Positions 1 through 64,000 of a DNA stretch of 64,000 bases are shown piece after piece. The stretch is taken from assembly GCA_021323655.1 (NCBI GenBank), contig JAJPKO010000065.1, positions 1 to 64,000 on the forward strand. The letters run 5' to 3'. A program made the translations under genes and the position numbers. The stretch comes from Acidobacteriaceae bacterium (lineage in GTDB: Bacteria > Acidobacteriota > Terriglobia > Terriglobales > Acidobacteriaceae). Every line of letters starts with the position of its first letter. The stretch's first letter is position 1. Under the pieces are notes generated by a model. The model saw only the letters and a program-made list of their open reading frames with translations, did not search any database and was not told the origin of the DNA.

Positions 1-216
1 CCGCTTTGCCTTCCTCCTCGCTTCCACTGCCGTCCAACCAACCAAAAATCACAACAGGTATCGACGGAAATCCCCAAACCTCAGTGCGTGTGAGAAATGG
101 CGGCTAGTCGGTGTGACCAGCCCCTTACTGATTCCACGGTTACAGCCCGCTGAAGATGGAAGTTCTTCATTTTGGGCAATTTCGTACCCAAAGACGAGGA
201 GCCGGGGGTGGGCCGG
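1..216. other. Left edge, no gene supported
   Basis: Short open frames cross this stretch on both strands, but none has a recognisable product or a convincing start. It lies downstream of the minus-strand hopanoid genes and may hold their terminator or the end of an unseen neighbour. Confidence 0.4.
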
Positions 217-597
217 TCACTGCGGTGTGATGATCCCCCCGACGGGAACGCGCTGAGGGAGGTCTGAAGGTGGGGCCGCGTTCTGTTCGGGAGCAGCCTT
301 GAAGCTGTTTGCGATTTTTTCTGAGAGCCGGATAGCTTCCTTGAATTTCTCAGGATTTGCGAAGCCGAGCTTTTCGGCTATCACCAACAGGACGTCCAGC
401 TCGCAAAAGAGCGCAGTCAGGTGGGCAGATTGTCGGAACTCGGCAATTCTAACGGCCAGAGCCACCACGGCTTCCCGAAGCTGCCGACCGAGGCCATCTA
501 CCTCGTTTGATGGAAAGCCTGCGGTCAATTTGTAGATGCAGAGGCAAAGCTCCAGAGCATCGTCGAACTGCTGATTCTTCTGCACCGGACGGCCCAC
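217..597 (-). CDS. Four-helix-bundle protein (23S-IVS-like family)
   Basis: A small all-helical protein of 126 residues. The pattern of an N-terminal helix, then IYKLTAGFPSNEVDGL and QLREAVVALAVRIAEF, fits the four-helix-bundle family first noted in 23S rRNA intervening sequences. The usual NIAEG is altered to RIAEF. Family members have no firm biochemical role and are often found as orphans near unrelated genes. The start is GTG at 597, with AAGGG five bases upstream, partly formed by the hpnH stop codon. It begins only 8 bp after hpnH and is probably translationally coupled to it. The proline/alanine-rich tail after residue 100 looks disordered. A role in hopanoid metabolism would be an inference from position only. 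Confidence 0.6.
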   Translation of the reverse strand: MGRPVQKNQQFDDALELCLCIYKLTAGFPSNEVDGLGRQLREAVVALAVRIAEFRQSAHLTALFCELDVLLVIAEKLGFANPEKFKEAIRLSEKIANSFKAAPEQNAAPPSDLPQRVPVGGIITPQ

Positions 598-605
598 CGA
601 AACCC

Positions 606-2132
606 TTAATCCAGCTTTTCCGGGTGGAGGCCGATGTTCTGTTCGCCCGCGGCCTTCTTTTCCCAGTACTTCCGCACCCAGGCATCAAAGCTCTTGCCGG
701 CCGCAGTGTCGCGTCCGGTAAAGGCCACCGCCGCGATCTCGGAGTAGGGGATGGTCAGTTTTCTCCGCTCGTTTGCGGGAATGATGCGCACGGCAGAGTC
801 GGCCAGGGTCTTGCCTGTCCGGCGGTCGAAAACATAGCTTTCGATCTTGCGGCCATCTTTGAGTGTGACCGTCACATCGCCGCGGTAATCGAATGCTTTC
901 TCAAAGGCCTGGCGCACGTCCTCTTCTGAAGCCAGACTCGGGGCCCAACCTTCGAGGTTCTCGCGTTCGCAACCCTCAGCGATTTCCATTTCATCCGGGT
1001 TGTGCGGCGCCGAATGGGACTCAACCACATTGACCTTTGTCTCAATCTGCACCAGAGGATTGAAGCCATGCACTGGCCGGACAGGTTCATTCAGCAGCTT
1101 TAGCGCCTCTTGGTCCTCGTATTTGTCGAAGAAGGTGGCAATGGCGGTGTCAATGAGCCCACGAAGGGAGCCGAAGGTATAGTAAACGCCAGAGGCCTCA
1201 TACCCGGAATGGACCATGCAGTTAGCGCACTTGGGGTTTCCGGACTCGGTCCCATAATTGGACCAGTCGGTGGTCTCGATCAGTTCCTGGAAGGTGTCGG
1301 CGTAACCATCCTGCAGCAGATAGCAGGGTTTTTGCCAGCCAAAAACACTATACGCAGGCATTCCCCAGGGAGTGCAGGAAAACTCTCGCCGCCCCATGAG
1401 AAATTCCATATACATAGGCGAAGCATTGAACTTCCAGGTCTTCTTGCGGTTGGAGAGGATGGAGCGGAAGAGCTGACGCGAGCGGGCGCGCCCTAGAAAG
1501 TGCTTCTGGTCCGGGGCCTTTTCATAGGTGTAACCAGGCGCGACCATCATGCCTTCCACACCAATGGCCATCATTTCGTCAAAGAAAGCCCGGACCGAGT
1601 TCGGGTCTGCGCCGTCAAAGAGCGTCGTATTAGTGGTCACGCGAAAACCCGCAGCGACCGCCGCCTTGATTCCTTCCAGGGCGGCATCGTATCCTCCTTC
1701 ACGGCAGACAGAAAAGTCATGATGGTCGCGCTGACCGTCCACGTGGACCGAAAAAGACAGGTATTTGCTCGGCTTAAAAAGATGAAGTTTTTCTTTTAGA
1801 AGCAGCGCGTTCGTACACAGATAAACGTACTTTTTGCGCGCGACAAGTCCTTCGACAATCTTGTCGATTTCCGGGTGCAGAAGGGGTTCTCCGCCGGGAA
1901 TGGAAACCATCGGCGTGCCAGACTCTTCCACTGCGCGGAAGCATTCCTCGGGCGTGAGCTGCTGCTTGAGAATGTGGGCAGGATACTGGATTTTGCCACA
2001 CCCGGCGCATGCGAGGTTGCAGCGGAAAAGCGGTTCCAGCATCGTCACGAGCGGAAAGCGCTTGCGCCCCTTCAACTTTTGCCTGAGGACGTAGCTTGCT
2101 ACCGTCCATGCCTGGGAAATGGGTACAGCCAT
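606..2132 (-). CDS. hpnH: Radical SAM adenosyl-hopene-type synthase HpnH with C-terminal extension
   Basis: HpnH adds the 5'-deoxyadenosyl group of SAM to the diploptene side chain, the first step towards extended C35 hopanoids. The radical SAM cluster motif CX3CX2C is at C38, C42 and C45, followed by the PGGEP motif near residue 80. A second Cys pair, C302/C305 (CANC), lies in the HpnH tail. The start is supported by a GGGAGGAAC ribosome-binding site directly upstream of ATG 2132. At 508 residues it is over 100 longer than typical HpnH (about 330-390, from memory). Residues about 400-508 form an extra, separate-looking domain rich in charged residues, ending in an AAGKSFDAWVRKYWEKK-type helix. 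It follows shc by 74 bp and probably shares its transcript. Confidence 0.93.
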   Translation of the reverse strand: MAVPISQAWTVASYVLRQKLKGRKRFPLVTMLEPLFRCNLACAGCGKIQYPAHILKQQLTPEECFRAVEESGTPMVSIPGGEPLLHPEIDKIVEGLVARKKYVYLCTNALLLKEKLHLFKPSKYLSFSVHVDGQRDHHDFSVCREGGYDAALEGIKAAVAAGFRVTTNTTLFDGADPNSVRAFFDEMMAIGVEGMMVAPGYTYEKAPDQKHFLGRARSRQLFRSILSNRKKTWKFNASPMYMEFLMGRREFSCTPWGMPAYSVFGWQKPCYLLQDGYADTFQELIETTDWSNYGTESGNPKCANCMVHSGYEASGVYYTFGSLRGLIDTAIATFFDKYEDQEALKLLNEPVRPVHGFNPLVQIETKVNVVESHSAPHNPDEMEIAEGCERENLEGWAPSLASEEDVRQAFEKAFDYRGDVTVTLKDGRKIESYVFDRRTGKTLADSAVRIIPANERRKLTIPYSEIAAVAFTGRDTAAGKSFDAWVRKYWEKKAAGEQNIGLHPEKLD

Positions 2133-2206
2133 GTTCCTCCCTTGATCACTTCCGTATCGTCCAGTGCTTCCTTCCGGATAAGAAGCCCATTGAGGACTTC
2201 TGCCAG

Positions 2207-4240
2207 CTACTCGCCACGCTCCATGGCGCGTTTATAGGTCGTCAGGGCGAGCAGAGGGAAATAGTTCCGGTATTCGTGGTAGGCGAGATAAAACACACGC
2301 GGAAAGCCTGTTCCGGTGTAAATCGCCTGACGCTGCCGGCCCGCTCCCATGCTTTCGTCCCAGCTTCCGTCTCGTTGCTGGTGGTCGAGGAGCCAGCGAA
2401 TCCCTTTTGCGACACTGTCACTGCGGTTGTCACCTGCGGCGAGCAGCCCGAGAATGGCCCATGCTGTCTGCGAGGGCGTGCTGATACCCACTCCGCGCGT
2501 GGCTGGATCGTCGTAGCTTCCGCAGCTTTCACCCCAACCGCCATCGGCGTTCTGCACGGAGCGGACCCATTCTGCCGCCTGCTGAATCTGCGGCTCATGG
2601 TTCCAGACGCCAATCGCTTCAAGGCCGCGCAAAACCAGGAATGTGCCGTACAGGTAGTTGACACCCCAGCGCCCAAACCAGCTTCCGTCCGGCTCCTGCT
2701 CGCTGTAAATAAATTTGATGGCCTTCTCGATGCGCTTGTCCTTACGCGTATATCCGTAGGTGGCGAGCATTTCCAAAATGCGGCCGGTAATGTCTACCGT
2801 TGGCGGATCGAGCATCGCGTTATGGTCGGCAAAGGGCACATACTGGAAGATCATCTTCGTATTGTCTTTGTCGAAGCTGGCCCAGCCGCCGTTACGGCAC
2901 TGCATGGCGAAGATCCAGTCAATGGCCCGTTTGCAGACATCGTACTGATAACGCTCGCGTGGATTGTCTACCTTATTCAACGCAAGAAGGACCTGGGCGG
3001 TATCATCAACGTCCGGGTAAAACTCGTTGTTGAACTCGAAATACCATCCGCCAGGCTCGGCATTCCGGACCTTCATGGCCCAGTCACCTTTATGGCGGAC
3101 TTCCTTGGAAAGCAACCAGTCGGCGGCCTTGAGCATATGCGGGTCGGTGCGAGGCACGCCCGCTTCTCCCAGGGCGAAAACAGCCTGGGCGGTGTCCCAA
3201 ACCGGAGACATGCAGGGCTGCATCCGGAATGTCGGCTCAGGATAGTCTGGTGTGCCCTCGGGCGCATCAATACCGAGCTTTTCAAACTCATCCATCGCGC
3301 GGATGACCTGTGGATCATCGAGCGAATAGCCAAGGCAGCGTAGGGCAATGATGGCGTTCAGCATGGCCGGATAGATGGCGCCGAGGCCGTCGGACATCTC
3401 CAGGCGCTCGAGCATCCACTTCTCTGCTTTTTTTAACGCAATCTTGCGCAGAGGACGGATGTGGACCCTTTCGGCCCAATGCATCATCCTGTCCAGAAGC
3501 AAGAAGAAATTTCGCCAGCTTACGCGGTTCTCGCGGTCCCACTGAAGGCGCAGGTCGGCATTTTCTCTGCCGCCGACAAAAAGCTCATCAATTCCCTGCT
3601 CGGGCGGAATCTTTCTGAAGGGCTTTTTGGCATAGGCGATGGACAGAGGGACGAGAATTGCGCGCGACCACGAGGAAATCTCGTAGATATTGAAGTAGAA
3701 CCAGCGCGGAAAGAGGACAATCTCCGGAGGAACAGCGGGAACAGCATCGTAATCATACTGCCCGAGGGCGCAGAGATAAATTTTGGTGAAGGTATTGCAC
3801 TGCACTACGCCGCCATGGGCCAGGATCCATTCGCGCGCTTTGGCCAGAATCGGCTCATTGGGGGTCATGCCCATGAGCTTGCAAGCGAAGTAGCACTTTA
3901 CGGTAAGGCTGATATTTCCAGGGCCGCCTGGATAGATGCTCCAGCTTCCATCATCATTCTGAAAACGCAACATCTCAGTAAGCGCGCGTTTGAGGCGCGC
4001 CTCGTCGCCCGTACCCAGAAACCGATGCACGAAGATGTAGTCGGCCTCGAGCATCGAATCGGCTTCCAGTTCGCCGCACCAGAAGCCATCGTGATGCTGA
4101 ATGGAAAAGATGTAGTCGCGGGAGCGTGTGATTGCGGCCTGGACGGCTTCCATGGCAGCATCAATTCTGCCGAACCTTGGTGTGCCGTGTTGTGCCGATC
4201 CGGTGACTGTACTCATGCTGTCGCTAAAAACTTGCCTCAT
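2207..4240 (-). CDS. shc: Squalene-hopene cyclase
   Basis: Cyclises squalene to hopene and hopanol at the inner membrane. The catalytic DXDD acid motif is at residues 410-413 (DVDD), within YPDVDDTAQ. Several QW-type repeats are visible, for example the NDDGSW, NGGWASF, EPDGSWFG and NADGGWGES segments. From the ATG at 4240 it has 677 residues, a normal family length. The open frame runs up to 4504, but that part overlaps ispH and is not SHC-like, so it is excluded. An ATG at 4216 is an alternative start. It sits between ispH and hpnH, so precursor supply, cyclisation and side-chain extension lie in one block. Confidence 0.95.
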   Translation of the reverse strand: MRQVFSDSMSTVTGSAQHGTPRFGRIDAAMEAVQAAITRSRDYIFSIQHHDGFWCGELEADSMLEADYIFVHRFLGTGDEARLKRALTEMLRFQNDDGSWSIYPGGPGNISLTVKCYFACKLMGMTPNEPILAKAREWILAHGGVVQCNTFTKIYLCALGQYDYDAVPAVPPEIVLFPRWFYFNIYEISSWSRAILVPLSIAYAKKPFRKIPPEQGIDELFVGGRENADLRLQWDRENRVSWRNFFLLLDRMMHWAERVHIRPLRKIALKKAEKWMLERLEMSDGLGAIYPAMLNAIIALRCLGYSLDDPQVIRAMDEFEKLGIDAPEGTPDYPEPTFRMQPCMSPVWDTAQAVFALGEAGVPRTDPHMLKAADWLLSKEVRHKGDWAMKVRNAEPGGWYFEFNNEFYPDVDDTAQVLLALNKVDNPRERYQYDVCKRAIDWIFAMQCRNGGWASFDKDNTKMIFQYVPFADHNAMLDPPTVDITGRILEMLATYGYTRKDKRIEKAIKFIYSEQEPDGSWFGRWGVNYLYGTFLVLRGLEAIGVWNHEPQIQQAAEWVRSVQNADGGWGESCGSYDDPATRGVGISTPSQTAWAILGLLAAGDNRSDSVAKGIRWLLDHQQRDGSWDESMGAGRQRQAIYTGTGFPRVFYLAYHEYRNYFPLLALTTYKRAMERGE

Positions 4241-4293
4241 CGAGATACATGTTTCCGGAGTGTGCCGGAACGCATGAATTTCTTGCTTCTTCT

Positions 4294-5331
4294 CTATACA
4301 GATGCCTGAGCAGGCGCGGGAGCCGTAGCAATTGCCTGCACGATCTCTGGCGGAAGGCCAAAGCGTACATTTTCCGGCATCACTTCCACTTCTTCGACGC
4401 TGTTGAATCCCTTTTGGCGCAAATAATTTACGACATCTTCCACCAGAACCTCTGGGGCTGAAGCGCCGGCGGTAATGGCGACGGTGGAAACCGACTCCAG
4501 CCATTCCGGGTGAATCGCGGCGGAATTGTCTATGAGATAGCCCTTGGTGCCGAGATTGCGGGAAACTTCCACCAGACGGTTTGAGTTGGAGCTATTGTTG
4601 GAACCTACGACCAGGACCAGGTCCGCATTGTGGGCCACGTTCTTGACCGCGGTCTGACGGTTTTCAGTGGCATAGCAGATGTCCTGCGAATGCGGGCCAA
4701 CAATGTTCGGGAACTTCGTCTTGAGCGCGTGAATGATGTCCCGCGCCTCATCGAGAGAGAGGGTCGTCTGCGTCAGATATGCAATACGGTTTGGATCAGG
4801 AACCTGGAGGGCATCTACTTCCTCTACGCTGGAAACGATCTGCGTAACATCGGGCGCTTCGCCAAAGGTGCCTTCAATTTCATCGTGATCGCGATGACCC
4901 ACCAGAATGAGCGAATAGCCCTGCCTGGCGAACTTTACAGCTTCCACATGGACCTTGGTCACCAGCGGGCAGGTTGCGTCAATCACCTTCAGCCTGCGCT
5001 GCTTGCTCTGCTCGCGGACAGCCGGGGAGACACCGTGGGCGCTATAGATTACGCGCATTCCCTCGGGCACCTGGTCAATCTCGTCCACAAAGATGGCGCC
5101 TTTCTCGGCCAGATCATTCACAACAAAGCGGTTATGAACAATTTCTCTGCGGACATAGATGGGCGCGCCGAAGGTCTCGAGCGCGATCTTCACGATATCA
5201 ATCGCGCGTACCACGCCCGCGCAGAAGCCGCGGGGCTTGAGTAATAAAACGCGCTTCTCAGCGGTAGGAAGAGTGTCTATGGTGGTCGCTGTCACGTCTA
5301 CCAGTATACCCGTGCCTGACACCACTGGCAT
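4294..5331 (-). CDS. ispH: 4-hydroxy-3-methylbut-2-enyl diphosphate reductase IspH
   Basis: Last enzyme of the MEP pathway, reducing HMBPP to IPP and DMAPP with a [4Fe-4S] cluster. The three cluster cysteines are visible at C37 (PRGFCAGV), C121 (ATCPLV) and C219 (DICYATENRQ). The substrate-binding HRDHDEIEGTFGE region follows near residue 146. Length (345 residues) is normal for the family with a short N-terminal leader. The start at ATG 5331 is taken as the longest consistent one; a start a few codons later is possible. The gene ends 53 bp before shc, consistent with isoprenoid supply for hopanoids. Confidence 0.95.
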   Translation of the reverse strand: MPVVSGTGILVDVTATTIDTLPTAEKRVLLLKPRGFCAGVVRAIDIVKIALETFGAPIYVRREIVHNRFVVNDLAEKGAIFVDEIDQVPEGMRVIYSAHGVSPAVREQSKQRRLKVIDATCPLVTKVHVEAVKFARQGYSLILVGHRDHDEIEGTFGEAPDVTQIVSSVEEVDALQVPDPNRIAYLTQTTLSLDEARDIIHALKTKFPNIVGPHSQDICYATENRQTAVKNVAHNADLVLVVGSNNSSNSNRLVEVSRNLGTKGYLIDNSAAIHPEWLESVSTVAITAGASAPEVLVEDVVNYLRQKGFNSVEEVEVMPENVRFGLPPEIVQAIATAPAPAQASV

Positions 5332-5378
5332 AGGACAAAGCGACCCTTACGGGCTACGGGCGAGGTTCCTTGAAAGGA

Positions 5379-6218
5379 TCAGAATTTCTGCCCGTTTCGC
5401 AGGGTTGCATGGTTTTCCAGGGCTGCCTGATCGAGCAAGTGCCTGGCTTCTGTCAGGCTGATGGTTGTCTCTACGGGCTGAAACTGCGACCTTGTCTCAT
5501 AGTGGTCTTTGCTCACGCTCTTGAACAGAACGACGCGCCCGGAAACGTGCACGTCTACCAGGTCTGTTTTCCAGTGCGTCGGGCCAACCTGTTCGCGGTG
5601 AATCTCGAAGTGTCCACCTTTGTCCACATGGCCCAGAAGCCCATAGCCGAAATCAATTTGTTCAATCACTTTGCCATGCATGGCCACAAATCGCTTGAGG
5701 CGCTGATTGACGACGATGGTTCCTGCCATTCCGTGGAAGACACGGGCCTCGTAGGTCGGCGGCTTAAAGGCAGGATTCGGGCGGAACCTGAGGGTGAGCA
5801 GATCGCTGGAGGAGGGCCCATCGGACTCATAGAGGAAGGCTTCCGGCATTAATTTCGTAAGCCGCTCCAGGCGCTGTTCATCCTGCGCGTGATCTTCACG
5901 GTTCTTTTCAAGCGCGCCGGGGCTGTTCAGCAAATGATTCAGCCGCTCGTCTTCTCCCTGCTGCTGTTTGGCGTCGAGACGCTGGCCATTTTCTTCGAGG
6001 ATGCGATAAATCGGACCGTGCTCGGTCTCCACCTGGTATTTCACAAATGTCTGCTGGCCGATTTTCTGCTGGACACGATATTGCCAGAAGCTGTCCCGCT
6101 CGCGGTCCTGCACCTCATTCCAGGCCATGTCTTTCACCAGCTGCTCGAGCGGCGGAGGTGTCTGTGCCAGAGAGAGGCTGCTTATTGCCAGAAGCGCCAG
6201 CGCGACAAAAAACTTCAT
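5379..6218 (-). CDS. Secreted protein of unknown function
   Basis: I do not recognise the family. A 279-residue protein with a clean signal peptide (MKFFVALALLAISSLSLAQ, cleavage near residue 19), so it is probably periplasmic or exported. The mature part is charged and helical at first (many Q, E and R residues), then beta-rich, with a VFHGMAGTIVVNQRLKRFVAMHG segment. The frame is open up to 6452, but the upstream part collides with cyaY on the other strand and lacks coding character. The ATG at 6218, directly before the signal peptide, is therefore chosen. It lies 47 bp upstream of ispH on the same strand. Confidence 0.75.
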   Translation of the reverse strand: MKFFVALALLAISSLSLAQTPPPLEQLVKDMAWNEVQDRERDSFWQYRVQQKIGQQTFVKYQVETEHGPIYRILEENGQRLDAKQQQGEDERLNHLLNSPGALEKNREDHAQDEQRLERLTKLMPEAFLYESDGPSSSDLLTLRFRPNPAFKPPTYEARVFHGMAGTIVVNQRLKRFVAMHGKVIEQIDFGYGLLGHVDKGGHFEIHREQVGPTHWKTDLVDVHVSGRVVLFKSVSKDHYETRSQFQPVETTISLTEARHLLDQAALENHATLRNGQKF

Positions 6219-6329
6219 TGTATGTGAGACCCTCTGCCCTGATTTTGCCTTTTTCGACCTGAATTTGAGATGAAAATTCTGTGATGAGTTGATGGCTGGC
6301 AGAGATGCTCTACTTGCTACACTAATGCC

Positions 6330-6662
6330 ATGTTGGATGAAGCAACCTTTCGCCGCCACGCCGATGCGGCCATTGAAGGATTGAAGAAGGGCCTGATTGC
6401 AGTCGAGGAAGAGGGCGGTTTTGAGGCCGAAGAGCAGGCGGGCGTGCTCCACATTATTTTTGATGAACCGACAGGAAAGTTTGTCATCACACCCAATACT
6501 CCCGTGCGCCAGATATGGATTTCAGCGCTTTCCACCAGCTTCAAACTGGACTGGTCAGAGGAAGCGAATGACTTTGTACTACCGAAAGACGGCACAAAGC
6601 TGAAACCGCTCGTCGCGCACCTCATTAATCAGCATCTCGGAACAGACGCGGTTACTCTCTGA
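6330..6662 (+). CDS. cyaY: Iron donor protein CyaY (frataxin family)
   Basis: Bacterial frataxin, an iron-binding modulator of Fe-S cluster assembly. The 110-residue length matches the family. The N-terminal helix carries acidic residues (VEEEGGFEAEE), and the central strand region FVITPNTPVRQIWISA matches the conserved frataxin core (N-x-Q-T-P-x-R-Q-I-W type). The stop codon overlaps the ATG of the next gene (TGATG), implying translational coupling with the glycosyltransferase. No Fe-S assembly genes are adjacent. No strong ribosome-binding site is visible before the start. Confidence 0.88.
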   Translation: MLDEATFRRHADAAIEGLKKGLIAVEEEGGFEAEEQAGVLHIIFDEPTGKFVITPNTPVRQIWISALSTSFKLDWSEEANDFVLPKDGTKLKPLVAHLINQHLGTDAVTL

Positions 6663-7426
6663 TGGGAAAGAGCACCCTGTCGGTCGCAATCATTACAAGA
6701 AATGAAGAAGCCAATTTGCTCCGAACGCTGGAGAGTGTTCGCTGGGCAGATGAAGTGGTTGTGGTGGATTGCGGATCAACCGACAGGACAGTGGAAACTG
6801 CACAGAATTTTGGGGCAAAGGTCCTCCATGAGCCCTGGCGGGGGTTTGGCAGGCAGAAAAATTTTGCCATCGAACAATGCTCTTCTGAGTGGGTGCTTTC
6901 TCTTGACGCGGATGAGGAAGTCAGCGCCGAACTTGCTGGAGAAATTCAGCGGTTGCTGGCGGAGGCTCCAGACGCAGAGGCATACTTTCTTCCACGACGG
7001 AATTTATTTCTTGGCCGCTGGATGAAGCGGGGAGGTTACTGGCCCGACCCGAAGCTGCGCCTCTTCCGCAAGAGCGTAGCCTGGTTTGAGGAGCGCTCCG
7101 TGCATGAAACTGTGCGGTATTCGAGCGCAACCCGGACGTTGAAAGGCAGCCTGATTCATCACGCATACCCCTCGCTGGAAAGCTACCTTGATCATATGAA
7201 CCGCTACAGCTCTCTGGGAGCAGAACAGGCCGTGGCAAATGGCAAGACGAGCAAAAGCCTGCCCGCATTTTTATGGAATGTGGTGCTGAATCCCGCTGCC
7301 ACTTTTCTTTATAACTACGTCTTTCGCTTTGGATTTCTCGATGGCCGCGAAGGGCTGCTGCTGCATCTTTACCACTCTGCGTACGTGAGCTGGAAATATG
7401 CCAAGGCATGGCAGGCTTGCCGGTAA
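6662..7426 (+). CDS. Family 2 glycosyltransferase, WaaE/KdtX-like
   Basis: A GT-A fold sugar transferase of 254 residues. The start is typical ([21 protein letters not shown]), followed by the nucleotide-sugar binding [11 protein letters not shown] and the metal-binding DXD-type motif at D82-A-D84. This arrangement, with WRGFGRQKN and the later DPKLRLFRK segment, resembles LPS core WaaE-like transferases. There is no signal peptide or clear membrane helix. Its ATG overlaps the cyaY stop. Likely role: attaching a sugar to the LPS core or another surface glycan; the donor and acceptor cannot be told from the sequence. Confidence 0.85.
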
Positions 7427-7460
7427 TACTGTGGTAAGCATAGGCTATGAAGTTTTGCGA

Positions 7461-9182
7461 ATGGGCGATTCCAGGAAGATTTCGGAAGCACGACAGCGCT
7501 GGGAAGAACAGACGCTCCAGCCTGCTTTGAACAAGGCGCCGGAACGGCCCATCGGCGCGGTCTCTGGCGTCAATCTGGATGAGAACGGTCGGGCGCGATT
7601 CACCACCATCTCCGGAGTGCAGGTCGAGCGGCTCTATACCGAAGATGACCTACCCGAGGACTGGGCATCCGAGCAGGAAAAATATCTGGGACAGCCTGGC
7701 CAGCCGCCTTATACGCGCGGCATCCACGAAGCTGGCTACCGGGGCAAGCTGTGGACCATGCGCCAGTTCTCGGGCTTCGCTTCTCCGGAAGAAACAAACG
7801 AGCGTTATAAATATCTGCTGGCGCAGGGAGGAAGCGGACTGTCGGTCGCATTCGATCTTCCAACATTGATGGGACGCGACTCCGATGATGCTGAAAGTGA
7901 AGGCGAGGTGGGCAAATGCGGCGTAGCGATTGATTCGCTGGATGACATGGAGACGCTTTTCCAGGGAATCAACCTGGAACAAACCACCGTCTCGATGACC
8001 ATCAACTCGCCCGCAAATGTCATTTGGGCCATGTATCTCGCGGTGGCGGAAAAGCAGGGCGCCGACTGGAGGAAGATTTCCGGGACCCTGCAGAATGACA
8101 TTCTGAAGGAATACATTGCGCAGAAGGAGTACATCTATCCACCTGCTCCTTCGATGCGGCTGGTTGTAGACACCTTCGAGTTTGGCGCGCGCCACGTGCC
8201 GCGTTTTAACCCGATTTCCATCTCCGGCTATCACATTCGAGAAGCGGGCTCGACCGCACAGCAGGAGCTTGCCTTCACGCTTTATGACGGAATCGAGTAT
8301 GTGGAATGGGCGCTGCGCCGTGGACTTGCCGTTGACGACTTTGCTCCACGTCTGAGCTTCTTCTTCAATTCACACAACGATTTCTTTGAGGAGATTTCCA
8401 AGTTCCGTGCAGGGCGGAAGGTATGGTACCGGGTGATGACGGAGCGCTTTGGCGCGAAAAATCCGCGCTCCACATGGATGCGGTTTCACACACAGACGGC
8501 AGGTGTTTCACTAACGGCACAACAACCGAAGAATAACATTGCGCGTGTGGCCATCCAGGCGCTGGCAGCCGTGCTCGGAGGCACGCAGTCTCTGCACACG
8601 GACGCTTACGATGAAGCACTCGCCCTCCCAACGGAAGATGCGGCGCGCATTGCTTTGCGCACGCAGCAGATCCTGGCATATGAATCCGGCGTGGCCGATG
8701 TGGTGGACCCGCTGGGCGGCTCGTATTTTGTTGAACGGCTCACGCTGGACATGGAAAAGGCGGCCTTCACCTATTTTGAAAAACTCGACAGCATGGGTGG
8801 AATGGTGCGCGCAATTGAACAGGGCTTTCCGCAAAGGGAGATTGCTGAAGCCAGTTACACATATCAGCGCGCAGTGGAAGCCAGAGAGAAGATCATTGTC
8901 GGCGTGAATGAATATGCGATGGAAGAGCCCCAGCCGCCGATTTTGTATATAGATGAATCGGTGCGCGACTCACAGATTGCAAAGCTGAAAAACCTTCGCA
9001 GAGAACGCTCTAACGAGAGCGTGGCCCGAGCGCTGTTGGCATTAGGCCGGGCGGCGGAAAAGGAAAGCGAGAATACCATGCCTTACCTGCTGGAGTGCGT
9101 GAAAGCATATGCCACGGTGGGAGAAATCTGCAATGCACTGAGAAAAGTCTATGGCACCTATGAAGAAGGGAGCGTGGCCTGA
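7461..9182 (+). CDS. B12-dependent acyl-CoA mutase large subunit, isobutyryl-CoA-mutase-like
   Basis: Catalytic TIM-barrel subunit of an adenosylcobalamin-dependent acyl-CoA mutase, 573 residues. It lacks the C-terminal B12-binding domain, so it must pair with a separate small subunit that is not in this window. Two substrate-selecting positions separate methylmalonyl-CoA mutase (Tyr, Arg) from isobutyryl-CoA mutase (Phe, Gln). Here they read F103 (in TMRQFSGF, codon at 7767) and Q221 (in YIAQKEYIY, codon at 8121), 118 residues apart as in both enzymes. This favours isobutyryl/n-butyryl-CoA as substrate. The ATG at 7461 is chosen over an upstream GUG/AUG region that overlaps the glycosyltransferase. 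Genome annotation would probably call it methylmalonyl-CoA mutase. Confidence 0.9.
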
Positions 9183-9219
9183 TTGCAAACATATTGGTAG
9201 TGTTCCCAATTACAAACAT
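9182..9219. promoter_or_regulatory. Direct repeats upstream of the LacI-type gene
   Basis: ATTGCAAACAT at 9182-9192 is repeated as ATTACAAACAT at 9209-9219, 10 of 11 bases alike and 27 bp apart. An ATTGG/CCAAT inverted pair lies between them. This is the only spacer before the regulator and could hold its own operator; the function is inferred. Confidence 0.35.
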
Positions 9220-9233
9220 GCTACAAATCGCCT

Positions 9234-10295
9234 ATGAATGAAGACCGGAAAGACAAGCCAGTAAAGCTGCCCAAAGACGGAGAGCCTATTAATCTTAAGC
9301 AACTGGCGGCCATCCTTCAGCTTTCACAAACCACGGTTTCGCTGGTTCTGAATAATTCGCCTGCTGCGAAATCTATTCCTGAGCACACGCGTGAGCGCGT
9401 CTTTCAGGCTGCAAGGAAGTACCATTACCGTCCTAATTATTTTGCGCGCTCGCTGCGCAAAAACCGAAGCATGTCTATCGGCGTTCTGGCACCCGATTTG
9501 AGCGAAGGCTACTTCACCATGGTGATGAACGGGGTGGAAGAGTACCTGATGCGCGCGCAGTATTTTTACTTCACGGCCAGCCATTACTGGAACCAGGAGC
9601 TGATGCAGGAATATCCGCGTCTGCTGGTGGAGCGTGCCGTAGATGGTTTCCTGCTGCTGAACACGCCGTCAGAAATTCGCAGCCCGCTGCCGACAGTGGC
9701 GGTGTCTGCGCATAATCAATCGCCGGGCGTGACCAACATCGTTCTGGACCACAAGCGTGCGGCTGAGCTGGCGCTGAAGCACTTGTATGATCTCGGCCAT
9801 AGAAATATTGCCTTCATGAAGGGGCCGAACATTATTCCCGACACGGAATACCGCTGGCTCTCGATTGTGGAAGTGGCCCATGAGCTGGGGATCAAGGTGC
9901 GTCCGGAACACTGCATTCAGCTGGATGCGGACAGCTGGTCTCCGGGAGTGGGCTATGGCCCGATGCGTGATCTGCTGGCGCGCGCTCGTAACTTTACCGC
10001 CATCTTCTGCTTTAACGACATTTCAGCCATTGGTGTGATGCGCGCCATCTTTGACGCCGGGCTCGGCGTTCCGGAGGACATTTCAGTCATCGGCTTTGAT
10101 GACATTATGAGTGCTGGCTACCACAAGCCCAGCCTTACAACGGTGCGCCAGCCCCTGCGCGAAATGGGACAACAGGGTGCGCAGATACTACTTGATATGA
10201 TTGCCAGCCCTGAAAACATTTTTCCGGAAGAAGTGGTGATGCAACCGGAATTGATTGTGCGAGAGTCCACTGGATCCGCGACACGGAAAAAGTAA
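9234..10295 (+). CDS. LacI family transcriptional regulator
   Basis: DNA-binding repressor with a sugar-binding-type sensor domain, 353 residues. The helix-turn-helix spans about residues 19-66 (LKQLAAILQLSQTTVSLVLN, then the hinge-side YHYRPNYFARSL). The periplasmic-binding-protein-like effector domain follows (SIGVLAPDLSEGYF, then GLGVPEDISVIGFDD). The neighbours are an acyl-CoA mutase upstream and a glycosyltransferase downstream, neither an obvious sugar operon, so its targets are unknown. Several Acidobacteriota carry many such regulators near TonB receptors and glycosidases. Confidence 0.92.
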   Translation: MNEDRKDKPVKLPKDGEPINLKQLAAILQLSQTTVSLVLNNSPAAKSIPEHTRERVFQAARKYHYRPNYFARSLRKNRSMSIGVLAPDLSEGYFTMVMNGVEEYLMRAQYFYFTASHYWNQELMQEYPRLLVERAVDGFLLLNTPSEIRSPLPTVAVSAHNQSPGVTNIVLDHKRAAELALKHLYDLGHRNIAFMKGPNIIPDTEYRWLSIVEVAHELGIKVRPEHCIQLDADSWSPGVGYGPMRDLLARARNFTAIFCFNDISAIGVMRAIFDAGLGVPEDISVIGFDDIMSAGYHKPSLTTVRQPLREMGQQGAQILLDMIASPENIFPEEVVMQPELIVRESTGSATRKK

Positions 10296-10480
10296 AACTT
10301 CAGTGAATTTTGGCGTTGGAATCACTTCCATCGAGAATTTGCTGTTCTCTATACAACGCTTTTGCGATATTCCGAGTCTAAGAAGAGGGAAAACAACAGA
10401 AAGCTCCTGAAACTTAAAACAAGTTGCATTTCTGCCGTTACTTTGAAGTATGTGCCATTTCAAGTACAGCGGTTTTCCCG

Positions 10481-11710
10481 ATGCGCATTTTACATCTTAT
10501 TCACAGCATGGATCCCCGGGATGGCGGACCGCCAGAAGTTGTTCGCCAGTTGGCGCAGGTAGCCATGGAAACAGGCGATTCAGTCGAAATTGCCTGCCAG
10601 GATGATCCTTCCGAATCTTTCCTTGAAACATTACCCGGCACAGTACACCCTTTGGGGCCTTCGTCTGGGAAATATGGGCATTCGAAGAAACTGGTCACAT
10701 GGCTGGATCGAAACGCAGAACGATTTGATGGACTCATTATTCATGGTGTCTGGCAATATGTAACGCTCGCAGGGAGCAGGGCGGCACATGGACGGGTCCC
10801 TTATTTTGTGTTTGTGCATGGTGCGCTTGATCCATGGTTCAAACGGCAATATCCGCTGAAGCACGCGAAGAAGTGCCTCTATTGGCCATTGCTCTACCCT
10901 GTACTCTCGAAGGCATCGGCGATGCTGTTCACGGGCAACCAGGAACTGGAACTAGCGAAGGAAAGCTTCTGGCCGCATGAGTGGCGCAGCAGGATTGTTC
11001 CTCTGGGGATTCAACCGCCGGGCGGGGACCCCTTCCTGCAAACAGAAGCCTTTTATTCGATGGTCCCTGCGGTACGCAACCGGCGCTTTTTGCTTTTCAT
11101 GGCCCGCATTCACGAGAAAAAAGGCTGTGACCTTCTTATCCAGGCCTTTGCCAAACTCGGAGTTATGCATCCTGATGTGCATCTGGTGATGGCAGGACCA
11201 GACCAGGTGGGGTTGCAGGCGCAATTGGAACAGATGGTAGCGCAGGCCGGCCTGACCGACCGTGTGCATTGGCCGGGCATGCTGAAGGGCGATGTGAAAC
11301 AAGGCGCATATCTGGCATGTGAGGCACTGGTGCTTCCGTCGCATCAGGAAAATTTTGGTATTTCAGTCGCCGAGTGCCTGGCTTCCGGCAAGCCAGTGCT
11401 CATTTCAAACAAAGTAGAAATCGCACCTATGATAGCGCAGGACGGCGCAGGACTTGTGGAAGACGACACACTGGAAGGAACAAAGCGGCTGCTTACGGCG
11501 TGGCTTGCCATGAGCCAGGACCAGCGCGATGCCATGTCGGCCTGTGCGCGTCCATGCTTTGATGCCCATTTTTCCATCAGCATGAGCGCGCGTATGCTGC
11601 ATGAGATTGTCTGGGAGAGCGCGGGACGTTCATCCGAGGCCGAGAGCTCCCGCATTGCGCTGCATAGCAGCAATACAGAAGGCGATGTGCACGTCCAGCG
11701 GGACGCCTAG
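10481..11710 (+). CDS. Family 4 glycosyltransferase
   Basis: A GT-B fold retaining glycosyltransferase of 409 residues. The N-terminal domain begins MRILHLIHSMDPRDGGPPEVV. The C-terminal nucleotide-sugar domain has the family EX7E motif (ENFGISVAE) within LPSHQENFGISVAECLASG. The ATG at 10481 fits the usual start; the frame is open a further 57 bp upstream without family similarity. Its 3' end overlaps the convergent HD-domain gene by 81 bp. The acceptor is unknown. Confidence 0.9.
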   Translation: MRILHLIHSMDPRDGGPPEVVRQLAQVAMETGDSVEIACQDDPSESFLETLPGTVHPLGPSSGKYGHSKKLVTWLDRNAERFDGLIIHGVWQYVTLAGSRAAHGRVPYFVFVHGALDPWFKRQYPLKHAKKCLYWPLLYPVLSKASAMLFTGNQELELAKESFWPHEWRSRIVPLGIQPPGGDPFLQTEAFYSMVPAVRNRRFLLFMARIHEKKGCDLLIQAFAKLGVMHPDVHLVMAGPDQVGLQAQLEQMVAQAGLTDRVHWPGMLKGDVKQGAYLACEALVLPSHQENFGISVAECLASGKPVLISNKVEIAPMIAQDGAGLVEDDTLEGTKRLLTAWLAMSQDQRDAMSACARPCFDAHFSISMSARMLHEIVWESAGRSSEAESSRIALHSSNTEGDVHVQRDA

Positions 11711-12235
11711 TTCTTCGGCACCCCGACAAATATCGTCGCGATTTACGCCTTTGGCAAAGGCCTTGTCCTTCATCTTTTTGCGCACGCCAGCCGCCTCTAC
11801 ATCGTGGATGGATTTTGACGGTTTGACCAGTGCACATGCGGTGAGAAAGCCTGCAAGCTCATCACAGGCGAAGAGCGCTTTGGCGAGGTGCGTCTCGCGG
11901 GGAATGCCTGAGTACTCAGCGTGTCCCATGATGGCTGTCCGAATTTCTTCGGGCCAGCCCTGTTCGGTGAGAATGCGGTTGCCCACAAAGGGGTGTTCTT
12001 CGCGGGACGGCCACTTTTCGTAGTCGAAATCATGAAGGAGGCCGGTGATGGCGTATTTTTCGATGAAGGCATCACGCGGTCCATCTTTCAAGCCCAGCGT
12101 ATCGGCTTCGCGCTCACCGTAGGCTCGGACACACGTCTCAACGGCAAGAGCATGCTTGATGAGACTGGCGGACTGGGTATGCTCGAGCAGCAAAATCCAT
12201 GCACGTTCGCGAGAATATAGGCTTTCAGTGGTCAT
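11630..12235 (-). CDS. HD-domain phosphohydrolase
   Basis: A 201-residue metal-dependent phosphohydrolase of the HD superfamily. The core motifs are KHALAVE (first His), GLLHDFDYEKWP (HD pair), the HP of REEHPFVG and HAEY further on. This compact form is often annotated as an HDIG-type hydrolase. The substrate is unknown (nucleotides or small phosphates in the family). The 3' end overlaps the glycosyltransferase on the other strand by 81 bp, so their transcripts would be antisense to each other at the ends. Confidence 0.85.
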   Translation of the reverse strand: MTTESLYSRERAWILLLEHTQSASLIKHALAVETCVRAYGEREADTLGLKDGPRDAFIEKYAITGLLHDFDYEKWPSREEHPFVGNRILTEQGWPEEIRTAIMGHAEYSGIPRETHLAKALFACDELAGFLTACALVKPSKSIHDVEAAGVRKKMKDKAFAKGVNRDDICRGAEELGVPLDVHIAFCIAAMQRNAGALGLG

Positions 12236-12302
12236 AGCATCTTTTTCCCTGTTTTTGTGCCCGGGATTTTGTTTTTTTTAGGTCTGACCCACAGTTTTCA
12301 CT

Positions 12303-12331
12303 TGACAGTTCAGGTACATTACCTGCATGGT
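12303..12331 (+). promoter_or_regulatory. Candidate promoter of the XRE regulator, with palindrome in the spacer
   Basis: A consensus -35 TTGACA is at 12303-12308 and a weak -10 (CATGGT, 12326-12331) lies 17 bp on. The spacer contains a perfect palindrome, CAGGTA-cat-TACCTG (12311-12325). A protein bound there would block RNA polymerase. Promoter assignment is by consensus only. Confidence 0.5.
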
Positions 12332-12340
12332 AAACAAGAG

Positions 12341-12377
12341 CTGAAATAATTTCAGTACAATGCTGAAATTATTCAGC
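12341..12377. promoter_or_regulatory. Two tandem palindromes, candidate operators
   Basis: CTGAAAT-a-ATTTCAG at 12341-12355 is a perfect palindrome. GCTGAA-atta-TTCAGC at 12362-12377 is a related one. Their centres lie 21.5 bp apart, about two helical turns, so two dimers would sit on the same DNA face. They lie between the promoter and the ATG at 12415. Confidence 0.5.
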
Positions 12378-12414
12378 CCGGACGCGCATGCTCTGGCGCT
12401 CCGTAAAACAGATT

Positions 12415-12951
12415 ATGGCAACTACCTTAGCAACCGTTGAGGCACGCGAGGTACTCCGTTGCGAACATTGCAGCCTGGTGCAATTCCGCACCTCGAATTC
12501 ACTATGCAGGCGGTGTCACAAGCCCCTCGAAATCGAAGAGCCTGAGTCGTTTTATCCGCAGCCGAACCTGAACTCCCGGGGTGAGATCCCTGAGGAGGAG
12601 GGCCTTCAGGTGGCGCGGGCAGTGCGCGACATCCGGCGCGAGCGCAGGCTGAGCCAGCGCCAGCTTGCCGGAAGAATGAACGTGCCCCGCACCTATATCT
12701 CAAAGATTGAGAATGGCAAGGCGGTGCCGACTCTCTCTTCGCTGGAACGGCTGGCGCTGGCGCTGGAAGTGGACATCCGCATTCTGCTGCGGGATGCACG
12801 CAGCCGCCGCTATGAAGAGATGGAGGCCATTATGGCTGATCCATTTCTGCGCGAAATTGCGCCCTATATCAGCTATCTGGATGCCTATCAGCGCTCCATT
12901 TTCCTCAACCAGGTGCGAGACATGGCGATGGGGCGCCGGAAGACGGCTTAA
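12415..12951 (+). CDS. XRE-family regulator with N-terminal zinc ribbon
   Basis: A 178-residue DNA-binding protein. A CX2C-X11-CX2C zinc-ribbon-like knuckle is at C16, C19, C31 and C34. It is followed by an XRE/Cro-type helix-turn-helix at about residues 60-115 (IRRERRLSQRQLAGRMNVPRTYISKIENGKAVPTL region). A C-terminal helical part has no sensor domain that I recognise. The ATG at 12415 is chosen because it starts just before the ribbon; the open frame has an earlier ATG at 12388. Three palindromes upstream suggest autoregulation (inferred). Confidence 0.85.
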   Translation: MATTLATVEAREVLRCEHCSLVQFRTSNSLCRRCHKPLEIEEPESFYPQPNLNSRGEIPEEEGLQVARAVRDIRRERRLSQRQLAGRMNVPRTYISKIENGKAVPTLSSLERLALALEVDIRILLRDARSRRYEEMEAIMADPFLREIAPYISYLDAYQRSIFLNQVRDMAMGRRKTA

Positions 12952-13038
12952 GTCTTTCTTAAGGAAAACTATACGAGGGGATTGGTGTTCTTATAGTCGG
13001 GCGGTAATTTCGCAGGAACTACCGTATGGTGAGAACAG

Positions 13039-14526
13039 ATGGTCCCCAAATGGAAAACCCGGACGGACTGTGATTCGCAGCACAGGCAGGGTGGTTTGCG
13101 CCCCGTGCTGACACTGACACTTGCAGCCGGAATGGTGTTTGCAGGAAGCACTCAGCTCTTTGCTCAGGACGTGCCTCCTCCGCCTCCGGATGCGCAGGAC
13201 CAGCAACAGCAACAGGACAATCAGCAGGTTCCGCAGTATGGAGCGCCGCTTCCGTCCGACAACTCTCAGCAACAGCCGCAAGACCAGCAGGCGGCAAGTC
13301 AACAAGAGCAGCAACCGCAGGCACAGCCACTTACAAACGAGCAGCTTGATCAGCTTGTCGCGCCCATTGCGCTTTACCCTGACGCTCTGGTGGCACAGAT
13401 TCTGGCTGCTTCCACATACCCGACCCAAGTGGTTGAAGCGGACCAATGGCGTCAGACCCAGGGAAACGCCTCGGCTGACCAGATTGCGTCGGCAGCAAAC
13501 GCTCAGCCGTGGGACCCCAGCGTGAAGGCGCTGACGGCGTTTCCGACGGTGCTGAAGCAGATGCACGACAACATGCAGTGGACCACCGATCTGGGCAATG
13601 CGTATTACAACCAGCCGCAGGACGTAATGGATGCTGTACAACGTATGCGCCAGCGGGCGCAACAGGCCGGTACTCTGGCGGACACTCCGCAGGAAACTGT
13701 GGCGGAGAATGACGGCGATATTGAAATTGAACCGACGAGCCCGGAGATTGTGTACGTACCTGTTTACAATCCCTGGATGGTTTATGGCCCTCCAATTGTG
13801 GCTTGGCCGGGCTACTACTATGCTCCCCCTCCTGCCTTTTTTGTAAGCGTGGGATTCGGCTGGGGCTTCCGCATGGGATTTGCGTGGGGCGTTCCGCTGC
13901 GCCCATGGGTACCGTGGGGATGGGGATGGGGACACTGGGGCTGCGGCTGGTATAACCGTACCGTGGTCTACAACCGCACCACTTACATCACGCGCAGCAC
14001 TACGGTCATCAACCGCGGAGTGGATCGCCCAGGTGCGCCTCCTCTGCAACTGGCTGGAATGCGCGGTTCGTTCATCAACCGCCCCCAGTTTGCGAACTAT
14101 GCGCATAACGTGGCGGTTGGAGCGCGGCCTGCTCCGGTCATCAGCCGTCCGGGCATGGTAGCGCCGCCAGGAAACCATGTTGTGAATCCGGGTGGACCGA
14201 TGCGGCCGTCGGCATCGGCGAATGGATTCATGAACGGAAACCGTCCGATGCCGCAGAACATGCCGCGGCCGGTGTATTCCGCGCCTGCACCTTACCGGCC
14301 TTCCGCCCCGCAGATGCCGACATACAACCGTCCTGCACCGGTGTACAGAACGCCGCAGGGCTTTGGGGGGCAGGCTCCGGTGTATCACGCACCGCAGAAT
14401 TATCATCCGGCTGCGCCTCCACGCATGAGCGCACCGCCAAGAATGAGTAGTGCCCCTCCGCCTCATTTCAGCACGCCCCCTGCTCCGCATTTCGGTGGTG
14501 GCGGCGGAGGGTTCCATCACCGATAA
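13039..14526 (+). CDS. DUF3300 domain secreted protein
   Basis: A 495-residue exported protein with a signal sequence at about residues 20-42 (VLTLTLAAGMVFAGSTQLFAQ). A Q/P-rich low-complexity linker covers about 44-95. The DUF3300 domain is about 98-260 (LVAPIALYPDALVAQILAASTYPTQVVEA, later EIVYVPVYNPWMVYGP). The C-terminal half is rich in Trp, Tyr, Gly and Pro and reads like a sticky, disordered or surface-associated tail. The function is unknown. The opposite strand is open over the same length, but with a composition that shows it is a shadow. Confidence 0.88.
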   Translation: MVPKWKTRTDCDSQHRQGGLRPVLTLTLAAGMVFAGSTQLFAQDVPPPPPDAQDQQQQQDNQQVPQYGAPLPSDNSQQQPQDQQAASQQEQQPQAQPLTNEQLDQLVAPIALYPDALVAQILAASTYPTQVVEADQWRQTQGNASADQIASAANAQPWDPSVKALTAFPTVLKQMHDNMQWTTDLGNAYYNQPQDVMDAVQRMRQRAQQAGTLADTPQETVAENDGDIEIEPTSPEIVYVPVYNPWMVYGPPIVAWPGYYYAPPPAFFVSVGFGWGFRMGFAWGVPLRPWVPWGWGWGHWGCGWYNRTVVYNRTTYITRSTTVINRGVDRPGAPPLQLAGMRGSFINRPQFANYAHNVAVGARPAPVISRPGMVAPPGNHVVNPGGPMRPSASANGFMNGNRPMPQNMPRPVYSAPAPYRPSAPQMPTYNRPAPVYRTPQGFGGQAPVYHAPQNYHPAAPPRMSAPPRMSSAPPPHFSTPPAPHFGGGGGGFHHR

Positions 14527-14529
14527 AAC

Positions 14530-14570
14530 GCACATGACCGTGTCCGATTGCAGCAGGCACGGCCATGTGC
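14530..14570 (+). terminator. Hairpin after the DUF3300 gene
   Basis: A 13-bp stem with one mismatch (14530-14542 with 14558-14570, GCACATG...CATGTGC outer part) and a 15-nt loop begins 4 bp after the stop codon. No T-run follows, so termination may be weak or Rho-assisted. Confidence 0.5.
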
Positions 14571-14593
14571 TACGGTCGGATGAGAGGACAATT

Positions 14594-15415
14594 TTGAGCC
14601 GTATTCATGAGCTACCGCCGGAAGAGCTGGCGATCTACCACCGTCTTGACCCTGAGCGCCTCCCGAAGCATGTGGCCATCATCATGGACGGGAATGGACG
14701 CTGGGCGGGCAAACGCAGCCTCAAACGGTTCCTCGGACATCAGCAGGGCGCAGAAGCGGTCCAGTATGTGGTGGAGACGGCATCGCGCATTGACCTGCCG
14801 TGGCTGACGCTCTACGCGTTTTCGCTGGAAAACAACCTGCGGCGGCCTAAGACAGAGGTCAATTTCCTCATGCGTCTGTTGAGCACTTATCTCAACAACA
14901 ATGTAAAGCGCATGAACGACAACAATGTGCGGATCCAGTACATTGGCCGCACGCATGAATTGCCCAGCGAAGTACAGGAGCGCATGCAGTGGGCCGCCGA
15001 AGCCACGCAGCGTAATACAGGCACTGTGCTGACGCTGGCACTGAATTATGGTTCGCGCTCGGAACTGGTGGACGCCTTCAAAGGCCTGTATCGGGAAATT
15101 TCAGAAAAGCATCTCCGGCTGGAAGACCTGACCGAGCAGGACATCCATCGGCACCTCTATACGGCACACATGCCGGACCCGGACCTGCTGGTACGCACCT
15201 CGGGCGAGATGCGCATCTCAAATTACCTTCTGTGGCAGATTGCCTATACGGAAATTTATGTGACCGATCGCCTATGGCCCGATTTCCGCGGCGTACATAT
15301 GCTTGAAGCCATTGAAGACTACCAGCGCCGCGAACGCCGCTATGGCGGATTGGGTGATGGCACGGAATCGGATGATGTGGTCTCTTTGCCAGCGAACCAA
15401 CTGGTGAACAGCTAG
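14594..15415 (+). CDS. uppS: Polyprenyl diphosphate synthase UppS (undecaprenyl diphosphate synthase)
   Basis: cis-Prenyltransferase making undecaprenyl diphosphate, the lipid carrier for peptidoglycan and surface polysaccharides. The signature HVAIIMDGNGRWAGKRS holds the catalytic Asp and phosphate-binding loop. The later RTSGEMRISNYLLWQIAYTE holds the IPP-binding Arg and Ser. I choose a TTG start at 14594 because GAGAGGA lies five bases upstream, giving 273 residues. The ATG at 14534 lies inside the hairpin that follows the previous gene, so it is a poorer start. Confidence 0.93.
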   Translation: MSRIHELPPEELAIYHRLDPERLPKHVAIIMDGNGRWAGKRSLKRFLGHQQGAEAVQYVVETASRIDLPWLTLYAFSLENNLRRPKTEVNFLMRLLSTYLNNNVKRMNDNNVRIQYIGRTHELPSEVQERMQWAAEATQRNTGTVLTLALNYGSRSELVDAFKGLYREISEKHLRLEDLTEQDIHRHLYTAHMPDPDLLVRTSGEMRISNYLLWQIAYTEIYVTDRLWPDFRGVHMLEAIEDYQRRERRYGGLGDGTESDDVVSLPANQLVNS

Positions 15416-15912
15416 CATGGTGGTTATGTTTCAGTATTCCCTAGTTATGTTTCAGTATTCCCTATAAGACACTGAAAAACGGAGCTTACGTGTCCTACGG
15501 ACTTTTTCGAGATCGTCCAGGTTTTTTCGCAACTTCCAGATCTCGCCCATTTTTTCAAAGTATTGAAAACAATGAACTTGCGTTTGACTGGCAAGCCAAA
15601 TTATTGAAACCAAATACTTTATCTGCAAAGTATTGATTTTGAGACATTTACATTGATAAAGCGAGTTCTCAGAAGAATGCCTGAGAGGACCAATGCCTTA
15701 TCCCTTCAGAGTAACAAAACCGAGGGTAATTTCCGGACATTCGTCGTTGTAACAGATATCGAATCAAATCAATGAGATGACCGCTGAATGAAGAAAAGTG
15801 CCTCTTGACAGTGTTTTTTTTCGGCTGTGTGAGGCCATGTCGGAGCCCGGGCGAGCGATTCTGCTGCCGTGCTATTGTCGTAAGCAACTTCTTTTGCTTG
15901 GAGCGCTTTGGC
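15416..15912. other. AT-rich intergenic region with repeats
   Basis: No gene is supported here. The stretch is far more AT-rich than its neighbours. It contains a perfect tandem 21-bp duplication (15423-15464) and CAAAGTATTGA twice (near 15557 and 15627). It separates uppS from the secreted hydrolase. Confidence 0.55.
15423..15464. repeat. Perfect tandem 21-bp duplication
   Basis: The unit GTTATGTTTCAGTATTCCCTA occurs twice back to back, 15423-15443 and 15444-15464, with no mismatch. It starts 8 bp after the uppS stop codon. Confidence 0.9.
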
Positions 15913-17349
15913 ATGAAAGATTTCGGGTTTTCTGGTTGTCGTATCTGGAGCATGGTCCTGCTGGCATTCGGTTTGTGCGTGACGGCGTATGCCGCCCCGT
16001 CTCAGGACCCTCGGCTGGAAGGCGCTTACACTTTTGAGCGCAGTGGGTGGACGTACATCCATCTTCAGGGAACTCCGGAGCAGATTGGATACCAGCACGG
16101 CTACCTGATGGCGGACAAGATTGAAGATGCGCTGCGGGTGTTCAAGCTGGAAGATGAGCACAGCACCGGGCGCAGCTGGACCTTCTTCCGCAACGCTGCA
16201 AAGACCATCCTATGGCCGCATATAGATCCTGAGTACCAGCAGGAGATGGCAACCATTGCAAAAGGCGCGCAGGCAAAGGGCGTGCATGTGGATGTGTGGG
16301 ACATTGTGGCGCTGAACGGCACGATGGAGCTGGCAGAATATTATGTTCCCTGGCTGGACAAGAAGCAGCATACGAAACATGCGCCGAAAGTGGATGCTCC
16401 TGGAAACTGCAGTGCCTTTATCGCTACCGGCAGCTATACGAAAGATGGCAAGATTGTGATTGCGCACAACAACTGGAGCTCCTATGCCGAAGGCGAGCGC
16501 TGGACGATGATCTTTGACATCCAGCCAGCGAAAGGACATCGCGTTCTGATGGACGGTGTTCCGGGAATGATCACCAGCAATGATGACTTTGGCATTAACG
16601 ATGCCGGAATCATGCTGACGGAAACGACGATTACGCAGTTTGAGGGCTGGAACTCCCATGGCAGCCCGACTTTCATGCGCTCGCGCAAGGCGCTGCAATA
16701 TGCCAACTCGATTGATGATGTGGTAGCTACGATGCGCAATGGCAACAATGGCGGATATGCGAACGACTGGCTGATTGGCGACCGCAAGACCGGAGAGATT
16801 GCGTATCTCGAACTCGGGTTGAAGAACACTCCGCTATGGCGGACGAAAGACGGCTACTTTGTGAGCTCAAACTTCGCGCGCGATCCGAAGCTCATCAAGG
16901 AAGAGACGGATGGCTTTGATTACAACGATCTCTCCACATCCCCAAATGCGCGGCGAGTGCGGTGGGAGCAGCTGATGTCCATCTATAAGGGCAAGATTGA
17001 CGCGGATGCGGCAGGGCGCTTTCTGAGCGACCACGAAGACAGCTTTACGAAGAAAGAAAATGCAGATCAGCGCAGCCTGTGCGGTCACGTGGACGCTGCA
17101 AAGGAAGGTATTCCGCAATGGGACTGGCCGCCGTATTACCCCGGAGGCGCTGTACAGGGCAAAGTGACGACGAGTGATCTGGCGGAGAAGATGAGCCTGA
17201 TTGCCCATGCCGGACACCCTTGCGGCGAAGACTTTCTGGCCAAGCCGTTTCTGGCAGCGCACCCGGAGTTTACATGGCAGGCACCGATCCTGCGCGACAT
17301 GAAGTCCGGGCCGTGGACCACCTTCACTGCCGGAGAAAAGGCGAACTAA
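15913..17349 (+). CDS. Secreted C45-type / phospholipase-B-like Ntn hydrolase
   Basis: A 478-residue exported hydrolase. The signal peptide spans about residues 1-28 (MVLLAFGLCVTAYAA). The likely N-terminal nucleophile after self-cleavage is C166 in the GNCSAFIA motif, followed by DGKIVIAHNNWS, which resembles the acyltransferase/phospholipase-B-like Ntn fold. Substrates of this family are amide-linked acyl groups; the exact one cannot be told. The ATG at 15913 directly precedes the signal peptide; upstream frame is not protein-like. Its TAA overlaps the stop codon of the convergent TauE gene. Confidence 0.82.
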   Translation: MKDFGFSGCRIWSMVLLAFGLCVTAYAAPSQDPRLEGAYTFERSGWTYIHLQGTPEQIGYQHGYLMADKIEDALRVFKLEDEHSTGRSWTFFRNAAKTILWPHIDPEYQQEMATIAKGAQAKGVHVDVWDIVALNGTMELAEYYVPWLDKKQHTKHAPKVDAPGNCSAFIATGSYTKDGKIVIAHNNWSSYAEGERWTMIFDIQPAKGHRVLMDGVPGMITSNDDFGINDAGIMLTETTITQFEGWNSHGSPTFMRSRKALQYANSIDDVVATMRNGNNGGYANDWLIGDRKTGEIAYLELGLKNTPLWRTKDGYFVSSNFARDPKLIKEETDGFDYNDLSTSPNARRVRWEQLMSIYKGKIDADAAGRFLSDHEDSFTKKENADQRSLCGHVDAAKEGIPQWDWPPYYPGGAVQGKVTTSDLAEKMSLIAHAGHPCGEDFLAKPFLAAHPEFTWQAPILRDMKSGPWTTFTAGEKAN

Positions 17350-18188
17350 CGACTTTGGGCATGCGAGGGTGAGAGCATGGCGTTCTGCACCGGGCTGGGA
17401 ACGGACACACGCTTTTCATGCTGCGAGGAGTCCGCAGCGGGCCGAACCGCCTGGTAACAGAACTGCAAGCCGATGAGGAGAAGCCACGCGGTCAATACCA
17501 GCCGCAAGGGACGGTGAGGAAGTCGAGGGGCGAGAATGGTGCCCGCAATTGCGCCCGCGACGCCTCCAATGAGCAGCTTCCAGAGCAGGGACATATCCGG
17601 AATGTGGGCGAGAAGGTGCAACCCACCGCCCAGGATGGAGAGACACATTCCAAAGGCTAGGTCTGTGCCTACCACTTCTGCGGCGCTGAGGTTGGTGAGG
17701 CCAAGCAGGGCGACGGTGCCGAGTGCACCTGCTCCGGAAGAAGAGAAGCCGAGCTCGGCACCGATGGGAAGCATAAGAAAGGCGAGCCATCTGCGGCGCT
17801 CCTTGCGCGGCCCGATCTCTTTTCTGGCGCGGAATGCTTTATAAAAATGTAGTGCGGAGGCGAAGACGATGATGCTGCCCAGAGCAAAGTACAACGGCGC
17901 CTGAAAGCCGTGCCCTACAACGTGACGGAAGACGAGCACGCCGACCAGGACGCCGGGAAGTCCGCCAATCAGCATCATGCCCAGGATTTTCCAGACGACC
18001 TGATTACGGATGATCTGCACCGGGACCACGATCAGCTTTACGACAGAGGCATAGACCAGCGCGGTGCCCACCGCTATGGGCAGCGGCACGTGCAGGAACA
18101 GCACCAGCGCCGGTGCCGTGACCGTGCCTGCCCCCACTCCCGTGATGGCGATGGCAAACGCGATGAGAAAGCCGAAGAGCAGTTCCAT
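17346..18188 (-). CDS. TauE/SafE family membrane permease
   Basis: A 280-residue inner-membrane protein with about eight hydrophobic segments. The N-terminal MELLFGFLIAFAIAITGVGAGTVTAPALVL and the internal repeat around LMLPIGAELGFSSSGAGALGTVALL match the TauE/SafE sulfite/organosulfur exporter family. The ATG at 18188 is chosen; the frame upstream to 18305 overlaps cysH. It begins 10 bp after cysH and is likely the last gene of the cys operon, so export of sulfite or another sulfur anion is the natural inference. Confidence 0.87.
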   Translation of the reverse strand: MELLFGFLIAFAIAITGVGAGTVTAPALVLFLHVPLPIAVGTALVYASVVKLIVVPVQIIRNQVVWKILGMMLIGGLPGVLVGVLVFRHVVGHGFQAPLYFALGSIIVFASALHFYKAFRARKEIGPRKERRRWLAFLMLPIGAELGFSSSGAGALGTVALLGLTNLSAAEVVGTDLAFGMCLSILGGGLHLLAHIPDMSLLWKLLIGGVAGAIAGTILAPRLPHRPLRLVLTAWLLLIGLQFCYQAVRPAADSSQHEKRVSVPSPVQNAMLSPSHAQSR

Positions 18189-18198
18189 GCCGTTCCTT

Positions 18199-18882
18199 TT
18201 ATCGGGCCTGAATGTGGATGCCGCACTCGGTTTTGCGTCCGGCCCAGCGGCCTGAACGCGGATCATTGGGGTCGAGAGGAAGGCTGGTACATGGCTCGCA
18301 ACCAATGCTGGAGTAACCCTTGTCGTAGAGCGGGAGCAGCGGAATGCCGTGCTGCTGCGCGTAATACCAGACGTCGCGGGTGGTCCAGTCGGCGAGCGGG
18401 CTGAGCTTGACCAGTTCGTGACCGCTGGGAAGCTTAAAATGGTCTACGGCCTGCATGTTCGCGCGGGTTTTGGCCTGCTCACGGCGCATTCCGGTGAACC
18501 ATGTTTTGTAATTTTCGAGCGCGGAAAACAGCGGGCCGACTTTGCGCAGCTTGCAGCACTGGTCTGGCGCGGTCTGGTACAGGATGCCGAACTGCGATTC
18601 CTGCTGGGCGACGGTCTGCTCCGGCAGAAGATTGATGAGGTTGAGTTTCCATGCCGAGGCCATCTGGTCGCGATAAGTGTAGGTTTCAGCAAAGTGGTAT
18701 CCGGTGTCGAGAAAGAGTACAGGAACGTCGGGATAAATGGCACGGACCATGTGGAGCACGGCCATGTCCTCTGCCTGAAAGCTGCACGTGACGCATTCTG
18801 TAACGGATCGGGTTACGTGTGCTGTGACGAGCTCCTGCGCGGACTGGACTTTTTCTGAAAGGCCAGGGATTTCAAAACTCAT
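18199..18882 (-). CDS. cysH: Adenylyl-sulfate (APS) reductase
   Basis: Reduces activated sulfate to sulfite using thioredoxin. The paired cysteines C109-C110 and C195/C198 (IGCEPC) are the [4Fe-4S] ligands that mark the APS-reducing type, as opposed to the clusterless PAPS reductases. The catalytic Cys is C220 in GRKTECGIH. At 227 residues it has family length. It overlaps cysN by 11 bp. An APS-type enzyme needs no APS kinase, consistent with the lack of a functional cysC here. Confidence 0.94.
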   Translation of the reverse strand: MSFEIPGLSEKVQSAQELVTAHVTRSVTECVTCSFQAEDMAVLHMVRAIYPDVPVLFLDTGYHFAETYTYRDQMASAWKLNLINLLPEQTVAQQESQFGILYQTAPDQCCKLRKVGPLFSALENYKTWFTGMRREQAKTRANMQAVDHFKLPSGHELVKLSPLADWTTRDVWYYAQQHGIPLLPLYDKGYSSIGCEPCTSLPLDPNDPRSGRWAGRKTECGIHIQAR

Positions 18883-20503
18883 TTTCCAACTCCCGCAAGA
18901 GGGCGTCAGCCTGCGCCTTTAATCCATCATGCCGGGCGACTGGCCGCCGCAGCAGTTCATGCGCGTCCGGCGCCAGGGTGATGATTTCTGCCTGCGCCTG
19001 CGATTTGGATGGCACAAGCACGGTGAAACCTGCGTATAGCAGTGATTGCCATACTTCGGGCTTCTGGCTGGAGGTGATGACTACGTCCTTGCCGCGTGTT
19101 GTGAGCTTTTCTTCAAGCACGCTGACCAGCACTTCGCCAGGAAGCAGCAGGAGCGTGCCGTTGATCTGCGAGCGGCCGTCCTTGTCCAGCTTTGTGTAGT
19201 GCACCATGCCTGCGCCGACGGTGGCGTTGCTTGCCGGATCAATGAGAATGAAGCTGCCGGTCACGCGGTTTTCACGATAGGGGTCGAGCATCAGCGAACG
19301 GCTTGTTCTGACTTCGACTTCGCCGATTTCATTCAGGCGAAGCACCGCAGACTGCTGCGGCTCGAGCGTTTCAATGTCGAGCCGGTGGGCAACGCGCAGA
19401 TGCGCCTTTACCGTCTGCGCTGTGTGTTTGAGGAGGTAGGTCTTGCCGGGAACAAATGGTCCGGCGTGCAGCCAGACGAGTGAGGCGGAGAAGCTGTTTG
19501 ATACCGCAGGCGCGTCGTCCACATGCGCGATAAGGTCGCCGCGGCTGATGTCAATTTCGTCTTCGAGCGTGACGGCGACGGACTGCGGTGCAAAAGCGGA
19601 GTCGAGGTCGCCGTCGAAGGTATGGATGCCCTTGATGCGGCTTGTGCGTCCGGAAGGCAGAGCGATGATTCTGTCGCCAGGTGTTACCGTTCCGGAAGCG
19701 ATCTGACCGGCGAAGCCGCGGAAATCCTGATTGGGGCGAATGACGCGCTGCACTGGAAGACGAAAAGCGGCGTCGGGAAGGTCCTCGGCAATGGGGACAC
19801 TTTCCAGGTGCTCGAGGAGAGTAGGCCCGTCATACCAGGGTGTCTGCTCGCTACGGGTCACGACGTTGTCGCCAAGTAGCGCGCTGATGGGTATGGCTGT
19901 CAGTTCGCGAATGCCAAGCTTTGCTGCAAGCCCATGCAGATCGTTATGGAGCGTGCGATAGACCTTTTCTGAAAAATCCACGAGGTCCATTTTGTTGATG
20001 GCTGCAACGACGTGCCGAATTCCCAGAAGCGAAGCGATGAACCCGTGGCGGCGCGACTGGGTGAGAATGCCTTTGCGCGCATCTACAAGAACAATGGCCA
20101 GGTCCGCGGTGGAAGCGCCTGTGACCATGTTGCGCGTGTACTGTTCGTGGCCGGGAGTGTCGGCAATGATGAACTTGCGCTTCGGCGTGGCGAAGAAGCG
20201 GTAGGCCACATCAATGGTAATGCCTTGCTCGCGTTCGGCGCGAAGGCCATCGGTCAGGAGCGCGAAGTCAATGGCGGAAGCCTCGCCGGAGCTGCTACGC
20301 GTGACGGTCTTCACCTGGTCTTCGTAAACGCTGCGCGAGTCATACAGCAGACGGCCAATGAGCGTGGACTTGCCGTCATCCACACTGCCCGCAGTGGTGA
20401 AGCACAGAAGGTCCTTCTGCTGCTCGGCGGCGAGAAACTCTTCGATTGTGAACGGCGTGGTGCCCTCGTTCAGGTCATCCAGCACATTCGATAAGACGGC
20501 CAT
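18872..20503 (-). CDS. cysN: Sulfate adenylyltransferase GTPase subunit CysN with extra C-terminal domain
   Basis: GTPase subunit of ATP sulfurylase, coupling GTP hydrolysis to APS formation with CysD. The P-loop GSVDDGKST is at about residue 39, DTPGHEQYT and NKMD follow, and the EF-Tu-like beta barrels lie beyond about residue 240. It has 543 residues, longer than a plain CysN (about 475) but far shorter than CysNC fusions. The last about 99 residues (from about 445) have a helix-strand layout that recalls an APS kinase without its P-loop. The start overlaps the cysD stop (TGATG). Confidence 0.94.
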   Translation of the reverse strand: MAVLSNVLDDLNEGTTPFTIEEFLAAEQQKDLLCFTTAGSVDDGKSTLIGRLLYDSRSVYEDQVKTVTRSSSGEASAIDFALLTDGLRAEREQGITIDVAYRFFATPKRKFIIADTPGHEQYTRNMVTGASTADLAIVLVDARKGILTQSRRHGFIASLLGIRHVVAAINKMDLVDFSEKVYRTLHNDLHGLAAKLGIRELTAIPISALLGDNVVTRSEQTPWYDGPTLLEHLESVPIAEDLPDAAFRLPVQRVIRPNQDFRGFAGQIASGTVTPGDRIIALPSGRTSRIKGIHTFDGDLDSAFAPQSVAVTLEDEIDISRGDLIAHVDDAPAVSNSFSASLVWLHAGPFVPGKTYLLKHTAQTVKAHLRVAHRLDIETLEPQQSAVLRLNEIGEVEVRTSRSLMLDPYRENRVTGSFILIDPASNATVGAGMVHYTKLDKDGRSQINGTLLLLPGEVLVSVLEEKLTTRGKDVVITSSQKPEVWQSLLYAGFTVLVPSKSQAQAEIITLAPDAHELLRRPVARHDGLKAQADALLRELENEF

Positions 20504-21447
20504 CAGAAATACCCCTCGCGCTTCTTGATTTCCATTGAGCCGTCCTGGTCGTGGTCAATGATGCGGTTTGCGCGTTCAGATGAGCGGAAGGAAATCAGCT
20601 CAGCGATGATCTTTGGCACGGTGTCCGCATCGGAGCGGATGGCACCGGTGCATGGGCTGCATCCTAGGGAGCGAAGGCGACAGCGTACCCACTGCTCTTC
20701 TCCTGGCAGTCCTTTCACGAATGGCTGCTCAATGGGGATGAGGCTGTCTCCGCGTACCAGCATGCGGCGCTCCTGCGCAAAATAGAGCGGAATGATGGGG
20801 ATGTTTTCCAGATGGATGTAGTGCCAGATGTCGAGCTCGGTCCAGTTAGAAAGCGGAAAGACGCGGATGCTTTCGCCGGGACCGATGCGGCCATTGTAGA
20901 GGTTCCACAGCTCAGGACGCTGGTTTTTGGGGTCCCACTGACCGTTTGCATCACGGAAGGAGAAGATGCGCTCCTTTGCGCGCGAGCGCTCTTCGTCGCG
21001 GCGCGCTCCTCCAAAGGCGGCGTCAAAGCCGTGCGCACGGAGGCCATCGAGAAGGGCCTGGGTCTTTAAATAGCCGCAGCATCGTTGGGTGCCGAGCGTA
21101 ATGGGGTTCGCGCCATTGGCGATTGCCTCTTCATTGCGCCAGACCAGAAGATTCAGCCCCAGTTCGCGCGTGTAGTTGTCGCGGAACTCGATCATCTCGC
21201 GGAATTTGTAGCCGGTATCAATGTGCAGCAGCGGAAACGGAATCGTTCCGGGGTAGAAGGCCTTCTGTGCAAGGCGCAGCATCACCGAGGAGTCCTTGCC
21301 GATGGAATAGAGCATGACAGGCCTCTGGAACTCGGCCGCGACTTCGCGGATAATGTGGATGCTTTCGGCCTCAAGTGCTTTTAAGTGCGTGAGGCGAGCG
21401 CGGCTTGCAGTGATGGTCTCCGGCGAATCGTAGACTGCTGTGGACAT
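20503..21447 (-). CDS. cysD: Sulfate adenylyltransferase subunit CysD
   Basis: PP-loop catalytic subunit of ATP sulfurylase, making APS from ATP and sulfate together with CysN. The SIGKDSSV pyrophosphatase loop lies near residue 48, and the [10 protein letters not shown] and [18 protein letters not shown] segments are diagnostic. It has 314 residues from ATG 21447; the frame upstream lacks similarity. It is the first enzyme gene of cysD-cysN-cysH-TauE. A Cys-rich leader ORF and terminator-like hairpin lie just upstream. Confidence 0.95.
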
Positions 21448-21485
21448 GGTGCTAAATTTCCTGTTGTGTGGAATAAAGAGGCGGG

Positions 21486-21524
21486 AAAACAGAAAACCCG
21501 CGCTCAAGGTATCTGGCTGCGGGT
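21486..21524 (-). terminator. Terminator-like hairpin in the cysD leader (candidate attenuator)
   Basis: On the minus strand ACCCGC (21524-21519) pairs with GCGGGT (21501-21496), followed by TTTTCTGTTTT-type U-rich sequence (21499-21486). The same GCGGG can instead pair with CCCGC (21485-21481). The two pairings exclude each other. It lies between the leader ORF and cysD. Confidence 0.5.
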
Positions 21525-21566
21525 CTGGTGTTACTTATGCTGGTTTTTCAGAAGAACCTGAGGATT

Positions 21567-21662
21567 CTACTTACAGCGTCCACACCCTTGCCGAGATGCG
21601 CTGGTGCTGCAACAACAGCGACAGTCCATTCGACAAGCAAGGGTACAGGGCGCAAAAACCAT
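21567..21662 (-). CDS. Cysteine-rich leader peptide of the cys operon
   Basis: A very short ORF reading into the cysD leader. From ATG 21662 it has 31 codons; an internal ATG at 21629 gives 20 codons, MDCRCCCSTSASRQGCGRCK. The 20-codon form has six Cys, including three in a row, in a proteome where Cys is rare. It stops 119 bp before cysD and upstream of a terminator-like hairpin. Cys-codon leader ORFs that sense cysteine supply are known upstream of sulfur genes in mycobacteria. No strong ribosome-binding site is seen, and it may be read from a near-leaderless transcript. Function is inferred from composition and place. Confidence 0.55.
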   Translation of the reverse strand: MVFAPCTLACRMDCRCCCSTSASRQGCGRCK

Positions 21663-21672
21663 GTGTTAACAA

Positions 21673-21701
21673 GAATCTCGCAGAAGAACGGCTATTGTCA
21701 A
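21673..21701 (-). promoter_or_regulatory. Candidate promoter of the cys operon
   Basis: On the minus strand a perfect TTGACA (21701-21696) is followed after 17 bp by AGATTC (21678-21673), a weak -10. Transcription would start just before the ATG at 21662. Confidence 0.4.
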
Positions 21702-21775
21702 ACGGACCGGTTGGGTCTTCCGAGAGAGAATCCCTGAATTTCTCATAAATTGCCGCCATCTGGTTCGAACCAACT

Positions 21776-21805
21776 GAAAAATTGCCGCTACAAGAAAATG
21801 CGGCT
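21776..21805 (-). terminator. Terminator of the gcv operon
   Basis: On the minus strand GCCGC-(11 nt)-GCGGC (21804-21784) is followed by AATTTTTC. It lies about 50 bp after the gcvPB stop and separates gcv from the cys promoter. Confidence 0.6.
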
Positions 21806-21851
21806 CTCAAGGCAAAGGGACGCGATCCAGAAGGAACGCATGCAACGAATG

Positions 21852-23366
21852 TTACTCGGCGGAAGGCTTCCAGCGCAGAACAGGCTTGCGGGCTGCGGTC
21901 GTTTCGTCGAGGCGCGACACGCGGGTGGAATGCGGCGCATTCAGAACAAGTTGCGGGTTTTCTTCCGCTTCGCGGGCGATCTGCCGCATTGCATCCACGA
22001 AAAGGTCGAGCTCTTCGCGCGACTCGCTCTCCGTCGGCTCGATCATGAGCGCGCCTGGCACAATCAGCGGGAATGAGACTGTATAAGGATGAAAGCCGTA
22101 GTCAATGAGCCGCTTGGCGATATCTCCGGTTTTGACGCCGTTCTTTAACTGCTTGCGGTCGCTGAAGACAACTTCGTGCATAGAAGGTGTCTTGTACGGC
22201 AATTCGTAGACGTCCTCCAGCTTTTTGCGGATGTAATTCGCATTCAGGACGGCGTCTTCCGTGGTCTGGCGCAGGCCGTCCGGTCCATTGGCCAGCGTAT
22301 ATGCAAGAGCGCGCACAAACATGCCGAAGTTGCCATAGAAGGCGCGCACTCGTCCAACGGATTCAGGACGGTCATAGTTCCAGTGAAGCTGACCATCGCT
22401 TCCCTGCTCCACGACCGGTACGGGCAGAAATGGCTCAAGAATCTTTTTGCAGGCCACAGGGCCGGAGCCGGGGCCACCGCCTCCATGCGGCGTGGAGAAG
22501 GTCTTGTGCAGGTTCAGGTGCATAACGTCCACACCAAAATCACCGGGGCGGGTCTTGCCGCAGAGCGCGTTCATGTTGGCGCCATCCATGTAAAGCAAAG
22601 CGCCCTTTGCGTGAAGGATGTCAGCAATCCGGTGAATCTCATTTTCAAAGACACCGAGCGTGGAAGGATTGGTGAGCATGAGCGCGGCGGTGTCTTCGTT
22701 GACCATCTGCTCCAGCGCGGCAACGTCAATGCCACCCTGCGCGTTCGATTTAATGTTCACCACCTGATAGCCGCAGACCGCGGCAGTCGCCGGATTCGTT
22801 CCGTGCGCGGAATCAGGAATAAGAATGTTCTTGCGCGTATTTCCCTTAGAGCGGTGATAGGCGCGTATCAGCAAAATCCCTGTAAATTCGCCATGTGCTC
22901 CGGCGGCGGGCTGGAGCGTGATTGCATCCATGCCGGTGATTTCGATCAGGCAGTCCTGCAACAGCTTGATGATCTGCAGGGAGCCTTGTGAGAGAGATTC
23001 CGGCTGATAAGGATGGGCTTCGGCGATTCCTTCAAGGCGTGAAACAAACTCATTCACGCGCGGATTGTACTTCATGGTGCAGCTGCCCAGCGGATACATG
23101 CCGAGATCAATGGCGTAGTTCCAGGTGGAAAGCCGGGTGAAGTGGCGGATGATTTCGATCTCGCTCAGCTCAGGCAGAGTGCCTGTGTTCTCACGGGCCG
23201 CCTCGCCGAGGACCTGTGCCGGGTCCACTTGGGGCACGTCGAGCGATGGCAACTTGTATGCCTTCTTGCCCGGCGAAGAGAGTTCAAAGGAGAGCTTTTC
23301 ATTCTGCGTAAGGTGCGATGTGACCTTGCGCGGCGTTCCAACGAATGCTTGTTCTGCTGTTGCCAT
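21852..23366 (-). CDS. gcvPB: Glycine dehydrogenase (decarboxylating) subunit 2
   Basis: C-terminal-type half of the split P-protein of the glycine cleavage system; with GcvPA it decarboxylates glycine and loads the aminomethyl group on GcvH. The PLP lysine is K288 in NLHKTFSTPHGGGGPGSG, and the DSAHGTNPAT and PAAGAHGEFTG motifs are present. It has 504 residues, normal for the split form. It follows gcvPA by 21 bp and closes the operon. Confidence 0.95.
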   Translation of the reverse strand: MATAEQAFVGTPRKVTSHLTQNEKLSFELSSPGKKAYKLPSLDVPQVDPAQVLGEAARENTGTLPELSEIEIIRHFTRLSTWNYAIDLGMYPLGSCTMKYNPRVNEFVSRLEGIAEAHPYQPESLSQGSLQIIKLLQDCLIEITGMDAITLQPAAGAHGEFTGILLIRAYHRSKGNTRKNILIPDSAHGTNPATAAVCGYQVVNIKSNAQGGIDVAALEQMVNEDTAALMLTNPSTLGVFENEIHRIADILHAKGALLYMDGANMNALCGKTRPGDFGVDVMHLNLHKTFSTPHGGGGPGSGPVACKKILEPFLPVPVVEQGSDGQLHWNYDRPESVGRVRAFYGNFGMFVRALAYTLANGPDGLRQTTEDAVLNANYIRKKLEDVYELPYKTPSMHEVVFSDRKQLKNGVKTGDIAKRLIDYGFHPYTVSFPLIVPGALMIEPTESESREELDLFVDAMRQIAREAEENPQLVLNAPHSTRVSRLDETTAARKPVLRWKPSAE

Positions 23367-23387
23367 TCCAATCCCTGCCCAAAATTA

Positions 23388-24734
23388 TTAAGCGCTGGCG
23401 GTTACGGGTGATTCCGCAACGACTGCGGCGGCCTGGTCTATCTGTTCTCTGCCCGTCAGCTCGGTTGCGCACCACAAAGTTGCGTTGCCCAGTTCGGGAT
23501 ACCACTTCTTCAGCGAGAGCCCGCCGATAATTTTGTTTTCCAGCAGACGCGCGTTCAATTGCTCCGGTGCTTCGCTGGTTTCAATCACAAACTCGTTAAA
23601 GCGAGGCGAGGCGGCAAAGAGGAGCTTGCTGTTTTCACCCAGTCTTTTGGCGGCGTATTGCGCTTTGGCCAAGTTCTGCACGGCAAGTTCTTTGATTCCC
23701 TCTTTGCCGTAGACGGTCATGAAGATGGTGGCCATGAGCGCCACAAGTGCCTGATTGGTGCAGATGTTTGAAGTGGCCTTCTCGCGCCGGATGTGCTGCT
23801 CGCGGGTTGAGAGTGTCAGCACAAATCCGCGGCGGCCGTCCTTGTCTTTGGTTTCGCCTACGAGGCGTCCGGGCATCTGGCGCAGATATTTTTCTTTGGC
23901 TGCGAGTACGCCGCAAAATGGACCACCATAGCTGGATGCAACACCGAAGGATTGTGCTTCGAGTGAAACGATGTCCGCTTCGACAGGGGGACGGACGATG
24001 CCAAGAGAGACTGCTTCGGCAATCGAAACAATGAGCAGAGCGCCTTTTTTGTGTGCGATTTCGGCGATGGCGGGAATATCTTCCACAACGCCAAAGAAAT
24101 TTGGCGACTGCACCAGCACGCACGCGGTCTTGTCTGTCACCATCTGTTCGAGCGCGGCGAGGTCTACGCGTCCATCGGCGCCGTAGCCGACTTCGTTTGC
24201 GGAATGCTCCTGGTGCTGCGAGTAAGTCTCCATCACCTCGCGGTATTCGGGATGTACGGTGCGAGCCACGACGACACCATCGCGACCGGTGATGCGGACA
24301 GCCATCATGGCGGCCTCGGCCGCGCCGGTGGAGCCATCGTACATGGAGGCATTGGCGATGTCCATGCCCGTCAGCTCGCAGATCATGGTCTGGAACTCGA
24401 AGATGGCCTGAAGCGTACCCTGCGTAATCTCTGCCTGATAAGGCGTATACGAGGTGAGGAACTCGCCGCGCTGCACCAGCGAATCAATAATGACCGGGCG
24501 GTAGTGCCGATAGGCTCCGGCACCGAGGAAGCTGGTGTAGCCCACGGCATTGTGTGCTGCCGCGGCCTTGAAGTAATCCACGATTTCCGATTCGCCCATC
24601 TGGCGCGGAATGTTGAGGTCGCGCTGGAGGCGGTACTCCTCAGGAATGGTAGCAAAGAGATCGTCAATGGAAGATGCGCCGATTTCGCGCAGCATCTCAG
24701 CCCGCTCAGCAGGCGATTTGGGTAGATAACGCAT
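23388..24734 (-). CDS. gcvPA: Glycine dehydrogenase (decarboxylating) subunit 1
   Basis: N-terminal-type half of the split P-protein, 448 residues. It begins [19 protein letters not shown], as in other two-subunit P-proteins, and carries the [12 protein letters not shown] and [22 protein letters not shown] motifs. It lacks a PLP lysine, as expected for this half. It pairs with GcvPB directly downstream. A 77-bp gap separates it from gcvH and contains a small hairpin. Confidence 0.95.
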
Positions 24735-24759
24735 GATGGTCCTTACTACAAAAAGCAGG

Positions 24760-24810
24760 TCCTTTGGCTTCGCGCCTTCCGGCGCTTCCCTCAGGATGAC
24801 AACAAGAAAA
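24760..24810. repeat. Candidate dispersed intergenic repeat with GNRA-type hairpin
   Basis: A perfect 5-bp stem with a four-base loop, GCGCC-TTCC-GGCGC (24772-24785; GGAA loop on the minus strand), sits in the gcvH-gcvPA gap. It is followed by CTCAGGATGACAA, a motif I recall from short intergenic repeats in Acidobacteriota. Only one copy is in this window, so repeat status is from memory. Confidence 0.35.
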
Positions 24811-24811
24811 A

Positions 24812-25201
24812 CTAGTGCCCGGTTTCTTCGGCAATATACTTCCCGTAATCTTCGGCGGAGAGAAGCGATTCAACTTCTGACGGATCGCTCAGCTCGACCT
24901 TCATGATCCAAGATGCATGAGCATCGCTGTTGATCTTTTCCGGGGCCGAGGCCAGTTCTTCATTCACTTCTGTAACGGTCCCGGTCACGGGGGAATAGAG
25001 GTCCGAGACGGCCTTGACCGACTCGACGCTGCCGAAGACCTCGCCTTTTTTTACAGCCGCGCCGACCTTTGGCGATTCGACAAAAACGATATCGCCAAGC
25101 GAGTTCTGGGCATAGTCGGTGATGCCGACCTTGCCGGTCTTGCCGTCAACTTCAATCCACTCGTGCTCACGGGTATAGCGGTAGTTCGCAGGATATGCCA
25201 T
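24812..25201 (-). CDS. gcvH: Glycine cleavage system H protein
   Basis: Lipoyl carrier that shuttles the aminomethyl group between P, T and L proteins. The lipoylated lysine is K63 in [16 protein letters not shown]. It has 129 residues, typical length. It lies 30 bp after gcvT and 77 bp before gcvPA. No lipoate ligase or lpd gene is in the window. Confidence 0.96.
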
Positions 25202-25231
25202 GTAGGTTTTCTCTCTCTATTGTACGGTCTG

Positions 25232-26368
25232 CTACTGCTGTTTTTTAGGTCGGCGGTAAAACGGTGTCGGCACAACTTTGGCCTTGACCATTGCGCTGCG
25301 CACCTGCACAAAAACCTCTTTGTCCAGCGCAGCATATTCGCACGGAACAAAGGCCAGGGCGATGTTCTTCTTGAGGAACGGTGCCGGGGAGCCGCTGGCG
25401 ACTACGCCAATCTGCGTACCCGCTTCATTGAAGACGCCGTAGCCGTCGCGGGCAATGCCGCGCTCAATCACTTCCAGCCCCACCAGCTTGCGCTCCGGGC
25501 CACCGCTGTTCAGCACCTGCCGCAGGGCCTCGGAGCCGATGAAGGGCCCTTTTTCGAGCTTGCAGAAGCGGTCCAGTCCGGCCTCAAAAACATTGATGGT
25601 CTCAGAGATTTCATGCCCATAGAGCGAGAGGGCCGCTTCCAGGCGAAGCGTGTTGCGCGCGCCGAGGCCGCAGGGCAGAATGCCGAACTCCTTGCCGGCT
25701 TCCAGCACCTCTTCCCACACGCGCTTGCTGGTGGCTTCGTCGGAGGGGATGTAAATTTCAAAGCCGTCTTCGCCGGTGTATCCAGTGCGGGCGATGAGAG
25801 TGTTGGGAAGGCCGCAGACGGTCCCCCACTTGAACCAGTAGAACTTAATGGTGGAAAGGTCTACGCTGGTCAGCTTCTGGAGGGTTTCTGCCGCTTTTGG
25901 ACCCTGGATGGCGAGCTGCGTGTAGTAATCACTGTAATCGCTGACGTGACAGTGGAACTTCTGCGCGCTTGTTTTGATCCAGTTGTAGTCTTTCTCGCGC
26001 GTTCCGGCGTTGATGACGATCAGATAATCATTGTCTGAGAATTTGTGGACAATCACATCGTCTACGAAAGTGCCCTGCGGGTAGAGCATGGCCGAATACT
26101 GCGCCTGCCCCACCTGGAGCTTTGAGGCATCATTCATGCAGATGTGCTGGATAGCGTTCAGCGACTCCGGCCCGCGCAACTGAATGTCGCCCATGTGGCT
26201 CACATCAAAGAGACCCACCCCGGTACGCACGGCCATGTGCTCGGCAATCAGGCCAGAATACTCGACGGGCATGTCCCACCCGCCGAAGTCCACCATTTTG
26301 GCGCCCATCTGACGGTGCACTGCATTGAGTGCAGTTTTGCGAAGCGCAGGAGTAGCAGTTGAAGACAC
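25232..26368 (-). CDS. gcvT: Aminomethyltransferase (glycine cleavage T protein)
   Basis: Transfers the one-carbon unit from aminomethyl-GcvH to tetrahydrofolate and releases ammonia, 378 residues. It shows the family start ([36 protein letters not shown]) and the folate-binding region with [14 protein letters not shown]. The start is GTG at 26368, supported by GAGGT six bases upstream. It is the first gene of gcvT-gcvH-gcvPA-gcvPB. I looked for a glycine riboswitch in the short leader and saw none. Confidence 0.96.
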
Positions 26369-26381
26369 AGAAATACCTCAG

Positions 26382-26447
26382 GCGTAAATTGCGGAACTTT
26401 TTACGCTAAAGCATTTCGCAGGTGGTGTAAACCGTAGGGGGAAATGC
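26382..26447 (-). terminator. Two hairpins between ku and gcvT
   Basis: GCATTTC (26411-26417) pairs with GAAATGC (26441-26447) just after the ku stop on the minus strand. GCGTAAA (26382-26388) pairs with TTTACGC (26400-26406) closer to gcvT. The first could end ku transcription, though only a short T-run follows; the second would lie in the gcvT leader. Confidence 0.45.
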
Positions 26448-26460
26448 TGCTCGATTGCAG

Positions 26461-27306
26461 CTATCCGACCTTCTTTTTGCGCGTAGCCCGGGCCGGGGTG
26501 GTCTCTTTTTGCGGAGGCTTCTTGCCGGTGGCTTCCTCCTGCTGCTCCATGCTCTTTTTGAGGGCGTCCATGAGGTTGATGACCGGGGCAAGATGCTTTT
26601 TCGGGCGCTTCTCTTCCTTCGGGGTGATGCCTGCTTCTTTTTCCTCTACCAGCTTGAGGACACGATCCTGGTACTCGTCCTTGAACTGGTCGGGCTTGAA
26701 TTTGGCGGTAAGCTGCTTCATGAATTGCTCGGCCAGGTCCACCTCGGTCTTTTGCAGGCTGATGTCCTTGTCGTCGCCATATTCGCTTACTTCGCGCACC
26801 TCTGCCGGATAGTACAGCGTGTGCAGCACCAGGCCATTGTGATAGGGCCGGATCATTACGATCTGCTCGCGCTGGTGCAGAGTGATTTTCGCGATGGCGC
26901 CCAGCTTGAGGTGCTCCATGCCCTTCATGATGAGCGTGTAGGCGCGGCGGCCGGGGTCTTCAGGAACGGTGTAGTAGGAGGTCTGGTAGTAAAGAGGGTC
27001 TACATCATCGAGTTTGACGAACTGGACAATCTCCATCGTCTCTGACGACTCGGCCTCGAGGGCCTTTAATTCCTCTGGCGTTACCTGGACGTACGTGTCT
27101 TTATCAACGGGATAGCCCTTGGCGATCTCATTGCGTTCCACTACGCGCTCGCAGGTAGGGCAGAAGAGCTGCTGCCTGACCCGTGTTCCGCAGACGGAGT
27201 GGATCTGATTGAAACTCACGTGCTCTTCGCGTGCTGCCACAAACAGGCGGATAGGGACCGAAATCAACCCGAAAGAAATATAACCTTTCCAGACCGTAGA
27301 AGCCAT
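26461..27306 (-). CDS. ku: Non-homologous end-joining protein Ku
   Basis: Homodimeric DNA-end-binding ring protein of bacterial NHEJ, 281 residues. It starts with the diagnostic MASTVWKGYISFGLISVPIRLFVAA. A Cys motif, C38-x10-C49-x2-C52 (RQQLFCPTC), lies early. The C-terminal tail after about residue 235 is Lys-rich, as in Ku proteins that contact DNA or LigD. The partner ligase LigD is not in the window. It is transcribed towards gcvT, but hairpins separate them. Confidence 0.94.
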   Translation of the reverse strand: MASTVWKGYISFGLISVPIRLFVAAREEHVSFNQIHSVCGTRVRQQLFCPTCERVVERNEIAKGYPVDKDTYVQVTPEELKALEAESSETMEIVQFVKLDDVDPLYYQTSYYTVPEDPGRRAYTLIMKGMEHLKLGAIAKITLHQREQIVMIRPYHNGLVLHTLYYPAEVREVSEYGDDKDISLQKTEVDLAEQFMKQLTAKFKPDQFKDEYQDRVLKLVEEKEAGITPKEEKRPKKHLAPVINLMDALKKSMEQQEEATGKKPPQKETTPARATRKKKVG

Positions 27307-27630
27307 AAAAACGCAAACCCTTTCAGCAACAATGAGTTGGGATGAGAATTGTACATTGCAGGGATGGCTCTTTGCACCAAAAATGATGCGCCAGTACCCA
27401 GTGCGAATTTCCCAATTGCCTCGGGGGCTGGAGCCCGTGCGCTTTCAAAACCAACCCAAACTGTGAGACAACCCGTTACGTACGCTGCCCATAAAGAAAA
27501 CGAATGGGGGTTATCTACTCGTTAAATACTCACAAAATAGTTCTTGTCTTGCCAAGGGATAGTTGTATAGTTATCCATCAAACCTGTTTTTTAAACGTTC
27601 TCACTCACATTTTTTTTCGAGGCCAACTCC
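27307..27630 (+). other. Intergenic region upstream of the TonB receptor
   Basis: No gene is supported in this divergent spacer between ku and the TonB receptor. It contains a promoter-like pair near 27544-27571 and a receptor leader of about 50 nt, with GAGG eight bases before the ATG. Confidence 0.5.
27544..27571 (+). promoter_or_regulatory. Candidate promoter of the TonB receptor
   Basis: TTGTCT (27544-27549), a 16-bp spacer and TATAGT (27566-27571) give a good sigma-70-type match, 59 bp before the ATG. Confidence 0.5.
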
Positions 27631-30600
27631 ATGAAGCATTGTCGTAAGTTCGCATTCCTTGTCCTCCTGATCGCATCCATCAGCGCAGCCATCGCGCAAT
27701 CCACATCGCGCATCGCCGGAACGGTGCAGGATGCAAGCGGCGCCGTGGTGCAGGGCGCTACGGTGACACTGACGAACGAAGCTACTCAGGTCTCTGTACA
27801 AACCACCACCACCTCTGCCGGGGCCTATGTTTTTGATGGCATCGTTCCCGGCTCTTATACCGTCACGGTTGATAAGCCCGGCTTTTCCACATATGTATCC
27901 ACTGGAAATATTCTGACTATCGCACAGCCGCTCTCGGTCAACGCGAAGCTCCAGGTGGGCCAGGCAACGCAGAAAGTGGAAGTAAGCGCCTCGGCAGAGA
28001 CGATTGAAACCGAGACATCGGGCAACCTTGGCGCTCTGATTGACATGAAAGCGGTAGAGACGCTACCGGTAGTCGGCTCTCGAGGACGCAGTCCGCTGCA
28101 ACTGGTTGAGCTGATTCCAGGCGTTGTAGATGGCGGGCCTTACAACAGCACAGGCGCAAACATTGAGGGTGGCGGAGTGGTCGTGAACGGATCGCGCGAC
28201 CGCGCATGGAATTACACGCTCGATGGCATTGACATTAATGAAACCAGCGCGCCCGGCTCAAACTTTTCACCGCTGCGTGCCAATCCGGACTCCATTTCCG
28301 GCTTCCGTGTCATCACCACGAATGCATCTGCACAATACGGCGTGACCAGCGGCGCCCAGGTGATTATGGACACCAAAGAAGGCACGAACGAATTCCACGG
28401 AAATGTCTTCTGGTTTTATCAGACACCCGGCCTTAATGCGAATGATCCAGGTTTTAAGGAGAACGGAGAAGGTCGGCCACAGTTTATTCAACACATTCCC
28501 GGCTTCAGCATTGGCGGCCCCATTATCAGGAACAAGACGTTCTTTTTTGTAAATACGCAGTTCCTTCATGCGTCGCAGGACCTGTATGTAAACAGCACCG
28601 TGCTTACACAATCGGCGCGGCAGGGAATCTGGCGTTATGTGACCCAGCCAGCGGGCTGCGATGCGGCAGGGACTTGCCCTCATAACACTCCGTATGGCCA
28701 GCCTGGGGCATCGGTGGATGCGAATGGAAATCCGGTGGTCCCGGTGAACAGCTACAACATTGCCTCAAACGATCCGCAGCACCTTGGGCTGGATCCGGCG
28801 ATTCAGAGCTACCTCGGCCAGACGCCTCTACCCAACAACTTTAAGATCGGCGATGGCCTGAACGAAGCGGGCTACCAGTTTCTGGCGCCGGAGGAAGAGA
28901 AGCAGGTGGACTTTGTAGTCCGCATTGACCACCAGTTCAACCAGAAAAACTCGATCTACGGACGCTGGGCGCATGGCCACCAGAACACGATTGGCGACAG
29001 CGTTAACGGCGGACTGAGGCCTTTTCCGAATGCTCCAAACGTGGTCAACACGCTGCGGCAGCCGCGCAATCTGGCAATTGGATGGCGCTATACTCCGGGT
29101 GCGACGGTGACAAACGAGCTGATTGCCGGAATGAACCGCTTCATCTTCAACTTCATCAATCCGGATCCGAACTATCTACATAACCCGCCCTATCTGTTCA
29201 ACAACGGGCTTACACTGCCGAAGCAGAACTATGTGGGCAATCTGCGCGTTCTGACAGACATTCAACTGCTCGACAACTTTACTTACCTGCATGGCGCGCA
29301 CGCGTGGAAATTCGGTACGAACTTACGCTATCAGCGCCACATTGATGATCGCGGCTCCATTGGCAACTACGATGCGCAGCCGCTATGGCTCTTCGATACG
29401 GGCGTGGCCCGCGTAGACCAGAGCACGGGATTTGCACTGCCCTCTGACATCAATACTACCTATGACCTGCCTACTCTGAAGGGCGACATCAACAACCTGC
29501 TGGGCCGGGTCGGCACGCTGGAGCAGGGCTTCGTCGCTGCCAACTCGAACAGCTACGCTCCTGCGGGAACACACCTGCGCGATGACTTCCGCATGCCGGA
29601 GTATGACTTTTATGTGCAGGACACGTGGAAGCTGCGGCCCAATTTTGTTCTGGATGCGGGACTGCGCTGGGAGATCAAGCTCGCGCCTCGGACCAGCGCC
29701 AACTTTAATCTGCATCCCAACCAGCCTGTAGACCTGAGTGCCGGCCCGACCACAACCATGGCATGGGTGCCGGGCAAGATTTACAAGGATGCCTGGCATG
29801 ATCTGGCACCGACGATTGGCTTTGCGTGGGACGTGCGCGGAGACGGCAAGACATCCATTCGCGGAAACTACCGGCTGGCACATGACCGCATGAACACCTT
29901 TGTGCTTTCCTCCACGATCTTCCAGAACCTGCCTGGTGAAGCGCTTTCGGCTCCGTACACGGGCGATGCCGGAATGCGCGTATCGCAGGGAGGAATTGGA
30001 GTGCCTCAACCCGCTGTGCGGCCGGTGGACTTCCGCCAGCCTCCGCCATTCTCGACAGGCGGAAACACCGTCGTGGATCCGAACTGGCGTCCGGCACAGG
30101 TTTCTGAATGGAGCATGAGCATTCAGCACCAGGTGACTTCTGACACTGTGGCAGAAATCGCCTATGTGGGCCACCACGCGGTGCATCTCTTTGGCGCGTA
30201 TGATGCCAACCAGGCTGACATCTTCAAGAATGGTTTTCTGCAGGCATATCTCACTGCCCAGTCTGGCAAGGACAGTCCACTGATTGATCAACTGCTGCAG
30301 AATGATCCGAGCCGACCCGCAGGTGAGTCCGGCTCGCAATATCTGTTTGACCCGAACAACAGCCCATATATCGGGGATGTGAACCTCGGCTCCGTAGCCA
30401 TGGTGGCGGAAGACATTGGCCAGGCGCTCGATGCCAATGGCAATTCCATTAACCCGAACAACCTGAACTTCTTCTATCGCTTTCCGCAATATGCTGGCGG
30501 GCTGATTGTGCTGGACAGCAATGACTGGTCGAACTACAACGCGCTGCAGGCGTCGTATCGCGGACGCGCCTTCCACGACTTCAGCTTCCAGGCGAATTAC

Positions 30601-31335
30601 ACCTGGTCGAAGTCTATGGATACGCGCTCGTTTGATCCGACATTCGCAACGATTATAGGCGGCAGCAGCACATATGGCTCTTCCAGCACGCCTTTCAATA
30701 TCTACAATCGCAAGCTCAACTATGGCCCGTCCGATGCGGACCGGACGCACGTAGCACAAGGCGTCTGGACCTATGAAATTCCCTTTGGCAGCAACGGGCG
30801 CTGGGCCAGGCATTGGGGTGCGTGGGGCGACCGCCTGATTGGGGGATGGGAAATCGCAGGCGACGCCATCTTGGAGTCAGGCCGTCCCACCACCATCTAC
30901 TCACCAGCGTACACACTTACCAATCTTGTGCGCACGCCGGCCAATTGCGACCATTGCAGCCGCAACATGCTGAAAGTACACCGCGACCCTGCTTCGGGAC
31001 TGCTGACCTATGTGACTCCGGCGCAGTTTGCCAAGTTCTCTTCGCCAGGACCGGGACAGTTCAGCAATATCGGCAGAAATTACTTCCGCCTTGGCCCGTA
31101 CTCCGTGGTGAACCTGAGCCTGGGTAAGGTGACGCATATAGCAGAAAGCCAGTCGCTGGAGCTGCGCATCGAGATGCAGAACGCGATGAACTCGCAGCAC
31201 TATGATGTTCCGGCGAGCATCCGCATCAATAGCCCGGAATTCGGCATTGCGCAACCAGGACTGGTTGAGAACGCCGGGTACGCACCGGGAAGTTCGCCGC
31301 GCACGATCCAACTCTCCGCCAAGTACGCGTTTTAA
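27631..31335 (+). CDS. Oar-like TonB-dependent receptor with carboxypeptidase-regulatory domain
   Basis: A 1,234-residue outer-membrane transporter. The signal peptide covers residues 1-22 (FAFLVLLIASISAAIAQ). A carboxypeptidase-regulatory-like beta domain follows at about 25-105 (SRIAGTVQDASGAVVQGATVTL, then SYTVTVDKPGFSTYV). The plug is about 120-230 (TLPVVGSRGRSPLQLVELIPGV), then a long beta barrel ending in an aromatic residue (SAKYAF). This architecture is abundant in Acidobacteriota and is linked to uptake of plant or microbial polysaccharide fragments. No carbohydrate enzymes flank it, so the substrate is unknown. Confidence 0.93.
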   Translation: MKHCRKFAFLVLLIASISAAIAQSTSRIAGTVQDASGAVVQGATVTLTNEATQVSVQTTTTSAGAYVFDGIVPGSYTVTVDKPGFSTYVSTGNILTIAQPLSVNAKLQVGQATQKVEVSASAETIETETSGNLGALIDMKAVETLPVVGSRGRSPLQLVELIPGVVDGGPYNSTGANIEGGGVVVNGSRDRAWNYTLDGIDINETSAPGSNFSPLRANPDSISGFRVITTNASAQYGVTSGAQVIMDTKEGTNEFHGNVFWFYQTPGLNANDPGFKENGEGRPQFIQHIPGFSIGGPIIRNKTFFFVNTQFLHASQDLYVNSTVLTQSARQGIWRYVTQPAGCDAAGTCPHNTPYGQPGASVDANGNPVVPVNSYNIASNDPQHLGLDPAIQSYLGQTPLPNNFKIGDGLNEAGYQFLAPEEEKQVDFVVRIDHQFNQKNSIYGRWAHGHQNTIGDSVNGGLRPFPNAPNVVNTLRQPRNLAIGWRYTPGATVTNELIAGMNRFIFNFINPDPNYLHNPPYLFNNGLTLPKQNYVGNLRVLTDIQLLDNFTYLHGAHAWKFGTNLRYQRHIDDRGSIGNYDAQPLWLFDTGVARVDQSTGFALPSDINTTYDLPTLKGDINNLLGRVGTLEQGFVAANSNSYAPAGTHLRDDFRMPEYDFYVQDTWKLRPNFVLDAGLRWEIKLAPRTSANFNLHPNQPVDLSAGPTTTMAWVPGKIYKDAWHDLAPTIGFAWDVRGDGKTSIRGNYRLAHDRMNTFVLSSTIFQNLPGEALSAPYTGDAGMRVSQGGIGVPQPAVRPVDFRQPPPFSTGGNTVVDPNWRPAQVSEWSMSIQHQVTSDTVAEIAYVGHHAVHLFGAYDANQADIFKNGFLQAYLTAQSGKDSPLIDQLLQNDPSRPAGESGSQYLFDPNNSPYIGDVNLGSVAMVAEDIGQALDANGNSINPNNLNFFYRFPQYAGGLIVLDSNDWSNYNALQASYRGRAFHDFSFQANYTWSKSMDTRSFDPTFATIIGGSSTYGSSSTPFNIYNRKLNYGPSDADRTHVAQGVWTYEIPFGSNGRWARHWGAWGDRLIGGWEIAGDAILESGRPTTIYSPAYTLTNLVRTPANCDHCSRNMLKVHRDPASGLLTYVTPAQFAKFSSPGPGQFSNIGRNYFRLGPYSVVNLSLGKVTHIAESQSLELRIEMQNAMNSQHYDVPASIRINSPEFGIAQPGLVENAGYAPGSSPRTIQLSAKYAF

Positions 31336-31350
31336 AGGCCTCCCCTTCTT

Positions 31351-31402
31351 ATTCGTTCCACCAGCGTTCGCGATGACGTTCTCTGGTGGAACGAATTTTG
31401 TT
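31351..31402 (+). terminator. Strong terminator of the TonB receptor
   Basis: A perfect 14-bp stem, ATTCGTTCCACCAG (31351-31364) with CTGGTGGAACGAAT (31383-31396), is followed by TTTGTT. It begins 15 bp after the stop codon. Confidence 0.9.
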
Positions 31403-31585
31403 ATGGCGCACATTGGCGCTTTCCATTGTGAAGGCTGCGGCCTACTCTCTTCTTAGAGTCTGGCACGATCATGAATCGTCCCTGGAGACTGGAAGATACC
31501 GCCGCCGCAAAAACTGCTGTATTTCAAGAACCCCGCTTCCACCGAACGCAATAGCCAGAAGGCCCCGCAGCCGAGAGTTATTTCT

Positions 31586-31930
31586 GTGGGCCGTGATCCA
31601 GCTCTGCTGGCCCAGCGGGAGCTCTCCCTTATGGCGGCTGGCATGGAGGTCTGCTCGGTTACGCCGGAGGAAGCCGAGCCCGAAGCGCGATCTGCGCTCG
31701 CACGGCCGTGGCTGATATGCCACACGGTTGAGATTACGCAGGTGGTCTACCTGGCGTGCAGCGTGCGCAGAAACAGCCCGGCAAGCAAACTGATTCTTCT
31801 GGAAGGCGAGCGTGCTGTCGGTTTTGAATCGGTGCTGTTTCACCATGTGCTGAAGGTACCGGAGCAGAGAGACGTGCTCGTCAACACCATCAGAAAGTCT
31901 CTTGAGGACTGCCTTCGAAACGCCTCATAG
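31586..31930 (+). CDS. Degenerate receiver-like domain protein
   Basis: A small protein with the layout of a response-regulator receiver (alternating beta strands and helices; SVGRDPALLAQRELSLMAAGMEV, later SPASKLILLEG) but without a phosphorylatable Asp at the usual place. In Acidobacteriota such standalone domains are common; the role is unknown. The ORF starts at GTG 31586, but the likely first strand (RVISVG) begins five codons earlier, in frame and without an ATG, GTG or TTG. The true start may therefore be non-standard, or the 5' end may be damaged. It faces the convergent DUF2306 gene. Confidence 0.6.
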   Translation: MGRDPALLAQRELSLMAAGMEVCSVTPEEAEPEARSALARPWLICHTVEITQVVYLACSVRRNSPASKLILLEGERAVGFESVLFHHVLKVPEQRDVLVNTIRKSLEDCLRNAS

Positions 31931-31971
31931 GTCCTGCCTTCCGGGTCGCCGCAGAGGCAAGCTGAGTTGCT

Positions 31972-32634
31972 TCAGGCAGAGAGAAAAGCGGATTTCTTTG
32001 AGCGGAGCCAGATTTCTATGGCGAGGGTATTGATGGACCATCCGATCCAGAAAGCAATACCGAAGAACTGATGCGGGGTCAGCCTGGTAAACGGGCCAGT
32101 GGCAAAGAACACTCCCATGACCGGACGCGTTGTAGCCACGCCGAGCAGAATGGCTACCGCGCGGGCCATCCATCGCTGCTTCTGACCGCTCGCTCCCTGC
32201 CGCGCATAGAGGAAGGCCCGCAACAATGAATACAGAAACAACATATTGAAGAACAGGACTGCCGAACGCTCCACCCATCCACCAACCGCATATCTGCTCA
32301 TTGCGTATGCCGTGATGCTGACTACAAATCCGAGCGAAAACAAGGCGCGCTCCAGCCATCGAGCCGAAGCGAAGCGGTGGAAGCAAGCAAAGGGGAGCAG
32401 CCCTACAAACACCAAAGCTGGCACAATGTGCGCGAGTGTGAGCACGGCGTGCGACGAAAACGCCGCGTCCAGACCTGCCATTTGCGGCGGAGCATTCTCC
32501 GCCGGTGCCCATAGCGCTACGATGCGCCGGATGACCACCGCCGCTCCAATCACAATACAGAGCCAGAAGCCCACGCGCATCCAGCGCGGGAAGGAGGAGG
32601 TACGGGGAAGAATGGCTGCAGGACCGGATGGCAT
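31972..32634 (-). CDS. DUF2306-type membrane protein
   Basis: A 220-residue inner-membrane protein with about six hydrophobic segments (LCIVIGAAVVI, LAHIVPALVFVGLLPF, LFSLGFVVSITAYAM, later FGIAFWIGWSINTLAI). A histidine-containing pattern fits DUF2306. The function is unknown. It is divergently transcribed from a TetR regulator, with a palindrome in the shared promoter region, so it is the likely regulated target. Confidence 0.75.
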   Translation of the reverse strand: MPSGPAAILPRTSSFPRWMRVGFWLCIVIGAAVVIRRIVALWAPAENAPPQMAGLDAAFSSHAVLTLAHIVPALVFVGLLPFACFHRFASARWLERALFSLGFVVSITAYAMSRYAVGGWVERSAVLFFNMLFLYSLLRAFLYARQGASGQKQRWMARAVAILLGVATTRPVMGVFFATGPFTRLTPHQFFGIAFWIGWSINTLAIEIWLRSKKSAFLSA

Positions 32635-32654
32635 GGAAATTCTCCAGCAGTTGA

Positions 32655-32690
32655 ATCGTAATATTTAATTTTACATATTGTCAAATTAAA
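32655..32690. promoter_or_regulatory. Promoter of the DUF2306 gene overlapped by a palindromic operator
   Basis: TTTAATTT (32664-32671) and AAATTAAA (32683-32690) form a perfect inverted repeat with an 11-bp spacer. On the minus strand TTGACA (32684-32679) and TACGAT (32660-32655) lie 18 bp apart and are largely covered by the repeat. This is a typical TetR operator arrangement. Confidence 0.6.
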
Positions 32691-32713
32691 TTATTGCACG
32701 CTATGATCGTCTC

Positions 32714-33337
32714 GTGCCGGCCAAGAAACAATCGGACTGCAAACGCCCGTATTCTCTGGGCAAACGGCGGGTGCAGTCCGGTGAGAAGCGCGCAGCTATC
32801 CTTGCCGTCGCAAGAAAGCGCCTGGAATCGGACGGCTATCCGGGCCTTACGCTCGAAACCCTGGCCCGGGAAAGCAATGTCACGCGGCAGACTGTCTATA
32901 ACTTGTTCAGGAACAAGGCTGGAGTGATCGAGGCACTCTTCGACCAGATTGCCCTGGACGCAGGCATGGAACGAATGCGGACGGTGATGCAGGAAACCGA
33001 GCCGGAAGCCATGCTCTCCGGCTTTGTGCAGGTGTTCACCGATTTCTGGGCGAAAGACCGCGTTTTTCTGCGCAGAATTCGCGGCATCGCGGCCATAGAC
33101 CCTGATCTTGGCGCGGTGCTCGGGGCCCGCAACGAGCGCCGCCGTATGGCTGCAAGCCGCGTTGTTTCAATGCTGGAGCGACGAAGGGTGGGCACTCTAT
33201 GGGCGAATAAACAGAAAGTCGCGGCACTCGTTGCCCTTACCTCATTTGAGTTCTTTGATGTGCTGGCAGAAAACTGCGACAGCGTCAGTGAAGCTGCGCA
33301 AATGATTCAGACCATCGTGAAAAAGGCAATGGATTAA
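32714..33337 (+). CDS. TetR/AcrR family regulator
   Basis: A 207-residue repressor. The helix-turn-helix is at about residues 42-66 (LTLETLARESNVTRQTVYNLFRNKAGVIEALF). The C-terminal ligand/dimer domain is not recognised. The start is GTG at 32714. It is divergent from the DUF2306 gene and probably represses it through the palindrome at 32664-32690. Its TAA overlaps the stop of the convergent mlaF. Confidence 0.9.
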   Translation: MPAKKQSDCKRPYSLGKRRVQSGEKRAAILAVARKRLESDGYPGLTLETLARESNVTRQTVYNLFRNKAGVIEALFDQIALDAGMERMRTVMQETEPEAMLSGFVQVFTDFWAKDRVFLRRIRGIAAIDPDLGAVLGARNERRRMAASRVVSMLERRRVGTLWANKQKVAALVALTSFEFFDVLAENCDSVSEAAQMIQTIVKKAMD

Positions 33338-34167
33338 GAGAGATACCTCTTTAGGAATGGATCGTCGGAATGCACGAGATCATGCGTCGAGCCATCGAAG
33401 ACCAGCCGGCCTTCGTTCAGGATCATGAAACTGGTCTGCTCGTCGGAATGGCCTTCTGGCAGCGGCTCCATCTGGTTCGCTTCCTTGTTGAAGCGATGTG
33501 ATGCCAGCAAAAAAGCGTCTTGGAGGCGATGGGTCACGAGCAATGAAGTGGTGTGATATACGTCGCGCTGCTTCACGACCAGCTCGATGATTGTAGTGGA
33601 CGTGATCGGATCCAGGCCGCCAGTGGGCGAATCATAAAGCAGCAGGTCCGGGCGGCTCACAATGGCGCGCGCAATGGCAACGCGGCGGCGCATGCCTCCA
33701 GACAGCTCGGAAGGAAACTTGTCCAGCGTGTGCTCCAGCTCAACAAAGCGCAATGCCTCGGTCACGCGCTGCTGAATCTCTTCTTCGGGGACCCGCTCCT
33801 CCTTAAGACGGTAGGCAACATTGTCCTTGACCGTGAGCGAATCAAAAAGCGCGCTTTCCTGAAAGACGATGCCGATGCGGCGGCGCAGCGGGTACAGGTC
33901 TTTTTCCTGCATGGCACTGATTTCTTCGCCAAAGACAAAGATGCGGCCTTCATCCGGGCGCAGCAGGCCATCGGCCAGCTTCAGCAATACGCTTTTGCCG
34001 ACTCCCGCAGGGCCAAGCAGAATGCGGGTCTCGCCATGCCGCACGGAAAATGAGATGTCCTGCAGCACCTGCTTGCCTTCAAAGCCAATGGACACGTGCT
34101 CGAAGACAACCACCGGATCGCGGGGCGGACGCTCTTGCAGTTCAGGAGCAACTGCGGACTGGCTCAT
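33334..34167 (-). CDS. mlaF: Lipid-transport ABC ATPase MlaF
   Basis: ATPase of the Mla/MCE-type lipid ABC transporter, 277 residues from ATG 34167 (AGGTGAGG ribosome-binding site). Walker A is GPAGVGKS (about 52-59) and the signature is LSGGM (155-159). Walker B reads LLLYDSPTGG, so the position of the catalytic Glu is Ser180 (codon 33628-33630). The frame extends to a TTG at 34185, which would overlap mlaE by 11 bp. mlaE lies directly upstream. No MCE-domain gene (mlaD) follows; the next gene is convergent. Confidence 0.9.
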   Translation of the reverse strand: MSQSAVAPELQERPPRDPVVVFEHVSIGFEGKQVLQDISFSVRHGETRILLGPAGVGKSVLLKLADGLLRPDEGRIFVFGEEISAMQEKDLYPLRRRIGIVFQESALFDSLTVKDNVAYRLKEERVPEEEIQQRVTEALRFVELEHTLDKFPSELSGGMRRRVAIARAIVSRPDLLLYDSPTGGLDPITSTTIIELVVKQRDVYHTTSLLVTHRLQDAFLLASHRFNKEANQMEPLPEGHSDEQTSFMILNEGRLVFDGSTHDLVHSDDPFLKRYLS

Positions 34168-34174
34168 GCGCGCC

Positions 34175-34972
34175 TCACCTGCCAAAGATGCCGATCATAA
34201 AGCGGCTGATGATGAAGTCGGTTGCAATGATAAACACGGATGCGGCGACTACGGCCTGCGTTGTCGAGCGGCCTACGCCCTGCGTGCCACCGCGCGTGGA
34301 CATTCCGTAATAGCAGCCGATGGTGGCGATAATGAAGCCGAAGAAGATGGGCTTGACGAGGCCCTGGATGAGATCGGCGTAACGAAGCGCCTGATAGGCG
34401 GTGTGGAAATATTGCGAGCTGTCCTGGCCCAGCATCAGCACGGCCACAGCGCCGCCACCGGAGATACCGACCACATCGGAAATGATGGTGAGAAAGAACA
34501 ACATGATGATGGTCGCGACAATGCGTGGCATCACCAGCTTTTTCAGCGGGTCAGTTCCCAGGGCGCGCATCGCATCAATCTGCTCTGTCACCATCATCGA
34601 GCCAAGTTCGCTGGCCATTCCCGATGCATTTCTGCCGGAGACCATGAGGCTGGTCAGCACCGGCCCGAGTTCCTTAATCATGGAAAAACTGACAAGCTGC
34701 CCTGTCATGCCCGCAGCGCCGAATTGCGAAAGGCTCGCCGAGGTCTGCAACGCAAGTACGCCGCCTGTGAAAAATCCGGTAAGTATGACGATGGGGATGG
34801 AGCCTACACCGATCGTGTCGGCCTGGGTAATGATGTCCGCTCCATACAGTGGACGGCGGAAAAGGTTCCCGAGGGCGCGGCCTGAAAGCAGCGCATATTC
34901 CTGAACTGCGCCGACCATCTTCTTTGCAGCTCGATCCAGCGTGGTAAGTGGCATGATCCCGTTCATTTTCAT
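34175..34972 (-). CDS. mlaE: Lipid-transport ABC permease MlaE
   Basis: A 265-residue inner-membrane permease of the MlaE/YrbE family. Hydrophobic segments start with SIPIVILTGFFTGGVLALQTSASL, and the family core ELGPVLTSLMVSGRNASGMASELGSM is complete. It has five or so membrane segments and ends FIISRFMIGIFGR. It is followed at once by mlaF. In other bacteria this pair works with an MCE protein that bridges the periplasm; that gene must lie elsewhere. Confidence 0.93.
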   Translation of the reverse strand: MKMNGIMPLTTLDRAAKKMVGAVQEYALLSGRALGNLFRRPLYGADIITQADTIGVGSIPIVILTGFFTGGVLALQTSASLSQFGAAGMTGQLVSFSMIKELGPVLTSLMVSGRNASGMASELGSMMVTEQIDAMRALGTDPLKKLVMPRIVATIIMLFFLTIISDVVGISGGGAVAVLMLGQDSSQYFHTAYQALRYADLIQGLVKPIFFGFIIATIGCYYGMSTRGGTQGVGRSTTQAVVAASVFIIATDFIISRFMIGIFGR

Positions 34973-35172
34973 TTGATGCTACTTACAAAGTGAGGTTAAC
35001 ACAGTTGTCAGGGCTCAGAGCGCATCGATCAGTTCGGTGGTCAGCGTCAGAAATCAGGCCTAGGGATGCAAAACGAGGGCACAGAATCGGTTTCAAATGG
35101 ATGGACTATCAAGAGCAATGAAATGAGCTCTTCTGCGAGCTGTGGCTATGCATCTCTTCCTGAGCCCTGTAC

Positions 35173-36609
35173 TTACTCCTTCACACGTTTCCGGATCTCG
35201 ATGTTCAGCCGCTTGATCTTTTGATTCAAAGTAGAGAGCGGAATCCGGAATTGTTCCGCAGCGTCGGTCTGGTTCCAGTTGCAGTGCTCCAGCTTGTCAA
35301 TAATCACGCGCCGTTCCACGTCTTCAATAATGTCAAAGAGCGAGGCATTGGGATTATGTTCGAGCAGGCTCGACGAGTAGTTGCGTCCGGTGATGTGACC
35401 CGGCAGCAGGTCAGAGTTGATGATCTGACCGGAAGAAAGCACCACGCCGCGCTCGATTACGTTTTCCAGTTCGCGGACATTGCCCGGCCAGTCGTAATCA
35501 ATCAGCGTGCGCATGGCATCGGGTGAAAGAGCGCGCACCGGCAGGTTGTTTTCCTCAGAGAAGCGCTTGAGGAAATGTGCGGCCAGAAGCGGAATGTCCT
35601 CACGCCGGCTGCGCAGAGGGGGCAGGTCAACGGTAATGACATTCAGCCGGTAGTAGAGGTCTTCGCGAAACTTCCCTTCACGTACGGCCTGTCGCAGGTC
35701 CACGTTGGTAGCTGCAATAATGCGAACATCCACCTGTATCTCCTGCACGCCGCCGAGCTGCATAAAGCGCCGGTCCTGCAAGACGCGCAGAATTTTGGCC
35801 TGCGTGTCGAGACCCATGGTTGCAATCTCATCCAGAAAGAGCGTGCCGCCGTTCGCAATCTCGAAGAGGCCCTTTTTATGCGCGATTGCCGATGTGAAAG
35901 CGCCTTTCACATGCCCGAAGAGTGTTGACTCCAGCAGTTCGGAAGGCATCGCTCCCGTATTGACCGCGACAAAGGGCTTGTCCTTTCGCGGCGAATTGGC
36001 GTGGAGTGCCTTGGCGATCAGCTCCTTCCCTGTGCCACTCTCTCCCTGGATGAGCACTGTGGAGCGGCTGGGCGCTACTTGCGCCACGAGGTCAAAGATG
36101 CGCAGCATCGGCTCGCTCTTGCCGACGATATTCTCAAAGTTGTATCGCTGCTTAAGAGCGCGCTTCAGCTGGATGTTTTCTTCTTCTACGCGATAGCGCG
36201 CAATGGCCGAACGAATGTCTGCCAGCAGCTTTTCGTTGTCCCACGGTTTTTGAATAAAATTCTGCGCGCCTGCGCGAATGGCTTCGACGACGTTGTCCAC
36301 CGTACCATAGGCGGTGATCATAATCACGGGCAGTTCCGCGTGCTGCTCGCGAATGAGCGGCAACACTTCCAGGCCGCTCTTGCCGGGAAGCGCAAGGTCC
36401 AGCAGGACGAGGTCGTAGGTAGCGCGACCCAAACGGTCAATGCCTGCCTCGCCATCGGGCGCCGTGTCCACGCGATAGCCTTCGAGCGTAAGCAGCGTCT
36501 CGAGCGATTCGCGGATGGCGGCTTCATCATCAATGATCAGGATGCGATGCGCAGGTTCTGTGTGCGATGAAGCAACAGATGTTGTAATTTCCAGGGTGCC
36601 TTCAGACAT
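35173..36609 (-). CDS. NtrC-type sigma-54-dependent response regulator
   Basis: A 478-residue activator: receiver with phosphoacceptor D71, AAA+ ATPase with Walker A GESGTGKE (189-196), and a Fis-type HTH at the C-terminus (NQTDAAEQFRIPLSTLNQKI). The sigma-54 contact loop reads GAFTSA (236-241) instead of GAFTGA. It overlaps the sensor kinase gene by 8 bp, so the two form a two-component system. The promoters it controls are not evident here. Confidence 0.95.
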   Translation of the reverse strand: MSEGTLEITTSVASSHTEPAHRILIIDDEAAIRESLETLLTLEGYRVDTAPDGEAGIDRLGRATYDLVLLDLALPGKSGLEVLPLIREQHAELPVIMITAYGTVDNVVEAIRAGAQNFIQKPWDNEKLLADIRSAIARYRVEEENIQLKRALKQRYNFENIVGKSEPMLRIFDLVAQVAPSRSTVLIQGESGTGKELIAKALHANSPRKDKPFVAVNTGAMPSELLESTLFGHVKGAFTSAIAHKKGLFEIANGGTLFLDEIATMGLDTQAKILRVLQDRRFMQLGGVQEIQVDVRIIAATNVDLRQAVREGKFREDLYYRLNVITVDLPPLRSRREDIPLLAAHFLKRFSEENNLPVRALSPDAMRTLIDYDWPGNVRELENVIERGVVLSSGQIINSDLLPGHITGRNYSSSLLEHNPNASLFDIIEDVERRVIIDKLEHCNWNQTDAAEQFRIPLSTLNQKIKRLNIEIRKRVKE

Positions 36610-39430
36610 GCGCAGGTTTCCTCAACATCGGGAATTCAAGAAAGAAGGTAGTGCCAGACCCAATCTGGCTCTCTACGTGGATTTTTCCGGCGTGCTCCTG
36701 AATAATGCCGTAGGTCACAGCAAGTCCAAGGCCAGTGCCGCGCCGCTGCCCTTGTTTGGGAGCAGTCTTCGTGGTGAAAAACGGATCATAGATGCGCTGC
36801 AGGTGTTCTGGCGCAATGCCTGAACCGTTGTCAGCAATGGAAATGGAGACGTGCCCGTTCGATTCGGTTGAAATGTGCAGTCTGCCTCCGCCCTCCATCG
36901 CGTCTTTTGCATTAAGAAAGAGATTCAGAAATACCTGCTGCAGTTTTCCGGCATTGCCAAGGATTGGCGGCAGCTGCGGATCCAGCGCGAGGACGGCCTC
37001 AACCTGCGCTGTTTTGAACTGATGCTCCAGCAGCGTGAGCGTCTCGCGAATAATTGCGTTCACATCTGTCTCGCGGAACTCCGTGCCGCTGGTGCGCGAG
37101 AAGTTCAGCAAGTTATTCACGATTTCCGAGGCGCGGAAGGTCTGCGTCGTAATCTTTTCAAGCAGAGGCGACAGCCGCTCATCACCGCGCAATTGCTTGG
37201 CCAGCATCTGGGTGTAAGACGAAATTACCGCGAGAGGCGTGTTGACCTCGTGCGCCACGCCCGCCGCGAGCAATCCGATGGAAGATAGCTTCTCGGACTG
37301 GCTCAGTTGCGCTTCCAGCTCCGTGCGTTCGGTGATGTCGTCCACCAGAATGATGCGGCCAACGGTCTCAAAATTGCGAGAGACCAGCGGAGCAATCGCA
37401 ATGTTGGCTGTCCGCGGTTCCCCTTCGCGCATTTCCAGACGGAACTTATAGAGGTTGTGGACGCCCGGCTCATCCTTCACGCGGAGGAACTCTTCCATGA
37501 AAGCTTCAGGAAATATTTCAGAAAGCCGCTTGCCCAATGCGTCGCGCCGGGGCAGCGCGCACAGCACTTCCATCTGGGCGTTCCAGCTTTCGATGCGCTC
37601 CTCGAGATCTACTGCGAGGATACCGACGTTGATAGACTCAACGATGTTTTCGTTGAATTCCTTCAGCCGTTCGTACTCGAGAATCTTCTGCTCCAGGCTC
37701 TGATACAGCCGCGCGTTCTGGATCGCGATGCCGATATAGCCGGCGAGCGATTCCAGCAGCTCCATATCTTCGCTGGACAGAAAATCGCCATCCGTCGTAC
37801 GCCCCAATCCAATGACCGCGATGGTGCGGTCCTGCAAGCGGCAGGGCAGGTAATAGTTCAGGTCGAGCAATTCCGCGGTGCGACGTTCGCTCTCCGTCAG
37901 ATGCAGCGCCTGTTGCGGATTTTCAAGAAAGATGTGCGACCCGGCATCCGGCTGATCAAAGTGCAGAAAGCCGAGGTCCAGCGCGCTGCTGCCATCCAGT
38001 GCCGATTGCGGAATTCCATGCCCCTCGGCCAGCCGATACGTTCCCGGTTTCTCCGCCAAAAAGACCGCCACACGCGCCACCAGCAGTGTGTGTGGCAGCC
38101 GCTCCACAATGGAGTGCAGCAGCGCTTTCAGATCAGTCTGCGAACTCAGCCCGCGCCCGAATTCGATCAGCGTATCGCGATAGTCGTAGCGCTTGCGATC
38201 AAAGACGCGGTCCACGCGGTCCTGGATCCCGCGCTTGAGCGGCTCAAACAACTGCGCGGTAATAATGATGGCAGCAATCAGTCCCCAGACCCCCGCGCTC
38301 GGCACCCGGGTATGGACAATCTCGGCAGCAACGGCCACCATGCCGAAATACAACCCGACCAGCGCCGCCGTCGCCAACGTGTACGTCACACCGCGCTTGA
38401 AGATCAGATCGGTATCCATCAGACGGTAACGGATGATGGCCCAACTGAATGTGAGTGGAAGAAAGAGCAGCGAAATTCCTGCGAGCTTGGTCAACAGATC
38501 GGGCGAGGCCCAATCCGCCATATAAGGAATGGCATAGAGCAGCGTGAAAGGAACAATGGCGACCAGCGTGCCGCGCGTAAGCCACTTGAGCTGCTGACGG
38601 CGGAGGGGCTGGTCTTCATGGTGATAGCTGATGAAGAAGACCGCCGCAGCAAGAACGTAATAAAAGGAGAGATACCCAATCGCAAGCTGGTCCAGCCGGT
38701 GTTCCAGAATCGCCGTGGCCGACCATTGCTGCACCGCGTAAATGTATAGGCCGATGAGACAACAAGTTGGCGCATAGATCAGCCCTGTCAGCCACCGGTG
38801 CCTGCGCCGCTTCTCAGAAAATGCCTGAGCAAAATGCAGGAAGAGCGCCGGCTGCAGTGCGTTGGCGGCAATATTGCCCCAGTAGATGATTTCATCCAGC
38901 GAATTGAACTTGCCCGTGTACTTGAACGCATACAGCACAAACGACGCCAGGCAGAAGATGTAGAAGTGCATGGCGTGTGGGGCCGTCCAGCGCCGGAAGA
39001 GAACATAAAATCCGATGCCGAGGTAGACCAGCGCAATCAGCCGAAAGCCCTGATTGATACTACGGTCTTTCACGTCCAAAATGACCTGGACGTTGGTCAG
39101 CTTCACGCCATCGCGTTCAATGGTGTAGGCAATCTTGCCGTATGGTCCGGTCAGGAACATCTCGCGGGCCAGCGCTGCATAGCGGGGCAGCGGCTTGTCA
39201 TTGGCTGCCAGCAGAACGTCTCCGACTTTGATTCCGGCCTTCTGCCCGGCACTGTCCTTCAGGACACGCTGCGCCTCCAGTCCGCCGTGGCTTTCTGTCC
39301 ATACCACCCCGTCGGTCGGCAGGGTGTAGCTGTTTTCCTGGATGAAGTTGAAAATCGCGAAGGTGACAGCCGCAACCGTAAAAAGTGCCAGTAGCAGGAC
39401 ACTAATCCGGGTTTGCAGAGACCTTTCCAT
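36602..39430 (-). CDS. Membrane sensor histidine kinase with PDZ, GAF and PAS domains
   Basis: A 942-residue kinase. In order: membrane helix (about 10-28), periplasmic PDZ-like domain (about 40-125), a multi-helix membrane block (about 130-395), GAF (about 425-575), PAS (about 595-705), HisKA with phospho-H727 in GVAHEVNTPL, and HATPase (about 825-935; NLFLNAKDAM, DNGSGIAPEH, GTGLGLAV). A PDZ domain suggests sensing of protein ends or envelope stress. The ATG at 39430 is chosen because it begins just before the first helix. It is paired with the overlapping NtrC-type gene. Confidence 0.92.
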   Translation of the reverse strand: MERSLQTRISVLLLALFTVAAVTFAIFNFIQENSYTLPTDGVVWTESHGGLEAQRVLKDSAGQKAGIKVGDVLLAANDKPLPRYAALAREMFLTGPYGKIAYTIERDGVKLTNVQVILDVKDRSINQGFRLIALVYLGIGFYVLFRRWTAPHAMHFYIFCLASFVLYAFKYTGKFNSLDEIIYWGNIAANALQPALFLHFAQAFSEKRRRHRWLTGLIYAPTCCLIGLYIYAVQQWSATAILEHRLDQLAIGYLSFYYVLAAAVFFISYHHEDQPLRRQQLKWLTRGTLVAIVPFTLLYAIPYMADWASPDLLTKLAGISLLFLPLTFSWAIIRYRLMDTDLIFKRGVTYTLATAALVGLYFGMVAVAAEIVHTRVPSAGVWGLIAAIIITAQLFEPLKRGIQDRVDRVFDRKRYDYRDTLIEFGRGLSSQTDLKALLHSIVERLPHTLLVARVAVFLAEKPGTYRLAEGHGIPQSALDGSSALDLGFLHFDQPDAGSHIFLENPQQALHLTESERRTAELLDLNYYLPCRLQDRTIAVIGLGRTTDGDFLSSEDMELLESLAGYIGIAIQNARLYQSLEQKILEYERLKEFNENIVESINVGILAVDLEERIESWNAQMEVLCALPRRDALGKRLSEIFPEAFMEEFLRVKDEPGVHNLYKFRLEMREGEPRTANIAIAPLVSRNFETVGRIILVDDITERTELEAQLSQSEKLSSIGLLAAGVAHEVNTPLAVISSYTQMLAKQLRGDERLSPLLEKITTQTFRASEIVNNLLNFSRTSGTEFRETDVNAIIRETLTLLEHQFKTAQVEAVLALDPQLPPILGNAGKLQQVFLNLFLNAKDAMEGGGRLHISTESNGHVSISIADNGSGIAPEHLQRIYDPFFTTKTAPKQGQRRGTGLGLAVTYGIIQEHAGKIHVESQIGSGTTFFLEFPMLRKPAHV

Positions 39431-39599
39431 GCGATTGCCGAGAGACTTGCTTCTCCAGAATAGACGAACGCACATAAACTCAGAGCAAGTCTCTTGCCAC
39501 AGTGAGAAATCCTGGCCCGATGCCTCTTCGCTTCTACCAAGTCCCTGATTTCGGAAGGGATATGGATGGGAGCCCAGAAGAACGCATACACGCATTTTA

Positions 39600-39614
39600 T
39601 TCATTTAAAATGAA
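39600..39614. promoter_or_regulatory. Perfect palindrome, possible operator
   Basis: TTCATTT-a-AAATGAA, 15 bp. It lies 170 bp upstream of the sensor kinase and 210 bp upstream of the hydrolase. Its binding protein is unknown. Confidence 0.35.
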
Positions 39615-39737
39615 AAAATGAACTCTTATAGGCCAAATATATGGAAAATCATAATATTTAGGCCCAGTATGCCGATTTATTGAGTACAGATATGGTTCTT
39701 TGTAATGTGAAAAAGCATCTCCTGCCCCCGAATCGGA

Positions 39738-39766
39738 TTCACAAACTGCAAGGCTTTTTATATAGT
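39738..39766 (+). promoter_or_regulatory. Candidate promoter of the alpha/beta hydrolase
   Basis: TTCACA (39738-39743), exactly 17 bp, then TATAGT (39761-39766), about 57 bp before the ATG. Confidence 0.55.
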
Positions 39767-39823
39767 GTTAACGTTTGCGGCTGCGCTTTCATGGTCGCGT
39801 AACAGAGAGATTGGTACGGAACC

Positions 39824-40744
39824 ATGGCATTAGCGACATGGATGTTGGCTGAAGGGCCACCAATAGAGAAGGAAGTCAATGTAGAAGGGCATCGGATGCA
39901 CTATCTCACCATGGGATCCGGCCCTTCGCTCCTGCTCATCCATGGTCTTCTGGGGTCGGCAGCGGCATGGCTGCCCTGCCTTTCCAGCCTTGCTGATGAA
40001 TCCACCGTTCTCGCCGTGGATACTCTCGGGATTGGACGCTCCGAGCGCGTTCACGGCCTCGACGCCGGCCTGGCTGCGCAGGCCGATCGCATGGCCGAAT
40101 TCATGGAAAAAGCAGGGATTCCCAGGTCAGACATAGCCGGGACCTCCCATGGCGGCGCCATCGCCCTCATGCTGGCCGCCCGGCACCCGGAGCGCGTCCG
40201 CAGCCTGATCCTGCACGCCCCTGCAAACCCTTTTTCCAATGTCGCCGATCCGCTGCTGCATTTTTACCGCTCGCCGCTGGGACATTGGTTTGCCCATCAA
40301 CTGCCATTGCTGCCGCAGAGCCTACAAGAGCTTGCTCTGGGACGCATGTATGGGAACCAGCGCCATCCTATCAGCAATGAAGTGCTAGAAATGTACATGC
40401 GTTCTCTGCGCGTGCCCGGAACGGTAGACCATATTCTAAACATTCTGGACCACTGGTTTGATGACATGCGGACCCTGAAGTCAGCGCTGAATGCTATCCA
40501 TGACATCCCGATTTTGTTGATCTGGGGCACCCGCGATCGCGCTGTAAGTATGGCTTCCGGCCAGGCGCTGCAAGCCAGATTGGGCAATCCGGAGATGACC
40601 ATTCTTCCGGGCGTGGGACACCTGCCCTTTGAAGAGGCCCCGAATGCATTCGCTGAAGCAGCCAACACCTTCCTACGCAAGCAGCAGCGTAGTGAAGCAC
40701 CACTTCGACCCCACCTTGTATGGACCAGCACCAGCGCGAAGTAG
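39824..40744 (+). CDS. Alpha/beta hydrolase
   Basis: A 306-residue hydrolase with the complete catalytic triad: S108 in GTSHGG, D238 in WGTRDRAV and H266 in GVGHLPFE. The oxyanion-hole HGLLGSAAAW is near residue 40. There is no signal peptide. Typical substrates are esters, epoxides or C-C bonds; the sequence does not say which. It is convergent with a LysR gene, and a good promoter lies upstream. Confidence 0.9.
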   Translation: MALATWMLAEGPPIEKEVNVEGHRMHYLTMGSGPSLLLIHGLLGSAAAWLPCLSSLADESTVLAVDTLGIGRSERVHGLDAGLAAQADRMAEFMEKAGIPRSDIAGTSHGGAIALMLAARHPERVRSLILHAPANPFSNVADPLLHFYRSPLGHWFAHQLPLLPQSLQELALGRMYGNQRHPISNEVLEMYMRSLRVPGTVDHILNILDHWFDDMRTLKSALNAIHDIPILLIWGTRDRAVSMASGQALQARLGNPEMTILPGVGHLPFEEAPNAFAEAANTFLRKQQRSEAPLRPHLVWTSTSAK

Positions 40745-40767
40745 GCCTCTCAGAAGTTCCTCGGCTT

Positions 40768-41739
40768 TCACTCCAGAAATGGATTACGCTCCTGGAGACC
40801 CCCCCGAAGCAACTGACGTTCGGTGCCGTCTTCATTCTGTACTGAACTCTGAATCAAGTCCTTCTTCGCCCGCATAAACTCCAGAAAGGCCTTCTGTATC
40901 CCGCCCTCTCGTTCTGCAGACCACGCCATCACCAACTCCACCGAGCCGCACGGCTCAATCAAAGGGCAATACGAAAGATCACTGAACCGGTAATGCTGAA
41001 GGCTAGAAGGAATCAGAGTAACGCCTTCACCCGCCTGCACCAGCGTGAGCACGCTCGACAACACGTTTGACATTTGTGTGATCTTTGGGGAAAAGCCCGC
41101 CTCCGCGCACAAAGTCGTAATTTTGTCGAACAACGTGGAAGACAGACTGCGATTGCATACAATAAACGGCTCGTCTGCCAGCGCCCGCAACGTCAAGGGC
41201 CTGCCAGCCAATGGATGATCCACCGGAAGCACCGCAATCAGCGGATCTCTGTAAAGTAATTCCGCCTGAAGGAGACCATCGTACGGCGGCTGCAAAGGCC
41301 GCGTAAAACCAATATCAATCGAGCCATTCAACAGCGCCTCCGACTGCGCCGCCGGCGACATTTCCATGACGCAAAGCCGTATGTGAGGATGCAGCCGACG
41401 AAATTCCCGGATAATCGTCGGAAAAAATCTCCCTGTGCCCCATACCAGAAATCCAATGGTGAGTGCGCCAGATTCCCCTCGCGCAGACCTCAGTGCCAGA
41501 TCTACGGCGCGGTCTGCTGCGGCAAGCACTTTTCGCGCTTCCTCAAAGAAGACCTCGCCCGCAGGAGTCAGGCTCACCCTATGCTGCGACCGATTGAGCA
41601 GCGCCACCCCGATTTCTTTTTCAAGATCAAGCACCTGTTCGCTGATCGCTGACTGGGATACATGCAACGCCCGCGCTGCGCGATTAAATCCGCGCCACTC
41701 CGCCACAGAACAGAAGTACCGGAGATGCCTTAGCTCCAT
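40768..41739 (-). CDS. LysR family transcriptional regulator
   Basis: A 323-residue LTTR. The winged HTH is at residues about 1-60 (MELRHLRYFCSVAEWRGFNRAARALHVSQSAISEQVLDLEKEIG), followed by a periplasmic-binding-like effector domain. It is divergent from the RND efflux operon, which LysR proteins often control. The shared spacer contains a 20-bp tandem duplication. Confidence 0.92.
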   Translation of the reverse strand: MELRHLRYFCSVAEWRGFNRAARALHVSQSAISEQVLDLEKEIGVALLNRSQHRVSLTPAGEVFFEEARKVLAAADRAVDLALRSARGESGALTIGFLVWGTGRFFPTIIREFRRLHPHIRLCVMEMSPAAQSEALLNGSIDIGFTRPLQPPYDGLLQAELLYRDPLIAVLPVDHPLAGRPLTLRALADEPFIVCNRSLSSTLFDKITTLCAEAGFSPKITQMSNVLSSVLTLVQAGEGVTLIPSSLQHYRFSDLSYCPLIEPCGSVELVMAWSAEREGGIQKAFLEFMRAKKDLIQSSVQNEDGTERQLLRGGLQERNPFLE

Positions 41740-41811
41740 ACTTCTATCTTATCGCCATTGCCGATAGTTGCATTCGGAACAAACTGTGCGACCTATCAAC
41801 TCTCATTCTCC

Positions 41812-41851
41812 TCAATATAGTGTCCGCGTTTTCAATATAGTGTCCGCGTTT
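41812..41851. repeat. Perfect tandem 20-bp duplication before the RND operon
   Basis: TCAATATAGTGTCCGCGTTT occurs twice back to back (41812-41831, 41832-41851) and is followed by a partial third start (TCGATATTT). It lies in the short spacer between lysR and the RND permease. Confidence 0.9.
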
Positions 41852-41884
41852 TCGATATTTCTTCACGGAGCCAGGCCTTCAACC

Positions 41885-44800
41885 ATGTGGATTGTCAGAG
41901 TTGCGCTCTCGCGACCGTATACCTTCATCATTCTGGCGCTGCTGATTCTTGTTCTCAGCCCGGTCGTCATTCTTCGTACGCCGACCGATATCTTTCCCAA
42001 CATTGACATCCCTGTAGTCTCGGTTGCATGGACCTATACCGGCTTAAATCCGGAAGAGTTGGAGGGGCGGCTCACCACACCGTATGAAAAGGTGCTCACC
42101 ACACTGGTAGACAACATCGAGCACATCGAATCCACTACATACAACGGCACGGCTGTAGTTAAAATCTTCCTGCAGCCCAACGCCAGCCTTGATACGGCCA
42201 ATGCGCAGGTCACAGCCGCATCTCAGTTCATCCTGCGCCAGCTTCCTCCCGGCACGCTTCCTCCGGAAATCATCAACTTCAGTGCATCCAGCGTGCCTAT
42301 TCTCCAGATCGGCCTCTCCGGAAAAGGCCTCTCGGAACAGCAGCTCAACGACTATGGTCTGAACTTCATCCGCACGCAGTTGGTCACCGTGCCTGGTGCC
42401 GTCATTCCCTATCCCTACGGAGGAAAACAGCGCCAGGTCATGATCAGCATGGACCAGGGGCTCATGCAGGCGCGCGGCATCGCTCCGATAGATGTCCTCA
42501 ATGCTGTTAGTGCGCAAAATCTGGTGCTGCCATCCGGCACAGCAAAGATCGGCGAAAACGAATACGATGTGCGCCTGAATACCGCGCCGCGCACCATCGC
42601 CGAACTGAACAGCATTCCCATCAAAAAAGTCGACGACACCATTATTTATCTGCGCGATGTGGCAACGGTAAGTGATGGATTCGCAGTCCAGACCAACATC
42701 GTCCGGCAGGACGGCCACCGCGGCGTGCTCATCAGCATTCTCAAAGCAGGCAATGCTTCTACGCTGGACGTGGTCAAAGGCATTCGCTCCATGCTGCCCC
42801 GCGTCGCCACCATTGTTCCGCCTGAATTGCGCATGGTCCCGCTCGCCGACCAGTCGGTCTTTGTGCGCAGCGCCGTAAGCGGTGTGGTCCGCGAAGCGAT
42901 TATTGCCGCAGCATTGACGGGGCTGATGATCCTGCTCTTCCTCGGGAGCTGGCGCAGCACGCTCATCATCGCTGTCTCCATCCCGCTGTCTATTCTCACG
43001 TCCATCATTGTTCTCAGCCTGCTGGGCCAGACCATCAACATCATGACGCTTGGCGGCCTCGCGCTCGCAGTCGGCATTCTGGTGGATGATGCGACAGTAA
43101 CCATCGAAAACATTGAGCGCTATCTCGAACAAGGTCTTCCGCTCGAGCGCTCCATTCTGGAAGGCGCCGCGCAGATCGCAGTGCCTGCTCTCGTCTCAAC
43201 GCTGTGCATCTGCATCGTGTTTCTGCCCATGTTCATGCTTGGCGGCGTTGCGCGATATCTGTTCGTTCCCTTGGCGGAAGCGGTTGTCTTCGCCATGCTC
43301 GCGTCCTACGTCCTCTCCAGAACATTGGTGCCAACGCTGGCCATGTATCTGCTCAAGGAGCATGACGAGGAGCCTCACGCGCCGCGCAACATACTCGCCC
43401 GGTTCCAGCGCGGATTTGAACATAGGTTTGAAAATCTGCGTCTCCGCTATCGCTCGCTGCTTACCCGGTTGGTATGGAACCGCAAGCTCTTCGTTCCTTC
43501 ATTTCTAGGAATATGCCTCTGCGCGTTTCTGCTGCTGCCATGGCTTGGCCAGGACTTCTTCCCCAACACGGACAGCGGCGAATTCATTCTGCATGTGCGC
43601 GGAAAAACCGGTCTTCGTATCGAAGAAACCGCCCGCCTATGCGACCTGGTGGAAGACAGTATCCGTCAGGAGATTCCAGCAAAAGAAATAGACCACATCA
43701 TTGATAACATCGGCATGCCCTACAGCCAGATGAACACCATGCACATGACCTCCGGCGCCATCGGCGCAAACGATGCCGACATCATGGTCACGCTGAAAGA
43801 AGACCATCACCCTACAGCAAACTACATCCGCCGCCTCCGCCAGAATTTACCTGCGCAATTTCCCGGAACAACGTTCTACCTGCTGCCTGCTGACATCGTG
43901 ACGCAGATCCTCAACTTCGGACTGCCCGCTCCCATGGACGTACAGATAGAAGGCAGCAATGTCGAAGCCAGTCATCAAATTGCCAACAAGCTGCTCACTC
44001 AATTGCGCCAGGTCCCTGGTCTCACCGATCTTCGTATCCAGCAGCCATTCGATTATCCAACCCTCAATGTGGATGTGGACCGCACCAAGGCCCAGCAGGG
44101 CGGATACACAGAACGCGACGTAGCATCCAGCGTGCTCAACACCCTCAGCGGCAGCTTCCAGATCTCGCCCATGTTCTTCCTGAACTGGAAAAACGGCGTC
44201 AACTATAACCTGGTTGCACAGACCCCGCAGTACCGCATTCAGTCTCTGCAGGACCTGCAAAACATCCCCATTACCGCCGCAAGCCGACAGCAGCCAGAAA
44301 TCCTCGGCGACATTGCTTCGATTGATCGGTCACGCGAAATGGCCGTCATCTCCCACTACAACATTCGCCGCGTGGTAGACATCTACGCGTCCGTGCAGGA
44401 CCGTGACCTGGGCGCCGTAAGCGGCGAGGTCGAACGCATCGTCAATGCCAACAAAAAAGACCTTCCGCGTGGCACATTCGTCTCCGTGCGTGGCCAGGCG
44501 CAGACCATGCGCGCATCCTATACCGGGCTGCTTACCGGCCTGCTCTTCGCAATTGGCCTGGTATACATGCTCATCGTTGTGAACTTTCAGTCCTGGCTCG
44601 ATCCTTTCATCATCATCACAGCGTTGCCTGCTGCGCTTGCAGGAATTGTGCTCTTCCTCTTCTTTACGCACACTGCCCTGAGCGTCCCTGCTCTTATGGG
44701 CGCAATCATGTGCATGGGCGTGGCCACCGCAAACAGCATTCTCGTTGTCTCTTTCGCCAAGGAACGCCTGCAGGTACACGGTGACGCAGCACTCGCCGCC

Positions 44801-45064
44801 ATTGAAGCAGGCGCAACGCGCTTCCGCCCAGTCCTGATGACAGCGCTCGCCATGATCATCGGCATGGTACCCATGGCCCTGGGCCTCGGCGATGGCGGCG
44901 AACAGAATGCCCCTCTCGGACGTGCCGTCATTGGCGGACTGCTTTGTGCCACCGTGGCCACACTGGTCTTTGTGCCATCTGTCTTCAGCCTGCTGCATGG
45001 ACGACGCCAGCCAAACCCTACTGAAGGCATGCTCCACACGGAAGGACACGCGACACACGCATGA
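41885..45064 (+). CDS. RND efflux permease
   Basis: A 1,059-residue inner-membrane proton-driven pump. It begins MWIVRVALSRPYTFIILALLILVLSPV and carries the RND motifs GILVDDATVTIENIER (near residue 400) and the late MGVATANSILVVSFAKERL. The D-D pair in the fourth helix (VDDA) is in place for proton coupling. The start at ATG 41885 follows the tandem repeat; the frame upstream has no similarity. Its stop overlaps the ATG of the adaptor gene (ATGA). The substrate class is not clear. Confidence 0.93.
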   Translation: MWIVRVALSRPYTFIILALLILVLSPVVILRTPTDIFPNIDIPVVSVAWTYTGLNPEELEGRLTTPYEKVLTTLVDNIEHIESTTYNGTAVVKIFLQPNASLDTANAQVTAASQFILRQLPPGTLPPEIINFSASSVPILQIGLSGKGLSEQQLNDYGLNFIRTQLVTVPGAVIPYPYGGKQRQVMISMDQGLMQARGIAPIDVLNAVSAQNLVLPSGTAKIGENEYDVRLNTAPRTIAELNSIPIKKVDDTIIYLRDVATVSDGFAVQTNIVRQDGHRGVLISILKAGNASTLDVVKGIRSMLPRVATIVPPELRMVPLADQSVFVRSAVSGVVREAIIAAALTGLMILLFLGSWRSTLIIAVSIPLSILTSIIVLSLLGQTINIMTLGGLALAVGILVDDATVTIENIERYLEQGLPLERSILEGAAQIAVPALVSTLCICIVFLPMFMLGGVARYLFVPLAEAVVFAMLASYVLSRTLVPTLAMYLLKEHDEEPHAPRNILARFQRGFEHRFENLRLRYRSLLTRLVWNRKLFVPSFLGICLCAFLLLPWLGQDFFPNTDSGEFILHVRGKTGLRIEETARLCDLVEDSIRQEIPAKEIDHIIDNIGMPYSQMNTMHMTSGAIGANDADIMVTLKEDHHPTANYIRRLRQNLPAQFPGTTFYLLPADIVTQILNFGLPAPMDVQIEGSNVEASHQIANKLLTQLRQVPGLTDLRIQQPFDYPTLNVDVDRTKAQQGGYTERDVASSVLNTLSGSFQISPMFFLNWKNGVNYNLVAQTPQYRIQSLQDLQNIPITAASRQQPEILGDIASIDRSREMAVISHYNIRRVVDIYASVQDRDLGAVSGEVERIVNANKKDLPRGTFVSVRGQAQTMRASYTGLLTGLLFAIGLVYMLIVVNFQSWLDPFIIITALPAALAGIVLFLFFTHTALSVPALMGAIMCMGVATANSILVVSFAKERLQVHGDAALAAIEAGATRFRPVLMTALAMIIGMVPMALGLGDGGEQNAPLGRAVIGGLLCATVATLVFVPSVFSLLHGRRQPNPTEGMLHTEGHATHA

Positions 45065-46290
45065 ACGATGGAGAGACTTCTATGGTGATAGACGATCCAG
45101 TAAAAACACAATCCGAGGCCATCCACAATCCGGCACCTGCTCCCCAACCTCGGCGGCCCCGCGCCGCTACCTGGATTGTGACAGCGGTTGTGTGCCTTGT
45201 GCTTGCTTTCCTCATTTATTCCGGCATCCATTCTCGCGTAGAGGCTGAGGCCAATCTCAAGCGCGCCACGCAGGAATCCGCAGTTCCTGTCGTCGCTGTT
45301 GTTGATCCAAAACCTGGATCCACTGCGGAAGAAATCGCTCTTCCCGGGAACACGCAGGCATTCATTGATACTCCCGTCTACGCGCGCACGAATGGCTATT
45401 TAAGAAGGTGGTATGTAGACATCGGCACCCGCGTCCACAAAGGCCAGCTACTTGCGGAAATCGAAACACCTGAGCTCGATCAGCAGCTCGCGCAGGCCCA
45501 GGCGGAATTAAACAACGCCAAGGCAAGTCTTCAGCTTGCGCAGATCACAGCCGCGCGGTGGAAGCACCTTCTTGAAACCAACTCCGTCTCCAAACAGGAG
45601 ACAGACCAGGCCATCAGCGACCTCAGCTCAAAACAGGCGCTGGTCGCCTCGAATGAAGCAAATGTACGCCGTCTGCAGGAGCTTCAGTCCTTTGAACACG
45701 TTTACGCTCCCTTTGACGGCATCGTGACCGCCCGTAACGTAGATATCGGCGCGTTGATTGAAGCGGGCCAGAACACCGCCCCCAAAGAGCTGTTTCACAT
45801 TGCATCCATTAACAAGCTGCGCGTCTATGTTCCAGTTCCTGAAGTCTATGCGGCTTCAATCAAAACTGGCGAGAAAGTCACACTCACCCTCGATGAATTT
45901 CCCGGCCAAACATTCACAGGCGCAGTCGCGCGCAACTCTGACGCAATTGATCCAGCTTCACGCACCCTCAATGTCGAAGTAGATGTGGACAATCCCAAAG
46001 GCCAGCTTTTGCCCGGCGCCTACGCCTTTGTTCATCTCAAAGTGCCACCCACCGCTGGAGCAGTCACAGTCCCTGCAAACTCCCTCATCTTCCGCAAAGA
46101 GGGCATGCGCGTAGCTGTGGTGCGAAACGGCAAAGTCCAGATGGTCCCCATCACCATTGGCCATGATTATGGCGACAGCATAGAAGTAGTTGCCGGGCTT
46201 GCTCCTTCTGACGCTATCGTCATAGACCCATCCGACTCTCTGGAAGATGGCGCACGCGTGCAGGTTGCCACAAAGGAGACCGCACAATGA
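45061..46290 (+). CDS. RND efflux periplasmic adaptor
   Basis: A 409-residue membrane-fusion protein. One N-terminal membrane helix (about 38-57, TWIVTAVVCLVLAFLIY), then a lipoyl/barrel-sandwich half (YARTNGYLRRWYVDIGTRVHKGQLLAEI), a helical hairpin (LDQQLAQAQAELNNAKASLQLAQ) and the beta-barrel domain. It joins the permease to the outer-membrane channel. Both ends overlap the flanking genes by 4 bp. Confidence 0.93.
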   Translation: MNDGETSMVIDDPVKTQSEAIHNPAPAPQPRRPRAATWIVTAVVCLVLAFLIYSGIHSRVEAEANLKRATQESAVPVVAVVDPKPGSTAEEIALPGNTQAFIDTPVYARTNGYLRRWYVDIGTRVHKGQLLAEIETPELDQQLAQAQAELNNAKASLQLAQITAARWKHLLETNSVSKQETDQAISDLSSKQALVASNEANVRRLQELQSFEHVYAPFDGIVTARNVDIGALIEAGQNTAPKELFHIASINKLRVYVPVPEVYAASIKTGEKVTLTLDEFPGQTFTGAVARNSDAIDPASRTLNVEVDVDNPKGQLLPGAYAFVHLKVPPTAGAVTVPANSLIFRKEGMRVAVVRNGKVQMVPITIGHDYGDSIEVVAGLAPSDAIVIDPSDSLEDGARVQVATKETAQ

Positions 46291-47744
46291 AGCAGCCTCT
46301 GCGTGTGACGGGAAGCTCCCTTCTGCTGCTGCTTTCCGGCTGCATGGTCGGTCCAAAATATGTAAAGCCTGATGTCCCGGCAGCGCCGTCCTTTAAGGAA
46401 GCCGCACCCGCGCCACAACCCGGCGACGGCTGGAAGATTGCAAATCCATCCGACCAGACGGCCCGCGGCAACTGGTGGGAGATCTTTGGAGATCCTCAGC
46501 TCAATGCGCTGGAAGAACAGGTAGACGCTTCCAACCAGACGCTGAAAATCGCAGAAGCCAATTTTCGCCAGGCCCGCGCTGCCATCCGTTTCAATCGTGC
46601 AGCAGAAGCACCCACCATCGGCGTATCGCCCAGCATCTCCAGCGTGCGCGATTCGGCGCACCAGCCCTATTTCCCCGCATCGCAGGCCAACAATGGAGTA
46701 GGCGATTTCAATCTTCCCGCGGACCTCTCCTGGGAAATTGACCTCTGGGGCAGAATCCGCCGCAGCGTGACAGCAGCAAGAGAACAAGCCCAGGCCAGCG
46801 CCGCAGACATGGCCGCCGTGCAATTAAGCCTGCACTCTGAACTCGCCATAGACTACTTCGAGTTGCGCAGCGCCGATGCTCAGAAGAAACTTCTCGACGA
46901 CACGGTAAAGGCCTACACCGAAGCACTGCATCTCACTGAAAATCGCTTCGAGGGCGGAGCCGCCCCTAAATCCGATGTGGAACAGGCACGCACCCAGCTC
47001 GAACAGACGCGTGTGCTTGATTCCGATGTTTCCATCCTGCGCGCCCAATATGAACACGCCATCGCGATTCTCATAGGCAAGCCGCCGGCATTGTTCACAC
47101 TGCCGCCGTTGCCATTAAACGCGAACAGCCCTTCTATACCAACTATCCCCACTGGTCTGCCCTCTGAGTTGCTCGAGCGCCGCCCGGACATCGCCGCCGC
47201 AGAACGGCGCATGGCCTCTGCCAATGAGCAAATCGGGATTGCGCAGGCAGCCTACTACCCCACTCTCATCCTAAGCGCCCTGGCTGGATTTCAGGGCACG
47301 TCCGCCTTAAACTGGCTGAACTGGCCGAGCCGCTTGTGGGCCGTTGGTCCAACGCTTTCTGAAACACTTTTCGATGCCGGACGGCGGCGCGCTACCAAAG
47401 AATCTGCGCTCGCAGGCTACGATGCAACCGTTGCCAGCTATCGCCAGACGGCCCTGACTGCTTTTCAGGAAGTCGAAGACAATCTCTCCGCGCTGCGTAT
47501 TCTCAACACTGAAGCGCGGCAGCAGCATAATGCCACCAGTGCGGCAGAAGACACGCTACATCTGTTTCAGAACCGCTACGAAGGTGGCGTAGATACTTAC
47601 CTTCAGGTCGTCACCGCGCAGACAACCGCGCTCAACAACGAACGAAACGACATTGACATCCGCCGAAGAGAGCTCGAAGCCAGCGTCCTTCTCATCAAAG
47701 CCACCGGCGGAAGCTGGACAACCTCCAAACTGCCTCCACTCTGA
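46287..47744 (+). CDS. RND outer-membrane factor, NodT-type lipoprotein
   Basis: A 485-residue TolC-like channel. The lipobox LLSGC gives a lipidated Cys at about residue 19. The two repeated coiled-coil hairpins with NPEF-type helix patterns are present (ANFRQARAAIRF, and later ESALAGYDATVASYRQTALTAFQEVEDNL). It is the third gene of the operon, with ATGA overlap. The three genes form a complete tripartite pump. Confidence 0.93.
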   Translation: MKQPLRVTGSSLLLLLSGCMVGPKYVKPDVPAAPSFKEAAPAPQPGDGWKIANPSDQTARGNWWEIFGDPQLNALEEQVDASNQTLKIAEANFRQARAAIRFNRAAEAPTIGVSPSISSVRDSAHQPYFPASQANNGVGDFNLPADLSWEIDLWGRIRRSVTAAREQAQASAADMAAVQLSLHSELAIDYFELRSADAQKKLLDDTVKAYTEALHLTENRFEGGAAPKSDVEQARTQLEQTRVLDSDVSILRAQYEHAIAILIGKPPALFTLPPLPLNANSPSIPTIPTGLPSELLERRPDIAAAERRMASANEQIGIAQAAYYPTLILSALAGFQGTSALNWLNWPSRLWAVGPTLSETLFDAGRRRATKESALAGYDATVASYRQTALTAFQEVEDNLSALRILNTEARQQHNATSAAEDTLHLFQNRYEGGVDTYLQVVTAQTTALNNERNDIDIRRRELEASVLLIKATGGSWTTSKLPPL

Positions 47745-47861
47745 ACCGGGTGCTCACGTCTCGATTTTGAGACGTGGGTTCGCAGGCCCACGATTCGCCT
47801 CTGCTCTGGCCACCTTTGTTCCCGTACTCTCATCGAACAACCGGATTAAAGTGGAGGTCTC

Positions 47862-48575
47862 GTGCCCGTCGAAATCACATGGCAAACCATCGCTTTACGA
47901 ATTATTCTCACCCTGCTCGCAGGCGCTCTGCTCGGCACCAATCGCAGTAAACACGGGCGCCCCGCGGGACTGCGCACTACCATCCTAGTCACTCTGGCCG
48001 CATCCGTTGCTATGATCCAGATGAACCTTCTCCTTCCCACGAATGGCAAACCCCACGACTCCTACGCGGTTATGGACCTGATGCGTCTTCCTCTAGGCAT
48101 CCTCACCGGCGTCGGATTCATCGGAGCCGGCGCCATCGTCCGCAAGGATGAAATGGTCATTGGCGTCACCACCGCAGCAACCATGTGGTTCGCAACTGTC
48201 GTAGGCTTGTGTCTTGGAGGCGGTCAACTCATCCTCGGCATGGTCTCTGCCGTCATTGGCTTCCTTGTTTTATCTATTCTGCGTAAAGCAGAAACCAGGC
48301 TCGACGAATGGCAGCGTGGAACCCTCAGCATGTTGTTCACAGCGAACAACATCACGGAAAAAGATCTTCGCGCCATGTTGCAGTCCTCCAGCATCCATGT
48401 ACGATCCGCCTCAATCATCTGCAAAATTCAGGAGGCCACACATCAATATGAATTCGACGTACGCTGGCCCTCCCATAAAGACGAAACCCAGAATCCGCCC
48501 GTCCTGAAAGAGCTCTCAGGCCTTCCCGGCCTGCTTGAAATGACATGGCGTCCCGCCGGGACTTCGCTCTCGTAA
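47862..48575 (+). CDS. MgtC/SapB family membrane protein
   Basis: A 237-residue protein with four or five membrane segments in the N-terminal half and a soluble C-terminal domain. The LRIILTLLAGALLGTNRSKHGRPAGLRTTILVTLAASVA segment and GILTGVGFIGAGAIVRKDE match MgtC. MgtC-type proteins modulate magnesium homeostasis and ATPase activity in pathogens; here the role is unclear. The start is GTG 47862 with GGAGG upstream. It lies 117 bp after the RND genes. Confidence 0.88.
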   Translation: MPVEITWQTIALRIILTLLAGALLGTNRSKHGRPAGLRTTILVTLAASVAMIQMNLLLPTNGKPHDSYAVMDLMRLPLGILTGVGFIGAGAIVRKDEMVIGVTTAATMWFATVVGLCLGGGQLILGMVSAVIGFLVLSILRKAETRLDEWQRGTLSMLFTANNITEKDLRAMLQSSSIHVRSASIICKIQEATHQYEFDVRWPSHKDETQNPPVLKELSGLPGLLEMTWRPAGTSLS

Positions 48576-48627
48576 CGGGCAACTTTCCTCAATTCCATAG
48601 CACTCAAACCAGTAAGAGAGGTGGGTA

Positions 48628-49236
48628 ATGACATTCGTTCGCATCTGCAGACAAGCAGTCGTCGTGTCTCTGTCCGGCATTATGGGCATTGCATTGGCCG
48701 TCGCTCAGAGCACATCAACCGCCAGTAATACAGCCGCAGGAAGCAAAGCCAGCCCCGCTGATAAACATTTTGTAAATGAAGCACTCGAAGGAGGAAATGC
48801 CGAAGTGCAGTTGGGCCAGCTCGCCCAGCAGAAGGCCAGTAGCGATGACGTAAAACAGTTTGGTCAAAAGATGGTGGAAGACCACACCAGGCTCGGTGAT
48901 CAGATGAAGCAGGTTGCCCATCAGATTGGGGTGACGCCCCCGTCCGGCCTGTCAGCAAAAGATCAGGCTCTAAATACCAAATTGCAGGCACTCTCCGGCG
49001 ATGCTTTTGACAAGGCATACATTCAGGCCATGGTGCGCGACCACAAGAAAGACCTCTGGGAGTTCAAGCATGCCGCAGCAAGCGCAAAAGCCCCTTCTGT
49101 AAAAGATGCAGCCTCTCAGGGAGAGCAGGTCATCTCCGAGCATCTCAAGATGATCGAGCAGATTGCCCAGAGCCACCACGTATCCACCGGAGGAGCTTCC
49201 AGGGCCTCAACCAGCGCTCCATCCGCACAGCAGTAG
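48628..49236 (+). CDS. DUF4142 domain exported protein
   Basis: A 202-residue protein with a signal peptide (about 1-26). The DUF4142 domain (about 45-180) starts DKHFVNEALEGGNAEVQLGQLAQQKASSDDVKQFGQKMVEDH. The family is helical and periplasmic and related to ferritin-like folds; its function is unknown. A clear ribosome-binding site (GAGAGGTGGGTA) precedes the ATG. Confidence 0.85.
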   Translation: MTFVRICRQAVVVSLSGIMGIALAVAQSTSTASNTAAGSKASPADKHFVNEALEGGNAEVQLGQLAQQKASSDDVKQFGQKMVEDHTRLGDQMKQVAHQIGVTPPSGLSAKDQALNTKLQALSGDAFDKAYIQAMVRDHKKDLWEFKHAAASAKAPSVKDAASQGEQVISEHLKMIEQIAQSHHVSTGGASRASTSAPSAQQ

Positions 49237-49259
49237 CAGTTATTTACGCCTGTTCACGG

Positions 49260-49290
49260 CCATGCTGCTTTACGTAGTAAAGCGGCATGG
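49260..49290 (+). terminator. Hairpin after the DUF4142 gene
   Basis: A 14-bp stem (one G-T pair) with a 3-nt loop, 49260-49273 with 49277-49290. No T-run follows. Confidence 0.5.
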
Positions 49291-49323
49291 ACTACGTGCA
49301 GCCAATTGATTCAATATGTCACA

Positions 49324-50382
49324 ATGCGACTCTGCCTCGGTATCTCCCGCATTTCGTTCCACCCGCCCGACTGCAATCCCGGGAATCTCTTAGTACAGGC
49401 TGAACACTGCGTCTCGCTTCAGAAAATAGAGCAGGCTCTGGAGTTGTTTTACCAGGCAGAGCAGCATGGAGCAGACGCGGACCGCTGCGCCGGCGGCCGC
49501 TGGTATTGCTGGATGCTCAAGGGCGACTTCGCTCAGGCCTGGCAGGAAAGCGACGCGATTCGCCGCCGCGACGCTCCAGATCCGCATCGCTTTTGGAATG
49601 GTGAGGACCTTCAGGATCGGCGTGTCATCCTTCGCAGCCTCCATGGCTACGGCGATGCCATTCAGATGCTCCGCTATCTTCCCATGCTTCGTCAGCGGGC
49701 GAAGCATGTTGTTTTAGAAGTTCCACCTCAGATGTATGACCTCGCCCGATGCTTCTCCGGTGTGGACACCGTCATCGTATGGGGCGAACCTTCCTCGTGG
49801 GACCTGCAAATAGAAGTGATGGAGCTTCCTTACATCTTCCGCTCGGAACTGCACACGATCCCCCGCCAGATACCATATCTCACGCTGCCACCGGGCGCAC
49901 AAATTCAGAACAACGCAGACCACGGCCTGAATGCAGGCATCCTCTGGATAGGAGGAGAATGGGAACCATCACGCTCTATACCGTTTGCTCTGCTCCATCC
50001 CTTGCTTAACAGAAAGGAAATCCGTTTCTGGAGCCTCCAGCGCCCGGAAGACAATCTTGAGTGGAATGACTTCTGGCTTTCACGCAACGCCTTGCCACTT
50101 GCCTGCGGAAATGGCCTGCTTTCACTGGCCGCCGCCATTCAGCAAATGGACCTTGTCATCTCAATAGACAGCATGGCCGCACACCTGGCAGGAGCACTTG
50201 GTAAACCTGTATGGACATTCCTGCCGCGATATGCGGACTGGCGCTGGATGATGCATCGAAGTGATTCTCCCTGGTATCCAACCATGCGCCTGTTCCGGCA
50301 AACGCAACAGGGAAAATGGGACGACGTAGTGACCGCCGTCAGCGCTCAGCTGAGTGCCAGTGCTGCACGATCGGCATGCTGA
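49324..50382 (+). CDS. Heptosyltransferase-like (GT9-type) protein
   Basis: A 352-residue protein with an N-terminal TPR-like helical segment and a C-terminal glycosyltransferase-9-like part. The latter shows MDLVISIDSMAAHLAGALGKPVWTFLPRYADWRW, the motif typical of heptosyltransferase-related proteins. ATG 49324 is chosen; the frame has an earlier TTG at 49306. It faces the glycan operon and overlaps its last gene by 37 bp at the 3' ends. It probably adds a sugar to the same glycan (inferred from position). Confidence 0.78.
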   Translation: MRLCLGISRISFHPPDCNPGNLLVQAEHCVSLQKIEQALELFYQAEQHGADADRCAGGRWYCWMLKGDFAQAWQESDAIRRRDAPDPHRFWNGEDLQDRRVILRSLHGYGDAIQMLRYLPMLRQRAKHVVLEVPPQMYDLARCFSGVDTVIVWGEPSSWDLQIEVMELPYIFRSELHTIPRQIPYLTLPPGAQIQNNADHGLNAGILWIGGEWEPSRSIPFALLHPLLNRKEIRFWSLQRPEDNLEWNDFWLSRNALPLACGNGLLSLAAAIQQMDLVISIDSMAAHLAGALGKPVWTFLPRYADWRWMMHRSDSPWYPTMRLFRQTQQGKWDDVVTAVSAQLSASAARSAC

Positions 50383-51473
50383 GCTATGGTTCTTCCCTTT
50401 CTTGAGTAGATACGCTCCACCACCGCTTCAAACTCTTCAGCACGATGCTCAGACGTGTGCACTGACAGAATTCGCTCCCGTGCCTGCTCTCCAATGCGCT
50501 GTATTGCGCCATCTGGCATCGCTGACAAAATGGCCAGCACCTCTTCTGCCGAATGCGCAATCAGCACTTCTTTTCCCGGATGCAAAAACATCTCGATGCC
50601 TTCCCAGTAATCAGAAATAATTGTGCTTCCGCAGGCAGCAGCTTCAAATAGACGCACCGACGGAGAATAGCCGGCCTCCACCATATCGGCCCGTGTAAGA
50701 TTCAGCGTGAACCGCGAAGAAGAGTACAGAGCTGCATGGTCTCGCGGCGGAACATGAATGATGCGCTTTATGTTCTTCTCCCAGGCAATTTCCGGCGGAT
50801 ACATCGGCCCAGCCACCAGAAATTTCTTGTCTGGTAAATGCGCTGCCGGCTTCATCAGAAGCTCCTGCAGTTTCGATTGCCGGTCAGCAGCATACGTCCC
50901 CAGGTAAGACAACTCGCATTTAAATTCATCACGCGCCGTAGCCCGCGAATGCTGCAACGGGTCCACCGAGCAGTAAAACGGCACAGCATAAGGAGATCCA
51001 AACCGCTGCTCCAGTTCCTTGAGTACAGGCCCACTGGTGAAGCTGAGATAGGCCGCATAATGCGGAACAAGACCCGCAATCAGATAATCTGTACGTCCAG
51101 CCGCCCTCAGTTGCGCAATCGTCACCGGCGTATCAATGTCGTAAAACACTAACGGAACATCCGTGTGATTCAGCAGTGCGTAAGCAGCAGGAACCGCATC
51201 CGGGAAATACGACCCAATGACAATTACATCCGATTCCCTGCCATGCCGAAGTGCCAATGACCTTCCCTGCCTCTTCCAGTCTTCGTAATACAACACCCGA
51301 CAATACGGCGGGCCAGGAAGGTCCCGATTGTTGCGATACCATTCCACATCTTTTTCAAGAAAGACAACTTCGTGCCCGCGTGCATGCAGTGCGCGAAAGA
51401 GTGACCGGAATGTGGTCGCGTGACCGTTGCCCCACGACGAAGTAACGGTCAACCCAAGTACAGTAATCTTCAT
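50346..51473 (-). CDS. CgeB-like glycosyltransferase (third of the operon)
   Basis: A 375-residue GT-B fold transferase of the CgeB type. It begins MKITVLGLTVTSSWGNGHATTF and has the nucleotide-sugar end GYSPSVRLFEAAACGSTIISDYWEGIEMFL. It starts with an ATGA overlap with the upstream gene. The N-terminal half is very close to the CgeB protein starting at 63483. CgeB was named from Bacillus spore-coat genes; outside Bacillus these are unassigned sugar transferases. Confidence 0.83.
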   Translation of the reverse strand: MKITVLGLTVTSSWGNGHATTFRSLFRALHARGHEVVFLEKDVEWYRNNRDLPGPPYCRVLYYEDWKRQGRSLALRHGRESDVIVIGSYFPDAVPAAYALLNHTDVPLVFYDIDTPVTIAQLRAAGRTDYLIAGLVPHYAAYLSFTSGPVLKELEQRFGSPYAVPFYCSVDPLQHSRATARDEFKCELSYLGTYAADRQSKLQELLMKPAAHLPDKKFLVAGPMYPPEIAWEKNIKRIIHVPPRDHAALYSSSRFTLNLTRADMVEAGYSPSVRLFEAAACGSTIISDYWEGIEMFLHPGKEVLIAHSAEEVLAILSAMPDGAIQRIGEQARERILSVHTSEHRAEEFEAVVERIYSRKGRTIAQHADRAALALS

Positions 51474-52582
51474 GCTGCACTTTCCTGCACAACATCTGCT
51501 TCAGGCCCGATGCCGTCTCCGCAAAGTAGCGACGCAAGAAATTCCTGTACCTGCAGCGCCCGCTGTGAATAACTATGGTCGCGCAGCGCACGCGTCCTGA
51601 ATGCGACGCCTGTCCGAGTGGCCAGGGTGGCGTCCATCTTGCGCAATCGAGACACCACTTCCTCTCCGCTCCGAATAATCAGAATCTCTTTTTCTGGCAC
51701 AAAGAACTCTTCAATCCCGGGCCATTCATCGCAAAGCAGGCACGCACCACTACCAGCCACTTCAAATACTCTTGTCGGGGGAGAAAACCCAAAGCTTGCC
51801 ATGGAAGCACGATTAATGTTCAGTACCATGCGCGCCGAGCAATTGATCCGGTTGTGGTCACCCGTGGGCACATGCCCAATCCAGCGAACATTCGCAGGCA
51901 GCGGCTTGCCCCCCCATCCTTCACCGCCCAGAATGAACTTCATCTCCGGCGCCATCGCCGCCGCACACAGGAACAGCTCTTCCACTCTGGACTCGCGATC
52001 CGGCAGCCTGTTTCCAACAAAAGCCAGATCGCACTCTAATTCACGCTGCGGCTCCACGGGAAAGTGTGTGTCCGGGTCCACGGCGTTGAACACGCTGCAA
52101 TACCGCTGCGCGCCAAAGCTCGCGTAATGCTCTTGCACCATAGGCCCGCCGCCATATGTCAGTACGGCGTCATACTGCGGAACCGCTTTGCAGAACGGGT
52201 CTTCCGGGCGCCGGTGCATTCGGTCAATCGTAGCCGGCGCATCTACGTCCCAAAAGCAAACGCGAGAATGTGGCTGGCACTCCAGTATACGCGTTTCAAG
52301 TTCGTCGTCATCCACCCCGATACCTGAATGCTTGATGACCACATCCGCTCCGCTCGCCATCTCCAGCATCCTGTCAAGGTCTACTCCCGGGCGATACACA
52401 AGAGGCCGCGCATAAGAATAATCGCCTTCATCCCGGTGTTGCTGGCGCTGATATGCATCCGGTTCCGCAAACGTGATCTCATGCCCCAGGCGGGCCAGGT
52501 ACTTGTAAATTCCGCGATAATACGTTGCCGCCCCATTCCAGTAAGAAGAAACAATGCTCGAACCAAATACAAAGATTTTCAT
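51470..52582 (-). CDS. CgeB-like glycosyltransferase (second of the operon)
   Basis: A 370-residue relative of its neighbours. It begins MKIFVFGSSIVSSYWNGAATYYRGI, and has FGFSPPTRVFEVAGSGACLLCDEWPGIEEFF in the donor-binding half. The ATG at 52582 is used (the frame has seven residues more). It overlaps the gene on either side by 4 bp. Divergence from the third copy suggests a different linkage. Confidence 0.83.
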   Translation of the reverse strand: MKIFVFGSSIVSSYWNGAATYYRGIYKYLARLGHEITFAEPDAYQRQQHRDEGDYSYARPLVYRPGVDLDRMLEMASGADVVIKHSGIGVDDDELETRILECQPHSRVCFWDVDAPATIDRMHRRPEDPFCKAVPQYDAVLTYGGGPMVQEHYASFGAQRYCSVFNAVDPDTHFPVEPQRELECDLAFVGNRLPDRESRVEELFLCAAAMAPEMKFILGGEGWGGKPLPANVRWIGHVPTGDHNRINCSARMVLNINRASMASFGFSPPTRVFEVAGSGACLLCDEWPGIEEFFVPEKEILIIRSGEEVVSRLRKMDATLATRTGVAFRTRALRDHSYSQRALQVQEFLASLLCGDGIGPEADVVQESAA

Positions 52583-53679
52583 GCTGCCAGCACCTCTTCG
52601 CATATCTCCGTCAGTTGCTCAGCTCTGTGATCACACGTATGATGCGCACATACAGTGGCCAACCCACGCTCAGCCATCTCCTGCGCCTTCTTTGGATGGC
52701 TCAACAAATACTCAATGGCTGAAACCATTTGTTCTGTATCGGTTACAAAAAGAAAATCTTCCGGGCGGAACAGCTCTTCACAGTCGTTCCACGGCGCTGA
52801 TATCAGCGGGATACCGCACGCCAGTGCTTCAAAGACGCGTATCGTGGGGATTCCTGCCATCGCATCGCGATATTGATGTCGTGGCACATGAATCGTCAGC
52901 CGCGCTTTCTGATATACCTCCACCGATGCCAGATTCGGCAGATATCCCTTGAACTCAATGCCGGCTGCATCGAGCGCTTGCAGTCCTTCCTTCGGATACC
53001 GCACGCCATACACCGTCGCCTGGATATCTGGAATCCGCACAACAGGCCGCATCAAGAATCGGCGAAGCTCTTCAGACCTCTCGCCATCACCCCAGTTTCC
53101 TACCCACACCAGGTCTGCCGACTTTTCTCCTGCTGCAGGTTGAAATACCGTAGTGTCCGCAGCTTCGTGTAACGTCCACACTCTGTTCATACCAAACCTG
53201 GTCCGGTAGATCTCACGTAATGCATTGCCAAACGCCAGCACCCCATCAAATCGTGCCACTTGCATTTCCTGGATCTGCTCAGGAGTAGAAGAAGCACGAT
53301 GATGCGTGTCATGAAAGATGGCGCGAAACCCCATCTCATCCCGTATATCCAGAATCCCGCTCACGATCTCAGGCGGCGTCCACTCATGAACAACAACGAT
53401 GTCTGCATCCCGCAATATATTTCTCATCTCATTTTTTTCGCGATACAAAACAACATCAATGCTGGGATACGTACGAAAGAACTGTTCCACCGCTTCCCTG
53501 CCCATGGCTTCGCTTTGGAGATTTTCAAAAGACCAGTTGACTTCAGCCTCCAGGCAAGTTACCTTATGTCCCAATTTCCCCAGCGCCCGCACCAGGCCTC
53601 GCTGAAAATGAGCATTGCCATTGTTCCAATCGGAGCGAATGGAGTGTATGAAGTAATACATTCGCAGCTTACGCAGCAT
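52579..53679 (-). CDS. CgeB-like glycosyltransferase (first of the operon)
   Basis: A 366-residue GT-B protein, more distant than the other two. It begins near MYYFIHSIRSDWNNGNAHFQRG and ends with the AGIPTIRVFEALACGIPLISAPWNDCEELF donor site. ATG 53679 is chosen because GGAAAG lies upstream; ATG 53661 is an alternative. It overlaps the GT4 gene by 11 bp. The enlarged ORF to 53919 is ignored because it runs through the GT4 gene. Confidence 0.8.
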   Translation of the reverse strand: MLRKLRMYYFIHSIRSDWNNGNAHFQRGLVRALGKLGHKVTCLEAEVNWSFENLQSEAMGREAVEQFFRTYPSIDVVLYREKNEMRNILRDADIVVVHEWTPPEIVSGILDIRDEMGFRAIFHDTHHRASSTPEQIQEMQVARFDGVLAFGNALREIYRTRFGMNRVWTLHEAADTTVFQPAAGEKSADLVWVGNWGDGERSEELRRFLMRPVVRIPDIQATVYGVRYPKEGLQALDAAGIEFKGYLPNLASVEVYQKARLTIHVPRHQYRDAMAGIPTIRVFEALACGIPLISAPWNDCEELFRPEDFLFVTDTEQMVSAIEYLLSHPKKAQEMAERGLATVCAHHTCDHRAEQLTEICEEVLAA

Positions 53680-54781
53680 GGCAGTCTTCTTTCCTTTCCA
53701 GCAACTGTTGATATACACCCAGATATTTCCGCGCCATTCCTTCTCTAGAAAATCGCTCCTGCGCGCGCGCATGTGCCTTCTCCGCCGCCAGTTCCAACCA
53801 AGTGCGGTTATCAGCAAGGGATCGCAACACTCCTGAGAGGGCAGCCGCATCATCGCGTGTAAAGTAGATAGCTGCATCGCCCCACACTTCCCGCAGCGAT
53901 TGAATATCGTTCGCAACAATCGCGCATCCTGACAGCGCAGCTTCCACCGCGGTCAATCCGAATGGCTCATAGCGCGAGGGGCAAATGTAGACAGCGCTTT
54001 CTGCAAATATCCGTAGCAGCGCTTCCTGTTGCAACCGCCCCAGCATCTGCACGCATTGGGAAGTATCCGTGCATACCGTCTCTCTCTCAAACGACTCATC
54101 TCCTGCCACAAGGACCGGAAACGGGGACTCCACTTCGAACAGCATCCCAATGTTCTTGGCTTCATCCCATAACCGGCCAGCCGTAATCGCCTGGAGTTTC
54201 TTCGATACGCGACCTGGCCCTGCAATCCTCCGCCCATTCGGTATCACCGCCGCATTTGCCAACGGACCATAACAGTCTTCCATCTGATCCAGCATCCAGC
54301 GCGTGGGAGCGATGACAACGTCGGCTTCCTCAATCCCCCGATGCACAAGCCGGGAATAGGTGCGCAGCCACTCTGATTCTTCGGCAGGCGCTCCACGGCA
54401 ACTCCGCCACCAACTGAATACATCGCTGTGCGCAACGACTATCTTTGGAATATCCACCGGCAGCGCGCCGAAACAAAATTGACTGGAATGAAGAATGTCT
54501 GGCAATACGTCTCGAATCCTCTCCAGGAGAAAACTCTCTGCCGCTGAGTAAGAGGCGGCATTGTCCTGCATCCACTCAAGACTGCATTCCTTAGCCGCGA
54601 ACCAGCTTTTTCCCAGCCACTTTTTGCGCAGACCATCCATCCAGCTCCTTTGTTCGTCAGATGGAGCTGGCCCAACACTCACAATTCCAACATCGCACCC
54701 GGTAACGAGCAGCCCTTCAGCAAGTTCCTGCGTATAGGTCCACACCCCTCCCACTGTGTCTGCCGTTATCAGGACGCGCAT
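53669..54781 (-). CDS. Family 4 glycosyltransferase of the glycan operon
   Basis: A 370-residue retaining transferase. It starts MRVLITADTVGGVWTYTQELAEGLL and has the EX7E motif EPFGLTAVE in CPSRYEPFGLTAVEAALSG. ATG 54781 gives a 13-bp overlap with the radical SAM gene; the ORF extension to 54877 is not used. It is likely to add one sugar of the same glycan. Confidence 0.87.
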   Translation of the reverse strand: MRVLITADTVGGVWTYTQELAEGLLVTGCDVGIVSVGPAPSDEQRSWMDGLRKKWLGKSWFAAKECSLEWMQDNAASYSAAESFLLERIRDVLPDILHSSQFCFGALPVDIPKIVVAHSDVFSWWRSCRGAPAEESEWLRTYSRLVHRGIEEADVVIAPTRWMLDQMEDCYGPLANAAVIPNGRRIAGPGRVSKKLQAITAGRLWDEAKNIGMLFEVESPFPVLVAGDESFERETVCTDTSQCVQMLGRLQQEALLRIFAESAVYICPSRYEPFGLTAVEAALSGCAIVANDIQSLREVWGDAAIYFTRDDAAALSGVLRSLADNRTWLELAAEKAHARAQERFSREGMARKYLGVYQQLLERKEDCHAA

Positions 54782-56061
54782 TCCAGCTCCTGCAGCGGAA
54801 CGGGATGCTGTTCCTGAATATCGGAATACCCCTTGTCTGCAAAAAGGCCCAGATAGTATGCGTGCGCGCGCTCCCATGCCTCATCATCCGGCTGCGCTCC
54901 AAACGTGGTAATGTACTCCGGGCTTCCCGGAAAAGGAAACATTGGCACAGGCTCGCTTACCCACACACCATGCACTTTTAAATTGTTCTGCCACGCTTTT
55001 ACCGTATCTGCATCGTCATGAGCAGTTTTAATCAGGTTGGCCTGTACCCATGGTATGTGCTTTCTCGCATGGATCAGCAACTCGGAAATGCGCTCGGTAG
55101 ATAGCCTGCAATTCTTATTCAGCTCATTGCGGCCCTCTTCTGTGATGGACTCAATACCACACTCAAACGAGGTGCATCGAGCACGCCCCAGCAGCTCAAG
55201 CCTGTCTTCATCCCACAGATCAATTCTGGTCTGGAAGCCGATAGAAACCGGCCGCTTCGTTAATTCGTCCAGCAGATGGACTACATTCTTACCAACCCCG
55301 AATATCTCATCTATAAAGTAGACGTAAGTCACACCGCGCGAAATAAGCTGATCTATCTCCGCAAGGACTTGAGCTACGGGCCGCTCACGGTATTTGTTCC
55401 TGAACAGCGTCTTATTGCAAAAAGTGCATGAATACGGGCATCCCCGCGCGAATTCAACTTCTGCACCCAACCCCGGCATTTCAGTAAACACATGATGTTT
55501 ATGCGTGTGGCGTTCCACTGGATAATCCGTATAGTCGAGTGCGCCAATGGACGGCATCTCAGTTGCACCAATTCCCGCCGAGCACCTCATTTCGCCATGT
55601 TCCATCCAGCAGCATCCAGGAATGTCCTCCAACGAAGCGCTGCCAACCATAGGCAATACCTGGTCCGGCTCACCTCGCAGCACAATATCCGCTCCGGTTT
55701 TTCGCAGAGTTGCAAACGGAGTGGCCGATCCATGAGGCCCGATCAACACCACCGTAGACTTGCCACGCAGCATCTTCACCCAGTCCTGCGTAACGCGTAG
55801 CTCCGGCTGCGGACAACGCCAGAAAAGATAGGAAGGCGCTGTAGGGAGCACCAGAATGTCTTCATCAAATGTGTTCAGCCGCTCATGCACCTGTTCCGGT
55901 GAAAGTCCCTCCATGTGTGCATCCATCAGCAACGTGTCATGCCCGCCTATTTTTAGTTGCTGCTGTGCACACATCAACTCGATTGGGAAATGCGCCTCCT
56001 GGCAGCCAAAGTACGTAGAGCCGTGAAATGTCCAGCGTGGATTGATTAGAGCAAACTTCAT
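54769..56061 (-). CDS. B12-binding radical SAM enzyme of the glycan operon
   Basis: A 430-residue radical SAM enzyme with an N-terminal cobalamin-binding domain. The B12 domain (about 1-140) keeps a DXHXXG motif (D47-A-H49-M-E-G52). The Fe-S cysteines are C208, C212 and C215 (RGCPYSCTFCNK). Such enzymes add methyl groups to unreactive carbons or modify sugars or lipids. It starts at ATG 56061 by ATGA overlap with the epimerase gene. Its place among sugar genes suggests C- or P-methylation, or ring modification, of a sugar or its carrier; this is an inference. Confidence 0.87.
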   Translation of the reverse strand: MKFALINPRWTFHGSTYFGCQEAHFPIELMCAQQQLKIGGHDTLLMDAHMEGLSPEQVHERLNTFDEDILVLPTAPSYLFWRCPQPELRVTQDWVKMLRGKSTVVLIGPHGSATPFATLRKTGADIVLRGEPDQVLPMVGSASLEDIPGCCWMEHGEMRCSAGIGATEMPSIGALDYTDYPVERHTHKHHVFTEMPGLGAEVEFARGCPYSCTFCNKTLFRNKYRERPVAQVLAEIDQLISRGVTYVYFIDEIFGVGKNVVHLLDELTKRPVSIGFQTRIDLWDEDRLELLGRARCTSFECGIESITEEGRNELNKNCRLSTERISELLIHARKHIPWVQANLIKTAHDDADTVKAWQNNLKVHGVWVSEPVPMFPFPGSPEYITTFGAQPDDEAWERAHAYYLGLFADKGYSDIQEQHPVPLQELECAS

Positions 56062-57149
56062 GCCACCTCCTGACGCAGAGTTTGTAACCCGCACTCTTCC
56101 ATGGATGATGCTCTTGCATGCCCGTCCATCCAGAAGCTGTAAATATCGCTTAAGATATTGCGCATGCTTCGCCGTGGCGTCCAGCCCGTGTCGCGTTCGT
56201 GCTTTGTTGTGTCGGAGACGTACAGCACCTGATCGCCGGGGCGCTGCTCAGCATAGCTGTAGCGGGCTTTCCTACCCGTCATCTTGCGGATCTCCTCAAG
56301 AATCTGCAGCACGCTGAATGCCCGCCGCATGCCGCCGCCAAGGTTGTAAACTTGCCCGCGAGTGGTTTTCAGGTTCTGCCGTACAGCTTCCATTCCGTCA
56401 ATCAGATCATGCACGTGAAGAATGTCCCTCACCTGCTTGCCATCGCCATAGATGGTGATCTCGCGGTCCTCCACCGCCGAATAAAGAAAATGCGCCACCC
56501 ACCCCTGGTCTTCATTCCCAAGCTGCCGCGGACCGGCAATGCAGGACATTCGAAATACGACTGTCGGCAAGTCATAGATTCGCGCATAGTCGCGCATGTA
56601 TTGATCGGCAGCGCCTTTTGAGCAGCCATAAGGCGAATGAAAATCTAACGGGGTAGCTTCATCACAACCTTTGAAGGAAGGGTCCGGCACAATATACGCT
56701 GTCTCCCCCGGAACAACGCCCATTGCGTCTAATGCCCCATATACCTTGTTTGTGGAGGTAAACAATACCATGGGGCGCTTACCGGACTTGCGCGCGGCTT
56801 CCAGCACATTCAATGTGCCCTGCGCATTGATCTCAAAGTCCTCTCTTGGATTTTCAATCGAAGTAGTCACCGCTACCTGCGCGGCAAAGTGGTAGATTTC
56901 ATCTGCATCCCGGGCCGCCTTCGCCAGTGCAGCGTGGTCTCGCACATCTTCTTGTATTGTCTGTAGCTGGTTTCTGCCAGCCTTGCTTTTCAGCCATTCC
57001 AGATTTAGCTCTGAACCTCGCCGCGAAAGATTGTCAAAAATAGTGACGTGAGTTCCAGGCCTTTGCAGCAAACGCGCCGCCAGGTTCGAACCTATAAATC
57101 CAGCCCCGCCCGTTATGAGTACTTTTCGTGCCGTGCCGTTCATGTCCAT
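56058..57149 (-). CDS. NAD-dependent nucleotide-sugar epimerase (CDP-paratose 2-epimerase-like)
   Basis: A 363-residue extended SDR. The NAD motif GGAGFIGSN is at about 14-22 and the catalytic Y174-x3-K178 in HSPYGCSKGAAD. The segments FDNLSRRGSELNLEWL and FRMSCIAGPRQLGNEDQGWVAHF resemble CDP-paratose/tyvelose epimerases. ATG 57149 is supported by GGAGG seven bases upstream. It probably makes a rare activated sugar for the transferases in the operon. The exact sugar is not proven. Confidence 0.83.
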   Translation of the reverse strand: MDMNGTARKVLITGGAGFIGSNLAARLLQRPGTHVTIFDNLSRRGSELNLEWLKSKAGRNQLQTIQEDVRDHAALAKAARDADEIYHFAAQVAVTTSIENPREDFEINAQGTLNVLEAARKSGKRPMVLFTSTNKVYGALDAMGVVPGETAYIVPDPSFKGCDEATPLDFHSPYGCSKGAADQYMRDYARIYDLPTVVFRMSCIAGPRQLGNEDQGWVAHFLYSAVEDREITIYGDGKQVRDILHVHDLIDGMEAVRQNLKTTRGQVYNLGGGMRRAFSVLQILEEIRKMTGRKARYSYAEQRPGDQVLYVSDTTKHERDTGWTPRRSMRNILSDIYSFWMDGHARASSMEECGLQTLRQEVA

Positions 57150-57163
57150 GCCTGTCCCTCCAC

Positions 57164-58285
57164 TTACGCTGTCAGTCCGTATGTGCTGAGTTCTTCCAGC
57201 ATTGTTTCTGCTTTGTCTTCCGATTTCTGTGAGGCGAGCCACAAGGCCAGTTCACCAAAGCCTTCTTCATGCGTGACCTTCGGCTCATAGCCAAGCAGAT
57301 TGCGCGCACGGGCGATATCTGCATAGCAGTGCCTTATATCGCCAGCACGATATTTTTTGGTAATCACAGGATTGCTATGCTTCCCCAAAGCCGAAGACAG
57401 AAGCTCGGCAACGCGGCGGATCTGGATCGGTTTTCCGGAACCGATATTCACGACCTCGCCATTTGCCTTGTTCTTGTCCATCGCCAGAAGGTTGGCCTGA
57501 ACAATATCGTGAACATTCACAAAGTCACGGACCTGTTCACCATCTTCGAATACCAGTGGCGCCTCACCATTGATCAGGCGGGTCGCAAAAATTGCAGCGA
57601 CTCCTGTATATGGGTTGGAGAGAGATTGTCGCGTGCCGTAGATATTGAAAAACCTCAGAGCAGTCACCGGAATCCCGTAGGTGCGCCCATAGATCAGGCA
57701 CATTTCCTCCTGATCACGTTTTGACAATGCATAAATAGAATTCAGGTCTGAAGGTTTGTCTTCTCTGGTCGGAATAGGATGCAGAATTGTTCCGCACATC
57801 TCGCAACGCAGCTCCCACTTTCCACTGCGAAGCTGCTCCATCGAGCGCAATGGCGGCGCGCTGTTGCGTCCACAACCAGAACACAGATATTCTCCTTCGC
57901 CATAGATGGACATAGAGGACGCCACAATCAACTTCTCTGGTGTCATCCTAAGATTCAACATCTCCTGCAAAAGTTCTGCCGTTCCCTGCGTATTTACGCT
58001 CATATACCGGCTGATTTCATACATGGACTGCCCCACGCCGACCGCAGCAGCGAAGTGGAAAATCACATCAACATCGCGCAGCACCTCCCGCACCTTCGCC
58101 GGATCGCGCACATCGCCTCTGACCAATTCCACGTCCTCGGACAGGTAGTCTGGGCGGTCATCGCCATGCACCTGTGGAGTCAGATTGTCCAATATTCTTA
58201 CGCTGTGCCCTTCGTTCAGCAGCGCATCGGCCATATGCGAACCAACAAATCCTGCGCCTCCGGTAATAAGAACCTGTTTGCTCAT
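57164..58285 (-). CDS. NAD-dependent nucleotide-sugar epimerase (dTDP-L-rhamnose 4-epimerase-like)
   Basis: A 373-residue extended SDR with GGAGFVGSH at the start and catalytic Y185-x3-K189. It carries a zinc-knuckle insertion with C135, C138, C161 and C164, typical of dTDP-L-rhamnose 4-epimerases, which make dTDP-6-deoxy-talose. ATG 58285 is used; the ORF extension upstream overlaps the glycosidase gene. The second epimerase in the operon suggests two unusual sugars. Confidence 0.83.
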   Translation of the reverse strand: MSKQVLITGGAGFVGSHMADALLNEGHSVRILDNLTPQVHGDDRPDYLSEDVELVRGDVRDPAKVREVLRDVDVIFHFAAAVGVGQSMYEISRYMSVNTQGTAELLQEMLNLRMTPEKLIVASSMSIYGEGEYLCSGCGRNSAPPLRSMEQLRSGKWELRCEMCGTILHPIPTREDKPSDLNSIYALSKRDQEEMCLIYGRTYGIPVTALRFFNIYGTRQSLSNPYTGVAAIFATRLINGEAPLVFEDGEQVRDFVNVHDIVQANLLAMDKNKANGEVVNIGSGKPIQIRRVAELLSSALGKHSNPVITKKYRAGDIRHCYADIARARNLLGYEPKVTHEEGFGELALWLASQKSEDKAETMLEELSTYGLTA

Positions 58286-59211
58286 GCGGCTGTCTCCATC
58301 TCCTGCGTTTGCATACGCCCTTCTTGCGCCGGCGCATAACGTTCCACTGCCCACGCCGCAAAGTCTGCATAAGTGCGAATGTCCGATGGAGGACTGGTAT
58401 GGTGCTCTTCAATTCCCAGGTGGGCAGGCGTAAAGCACAGTGTCATCGAAACCTGAAACGGCTTCAGCGCCTCCATCATCCGGTCGAACCACGCCACAGC
58501 ATTCGGGCGAAACGAGTCGGCCCAATTCACACCTGTCCGTAAATAACGGACATGATGCTGCTGCATCCATTCCACAGCAGCATCCAGCCGGTGGTCTTCA
58601 AAATGGAACCATTGGCACAGGCCAATCTCACCATCCGTCGGAAAATGACTGGCCACCATCTTCGGTGATCCATCATGCTTCAGCAGGCCAAGATAGTAAT
58701 GTCTGTAATAGGAGCTGCCTTCAGCCTCTTTGTGTCTTGTTTCTGCAGGCCAGGTCGGTGGCAGGTCAAACAAGCTGTACCAGTGAATGCGCGGACTGCG
58801 TCCACGAAGCAATTCCAGCGTCTTTTCCAGCCCAAAGACCGCCACCTCTTCCGCGCCAAATGACGATGCCCCGACTTCCGTCACCCATACTGGCTTCTGC
58901 GTCACTTGTTCGGCTTCCGCAATGCGCGCGGGCCACTCATGAATGTTCCAGTGGTTCCAGTCCAGCGGGAATCCATGGACACCAACAGCATCCACATGCT
59001 CCATCACGCCGTGCGACGCCATCAGCCGCAGAAAATCGCAGTCACACGACGACACTCCGCCAAGAACAATTGGTAGCTGTGGGTTTGTTTCTCGAATCCG
59101 TTGGGAAGTGAGTTTTACCATCTCGCTGAACCGTGTCCATCCTTCGTCTAGATGAAAGTTCCAATGGGAGAGATTGTTAGGCTCGTTCCAGAGAACGACG
59201 GCCTCGACCAT
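58282..59211 (-). CDS. Glycosidase-like TIM-barrel protein
   Basis: A 309-residue protein, first gene of the operon. It has the two acidic motifs of clan A retaining glycosidases: WNEPNN (E10) and VTEVGASSF (E112). Both sit in the usual strand ends, but the protein is short for a full GH39/GH5-type barrel and has no signal peptide. It may be an internal glycan-trimming enzyme or a sensor of the product. AGGAGG five to six bases before the ATG gives it the best ribosome-binding site of the operon. Confidence 0.75.
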   Translation of the reverse strand: MVEAVVLWNEPNNLSHWNFHLDEGWTRFSEMVKLTSQRIRETNPQLPIVLGGVSSCDCDFLRLMASHGVMEHVDAVGVHGFPLDWNHWNIHEWPARIAEAEQVTQKPVWVTEVGASSFGAEEVAVFGLEKTLELLRGRSPRIHWYSLFDLPPTWPAETRHKEAEGSSYYRHYYLGLLKHDGSPKMVASHFPTDGEIGLCQWFHFEDHRLDAAVEWMQQHHVRYLRTGVNWADSFRPNAVAWFDRMMEALKPFQVSMTLCFTPAHLGIEEHHTSPPSDIRTYADFAAWAVERYAPAQEGRMQTQEMETAA

Positions 59212-59535
59212 TTCGTTCCTCCTCGTACAAGTGGATCGTGCAATTGGTCGTGCTAGAGACTTGCCGCGTCACAAAGAAACGCGCTACAGAAACTTTCCTG
59301 GGTAACCGTCTTGCGAATGTAGAGCTTCTCTGCGCTCTGACTTTAGGCCTTGCACCGAAAGTGGATGCGGAGCGCTCGCAAACCCGGACTGTCTAGTAGG
59401 AGGTACAAACAATCAAGGAAGTTGCTTTCAGAGATGTAAGAACAATGTTTTCGCTTTTAAGCGCGAGGCACGCAAGAAGAAGAGGATGACTCCCATGCAA
59501 ACACGCACGCGATCCTCAGCATCTAAGCCGTGCTC
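59212..59535. other. Intergenic region upstream of the glycan operon
   Basis: No gene is supported. This stretch must contain the promoter of the glycan operon and the 3' region of udgX. I found no clear consensus promoter in it. Confidence 0.4.
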
Positions 59536-60177
59536 TCAGGCTGCGTGCTTTTTCAGATATTTTGCCGCCTGCTTCAAATCATCTAAAAATCTTGCTCTCT
59601 CACTCTCGCGAGATTCACTGTCCGTCGCACGCAGAACAGAAGAGGGATGCACCGTCGCCAGTATGCGCGGAAGCTCCTGCGTTTCAATAGGCTTACCGCG
59701 CTGTTGCGTTACTTTAAACTCGCGTCCAAGCAATGCCTGGGCCGCTGTCGCTCCCATACAAACAATCAGCGCTGGCTTGATTGCCGCGATTTCAGCATCA
59801 AGCCATGGGCGGCACGCCGCTATTTCCCGCGCGTTCGGTTTTTTGTGAATGCGCCGTTTCCCGCGCGGTTCCCACTTGAAGTGTTTGACTGCATTCGTCA
59901 CGTACACTTCATCGCGGTCAATCCCAGCTTCTTCCAGACAAGCATTCAGCAGCCCTCCCGCTGGCCCTACAAATGGAAGTCCTTCAATATCTTCGCGGTC
60001 ACCCGGCTGTTCACCTACCAGCAGCAGCTGTGCCTGAACTTTACCTGCACCAAAAACAGTCTGCGTAGCATGCTCATATAAAGGACATCCGCGGCAAGCG
60101 CGGGCCGCCTTCCGCAAGGAATCCAGATCGTGAAGGATTGGCAAATATTCCGCCGCAGAATGTTCCATTATTTTCAT
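59536..60177 (-). CDS. udgX: UdgX-type uracil-DNA glycosylase
   Basis: A 213-residue Fe-S uracil-DNA glycosylase. The first two cluster Cys are C28 and C31. The catalytic loop GEQPGDREDIEG is at 55-66. The UdgX insertion KRRIH is at 107-111, with H111 the residue that forms a covalent bond with uracil-abasic DNA in the studied enzyme. HPSSVLR is near the end. It starts 3 bp after the decayed SDR gene. Confidence 0.92.
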   Translation of the reverse strand: MKIMEHSAAEYLPILHDLDSLRKAARACRGCPLYEHATQTVFGAGKVQAQLLLVGEQPGDREDIEGLPFVGPAGGLLNACLEEAGIDRDEVYVTNAVKHFKWEPRGKRRIHKKPNAREIAACRPWLDAEIAAIKPALIVCMGATAAQALLGREFKVTQQRGKPIETQELPRILATVHPSSVLRATDSESRESERARFLDDLKQAAKYLKKHAA

Positions 60178-60180
60178 CGC

Positions 60181-61063
60181 TTAAAATGGCATCTGTCCGC
60201 CGGTCGCACCGTAAATCTCTCCAGTTACATACGTTGCATCATCTGAAGCAAGAAAAACATAGATTGGCGCCATCTCTGCCGGCTGCGCAGCCCGTTCAAA
60301 GACTGTGTCTTTCCCAAACTGTTCCACTTTTTCTTCCGCCATGGTGGAAGGGATCAGCGGTGTCCATACCGGCCCCGGAGCCACTCCATTCACTCGAACA
60401 CTCTGCTTTCCTGCCAGTTTTGCCAGACCCTTGGTAAAGTTCACCAGTGCGGCCTTTGTAGCTGCATAGGCCAGCAGGTCAGGACTAGGATCAAACGCCT
60501 GGATCGAACAGGTATTGATGATGCTTCCCCCTTCTGGAAGCTCTTCCAGCGCAGACTGTGACAGGAAAAACGTCCCAAACACATTCGTATGAAACGTCTG
60601 GGCAAATTCTTCTGCCGGAATATCGGCAATCGAATCATACGTCCGCTGGAAAGCCGCATTATTTACAACAATATCCAGCCGCCCAAACTTCTTCTTCGCG
60701 TCTGCCACTAATGCCTTGCAGTATTTCCACATCTCCCGACCGCAGATGCACCTTCCGCCCTGCATCTTCAATCCACTTCGCGGTTTCGCGCGCATCCTCT
60801 TCCTCTTCCTTCAGATACGAAAGCACCACATCAGCGCCCTCTCTGGCAAAAGCGATCGCCACCGCTCTCCCGATGCCACTGTCCGCCTCGGTAATGATGG
60901 CAACGTTGTCCTTCAGCCTGGAGTTTCCTGTATAGCTTTCCTCACCATGATCTACCTTTGGATTCATCTCGCCTTCATATCCTGGTGGTGGTTGTTTCTT
61001 CGCATCGTATGGAGGCTTCTCCTGAGCTTTCTTCGGGTCCTGATGTCCTGCTCGCCTCGGCAT
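60181..61063 (-). pseudogene. SDR oxidoreductase, frameshifted and with a mutated NAD motif
   Basis: An SDR family gene of about 290 residues split into two frames. The N-terminal part (61063 to about 60728) holds a linker and the NAD motif, read TEADSGIG where the family has TGADSGIG. The C-terminal part (about 60725 to 60181) holds VVNNAAFQ, the CSIQAFDPSPDLLAYAATKAALVN catalytic region and a normal end (YGATGGQMPF). One extra A in a GAAATAC tract near 60722-60729 would explain the shift. Two independent lesions suggest true decay. Confidence 0.8.
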
Positions 61064-61235
61064 AATCGCACCCTCTTTTGCAATAGATGCATACAGAGTG
61101 ATTTGTGCAAATCATTGTGATTTGCTGTTCAAACAGCGTCCACGTAGGTATTCCCACTCTCGCTCCTTCGCATCCTAATCTTTCAGCAGCGGTCGAACGT
61201 TGAACCTGCCCACCTCCAACAGCAGGAGAGTCACC

Positions 61236-62462
61236 ATGAAAGCAGTCGTCTTTCAGGGCATCGGCGACATCTCGATCGAAAATGTCCCGGAGCCGAAAAT
61301 CAAAGCTCCCACTGATGCCATCGTCCGCATCACCGCCAGCGCCATCTGTGGTACTGACCTTCACTTTGTGCGCGGAACACTTCCCGGTGTTAAGAAAGGC
61401 CGTATCCTCGGACACGAAGCCATTGGCATCGTTGAAGAAACCGGCGCCGCCGTGCGCAACTTCCGCAAAGGTGACCGCGTCGTCATTCCCTCTACCGTCG
61501 GCTGCGGAAGCTGCGTGTATTGCCGTTCCGGCTATCACTCCCAGTGCAACGTCGCCAATCCGCAAGGACCATCCGCTGGCACCGTCTTCTTTGGCGGCCC
61601 TGAAAAAGCCGGAGGCCTCGATGGCCTTCAGGCAGAATACGCACGCGTACCATACGCCAGTGCAAATCTCGTAAGGTTGCCCGCCGAAATCACTGACGAC
61701 CAGGCCATCCTCATGTCAGACATTCTTCCCACCTCCTACATGGCCGCCGTCATGGCAGAAATAAAGCCTTCTGACACCGCCGCCATCTACGGTTGCGGCC
61801 CTGTCGGACTCTTCGCCATTGCCTGCGCGCAGCATCTCGGTGCCGGCCGCGTCTTTGCGATTGATAATGTAGAGTCGCGTTTGGAAATGGCCCGCTCTCA
61901 CGGAGCAGAAATCATCCACTTCGATCGCGAAGACCCACTCGCTGTTTTGAAAGACCTAACCAGCGGCTCAGGCCCGGATCGCGTGATTGATGCTGTTGGT
62001 ACAGACGCAGCCACCGCCTCCAAAGGACTAGCAAAAATTGGCAAAGACGAAAACAAAGAGTTCCAGCAGGAGATGAAGAAAGTCGCTCCGGAGGGCACTC
62101 CAGCAGGCGGATCCTTCCAGCCTGGCGGCGCTCCATCTCAGGCCCTGCAGTGGGCCATAGAATCCGTGGCCAAGGGCGGTACTGTTTCTGTTATCGGTGT
62201 TTACTCCGCACCGCTGCCTTTTCCTATTGATCAGGTCGTAGAAAAAAATCTTACCGTTAAGGCCGGCAATTGCAATCACCGCCGGTACATGCCGAAAATG
62301 CTCGAGCTCGTGCGCAGCGGCATCATCCGGCCCGAACAGTTCCTTACTCAGACCCAGCCCATCGTCTCCGCCATTGACGCGTACCGCGCCTTCGATCGAC
62401 ACCAGCCCGGATGGATCAAAGTTAAGCTTGAACCGTCTCAGCATCAACGCCGCGCAGCATAG
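61236..62462 (+). CDS. Zinc-dependent alcohol dehydrogenase, formaldehyde-dehydrogenase-like
   Basis: A 408-residue MDR enzyme. The catalytic zinc Cys is in SAICGTDLHFVRG (about 40) and the structural zinc site is CGSCVYCRSGYHSQC (about 88-102). The Rossmann motif GCGPVGLFAI is near 190. An insertion near 280-310 (DENKEFQQEMKKVAPEGTPAGGS) is shared with glutathione-independent formaldehyde dehydrogenase-like enzymes. ATG 61236 has AGGAGA upstream. The substrate is not fixed. Confidence 0.87.
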   Translation: MKAVVFQGIGDISIENVPEPKIKAPTDAIVRITASAICGTDLHFVRGTLPGVKKGRILGHEAIGIVEETGAAVRNFRKGDRVVIPSTVGCGSCVYCRSGYHSQCNVANPQGPSAGTVFFGGPEKAGGLDGLQAEYARVPYASANLVRLPAEITDDQAILMSDILPTSYMAAVMAEIKPSDTAAIYGCGPVGLFAIACAQHLGAGRVFAIDNVESRLEMARSHGAEIIHFDREDPLAVLKDLTSGSGPDRVIDAVGTDAATASKGLAKIGKDENKEFQQEMKKVAPEGTPAGGSFQPGGAPSQALQWAIESVAKGGTVSVIGVYSAPLPFPIDQVVEKNLTVKAGNCNHRRYMPKMLELVRSGIIRPEQFLTQTQPIVSAIDAYRAFDRHQPGWIKVKLEPSQHQRRAA

Positions 62463-62494
62463 CTGTTGCAAAACAACCCAAGGAGAAACAATCC

Positions 62495-63004
62495 ATGAAA
62501 TTCTTTTCTGCAAACATTGATGATCTTCGCAAGCTCTACATCAACCAGCTCCAGATGCTCCTGTCCACCGAAACTCAGATCACAGAAGCGTTACCCAAAA
62601 TGATTGACAAGGCCACCGACACTCAGCTGAAGCAGGCCTTCCAGTCGCACCTGCAGGAAACGGAAACCCATGTCACCCGGCTGGAAAAGATTCTCAGCGA
62701 ACTCACCGGAAAGACTGACTCCATCAAATGCAAAGCCCTTGCCGGCATCATCGCAGAGGCCGAAGACATGATCAAAGATGCCTCCGATGAATCCGTCCGT
62801 GACGCCGCTCTCATTTCTGCCGCACAGCGTGTCGAGCATTATGAGATTGCGACATACGGCACCGTGCGGACCTTCGCGCGCATCCTCGGCTTGAACTCGC
62901 AGGCGGAAATCCTCGACAAAACGATCAAGGAAGAAGGACACGCTGACCATCTCCTCACAGAGATTGCTAACCGGGTCAATCCATATGCGGAAAAAGCTGC
63001 ATAA
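62495..63004 (+). CDS. DUF892 ferritin-like protein (YciE/YciF family)
   Basis: A 169-residue helical protein. The domain starts DDLRKLYINQLQMLLSTETQITEALPKM and carries the ferritin-like Glu and His residues (ETETHVTRLEKI, then VEHYEIATYGTV). These proteins are stress-linked and have no defined reaction. AAGGAGAAACAATCC precedes the ATG. It lies 32 bp after the dehydrogenase gene. Confidence 0.87.
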   Translation: MKFFSANIDDLRKLYINQLQMLLSTETQITEALPKMIDKATDTQLKQAFQSHLQETETHVTRLEKILSELTGKTDSIKCKALAGIIAEAEDMIKDASDESVRDAALISAAQRVEHYEIATYGTVRTFARILGLNSQAEILDKTIKEEGHADHLLTEIANRVNPYAEKAA

Positions 63005-63084
63005 CAGCAGCTTCTTCTTACATACAACCATGCTCTCGTGCTGGTCTATCCATCTATACACAGCACAAATTGGAGAAGTTAAGC

Positions 63085-63411
63085 ATGGCACTTTCCAAAA
63101 CAACTCGGGACTATGATGAAATCCGAAAGTGGGCCGAGGCCCGTGGAGCGGTTCCATCTGAAGTTGCCAGCACTCACAGGAAAGATGAACCGGGTATTCT
63201 GCGCTTTCAATTTCCTGATGCAACCAATCAGAAGGACAATAACCTGAGAGAGATATCCTGGGAAGAGTTTTTTGAAAAATTTGACGAGAGTAATCTTGAA
63301 TTGATCTATCAGGAAAAAACAGCCGAAGGCGCGGTAAGCAACTTCAACAAACTGGTGCATCCGGAGTCTGTAGAACGTAAATCGTCAGGTAAAAAGCACG
63401 CCGCAGCCTGA
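63085..63411 (+). CDS. Conserved small protein of unknown function
   Basis: A 108-residue basic/acidic soluble protein. I recognise no domain. The central TRDYDEIRKWAEARGAVPSEV, then GILRFQFPDA and ISWEEFFEKFDESNLELIY, suggests a compact alpha/beta fold seen in conserved hypothetical proteins near stress genes. ATG 63085 has GGAGAAG eight bases upstream; the 63070 TTG is less likely. Confidence 0.7.
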   Translation: MALSKTTRDYDEIRKWAEARGAVPSEVASTHRKDEPGILRFQFPDATNQKDNNLREISWEEFFEKFDESNLELIYQEKTAEGAVSNFNKLVHPESVERKSSGKKHAAA

Positions 63412-63434
63412 TCTCACTCATATCCAATCTGGAA

Positions 63435-63473
63435 GGATGGCGCTTTCACGCGCCATCCTCTCCTGTGGAGAGG
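63435..63473 (+). promoter_or_regulatory. Two overlapping hairpins before the last CgeB gene
   Basis: GGATGGCGC (63435-63443) pairs with GCGCCATCC (63450-63458). CCTCTCC (63457-63463) pairs with GGAGAGG (63467-63473). The two share CC at 63457-63458, so they compete. The second buries the GAGAGG ribosome-binding site of the gene at 63483. Confidence 0.55.
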
Positions 63474-63482
63474 AAACGCCGG

Positions 63483-64000
63483 ATGAAGGTAGTCATCTTT
63501 GGGCTTACCGTGAGCTCCTCATGGGGAAACGGCCATGCCACCTTATGGCGAGGCTTATGCAAAGCACTTTCCCATCGCGGGCACCAGGTTGTCTTTTTCG
63601 AGAAAGACGTACCCTACTACGCCACCACGCGGGACATGACAGCACTGCCTGGCGGCGGATACTTATATCTGTATTCGAGCTTCTCTGATGTAGCCGCTCT
63701 CGCCCGCCAACATGCGGATGAAGCAGACCTGGCGCTGGTAACAAGCTATTGCCCAGACGGACGCGCAGCTTCTGATCTCGTCCTCACCTCATCAGCAAAC
63801 ATTCGCGGCTTTTACGATCTCGACACGCCCATCACACTGCAAAGGCTCACCGCTGGAGAAACAATCGAGTATCTTCCCACACAGGGTCTCGGTGACTTCG
63901 ACATTGTACTCAGCTATACCGGCGGCCGCTCGCTTCAGGATTTGCAGCACCTGCTTGGAGCGCGGCGTGTCGCGCCTTTGTATGGAAGCGTAGACCCCGA
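63483..64000 (+). CDS. CgeB-like glycosyltransferase, cut by the window edge
   Basis: The first 172 codons of a CgeB-like protein. It begins MKVVIFGLTVSSSWGNGHAT and continues with LWRGLCKALSHRGHQVVFFEKDVPYY. This is the same opening as the third CgeB gene of the operon at 50-51 kb (LGLTVTSSWGNGHAT; RALHARGHEVVFLEKDVEWY). The frame stays open to base 64000. The C-terminal donor domain is outside the window. This opposite-strand copy suggests a second cluster beyond the edge. Confidence 0.85.
   Translation, partial: MKVVIFGLTVSSSWGNGHATLWRGLCKALSHRGHQVVFFEKDVPYYATTRDMTALPGGGYLYLYSSFSDVAALARQHADEADLALVTSYCPDGRAASDLVLTSSANIRGFYDLDTPITLQRLTAGETIEYLPTQGLGDFDIVLSYTGGRSLQDLQHLLGARRVAPLYGSVDP

Follow-up and report, generated by a model that had tools for sequence, protein, structure and literature searches.

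A probable ribosome-mediated cysteine attenuator ahead of the cysDNH genes of an Acidobacteriaceae bacterium

The cysDNH genes of an Acidobacteriaceae bacterium are preceded by a short cysteine-codon leader whose RNA offers two competing structures, a terminator-like hairpin and an alternative helix, and we consider it very probable that this leader is a cysteine-responsive, ribosome-mediated transcription attenuator of trp-like design that senses Cys-tRNA. The region lies in a stretch of 64,000 nucleotides (the whole of the DNA analysed, hereafter the window). A preliminary description of the same DNA had proposed that stalling at Cys codons allows read-through into cysD, and this proposal gains support from a Cys run and a hairpin that recur among relatives and from a predicted promoter upstream. 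Sequence and computation supply the parts, their repetition in related loci, their mutually exclusive pairing and their co-variation; from these we infer that the leader is translated, that ribosomes stall on it, that transcription terminates ahead of cysD and that the outcome responds to cysteine. The attenuator is best read as a member of a small sulfur/thiol regulon, of which this genome has three units or more.

The leader, its promoter and hairpins, and the cysDNH genes all lie on the minus strand. The cysD gene (sulfate adenylyltransferase small subunit, 20506–21447, its ATG beginning at 21447) is followed by cysN (large subunit, 18872–20503) and then by a cysH-type (P)APS reductase gene (18199–18882), as judged from the list of open reading frames and family matches; a possible ribosome-binding site for cysD (AGGAAA, 13 nt ahead of the ATG) was found by eye. 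CysN is 543 residues long, and the family matches listed for it stop near residue 440, leaving a C-terminal segment of ~100 residues that has no family match and could not accommodate an APS kinase domain. A TauE/SafE permease ORF (17346–18305) comes after cysH; its true start probably lies later than the one listed, because the latter falls 107 nt inside cysH and the Pfam match does not set in until residue 42.

The leader ORF (21567–21662; ATG 21662–21660, stop codon TAG 21569–21567) comprises 31 codons, eight of them for Cys (MVFAPCTLACRMDCRCCCSTSASRQGCGRCK), with the codons for C-R-C-C-C at 21623–21609. A shorter version of 20 codons, starting from 21629, would still contain six Cys; we favour the 31-codon version because 9 nt separate the predicted −10 box from its ATG. 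Within the 400 nt before cysD, the Cys cluster was matched in only 3 of 5000 dinucleotide shuffles, and the window thus has one of the expected marks of a trp-type attenuator, a leader ORF of few codons in which those for the end product form a run. The Cys-rich ORF, the TTGACA box and the U-tailed stem all read in the sequence as the preliminary description had them, and the 79-residue ORF that it dismissed as a shadow (21571–21810) is indeed in another frame.

Recurrence of the leader was assessed at cysD loci from two sources: 61 genomes, 24 of which gave a match (26 loci used, including the window and excluding the partial locus L028), and contigs of named genomes, from which the best 80 of 237 were taken. 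These 106 loci became 103 after duplicates (L037, L082 and L107) were dropped. With a leader defined as a start-to-stop ORF within 400 nt upstream containing at least four Cys in ten residues, 55 of the 103 loci carry one, compared with 39 of 2060 shuffles, 4 of 103 antisense strands and 1 of 70 stretches further upstream; Cys is also the most enriched residue (55/103 loci versus 21/1030 shuffles). The peptides include a group near that of the window (ACRMxCxCCC...RRGCEHCR), a second group (MSLCxTPxCCACCCxPRRxxG), in whose Cys block third codon positions account for 14 of the 18 differences from the majority, and a third (CACCCC...VPALSVxxxG). Cultured bacteria with the leader include Acidipila rosea DSM 103428 (L053) and Granulicella sp. 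dw_53 (L057). The preliminary description had treated loss of the Cys codons or the hairpin in close relatives as fatal to its proposal; both recur, with the reservation that not every Cys is kept, since a locus of the same genus (L003) retains CRMDCRCC and has lost the C-terminal Cys codons. Four of the records (L068, L085, L097 and L107) are titled Rhodanobacteraceae, Acidimicrobiia, Verrucomicrobia and Bordetella, and encode CysD proteins 73–81% identical to that of the window; these assemblies are probably mislabelled, and L107 duplicates a genome of the same class (L012).

Several Cys within so short a peptide might also point to a translated product that has a role of its own, in metal or redox binding, and whose ORF precedes a terminator by chance. 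We regard this as very unlikely, in that the groups share little besides Cys, the Cys runs and the RNA pairing persist across them, and none of the four leader peptides tried matched an NCBIfam family.

Upstream of the leader, a predicted promoter (21672–21701; sigma-70-like score of 9.3) is made up of TTGACA (21701–21696), an 18-nt gap and the weak −10 box GATTCT (21677–21672). A strict consensus scan of 21400–21860 listed neither a promoter nor a terminator. Of the 46 leader loci, 42 have a sigma-70-like site scoring at least 7, compared with 54 of 460 shuffles, and at 40 of the 46 the −10 box ends 5–10 nt ahead of the first ATG or GTG in the leader frame. Such spacing suggests that the leader is probably leaderless, with transcription expected to start at its ATG or a few nucleotides before it. 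The predicted promoter hence stands upstream of the ORF, rather than downstream, where a transcription start would have been incompatible with the original proposal.

A leaderless Cys-run ORF, predicted here from promoter position alone, is a feature of the mycobacterial polycysteine small ORFs, and the likeness raises the alternative that leader stalling changes the translation of cysD and not the termination of transcription. We judge this improbable: 119 nt separate the leader stop codon from the cysD ATG and contain a terminator-like hairpin, a hairpin of this kind is present in 46 of 55 relatives, and its 5′ arm co-varies with the leader. The mycobacterial type is defined by translational control without conserved terminator hairpins, a description from which the terminator-like hairpin present here departs.

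The hairpin and its U-rich tail (21486–21526) comprise an interrupted stem at 21526–21494 and the tail TTTTCTGTTTT at 21496–21486; its position corresponds to that of the intrinsic terminator that precedes the first structural gene in trp-type attenuators, although the strict scan of the window was negative. In the stretch separating leader from cysD, 46 of the 55 leader-bearing loci have a U-tailed hairpin (−8 kcal/mol or better), versus 51 of 275 shuffles, and the same search at −10 kcal/mol returned 43 leader loci versus 36 shuffles. The stem cores vary among groups with pairing kept (ACCCGC/GCGGGU, GCCCAC/GUGGGC, GCCCGCG/CGCGGGC and GCCCGGG/CCCGGGC); in two narrow alignments, two-sided changes in the terminator were seen at two pairs and at none.

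The 5′ arm of the terminator (strand 3, ACCCGCAGCCAGAU, 21511–21524) also serves as the 3′ strand of an antiterminator, making the two structures mutually exclusive. In the folded window this helix joins 21597–21584 of the leader ORF with 21524–21511; its 5′ strand (strand 2, AUCUCGGCAAGGGUG, 21583–21597) is located just past the Cys run, inside the leader ORF, and has as its partner either strand 3 or strand 1 (UACCCUUGC, 21637–21645), the latter pairing in ribosome-free RNA to give a hairpin around the Cys codons. At 44 of 46 loci the upstream partner of the 5′ arm lies 15–60 nt downstream of the first Cys codon without passing the stop. Strands 2 and 3 co-vary: native pairs average −22.7 kcal/mol against −17.5 kcal/mol when partners are swapped, a difference equalled in 0 of 20,000 permutations, and among unrelated partners the median fraction that pairs as well is 0.09. 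Co-variation extends to strands 1 and 2 (0/20,000 permutations) and is weaker in unrelated pairs, where 30 of 46 do better than half. Within the two narrow alignments, 83% and 71% of antiterminator cells are paired (23–37% and 36–48% when slid); two-sided antiterminator changes are few (four and six pairs), and were reached by 62/500 and 120/500 shuffles.

A different competing pairing, between GCGGG (21501–21497, in the terminator 3′ arm) and CCCGC (21485–21481), had been put forward in the preliminary description. The window does permit it; as an antiterminator we reject it. The downstream partner lies beyond the U tract, and the pairing could therefore form only once RNA polymerase has passed the terminator, while in relatives re-pairing of the terminator 3′ arm with downstream sequence is at chance level (20/46 loci, 401/920 shuffles). 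On folding, leader sequence 21597–21584 with the terminator 5′ arm appears the better antiterminator. Comparison with relatives has thus upheld the Cys run and the U-tailed hairpin and discounted the second pairing, a different antiterminator being the one that co-varies. The sequence CCCGCC after the U tract (window 21481–21485) is kept in four of the six closest loci (window, L003, L032 and L035); the 40 remaining leader loci with a terminator all lack it, which makes 4 of 46 in all.

We modelled the influence of ribosome position by folding only the RNA exposed downstream of the ribosome, stopping short of the terminator 3′ arm, for the 45 leader loci with room after the stop codon, using shuffled leaders as a control. 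A ribosome placed on the first Cys of the run leaves the 5′ arm paired upstream at a mean probability of 0.76 (shuffled leader, 0.56), and for one placed on the stop codon the value is 0.34 (shuffled leader, 0.46); all 45 loci exceed their own shuffle mean in the stalled state and 36 are below it at the stop. Over the locus set, then, the antiterminator that excludes the terminator is predicted to be blocked by a ribosome at the stop codon, as the trp-type model demands. The window gives 0.62 stalled and 0.16 at the stop, and since the 5′ arm is sequestered equally in 4 of 20 cases when that leader is shuffled, the window by itself is weak evidence; one relative with a leader (L009) exhibits no effect of ribosome position (0.69 and 0.71). 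In the window without a ribosome, the 1:2 hairpin forms with a probability of 0.96 and the terminator with 1.00, matching the expectation that a 1:2 hairpin favours termination when the leader is untranslated.

Equilibrium folding of the complete RNA gives a different picture, with the terminator dominant even in the stalled state (mean of 0.74, versus 0.93 at the stop; 46 loci). In 13 loci stalling costs the terminator more than 0.1, and in none does it gain as much. For the window the stalled value is 0.61–0.74, according to which pairs are included, and that at the stop 0.93–1.00. Equilibrium folding was accordingly rejected as a proof of switching, there being no switch in most loci, nor in the Escherichia coli trp leader, which, handled identically, yields 0.62 and 0.05 for 5′-arm pairing and 0.94 and 0.96 at equilibrium. 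A known attenuator therefore looks this way by such folding, and any switch must be kinetic.

The mechanism that we envisage would begin with transcription starting no more than a few nucleotides from the leader AUG (as the promoter position suggests) and loading of a ribosome onto the 5′ end without a Shine–Dalgarno sequence. Given ample Cys-tRNA, the ribosome would reach the stop codon, and strand 2, in the last part of that ORF, would be either covered or paired with strand 1; strand 3, thus freed, would pair with strand 4, and the polymerase would terminate ahead of cysD. When Cys-tRNA is scarce, the ribosome would stall at the C-R-C-C-C codons, leaving strand 2 free to take strand 3 before strand 4 exists, and formation of this 2:3 helix would let the polymerase continue into cysDNH.

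Structure in the 5′ region might equally have belonged to a riboswitch or T-box responding to a sulfur metabolite, with the ORF incidental; the region is indeed structured (z of −2.1, with 5 of 200 shuffles folding equally well). We find this scarcely credible, given that Rfam returned no match to a known family, either for the window at gathering scores or for 21400–21860 at E up to 1, and that the recurring element is a run of Cys codons.

Further units of the same kind were sought in the host genome using the codon patterns C-x-CCC and CC-x-CC (88 and 79 places). A filter for a hairpin (−10 or better) plus a T-rich stretch within 130 nt retained ten short ORFs, of which seven are inside longer ORFs, leaving three, the cysD leader included. 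Because only two codon patterns were scanned, three units is a lower bound. The second leader (MSRSHSIPAICCACCCASAGLVNE, with a terminator; contig C17, 218690–218758, minus strand; L137) precedes a nitrite/sulfite-reductase-family gene, whose product has a Pfam NIR_SIR match, falls below every NCBIfam cut-off, and may reduce sulfite rather than nitrite. An mnmA-like thiouridylase ORF (identified by eye) lies upstream of it on the opposite strand. The third (MERLAPTCMCLCCCCCCCCTVRVCS, with eight consecutive Cys codons; contig C3, ~151280–151370, plus strand; L117) precedes a 1-Cys peroxiredoxin gene and is overlapped by a 178-residue antisense ORF; peroxide defence may be governed by cysteine supply.

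Orthologues of both genes carry similar leaders. For the reductase, 21 of 29 loci (leaving out L223, which has too little upstream sequence) possess a Cys leader, 14 of them with a terminator, compared with 34 of 1500 shuffles (L223 included). For the peroxiredoxin, a leader is found in 10 of the 23 loci given (30 fetched), all ten with a terminator, compared with 13 of 1150 shuffles; by identity, these ten are among the 13 loci at 71% or above, and none is among the ten below. In the stalling model, 14/14 reductase loci and 9/10 peroxiredoxin loci lie above their shuffle means. Such recurrence, both at cysD (55 of 103 loci) and ahead of two further sulfur/thiol genes, leaves a chance cluster of Cys codons beside an ordinary terminator highly improbable, although the strict scans without promoter or terminator, and a window antiterminator not beyond its own shuffles (4/20), are what such a coincidence would produce.

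Within the 400 nt upstream, 48 of the 103 cysD loci lack an adjacent leader. Five of these 48 carry one further upstream, at the head of the cluster: before a tetrapyrrole methylase gene (L010), a TauE permease gene (L085), an outer-membrane barrel gene (L094), a transporter-type cluster whose first gene is, by eye, substrate-binding-protein-like (G032, L006), and the reductase of a reductase–methylase–cysD cluster (G035, L005), the last two being located in additional stretches retrieved for this comparison. No leader was found at all at 43 loci, several of which have little upstream sequence. A leader profile (A1), searched against the host genome and 297 genomes of the phylum, matched only the host genome's two leaders, which themselves form part of the profile. 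Such a search lacks sensitivity, since G031 and G034 gave no match yet have leaders by direct scan, and it is therefore uninformative on distribution.

The closest functional parallel is the E. coli trp leader, which shares the run of regulatory codons, the exclusive strands 1-2-3-4, the terminator before the structural genes and similar values in our models; here, in contrast, cysteine would be sensed and the leader is probably leaderless. The setting also differs from that of trp-type attenuators, being an acidobacterial one before sulfate-assimilation, sulfite/nitrite-reductase-family and peroxiredoxin genes. The mycobacterial polycysteine leaderless small ORFs (Canestrari 2020; Shell 2015; Smith 2022) have in common with our leader a Cys-codon run in a short leaderless ORF before sulfur genes, and differ in that a terminator and antiterminator are predicted here; in Mycobacterium smegmatis it is translation of the downstream genes that is described as regulated (PMC9031893). 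For mycobacterial cys operons, Seliverstov 2005 (PMC1262725) reports that conserved upstream terminator hairpins were not found, leaves the mode of cys leader regulation open and suggests Rho-dependent termination as a possibility. The cys leaders of Mycobacterium and Propionibacterium acnes and the cbs leader of Bifidobacterium longum, as presented in the same work, resemble ours in their cysteine runs near the stop of a short ORF, and unlike it are without attenuator hairpins.

Transcription attenuation by leader peptides outside Proteobacteria is described for M. tuberculosis ilvB1NC (PMC13236596) and Corynebacterium ilvBNC (PMC11857589), where, unlike here, the signals are branched-chain amino acids and the hosts Actinobacteria. 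The cysteine leader ORFs located in the open-access literature searched were actinobacterial (PMC1262725, PMC4633059, PMC9094748, PMC9031893 and PMC13236596); as most subscription papers fall outside that literature, absence of an earlier report is unproven. Leader genes have been counted in Acidobacteria (PMC4833913), in a text that contains no match for 'cys'.

We tentatively suggest that the Acidobacteriaceae use a dispersed cysteine-attenuation regulon, in which leaderless Cys leaders and intrinsic terminators might couple the charging of Cys-tRNA to sulfate activation, a sulfite/nitrite-reductase-family enzyme, uptake or siroheme-type genes where they stand at cluster heads, and a 1-Cys peroxiredoxin; oxidative loss of free cysteine would then itself switch on peroxide defence together with cysteine synthesis, and might do so with no dedicated cysteine repressor. 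If the attenuator reading is true, Acidobacteriota would possess a cysteine attenuator of the full classical kind, terminator and antiterminator included, repeated before several operons, which would provide a testable account of how such soil bacteria tune sulfate assimilation and would link their cysteine supply to peroxide defence.
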